A stretch of DNA of 8,538 nt from NCBI GenBank assembly GCA_027061995.1, contig JAMOUT010000067.1:1-8538 (forward strand), in the 5' to 3' direction. This DNA comes from Candidatus Aminicenantota bacterium (GTDB lineage: Bacteria; Acidobacteriota; Aminicenantia; JAMOAD01). The notes beneath the pieces were generated by a model that saw only the letters and a list, made by a program, of their open reading frames with translations, was not told the DNA's origin and searched no databases. This document shows positions 1 to 8,538 of the stretch, one piece after another. The translations under genes were made by a program, and so were the position numbers. Numbering within the stretch: position 1 is the first letter of the stretch; the number at the start of each line of letters is the position of its first letter.

Positions 1-360
1 CTCATTTCCACCCTCAACAATATCCTTAACAACCCCTAATTCACCGAATTTTTCATCGATTATCTTACAACCTATAAGTTCATGAATAAAATATTCATCC
101 TCTTTTTTTTCAATAATCTCTTCATCGGGAAGCATTATCTCTTTCCCCTTCAGATACAAAAAAGCTTTATTATAATCATCATACCCCTTGAATTTAATGA
201 TTATTTTATCTCTGCTTTGACGGAAATACTCTATTTCCTCTTTTTCGGGAAGATAGACGAACTTTACCTTATTGAATCTATTAATATTAGAAGTAAGGGG
301 AAGCACTAATACTTCCCCTTTGACCCCTATAGGTTTTAAAATTTTTCCAACAGTTATCAA
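1..360 (-). CDS. rimM: Ribosome maturation factor RimM, partial (3' end outside window)
   Basis: RimM helps mature the 30S subunit; it binds ribosomal protein S19 and is needed for efficient 16S rRNA processing. The visible 120 codons start (from a TTG) with MITVGKILKPIGVKGEVLV, the family's N-terminal VGKI.K.HG..GEV signature, followed by PLTSNINRF and the KFKGYDD element of the RimM beta-barrel. The PRC-barrel domain begins near residue 89 (YFIHELIGCKI, then GELGVVKDI). The frame stays open to position 1, so the gene continues beyond the window. The start is the TTG at 360-358: the only upstream codons in this frame are TAC TTT TTT, and before them lies the khpA stop codon. SD support is poor (only an AAGGGTGA-like stretch, rather far away). 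The gene follows khpA by 9 bases, as in the common rpsP-khpA-rimM-trmD order, so trmD would be expected next. Confidence 0.93.
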   Translation of the reverse strand, partial: MITVGKILKPIGVKGEVLVLPLTSNINRFNKVKFVYLPEKEEIEYFRQSRDKIIIKFKGYDDYNKAFLYLKGKEIMLPDEEIIEKKEDEYFIHELIGCKIIDEKFGELGVVKDIVEGGNE

Positions 361-369
361 AAAAAAGTA

Positions 370-609
370 TTATTCACCCTTTTCAATAATTTCGAGGGTA
401 TATCTTCTTCTTTGTTTCATACCGGCAGCGCCAAGGATTGTTCTTATGGCTCTGGCGGTTCTTCCTTGTCGACCGATGACTTTTCCCAAATCACCCTGGT
501 CAACTCTCAGTTCAAGAATGGTTGTTTGTTCACCATCAAGCTGAGTTACATTAACTTTCTCCGGATGATCAACTAAAGATTTTGCAATCATTTCTACTAA
601 GTCCTTCAC
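370..609 (-). CDS. khpA: KH-domain RNA-binding protein KhpA
   Basis: This is a 79-residue single KH-domain protein of the KhpA/YlqC family, a small cytoplasmic RNA chaperone that in Gram-positive bacteria pairs with KhpB. The GxxG nucleic-acid-binding loop is seen as VIGRQGRTA (residues 44-52, GRQG 46-49), followed by the helix [10 protein letters not shown] and the last strand RRRYTLEII; the length is typical of the family. The start is a GTG with a strong AGGAGGT SD (614-620) about 4-5 bases upstream, inside the 17-base gap after rpsP. Its place between rpsP and rimM is a widely conserved order and supports a role linked to ribosome assembly. The stop TAA is in the same frame as the downstream rimM start. 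Confidence 0.95.
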
Positions 610-626
610 GATAACCTCCTATAAGT

Positions 627-875
627 TTAATTGTTCTTGAATTCTTCCAGTTTCTTAAAGATAGCTTTTACGGGGGCTGTCGGTTGCGCTCCCTTTTCAA
701 GCCAATATTTAGCTTTATCAGTATCTACTTTGATCTCACTCGGATCAGTAAGCGGATTATAATACCCGATATAATCAATCACTTTTGTTTCTCGGGGTTT
801 TCTTTTATCAACTATCACAATACGATAGAAAGGTTTATTCTTACGTCCCATTCGTGTTAGTCTAATTGAAACCAT
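627..875 (-). CDS. rpsP: 30S ribosomal protein S16
   Basis: S16 is a primary-type 30S subunit protein that stabilises the 16S 5' and central domains. The 82-residue product has the diagnostic N-terminus MVSIRLTRMGRKNKPFYRIV, then the DKRKPRETKVIDYIGYYNPL block and the C-terminal WLEKGAQPTAPV motif; 80-90 residues is normal. The start ATG (875-873) has an AGGAG site 9 bases upstream. A second ATG lies between SD and start but is out of frame and only 2 bases from the SD. The gene lies 48 bases after ffh and 17 before khpA, the common ffh-rpsP-khpA-rimM cluster. No terminator is visible on either side, so co-transcription is inferred. Confidence 0.97.
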   Translation of the reverse strand: MVSIRLTRMGRKNKPFYRIVIVDKRKPRETKVIDYIGYYNPLTDPSEIKVDTDKAKYWLEKGAQPTAPVKAIFKKLEEFKNN

Positions 876-923
876 TCTGCATCTCTCCTACTTAATTTAG
901 TATGTATTTTACACTTTTTAAAA

Positions 924-2240
924 TCATATGTCAAACATCCTTGTAAATTTACTGAAAAAACCTTTTTTAACAATCTTTTTCATCTCCCGATATTGTTTTA
1001 AAAGTTGGTTTACTTCTGAAACAGGTCTTCCGCTGCCCTTAGCTATTCTTAATCTTCTTTTACCGTTCAGAATCACGGGATTATCCCTTTCCTCTCTTGT
1101 CATTGATAATAAAATAGCTTCCATATGAACTATTTTCTTATCATCGACAGCCATCTTATTTATTTTACCCATCCCGGGTATTTTCGGCATCTGAGCAAGT
1201 ATATCGGAAAGAGAGCCCATCTTTCTGACCTGTTTTAAATTATCAAGAAAATCATCGAGGGAAAACTCTTTTTTTGCCATCTTTTTGGCGATTCTCTCAG
1301 CTTCCTTTTGATCTATAACTTCCTGAGCTTTTTCAACAAGGGATACAATATCACCCATTCCGAGAATTCGAGAAGATAATCTTTCGGGGTAAAAAGGATC
1401 AAGTTTTCCGTATTTTTCACCCGTTCCGACAAATTTAATCGGCTTTTGAGTTATATATGTTATGGACAGAGCCGCTCCGCCCCTTGAATCAGCATCCAAT
1501 TTTGTTAATATTATTGAATCAAACTCTATATCTTCGGAAAATTTTTGCGCACTCTTGACAGCATCGGCCCCTGTCATGGAATCCGCAACAAACATTATCT
1601 CAAAAGGATTAATTTTCTCTTTAACCTCTTTCAATTCTCCCATGAGTTCATCATCTATATGCAATCTTCCGGCGGTATCAACTATGATCGGGTGATAACC
1701 TTTTGCCTTAACACTTTTTTCTATCTTAGAAACAGCGCTTTTAACATCTTTTTCCTCTATTTTAAGGAAATCCACACCTATCTCTTTTGCGATTGTTTCA
1801 AGCTGTTGTTGAGCCGCAGGCCTCTTTAAATCGATGGAAACAAGGAGAGGATTATATTCCTGCTTTTTAAGATAGAGAGCAAGTTTGCCTGCCGTGGTTG
1901 TTTTACCGACACCTTGAAGACCTACAAGCATTAAATAGGACGGGATTTGGGAAGGGATTTTCAGAGGTTTGTTTTCCTCTCCGAGTATTCTCGTTAATTC
2001 ATCATTGAATATCTTGATAAATTGCTGCCCGGGCATAACACTTGTTATAACTTTTTCCCCGAGGGCTTTTTCCTTAACCCTTTTTATGAATTCATTTACG
2101 ACTTTATAATTAACATCCGCAGATAAGAGAGCTAATTTAACATCTCTTAATGCTTTCTCTATATTTTTTTCGGTTATAGAGCCTTCACCCTTGATATATT
2201 TTATAGCGCCTTGTATCTTTTCCGATACTAAATCAAGCAT
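924..2240 (-). CDS. ffh: Signal recognition particle GTPase Ffh (SRP54)
   Basis: Ffh binds 4.5S/SRP RNA and the signal sequences of emerging membrane and secreted proteins, and docks with the receptor FtsY in a GTP-dependent way. The 438-residue protein is full length. It has the N domain helix bundle (residues 1-90; GEGSITEKNIEKALRDVK and LLSADVNY), the G domain with P-loop GLQGVGKT (107-114), DTAGR (188-192) and TKLD (246-249), and a Met-rich M domain (about 325-438) with the RNA-binding helix-turn-helix region RIAKGSGRPVSEVNQLL (398-414). The ATG fits family starts exactly, but no SD precedes it: the 31-base leader after rpmB is almost only A and T. It is encoded downstream of secG in the same run of genes, so two export components share the locus. 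Confidence 0.97.
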   Translation of the reverse strand: MLDLVSEKIQGAIKYIKGEGSITEKNIEKALRDVKLALLSADVNYKVVNEFIKRVKEKALGEKVITSVMPGQQFIKIFNDELTRILGEENKPLKIPSQIPSYLMLVGLQGVGKTTTAGKLALYLKKQEYNPLLVSIDLKRPAAQQQLETIAKEIGVDFLKIEEKDVKSAVSKIEKSVKAKGYHPIIVDTAGRLHIDDELMGELKEVKEKINPFEIMFVADSMTGADAVKSAQKFSEDIEFDSIILTKLDADSRGGAALSITYITQKPIKFVGTGEKYGKLDPFYPERLSSRILGMGDIVSLVEKAQEVIDQKEAERIAKKMAKKEFSLDDFLDNLKQVRKMGSLSDILAQMPKIPGMGKINKMAVDDKKIVHMEAILLSMTREERDNPVILNGKRRLRIAKGSGRPVSEVNQLLKQYREMKKIVKKGFFSKFTRMFDI

Positions 2241-2271
2241 ATTTTTTTATAATTTTGTATAAAACAATAAT

Positions 2272-2499
2272 TTAAGCCTCAGCCACCTCTTCCTTAACTG
2301 CAGGAAAATTTACCACTTTCTCAATTTTCCCGTTTCTGATACAGGAGGTGCAAACCCACACTGTTTTAGGTCCTTTATCGGTTTTAATCTTCACCTTTTG
2401 CAAATTAGGAATCCATCTTCTTCTCGTTGCTTTATGAGAATGGGAAACATTGTTTCCTGTCATAGGTCCTTTACCACATACATAACATTTTTTTGCCAT
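2272..2499 (-). CDS. rpmB: 50S ribosomal protein L28, four-cysteine (zinc-binding) type
   Basis: L28 is a small late-assembling 50S protein. The 75-residue product starts [20 protein letters not shown] and continues with [13 protein letters not shown], both typical of the family. It carries two CxxC pairs, Cys5/Cys8 and Cys50/Cys53 ([10 protein letters not shown]), so it is the zinc-ribbon (C+) form rather than the cysteine-free form that some bacteria use under zinc limitation. The start ATG follows a GGAGG SD by 7 bases. The gene begins only 22 bases from the mature 3' end of tRNA-Ala, so its 5' end is probably made by tRNA processing. I see no separate promoter or Zur-like site. Confidence 0.97.
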
Positions 2500-2519
2500 A
2501 ATAATTCCTCCATTATTAT
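2498..2519 (-). promoter_or_regulatory. A-U hairpin holding the rpmB SD in its loop
   Basis: The leader has a perfect 8-base inverted repeat, ATAATAAT / ATTATTAT, around the 6-base loop GGAGGA. The SD therefore sits in the loop, and the 3' arm reaches the first two bases of the rpmB ATG. A stem of eight A-U pairs is weak and may arise by chance in AT-rich DNA. If it forms, it would hold the start codon at low temperature while leaving the SD exposed. Confidence 0.3.
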
Positions 2520-2521
2520 TT

Positions 2522-2594
2522 TGGAGCTGAGGGGGCTCGAACCCCCGACCTCATGACTGCCAGTCATGCGCTCTCCCAGCTGAGCTACAGCCCC
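2522..2594 (-). tRNA. tRNA-Ala(GGC)
   Basis: The 73-base cloverleaf folds fully: acceptor GGGGCTG/CAGCTCC, D arm GCTC/GAGC with an 8-base loop containing GG, anticodon stem CATGA/TCATG with loop CTGGCAG (anticodon GGC), a 5-base variable loop, and a T arm GGGGG-TTCGAGC-CCCCT. The third acceptor pair is G3-U70, the AlaRS identity element, which confirms the assignment. The discriminator is A and CCA is not encoded (the next bases are AAA), so RNase Z and a CCA-adding enzyme are expected to finish the 3' end. It reads GCC/GCU codons. It lies 13 bases after tRNA-Leu and 22 before the rpmB start. Confidence 0.98.
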
Positions 2595-2607
2595 ATAAAT
2601 AAAATAA

Positions 2608-2691
2608 TGCCGAGGAGGGGACTCGAACCCCTACAGGCCTACACCCGCCAACACCTCAAGCTGGTGCGTCTACCAATTCCGCCACCTCGGC
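2608..2691 (-). tRNA. tRNA-Leu(GAG)
   Basis: This is an 84-base class II tRNA. The acceptor stem is GCCGAGG/CCTCGGC, the D arm GCG/CGC with loop GAATTGGTAGA, and the anticodon stem CCAGC/GTTGG with loop TTGAGGT, giving anticodon GAG (codons CUC/CUU). A 15-base variable arm can form CGGG/CCTG, and the T arm is AGGGG-TTCGAGT-CCCCT. The discriminator is A, as LeuRS requires, and CCA is not encoded. It begins 10 bases after the secG stop codon, leaving no room for its own promoter outside secG; co-transcription with secG is the simplest reading. Confidence 0.98.
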
Positions 2692-2701
2692 ATATATATT
2701 T

Positions 2702-3001
2702 TTACTTCTTTTTCTGGGTATCGCTTACAGGTGGTTTTTTTGTTTTAACATCTTTAACCACTGATTTGGGTCCCTTTGCTTGAATAAGATAAAGGCTAAG
2801 AGATGTAACCATAAATAGTATAGCAAGAGTTACAGTAATTTTATGTAAAATTGTTGCAGCACCTCTTGGTCCGAAAACAGTCTGACTTCCCGTCATACCG
2901 AAAGCACTCGCAAGATCTCCACCTTTGCCTGATTGCATTAATACCACTATTACCAGCAAGAAACTAACAATTACATGAATAACCAAAAGTAATGTTGTCA
3001 T
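2702..3001 (-). CDS. secG: Protein-export membrane protein SecG
   Basis: SecG is the small auxiliary subunit of the SecYEG translocon. The 99-residue product has two membrane segments (about residues 3-22 and 55-73). The cytoplasmic loop between them carries the conserved block LMQSGKGGDLASAFG followed by GSQTVFGPRG (residues 21-47). The C-terminal tail is charged and lysine-rich (ends QKKK), as often seen. An AAGGAG SD (3010-3015) lies 8 bases before the ATG and overlaps the end of tpiA, whose stop is only 3 bases away, so translation is probably coupled. The stop codon lies 10 bases from the mature 5' end of tRNA-Leu, so RNase P cleavage would give the secG message a very short 3' UTR. Confidence 0.96.
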   Translation of the reverse strand: MTTLLLVIHVIVSFLLVIVVLMQSGKGGDLASAFGMTGSQTVFGPRGAATILHKITVTLAILFMVTSLSLYLIQAKGPKSVVKDVKTKKPPVSDTQKKK

Positions 3002-3004
3002 CTA

Positions 3005-3775
3005 CTATTCTCCTTCTAATCTCTTTCCTTCCTCTATAATACTCAAGAAAGATTCACCTTTTAATGAAGCTCCTCCAATCAGAGCTCCGTCTATATCCTC
3101 CTCTTTAAGAAGAGAACAGGCGTTCCCGGGATTAACCGAACCGCCGTAGAGTATTATAGCATAATTTCCCACATCATTTCCATACTTTTCGGTTATTTTT
3201 TTTCTAATAAAAGAATGAACCTCTTCCGCTTGTTCGGGGGAAGCTGTTTCTCCCGTCCCGATTGCCCAAATAGGTTCATAAGCTATTATTATTTTTTTTG
3301 CATTTTTTTTATCTATTCCTGCAAAAGCTTTTTCAATCTGTTTACCGATTTTATCAAATATTTTTCCCTCTTTTCTCTCTTGAAGAGTCTCCCCGACACA
3401 AACAATAGGGGTAATATGATAATCAAGAGCAACTTTCACTTTCCTGTTAACCAAATCATCGGTTTCATAAAAATATTTTCTTCTCTCCGAATGTCCGAGA
3501 ATCACATAATGTGCTCCGCTGTCTTTTACCATCAGAGGGGAGATCTCACCTGTATAAGCTCCCTCTTTTTCATAAAACATGTTTTGTGCGGCAACTTCTA
3601 TGGTTGTATCTTTTAAAGCATCCGATACTACTTTAAGAGATGTAAAAGGGGGAGCGACAATCACTTTAATCTCTCCGCCCGGTTTATAATTCTCTTTCAA
3701 ATATACAGCCAGTTCTTTCGCATCTTCCGAAGTTTTATTCATCTTCCAATTACCTGCTATTACAATAGGTCTCAT
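3005..3775 (-). CDS. tpiA: Triosephosphate isomerase
   Basis: TIM interconverts dihydroxyacetone phosphate and glyceraldehyde 3-phosphate in the cytoplasm. The 256-residue chain is full length and keeps every key residue: Asn9 and Lys11 in AGNWKMN, the electrophile His95 in ILGHSERR, the catalytic base Glu167 in AYEPIWAIGTG (loop 6 follows directly), and the phosphate-binding YGGSVNPGN (210-217) and GGASL (234-238) loops. The ATG is 1 base after the pgk stop. Its SD is TAAGGAGGT, complementary to all nine bases ACCUCCUUA at the 3' end of bacterial 16S rRNA, which predicts very strong initiation coupled to pgk. Order gap-pgk-tpiA is a common glycolytic cluster. Confidence 0.98.
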   Translation of the reverse strand: MRPIVIAGNWKMNKTSEDAKELAVYLKENYKPGGEIKVIVAPPFTSLKVVSDALKDTTIEVAAQNMFYEKEGAYTGEISPLMVKDSGAHYVILGHSERRKYFYETDDLVNRKVKVALDYHITPIVCVGETLQERKEGKIFDKIGKQIEKAFAGIDKKNAKKIIIAYEPIWAIGTGETASPEQAEEVHSFIRKKITEKYGNDVGNYAIILYGGSVNPGNACSLLKEEDIDGALIGGASLKGESFLSIIEEGKRLEGE

Positions 3776-3776
3776 T

Positions 3777-4961
3777 TTATACCTCCTTATCCGATAAACA
3801 CTCTATCCCGGGGAGTTTTTTCCCCGATAAAAATTCAAGAGAAGCTCCTCCGCCTGTTGATATATGCGTTATTTTATCCGCAACTCCCGCTTTTTTCACG
3901 GCGGAAACAGAATCTCCCCCTCCGATTATTGAAATCCCTTCAGATTCTGCCACAGCTTTTGCCATATCAAAAGTTCCTTTTGAAAATTTTTTAATCTCAA
4001 AAACTCCCATGGGACCATTCCACACTATAAGTTTGGCATTTCCGATTCTGTTTTTATACTTCTCAATCGTCTTCTCACCTATATCAACACCTATATAATC
4101 ATCTTCTATATTTTCCGTAAAAATTCTAACCTGAGCATCCTCATTTATCTCTTTTACACACAGATGATCTTCGGGGAATAGAATCTCAACCCCTTTTGCT
4201 TCCGCTTTTTCCATAATCTCTTTTGTTTTTTCAAAATGCTCGTTATCAAAAAGGGATTTACCAATCTCATACCCTTTTGCTTTCAGGAAAGTATAAGCCA
4301 TCCCTCCACCAACCAAAATAGTATCAACTTTATCAAGGAGATTTTCCATAACGGGAATCTTATCTTTAACTTTGGCACCGCCGAGTATGGCAATATAAGG
4401 TTTTTTAGGATTTTCAACCGCCATTGACAGATATTCCAACTCTTTTGAAATCAAAAAGCCCATAGCCGCAACTTTTACAAAAGAAGCTATCCCCACAACA
4501 GAAGCATGAGCTCTGTGTGATGCTCCGAAAGCATCATTAACATATATATCGACCCCTTTTGCCAGCTCTTTTGAAAATTCCTCATCATTCTTTGTCTCTC
4601 CCGAAACATATCTCGTGTTTTCGAGGAGAAAAATGTCTCCGCTTTTCAAATTGTTTTTAATATCATCAACTTTTTCACCTATGGTTTCTCCTATGAAAAT
4701 CACTTTTTTATCCAAAACAGAAGACAGCTTTTCGGCAACAGGTTTTAAAGAAAACTCGGGTTTTCTCTCCCCTTCGGGTCTTCCCAAATGGGAAGCTATG
4801 ATAAGTTTTGCACCTTTTTCATTCAAATACTTTATTGTTTTAAGAGCCTTTACTATCCTTGTATCATCCTGGATAATCCCCTCTTTTAAAGGAACATTAA
4901 AATCAACCCTGAGAAATACGGTTTTATTTGAAACATTTATATCATCGACTCTCAGTTTCAT
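3777..4961 (-). CDS. pgk: Phosphoglycerate kinase
   Basis: PGK transfers phosphate from 1,3-bisphosphoglycerate to ADP, the first ATP-yielding step of glycolysis. The 394-residue two-domain enzyme is intact: RVDFNVP (18-24), SHLGRPEG (57-64) and DAFGASHRAHASVVG (143-157) form the substrate-binding N domain. GGAKVKDK (194-201), WNGPMGVFE (314-322), GGGDS (347-351) and STGGGASLEFL (368-378) form the nucleotide-binding C domain. I chose the ATG at 4961 rather than the in-frame TTG at 4979: the ATG has a GGAGG site 5 bases upstream, that SD would otherwise be coding sequence, and MKLRVDDINV matches usual family starts. It follows gap by 62 bases and overlaps the SD of tpiA. Confidence 0.97.
   Translation of the reverse strand: MKLRVDDINVSNKTVFLRVDFNVPLKEGIIQDDTRIVKALKTIKYLNEKGAKLIIASHLGRPEGERKPEFSLKPVAEKLSSVLDKKVIFIGETIGEKVDDIKNNLKSGDIFLLENTRYVSGETKNDEEFSKELAKGVDIYVNDAFGASHRAHASVVGIASFVKVAAMGFLISKELEYLSMAVENPKKPYIAILGGAKVKDKIPVMENLLDKVDTILVGGGMAYTFLKAKGYEIGKSLFDNEHFEKTKEIMEKAEAKGVEILFPEDHLCVKEINEDAQVRIFTENIEDDYIGVDIGEKTIEKYKNRIGNAKLIVWNGPMGVFEIKKFSKGTFDMAKAVAESEGISIIGGGDSVSAVKKAGVADKITHISTGGGASLEFLSGKKLPGIECLSDKEV
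3781..3789 (-). promoter_or_regulatory. tpiA ribosome binding site, full 9-base anti-SD match
   Basis: The site reads TAAGGAGGT and lies inside the last codons of pgk, 5 bases before the tpiA ATG. It matches the standard bacterial anti-SD over its full length and forms the motif AAGGAGGTATAAAATG, in which the pgk stop TAA is embedded. The same motif with one change stands at the macro/gap junction. Confidence 0.85.
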
Positions 4962-4966
4962 CTCCT

Positions 4967-4971
4967 CCTCC
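4967..4971 (-). promoter_or_regulatory. pgk ribosome binding site
   Basis: GGAGG lies 5 bases before the ATG at 4961, inside the purine run CGGAGGAGGAG. It decides the pgk start against an in-frame TTG six codons upstream, which has no SD of its own (A/T-rich leader). Confidence 0.75.
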
Positions 4972-4999
4972 GTTTTCAATTATTTATTAAATATATAAG

Positions 5000-5014
5000 A
5001 TATTCTCCGAATAT
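5000..5014 (-). other. Small inverted repeat in the gap-pgk spacer
   Basis: The 62-base spacer between gap and pgk holds a perfect 6-base inverted repeat, ATATTC / GAATAT, around the 3-base loop GGA on the transcribed strand, about ten bases after the gap stop. The stem is weak (one G-C pair) and no T-run follows directly, so it is not a convincing terminator. It could mark an RNA-processing or mRNA 3' stabilising site, or be chance. Confidence 0.25.
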
Positions 5015-5023
5015 TATTAATGT

Positions 5024-6025
5024 TTATAATGTTTTCGAGATTTTAATCGCAAGATCTCTCACTCTGCAAGAGTATCCCCATTCATTATCATACCAAGACA
5101 AGACTTTTATGAGGTTTCCTCCGATTGCAACAACATTATCCATATCAACGATGGAAGATCTGTCATCACCTGTATAATCTTTTGAAACAAGAGGTTCGTA
5201 AGAATAACCGAGAATCCCTTTAAGCTCTCCGTCAGCAGCTTTTTCTAAGGCTTTTTTCACCTCTTCGGTAGTTGTCTCTTTTTCAACATGGACAACCAAA
5301 TCAATAAGAGATACATCAGGGGTAGGAACTCTTATGGATATTCCGTGAAGCTTGCCTTCAAGTTCCTTAATTACCAAACCCACCGCTTTAGCGGCTCCGG
5401 TTGTAGTCGGAATCATTGAAAGTGCAGCCGATCTTGCCCTTCTTAAATCTTTATGGGGCAAATCCAAAATTCTCTGATCATTCGTATATGAGTGAACCGT
5501 AGTCATACTCCCTTTTATTATTTTAAAATTATCATGAAGAACCTTGGCTACGGGAGCAACACAATTTGTTGTGCAGGAAGCATTTGAAATTATATTATGT
5601 TTTTCAGGATCATAAAGATTATCATTTACCCCGAGAACTATTGTAACATCGGGATCTGTTGCGGGTGCGGAGATTATCACTTTTTTTGCCCCCGCTTTAA
5701 GATGTTTCTCCGCATCGGGTCTTTTTCTGAAAAGGCCTGTTGATTCGATAACTATATCAATCTTATCCTCTTTCCAAGGTAAATCTTCGGGATTTCTTAT
5801 AGCGGTAACTTTGATTTTCTTTCCGCTTACCTCAATATAATCATCACCATATTTCACCTCTTCCTTAAAAATTCCGAAAACACTGTCATATTTTAAAAGA
5901 TGAGCAAGTGTTTTCGCACTCGTTATATCATTAATTGCAACAATATCAATATCAGGGTTATGATATGAAGCCCTGAAAACATTTCTCCCTATTCTTCCGA
6001 AACCATTGATTGCTACTCTTACCAT
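5024..6025 (-). CDS. gap: Glyceraldehyde-3-phosphate dehydrogenase, type I, NAD-dependent
   Basis: GAPDH oxidises glyceraldehyde 3-phosphate with phosphate and NAD+ to 1,3-bisphosphoglycerate, the substrate of the next gene's product. The 333-residue enzyme has the Rossmann motif INGFGRIGR (6-14), Asp33 (AIND) for NAD ribose binding, catalytic Cys151 in SNASCTTNC, His178 in TTVHSYTNDQ, the S-loop DLPHKDLRRARSA, and WYDNEWGYS (311-319). Asp33 together with the Leu-Pro pair at 189-190 indicates NAD rather than NADP preference. The ATG is 1 base after the macro gene stop, and its SD, TAAGGAGG, is inside the macro gene's last codons. It therefore depends on upstream transcription unless an internal promoter exists. 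Confidence 0.98.
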   Translation of the reverse strand: MVRVAINGFGRIGRNVFRASYHNPDIDIVAINDITSAKTLAHLLKYDSVFGIFKEEVKYGDDYIEVSGKKIKVTAIRNPEDLPWKEDKIDIVIESTGLFRKRPDAEKHLKAGAKKVIISAPATDPDVTIVLGVNDNLYDPEKHNIISNASCTTNCVAPVAKVLHDNFKIIKGSMTTVHSYTNDQRILDLPHKDLRRARSAALSMIPTTTGAAKAVGLVIKELEGKLHGISIRVPTPDVSLIDLVVHVEKETTTEEVKKALEKAADGELKGILGYSYEPLVSKDYTGDDRSSIVDMDNVVAIGGNLIKVLSWYDNEWGYSCRVRDLAIKISKTL

Positions 6026-6026
6026 T

Positions 6027-6581
6027 TTATTCCTCCTTAAATATTTTTCCTATTTTATTGTTAAAAATATCGGTTGTTGTTTTATCAATATTTGTGCATC
6101 GAATCTCATTAAAACTATTTTTATTATTTAATATAAATTTTTTTATGGTTTCAAGGATTATCTCGGCTCCCCTTTCCTTGGGAAAACCGAAAATCCCCGT
6201 TGAGATTGCCGGAAGTGCCATATGTTTAATCCCTTTTGATTTGGCAAGCTCAAGAGCCGAAAAAACCGCAGAACTTAATTTGTTTTCTTCATCACCTTCA
6301 CCCCATCTCGGTCCTACAGTATGAATCACGAAATTCGCCTTTAAATTACCCGCACCCGTTATAACCGCTTTTCCGACAGGGACAAAACCTATTTTATCAC
6401 TTTCCTCTTGGATTATACCCCCCCCTTTTCTGACTATGGCTCCCGCAACACCGCCTCCGTGCTTAAGATATGAGTTAGCGGCATTAACAATAGCCTCAGT
6501 CTCCTCTTCGGTAATATCTCCCCTAACTATTTTAACCCTTGTTCCTTTAAAATCTATCTCATTCACCACCGAATTTTTCAT
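6027..6581 (-). CDS. Macro-domain protein (ADP-ribose binding / probable ADP-ribosyl hydrolase)
   Basis: Macro domains bind ADP-ribose and many remove it from proteins or hydrolyse O-acetyl-ADP-ribose. The 184-residue protein is a single macro domain: RGDIT (20-24), AIVNAAN (30-36), the diphosphate-binding HGGGVAGAI (41-49), VIHTVGP (85-91) and [11 protein letters not shown] (124-134). The HGGG.A.AI loop and the IQEESDKIG stretch look closer to the archaeal Af1521-like group than to the GGGGVDGAIH form of E. coli YmdB; substrate and activity cannot be read from this. I prefer the ATG at 6581 over a TTG two codons upstream. There is no SD, but a strong promoter ends 6 bases before the ATG, so the message may be leaderless. 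It is coupled to gap with a 1-base gap, an unusual partner that suggests a link to NAD/ADP-ribose turnover. Confidence 0.93.
6032..6039 (-). promoter_or_regulatory. gap ribosome binding site inside the macro gene
   Basis: TAAGGAGG matches 8 of the 9 anti-SD positions and lies 6 bases before the gap ATG, within the last codons of the macro gene. The motif AAGGAGGAATAAAATG contains the macro stop TAA and the gap ATG, one base apart. Confidence 0.85.
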
Positions 6582-6587
6582 ATACAA

Positions 6588-6616
6588 ATTATAATTAATT
6601 TATCATTTTTTGTAAA
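6588..6616 (-). promoter_or_regulatory. Probable sigma-70 promoter of the macro-gap-pgk-tpiA unit
   Basis: The -35 box TTTACA (6616-6611) matches 5 of 6 consensus bases, the spacer is exactly 17 bases, and the -10 box TATAAT (6593-6588) is perfect. Seven bases downstream of the -10 is the A of the macro ATG at 6581, the expected start point. Upstream is A/T-rich with T-runs, which could act as an UP element. This is the strongest promoter-like sequence I see in the window. Confidence 0.75.
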
Positions 6617-6694
6617 TAAGAGATTATTAGTTTACGGGGAATTATTAAAACAAACAAAAAAAATCTCAGCAAAAAATTTAATTAATATAAAAGA

Positions 6695-8179
6695 TTAATC
6701 CTGTTTTTTTGGTTTCAATAACGGAAACAGGATAACCTCTTTTATGGAGTTTGTGCCTGTTATAATCATTGCCAACCTGTCTATACCGATTCCCTCACCG
6801 GCGGCAGGGGGCATTCCGTATTCCAATGCTCTTATATAATCATAATCAATCATATGTGCTTCATCATCACCCGCTTCTCTATCTTTCACCTGTTCGCTGA
6901 ATCTTTCCAATTGAATCGCAGGATCATTAAGCTCCGAGAATCCGTTTGCAAGCTCCATCCCCGCTATAAACAGCTCAAATCTTTCTGTCCTCCCCTCCAT
7001 CTCTCTGTGAGGTTTTGAAAGGGGTGATATCTCTATCGGATGATTAATTATAAAAGTGGGGTCAACCAAATGCTCGGTAACATATTCATCAAAAATATAA
7101 TCCAATGCTTTTGAATATACGGGGGAAAGATTATCTTCTCCCGCAAGTTTTAGAGCATGTTTTATAACAGTCTCTTTATCATTTAACTCCTCTATGGAAA
7201 GAGGGGAATGTTCGGCTATTGCTTCAAGAATATCAAGTTTTTTAAAGGGGGGAGCAAGATTAATCTTTTTCCCGTTATACTCTATAACCTCTTCGGTTAA
7301 TCCCTCATCTATCAGAGTTTTAAAAAGCTCTTCCGTCAACTTAATCAAATCCTTATAATCACTGTAAGTTTGATAAAATTCAAGCATTGTAAACTCGGGA
7401 TTATGATGAGAGGATATCCCTTCGTTTCTAAAATTTCTGTTTATCTCATATACTCTTTCAAACCCTCCCACAAGAAGTCTTTTCAGATAAAGTTCGGGGG
7501 CTATCCTGAGATACAGATCTATGTTCAAAGCATTATGATGAGTGATAAAAGGTTTGGCGAGAGCTCCTCCCGGGATGGATTGCATCATAGGGGTTTCAAC
7601 CTCAATATAACCTCTGTCATCAAGAAATTTTCTAATCTGCCTTATCATCAAAAATCTTTTTTCAAAAACCTCTCTTGACTCTCTGTTTATTATCAAATCA
7701 AGATATCTCTGTCTAAATCTTAATTCTTTATCCTGCAAACCATGCCATTTTTCAGGAAGGGGTAACAGGGATTTTGATAAAAACTTGAATTTCTCAACAA
7801 CTATCGTAAGTTCGCCGGTTTTAGTTCTGAATACTCTTCCTTCAACTCCGATTATATCTCCCATATCAAAACTTTTGAATAATTTATATTCATCGGAACC
7901 GATTATATTTTTTTTAACATATATCTGAAGTTTATCCTTTCCGTTTGACAGATGGAAAAAAGATGCTCCTCCCATAATTCTCTTAGCGATAATTCTCCCC
8001 GGTGTTTTCTCCTTGTATTCAGTCTTCTCAAGCTCTGTTTCATCTTTATCTCCGTATTCGGAAATAATTTGACTTATTGTTTTGGTATAATCGTATGAAT
8101 AAGGGTAAGGTTCAATATTTTTTTCCCTTAGATTTTTTAATTTTTCTCTTCTAACTTGAAATTCATCATTCTCAGCCAT
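6695..8179 (-). CDS. lysS: Lysyl-tRNA synthetase, class II
   Basis: LysRS charges tRNA-Lys with lysine using ATP. The 494-residue enzyme has the usual bacterial length and layout. An N-terminal OB-fold anticodon-binding domain (about 55-140; GRIIAKRIMG, FFHLSNGKDKLQIYV) precedes the class II core with motif 1 (about 176-199, FLDDRGYIEVETP), motif 2 (FRNEGISSHHNPEFTMLE, 250-267) and motif 3 (GEGIGIDRLAM, 461-471). The lysine-site segment GMELANGFSELNDP is at 407-420. No key residue is missing. The ATG has GGAGG 8 bases upstream. The 119-base spacer before it is too short for a T-box. Downstream, 113 bases separate it from the macro gene; there I see T-runs but no GC hairpin, so read-through into the macro-gap unit is possible. 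Confidence 0.98.
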   Translation of the reverse strand: MAENDEFQVRREKLKNLREKNIEPYPYSYDYTKTISQIISEYGDKDETELEKTEYKEKTPGRIIAKRIMGGASFFHLSNGKDKLQIYVKKNIIGSDEYKLFKSFDMGDIIGVEGRVFRTKTGELTIVVEKFKFLSKSLLPLPEKWHGLQDKELRFRQRYLDLIINRESREVFEKRFLMIRQIRKFLDDRGYIEVETPMMQSIPGGALAKPFITHHNALNIDLYLRIAPELYLKRLLVGGFERVYEINRNFRNEGISSHHNPEFTMLEFYQTYSDYKDLIKLTEELFKTLIDEGLTEEVIEYNGKKINLAPPFKKLDILEAIAEHSPLSIEELNDKETVIKHALKLAGEDNLSPVYSKALDYIFDEYVTEHLVDPTFIINHPIEISPLSKPHREMEGRTERFELFIAGMELANGFSELNDPAIQLERFSEQVKDREAGDDEAHMIDYDYIRALEYGMPPAAGEGIGIDRLAMIITGTNSIKEVILFPLLKPKKQD

Positions 8180-8206
8180 TCTTTAATCCTCCGTAAAATT
8201 TTTACA

Positions 8207-8235
8207 ATTTTATCATTTTTCCACCATTTATGAAA
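8207..8235 (-). promoter_or_regulatory. Candidate lysS promoter (extended -10)
   Basis: TAAAAT (8212-8207) preceded by TGA fits an extended -10 box (TGnTATAAT) with one mismatch in the hexamer. A weak TTTCAT -35 (8235-8230) stands 17 bases upstream. It would start transcription near 8200, giving a 5' UTR of about 20 bases with the GGAGG SD inside it. It lies just downstream of the terminator-like hairpin of the preceding gene, which fits a separate lysS unit. Confidence 0.4.
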
Positions 8236-8256
8236 GTTTTGTTTTTAGGAAGATAT

Positions 8257-8296
8257 AAAAAGCCTCGAAGCTTCAAAGCCACAAGCCTCAAAGCTT
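8257..8296 (-). terminator. Hairpin plus T-run after the four-helix-bundle gene
   Basis: On the minus strand AAGCTTTGAGGC (8296-8285) pairs with GCTTTGAAGCTT (8279-8268) as 12 pairs including three G-U, around the 5-base loop TTGTG. CGAGG and then CTTTTT follow (run at 8261-8257), a plausible rho-independent terminator although the T-run is 5-6 bases from the stem. The outer AAAAAGC/GCTTTTT arms can also pair. It starts just after the stop codon of the upstream gene. The stem is made of two imperfect tandem units (see repeat). Confidence 0.5.
8264..8294 (-). repeat. Two imperfect tandem units of GCTTTGARGCTT
   Basis: The minus strand reads GCTTTGAGGCTTGTG (8294-8280) followed directly by GCTTTGAAGCTTCGAG (8279-8264), then GCTTTTT, which begins a third copy. 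The units are nearly identical and partly self-complementary (GAAGCTTC is a palindrome). This composition differs from all other spacers in the window, which are A/T-only. Confidence 0.65.
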
Positions 8297-8298
8297 TT

Positions 8299-8538
8299 TC
8301 AATCTTTGTTTTTCGTCTTTTCTATCAAAGAATATAACATTCTTCTTATCTCTTCACCTCTTTTATTTAATTCTTCGTATTCTTCCACTGTTATATATTT
8401 TAAATCTCTACTCAACATCATTTGATATAACAATTCCTCACAACTTCCATATGCTATCTTTACATATCTTAAAAACTCCTTCTCACTCCCTCCTCCCCCT
8501 TCCTTTAGATTCATCGGTATTGAATACGATGCTCTTCT
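8299..8538 (-). CDS. Four-helix-bundle protein (23S rRNA intervening-sequence family), 5' end outside window
   Basis: The visible 79 codons begin RRASYSIPMNLKEG, which matches the family core RASxSIPxNIAEG, followed by SEKEFLRYVKIAYGSCEELLYQ (family: S..EF..FL.IA.GS..EL.TQ) and two more charged helices ending in KTKNKD. The ATG at 8514 is the family's internal position after SIP, not the start: the frame is open to the window edge and the conserved residues upstream of it are present. The whole protein is usually about 115-130 residues, so roughly 40 are missing outside the window. The family was first seen in intervening sequences of 23S rRNA genes but is mostly found as stand-alone genes; its function is unknown. 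GGGG after KEG departs from the more usual GxGR. It ends in the repeat-built hairpin. Confidence 0.88.
   Translation of the reverse strand, partial: RRASYSIPMNLKEGGGGSEKEFLRYVKIAYGSCEELLYQMMLSRDLKYITVEEYEELNKRGEEIRRMLYSLIEKTKNKD

What the first reader, a model, noticed from the sequence alone, without database searches (positions are those of the whole stretch)
6027..6581. A macro-domain gene heads the glycolytic operon and is coupled to gap
Seen: an intact macro-domain gene ends 1 base before the gap ATG, its last codons contain the gap SD, and the only strong promoter lies before the macro gene. Known: macro domains bind or remove ADP-ribose, and GAPDH is an NAD-binding enzyme reported to be modified by ADP-ribose. 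Inferred: the macro protein may repair or reverse ADP-ribosylation of GAPDH, or clear NAD breakdown products, in step with glycolytic flux. The pairing is not a textbook gap-operon arrangement.
Basis: partly seen in the sequence, partly recalled or inferred. Interest (0 to 1): 0.6.

Follow-up and report, generated by a model that had tools for sequence, protein, structure and literature searches.

The report
Macro-domain gene heading a glycolysis operon
In one small bacterial family (Candidatus Aminicenantes), an ordinary gene for an enzyme that handles ADP-ribose sits first in the transcription unit of the glycolysis genes; the arrangement is real and conserved there, but it is unique to that family, and the evidence favours a lineage-specific gene placement over a special partnership with the glycolytic enzyme GAPDH.

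Summary
An intact 184-aa macrodomain gene (6581-6027, minus strand) ends 1 nt before the gap ATG and carries the gap Shine-Dalgarno in its last codons. The best promoter match in the interval lies just before it. All five family members tested (3 genera) keep macro-gap order with an identical TTTACA-17-TATAAT promoter and an ATG only 5-6 nt behind the -10. The macro mRNA is therefore probably leaderless. In four of five the upstream gene is divergent, so macro is the operon head. Synonymous sites are mostly saturated and dN/dS is about 0.1, so both gene and layout are under selection.

The functional reading is weak. Adjacency is absent from the 77 other genomes of the class that hold both genes, and from the homologues of other phyla. 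Close relatives (63-66% identical) are equally tightly coupled to unrelated genes (a beta-propeller and a DUF4388 protein). The protein is an Af1521/TTHA0132-like MacroD-type domain lacking the catalytic Asp; such enzymes cleave ADP-ribose esters (Asp/Glu, O-acetyl-ADP-ribose), not the Arg/Ser sites mapped on mammalian GAPDH. The genome has three sirtuins but no DarT, KptA or PF03747 hydrolase. Best reading: a housekeeping ADP-ribose-ester hydrolase placed at the operon head in one family's ancestor.

The parts
6027..6581 (-). macrodomain protein, MacroD-type, Af1521/TTHA0132-like (184 aa)
   Evidence: PF01661 E 6e-38; AF2 model pLDDT 96.7; Foldseek to OiMacroD TM 0.94, MACROD2 0.88
6588..6616 (-). 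promoter TTTACA-17-TATAAT; -10 ends 6 nt before the macro ATG (probable leaderless mRNA)
   Evidence: 11/12 match; same hexamers and spacing in 5 of 5 family members
6027..6045 (-). macro 3' end containing the gap Shine-Dalgarno (AAGGAGG)
   Evidence: sequence; 1-nt macro-gap spacing in 4 of 5 family members, 9 nt in the fifth
5024..6025 (-). gap, type I glyceraldehyde-3-phosphate dehydrogenase
   Evidence: PF00044/PF02800; TIGR01534 above its cut-off
3777..4979 (-). pgk, phosphoglycerate kinase
   Evidence: PF00162 E 4.5e-156
3005..3775 (-). tpiA, triosephosphate isomerase
   Evidence: ORF; syntenic homologue in the relatives
2702..3001 (-). secG
   Evidence: ORF; syntenic homologue in L061/L062
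6695..8179 (-). lysS, upstream co-directional neighbour; not conserved next to macro in the relatives
   Evidence: PF00152; other genes upstream in L061, L062, L038

Best explanation
The gene encodes a housekeeping MacroD-type ADP-ribose-ester hydrolase of the Asp-less Af1521/TTHA0132 kind. It most likely hydrolyses O-acetyl-ADP-ribose made by the cell's sirtuins and/or ADP-ribose on acidic residues, by substrate-assisted catalysis. In the ancestor of one Aminicenantia family it came to lie between the promoter and gap and has stayed there as a leaderless first cistron, so it is co-expressed with gap-pgk-tpi-secG. The placement mainly gives it strong constitutive expression; its action is not specific to GAPDH. 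Shown: gene, fold, promoter conservation, family-limited adjacency, purifying selection. Inferred: transcription start, joint transcript, enzymatic activity, substrate.
For: Family: PF01661 full length; best PDB sequence relatives PARP14 macro, TTHA0132, MACROD1; model pLDDT 96.7; Foldseek TM 0.94 to OiMacroD and 0.88 to MACROD2. ADP-ribose-site residues N33, N36, G42, G44, H87, G90, S127, G129 are invariant in 68 homologues and F131 is F or Y in all. The MacroD Asp position is A46, Ala in 67 of 68; Af1521 and TTHA0132 also have Ala there and Af1521 is active (PMC5413906). Placement: 5/5 in family f1, 0/77 elsewhere in the class. Macro tree: f1 monophyletic (100/99), sister to f4 (99/91); in f4 the gene overlaps by 4 nt an NHL/6-bladed propeller gene and a DUF4388 gene, and other clades have still other neighbours. 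dN/dS 0.095 for the one clearly unsaturated pair. Three SIR2 genes in the genome, no DarT, KptA or PF03747.
Against: The order has survived with 1-nt spacing in 4 of 5 members while most synonymous sites were saturated, which neutral hitch-hiking need not give. Macro and sirtuins do not clearly co-occur in the class (67/24/30/21, Fisher p 0.09, not corrected for phylogeny), so the O-acetyl-ADP-ribose substrate is a guess. No activity was measured.
Confidence: 0.62

Rival explanations
1. Glycolysis-linked metabolite control: the hydrolase keeps O-acetyl-ADP-ribose or other NAD-derived ADP-ribose compounds low in proportion to glycolytic and NAD flux, and the operon placement exists for that coupling.
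For: Conserved operon head in the family; three sirtuins in the own genome and at least one in every f1 genome; MacroD-type enzymes hydrolyse O-acetyl-ADP-ribose (PMC7050489).
Against: Closest homologues sit in unrelated operons; macro-sirtuin co-occurrence in the class not significant; many g18 genomes have macro without a sirtuin.
Confidence: 0.18
2. One reading: the protein removes ADP-ribose from GAPDH.
For: Adjacency and coupling to gap; GAPDH ADP-ribosylation lowers its activity in mammals (PMC6721828).
Against: Mapped mammalian GAPDH sites are Arg and Ser (PMC6721828), not the acidic esters that MacroD-type enzymes cleave (PMC7050489); no DarT or KptA in the genome; gap operons of the other families of the class have no macro.
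Confidence: 0.07
3. Expression device: the leaderless macro cistron mainly serves as the translated leader that sets gap translation by coupling; the conserved layout reflects gap expression, not macro chemistry.
For: Invariant promoter-ATG distance of 5-6 nt and 1-nt junction in 4 of 5; other families mostly give gap a promoter-like site of its own at about -50 to -60 with a short leader.
Against: Macro is under protein-level purifying selection (dN/dS 0.095) with an intact ADP-ribose site, and macro genes persist elsewhere without gap.
Confidence: 0.1

Closest known systems
TTHA0132 (Thermus thermophilus macrodomain, PDB 2DX6)
   Same: Single-domain bacterial macrodomain, 44% identity in the structural alignment, Ala at the MacroD Asp position (PMC5413906).
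   Different: Shorter (159 aa); no gap operon context known to me (not tested).
Af1521 (Archaeoglobus fulgidus ADP-ribosylhydrolase)
   Same: Same fold, Ala in place of the catalytic Asp, hydrolytically active in the literature (PMC5413906).
   Different: About 31% identical; archaeal; no activity shown for the window protein.
MacroD1/MacroD2, YmdB, OiMacroD
   Same: Fold and ADP-ribose loops (TM 0.83-0.94).
   Different: These have the His/Asp dyad Asp (PMC5413906, PMC7050489), which the window protein lacks (A46).
SirTM / zinc-macrodomain / GcvH-L lipoylation operons
   Same: Macrodomain in an operon with a central-metabolism protein.
   Different: There the operon also encodes the ADP-ribose writer (SirTM) and the macrodomain binds zinc (PMC7050489); here no writer is in the operon and the glycine-rich loop shows no extension.

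Membership tests
Macrodomain (PF01661) | Full-length match to the Macro profile | tested here: met
   E 6e-38, profile 1-118 of 118
Macrodomain (PF01661) | Macro fold | tested here: met
   AF2 pLDDT 96.7; Foldseek TM 0.94 to OiMacroD with ADPR
MacroD-type hydrolase class | Conserved Asn of the active site and glycine-rich catalytic loop | tested here: met
   N33 and N36 in 68/68; G42, G44 invariant, G43 in 67/68
MacroD-type hydrolase class | His/Asp dyad Asp (D102 of MacroD2); not present in all members of the class (PMC7050489), so not strictly defining | tested here: not met
   A46, Ala in 67 of 68 homologues; same as Af1521 and TTHA0132 (PMC5413906)
MacroD-type hydrolase class | Hydrolysis of O-acetyl-ADP-ribose or Asp/Glu-ADP-ribose | not testable with these tools
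   needs purified protein
DarG antitoxin | DarT partner gene | tested here: not met
   No DarT (PF14487) in G000-G004
SirTM-linked zinc macrodomain | Writer sirtuin in the same operon | tested here: not met
   No sirtuin in the window; the three SIR2 genes lie on contigs C22, C57, C92
GAPDH-dedicated eraser (hypothetical) | Macro-gap linkage beyond one family | tested here: not met
   5/5 in f1, 0/77 elsewhere in the class; none among the fetched loci from outside the family

The most novel reading that the evidence does not exclude
A leaderless macrodomain cistron was recruited as the head of the glycolytic operon so that removal of O-acetyl-ADP-ribose or ADP-ribose esters rises with glycolytic gene expression, linking NAD-derived signals to sugar flux in an uncultivated lineage.
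Probability: 0.12. Interest if true: 0.55.

Novelty: new member of a known kind. Interest (0 to 1): 0.27.

Why it matters
If the pairing were functional it would be a natural hint about what stand-alone bacterial macrodomains do, which is open even for E. coli YmdB (PMC7050489). As the evidence stands it is a cautionary case: tight translational coupling was conserved within one family, yet the same gene is equally tightly coupled to unrelated genes in the sister clade of the macro tree.

Tried and rejected
Looked for macro-gap adjacency outside the family in 80 named-genome loci and 142 class genomes: none. Looked for a recurrent macro neighbour that would give a function: neighbours are clade-specific only. 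Tested sirtuin co-occurrence as a substrate clue: not significant. Looked for other ADP-ribose writers or erasers in the own genome: no DarT, KptA or PF03747. Rfam gave only the two tRNAs, so no known riboswitch or leader RNA before macro. No paper on a macro-gap operon was found in the held library, nor on leaderless genes in Aminicenantes. One Thermodesulfovibrio contig has macro about 0.75 kb before tpi-secG (L103), but an opposite ORF lies between and gap is absent, so it was rejected as a parallel. rpmB first seemed missing in the window compared with relatives; a shorter ORF cut-off showed it at 2499-2272.

Full report
What is there. The minus strand of the window carries lysS (8179-6695), a 113-nt gap, a macrodomain gene (6581-6027), gap (6025-5024), pgk, tpiA, secG, two tRNAs, rpmB, ffh, rpsP and the start of rimM (rimM, rpsP, rpmB and secG named by reading the sequences). 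The macro ORF is intact, matches PF01661 over the full profile (E 6e-38) and is the genome's only macro gene. Its TAA stop is one base before the gap ATG, and the AAGGAGG of its last codons is the gap ribosome-binding site.

Organism. The nearest named loci, 71-74% identical in macro and 86-92% in gap, are from Candidatus Aminicenantes MAGs. The genome is a 104-contig draft, 95% complete.

Promoter and leaderless start. TTTACA-17-TATAAT (6616-6588) is the best site between lysS and gap. The same hexamers with a 17-nt spacer stand before macro in all five family genomes, and the macro ATG follows the -10 by 5 or 6 nt in each. Transcription normally starts about 7 nt after the -10 (general knowledge), so the mRNA should begin at or within about a base or two of the ATG. 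In the whole genome the strict pattern TTKACA-N16-18-TATAAT-N4-7-ATG occurs 4 times against 0 for its reversed control, out of 42 such promoters, control 12. Two other cases coincide with plausible start codons: an APS-kinase/DUF2061 protein and an AAA_14/DUF4143 protein. So leaderless genes probably exist in this genome, and macro is one of them. The upstream gene is lysS here (same strand), a T2SSG-like gene, an acyl-CoA-dehydrogenase fragment or a membrane-protein ORF elsewhere, all pointing away. Hence macro is the first gene of the unit.

Conservation and its limit. Macro sits directly before gap in the window and in all four other held genomes of the family, three genera. Spacing is 1 nt in four and 9 nt in one. 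Synonymous sites are saturated or nearly so for most pairs; the one clearly unsaturated pair gives macro dN/dS 0.095 (gap 0.021, pgk 0.062). The layout is therefore maintained by selection or at least not broken for a long time. Outside the family it is absent: of 142 class genomes 91 have a macro gene, 122 a gap gene and 82 both; adjacency is 5/5 in the family and 0/77 elsewhere. None of the homologue loci from outside the family (Caldifarciminota/WOR-3, Desulfurellales, Thermotogota, Caldisericota, Chloroflexota, archaea and others) has gap nearby. Limits: that scan reaches only close macro relatives, MAGs are fragmented, and a different macro type beside gap in another phylum is not excluded.

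History. The macro tree has the family as one clade (100/99), sister to family f4 (99/91). In f4 the same gene overlaps by 4 nt an upstream NHL/6-bladed-propeller gene and a downstream DUF4388 gene: equally tight coupling, unrelated partners. Other clades have branched-chain-amino-acid-type transport genes, pyrE-like, DJ-1-like, RNase H-like or isochorismatase-like neighbours (names from reading the sequences, not from a profile search). In the other families of the class for which gap loci were read, most gap genes have a promoter-like site at about -50 to -60 and a short leader. The pgk tree also pairs the family with f4 (93/93), but the gap tree pairs it with genus g7 of f5 (100/98), so gap alone was probably exchanged between these lineages, direction unknown.

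What the protein is. AF2 gives mean pLDDT 96.7; Foldseek ranks OiMacroD with ADP-ribose first (TM 0.94), with MACROD2, macroH2A, PARP14, Af1521 and TTHA0132 among the next. N33, N36, G42, G44, H87, G90, S127 and G129 are invariant among 68 homologues, and F131 is F or Y in all. The position of the MacroD dyad Asp is A46. Af1521 and TTHA0132 share that Ala, and Af1521 is active (PMC5413906); MacroD-type enzymes without this Asp are known and a substrate-assisted mechanism is proposed (PMC7050489). So it is most likely an active ester hydrolase, but this is inference.

Mechanism. MacroD-type enzymes cleave ADP-ribose from Asp/Glu and from O-acetyl-ADP-ribose (PMC7050489). Mapped mammalian GAPDH sites are Arg and Ser (PMC6721828), which does not fit. 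The genome has three SIR2 genes, possible makers of O-acetyl-ADP-ribose, and no DarT, KptA or PF03747. Macro and SIR2 do not co-occur significantly in the class (67/24/30/21, p 0.09), so the sirtuin link is only the likeliest guess. ADP-ribosyltransferases are diverse, and others may be present unseen.

Verdict. A true and conserved, but family-limited, arrangement of an ordinary macrodomain. It deserves a note, chiefly for the leaderless operon head, and is not evidence for GAPDH repair.

Noticed in passing
window 5024-6025; L031-L060: The gap gene of this family groups with gap of genus g7 of family f5 (100/98), against the pgk tree (f1 with f4, 93/93; g7 inside f5, 100/96): probable lateral exchange of gap alone within the glycolytic operon.
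   Followed up: partly
L143:769-1503, L141:1235-2401: Two further genes of the genome (APS kinase/DUF2061; AAA_14/DUF4143) start 4-7 nt behind a perfect -35/-10, suggesting that leaderless mRNAs occur in Aminicenantia.
   Followed up: partly
L062:3649-3891: An 80-aa ORF repeating the N-terminus of the acyl-CoA dehydrogenase at L062:924-2066 lies upstream of macro in G001 and G004: a duplicated gene fragment beside a pentapeptide-repeat/ion-channel-like gene.
   Followed up: no
G022:C16:8862-9872, G007:C98:41399-42376, G056:C405:845-2430: DarT next to a second, divergent macro domain on the same strand: probable DarTG toxin-antitoxin pairs in a few Aminicenantia genomes.
   Followed up: no
L023:368-3008 (family f4): Macro is embedded with 4-nt overlaps between an NHL/6-bladed beta-propeller gene and a DUF4388-TPR gene, conserved in the f4 genomes seen.
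   Followed up: partly
L103:572-2935: Thermodesulfovibrio sp. SKYB9 has a macro gene about 0.75 kb before tpi-secG with an opposite ORF between, and a second macro gene on another contig, L100.
   Followed up: no
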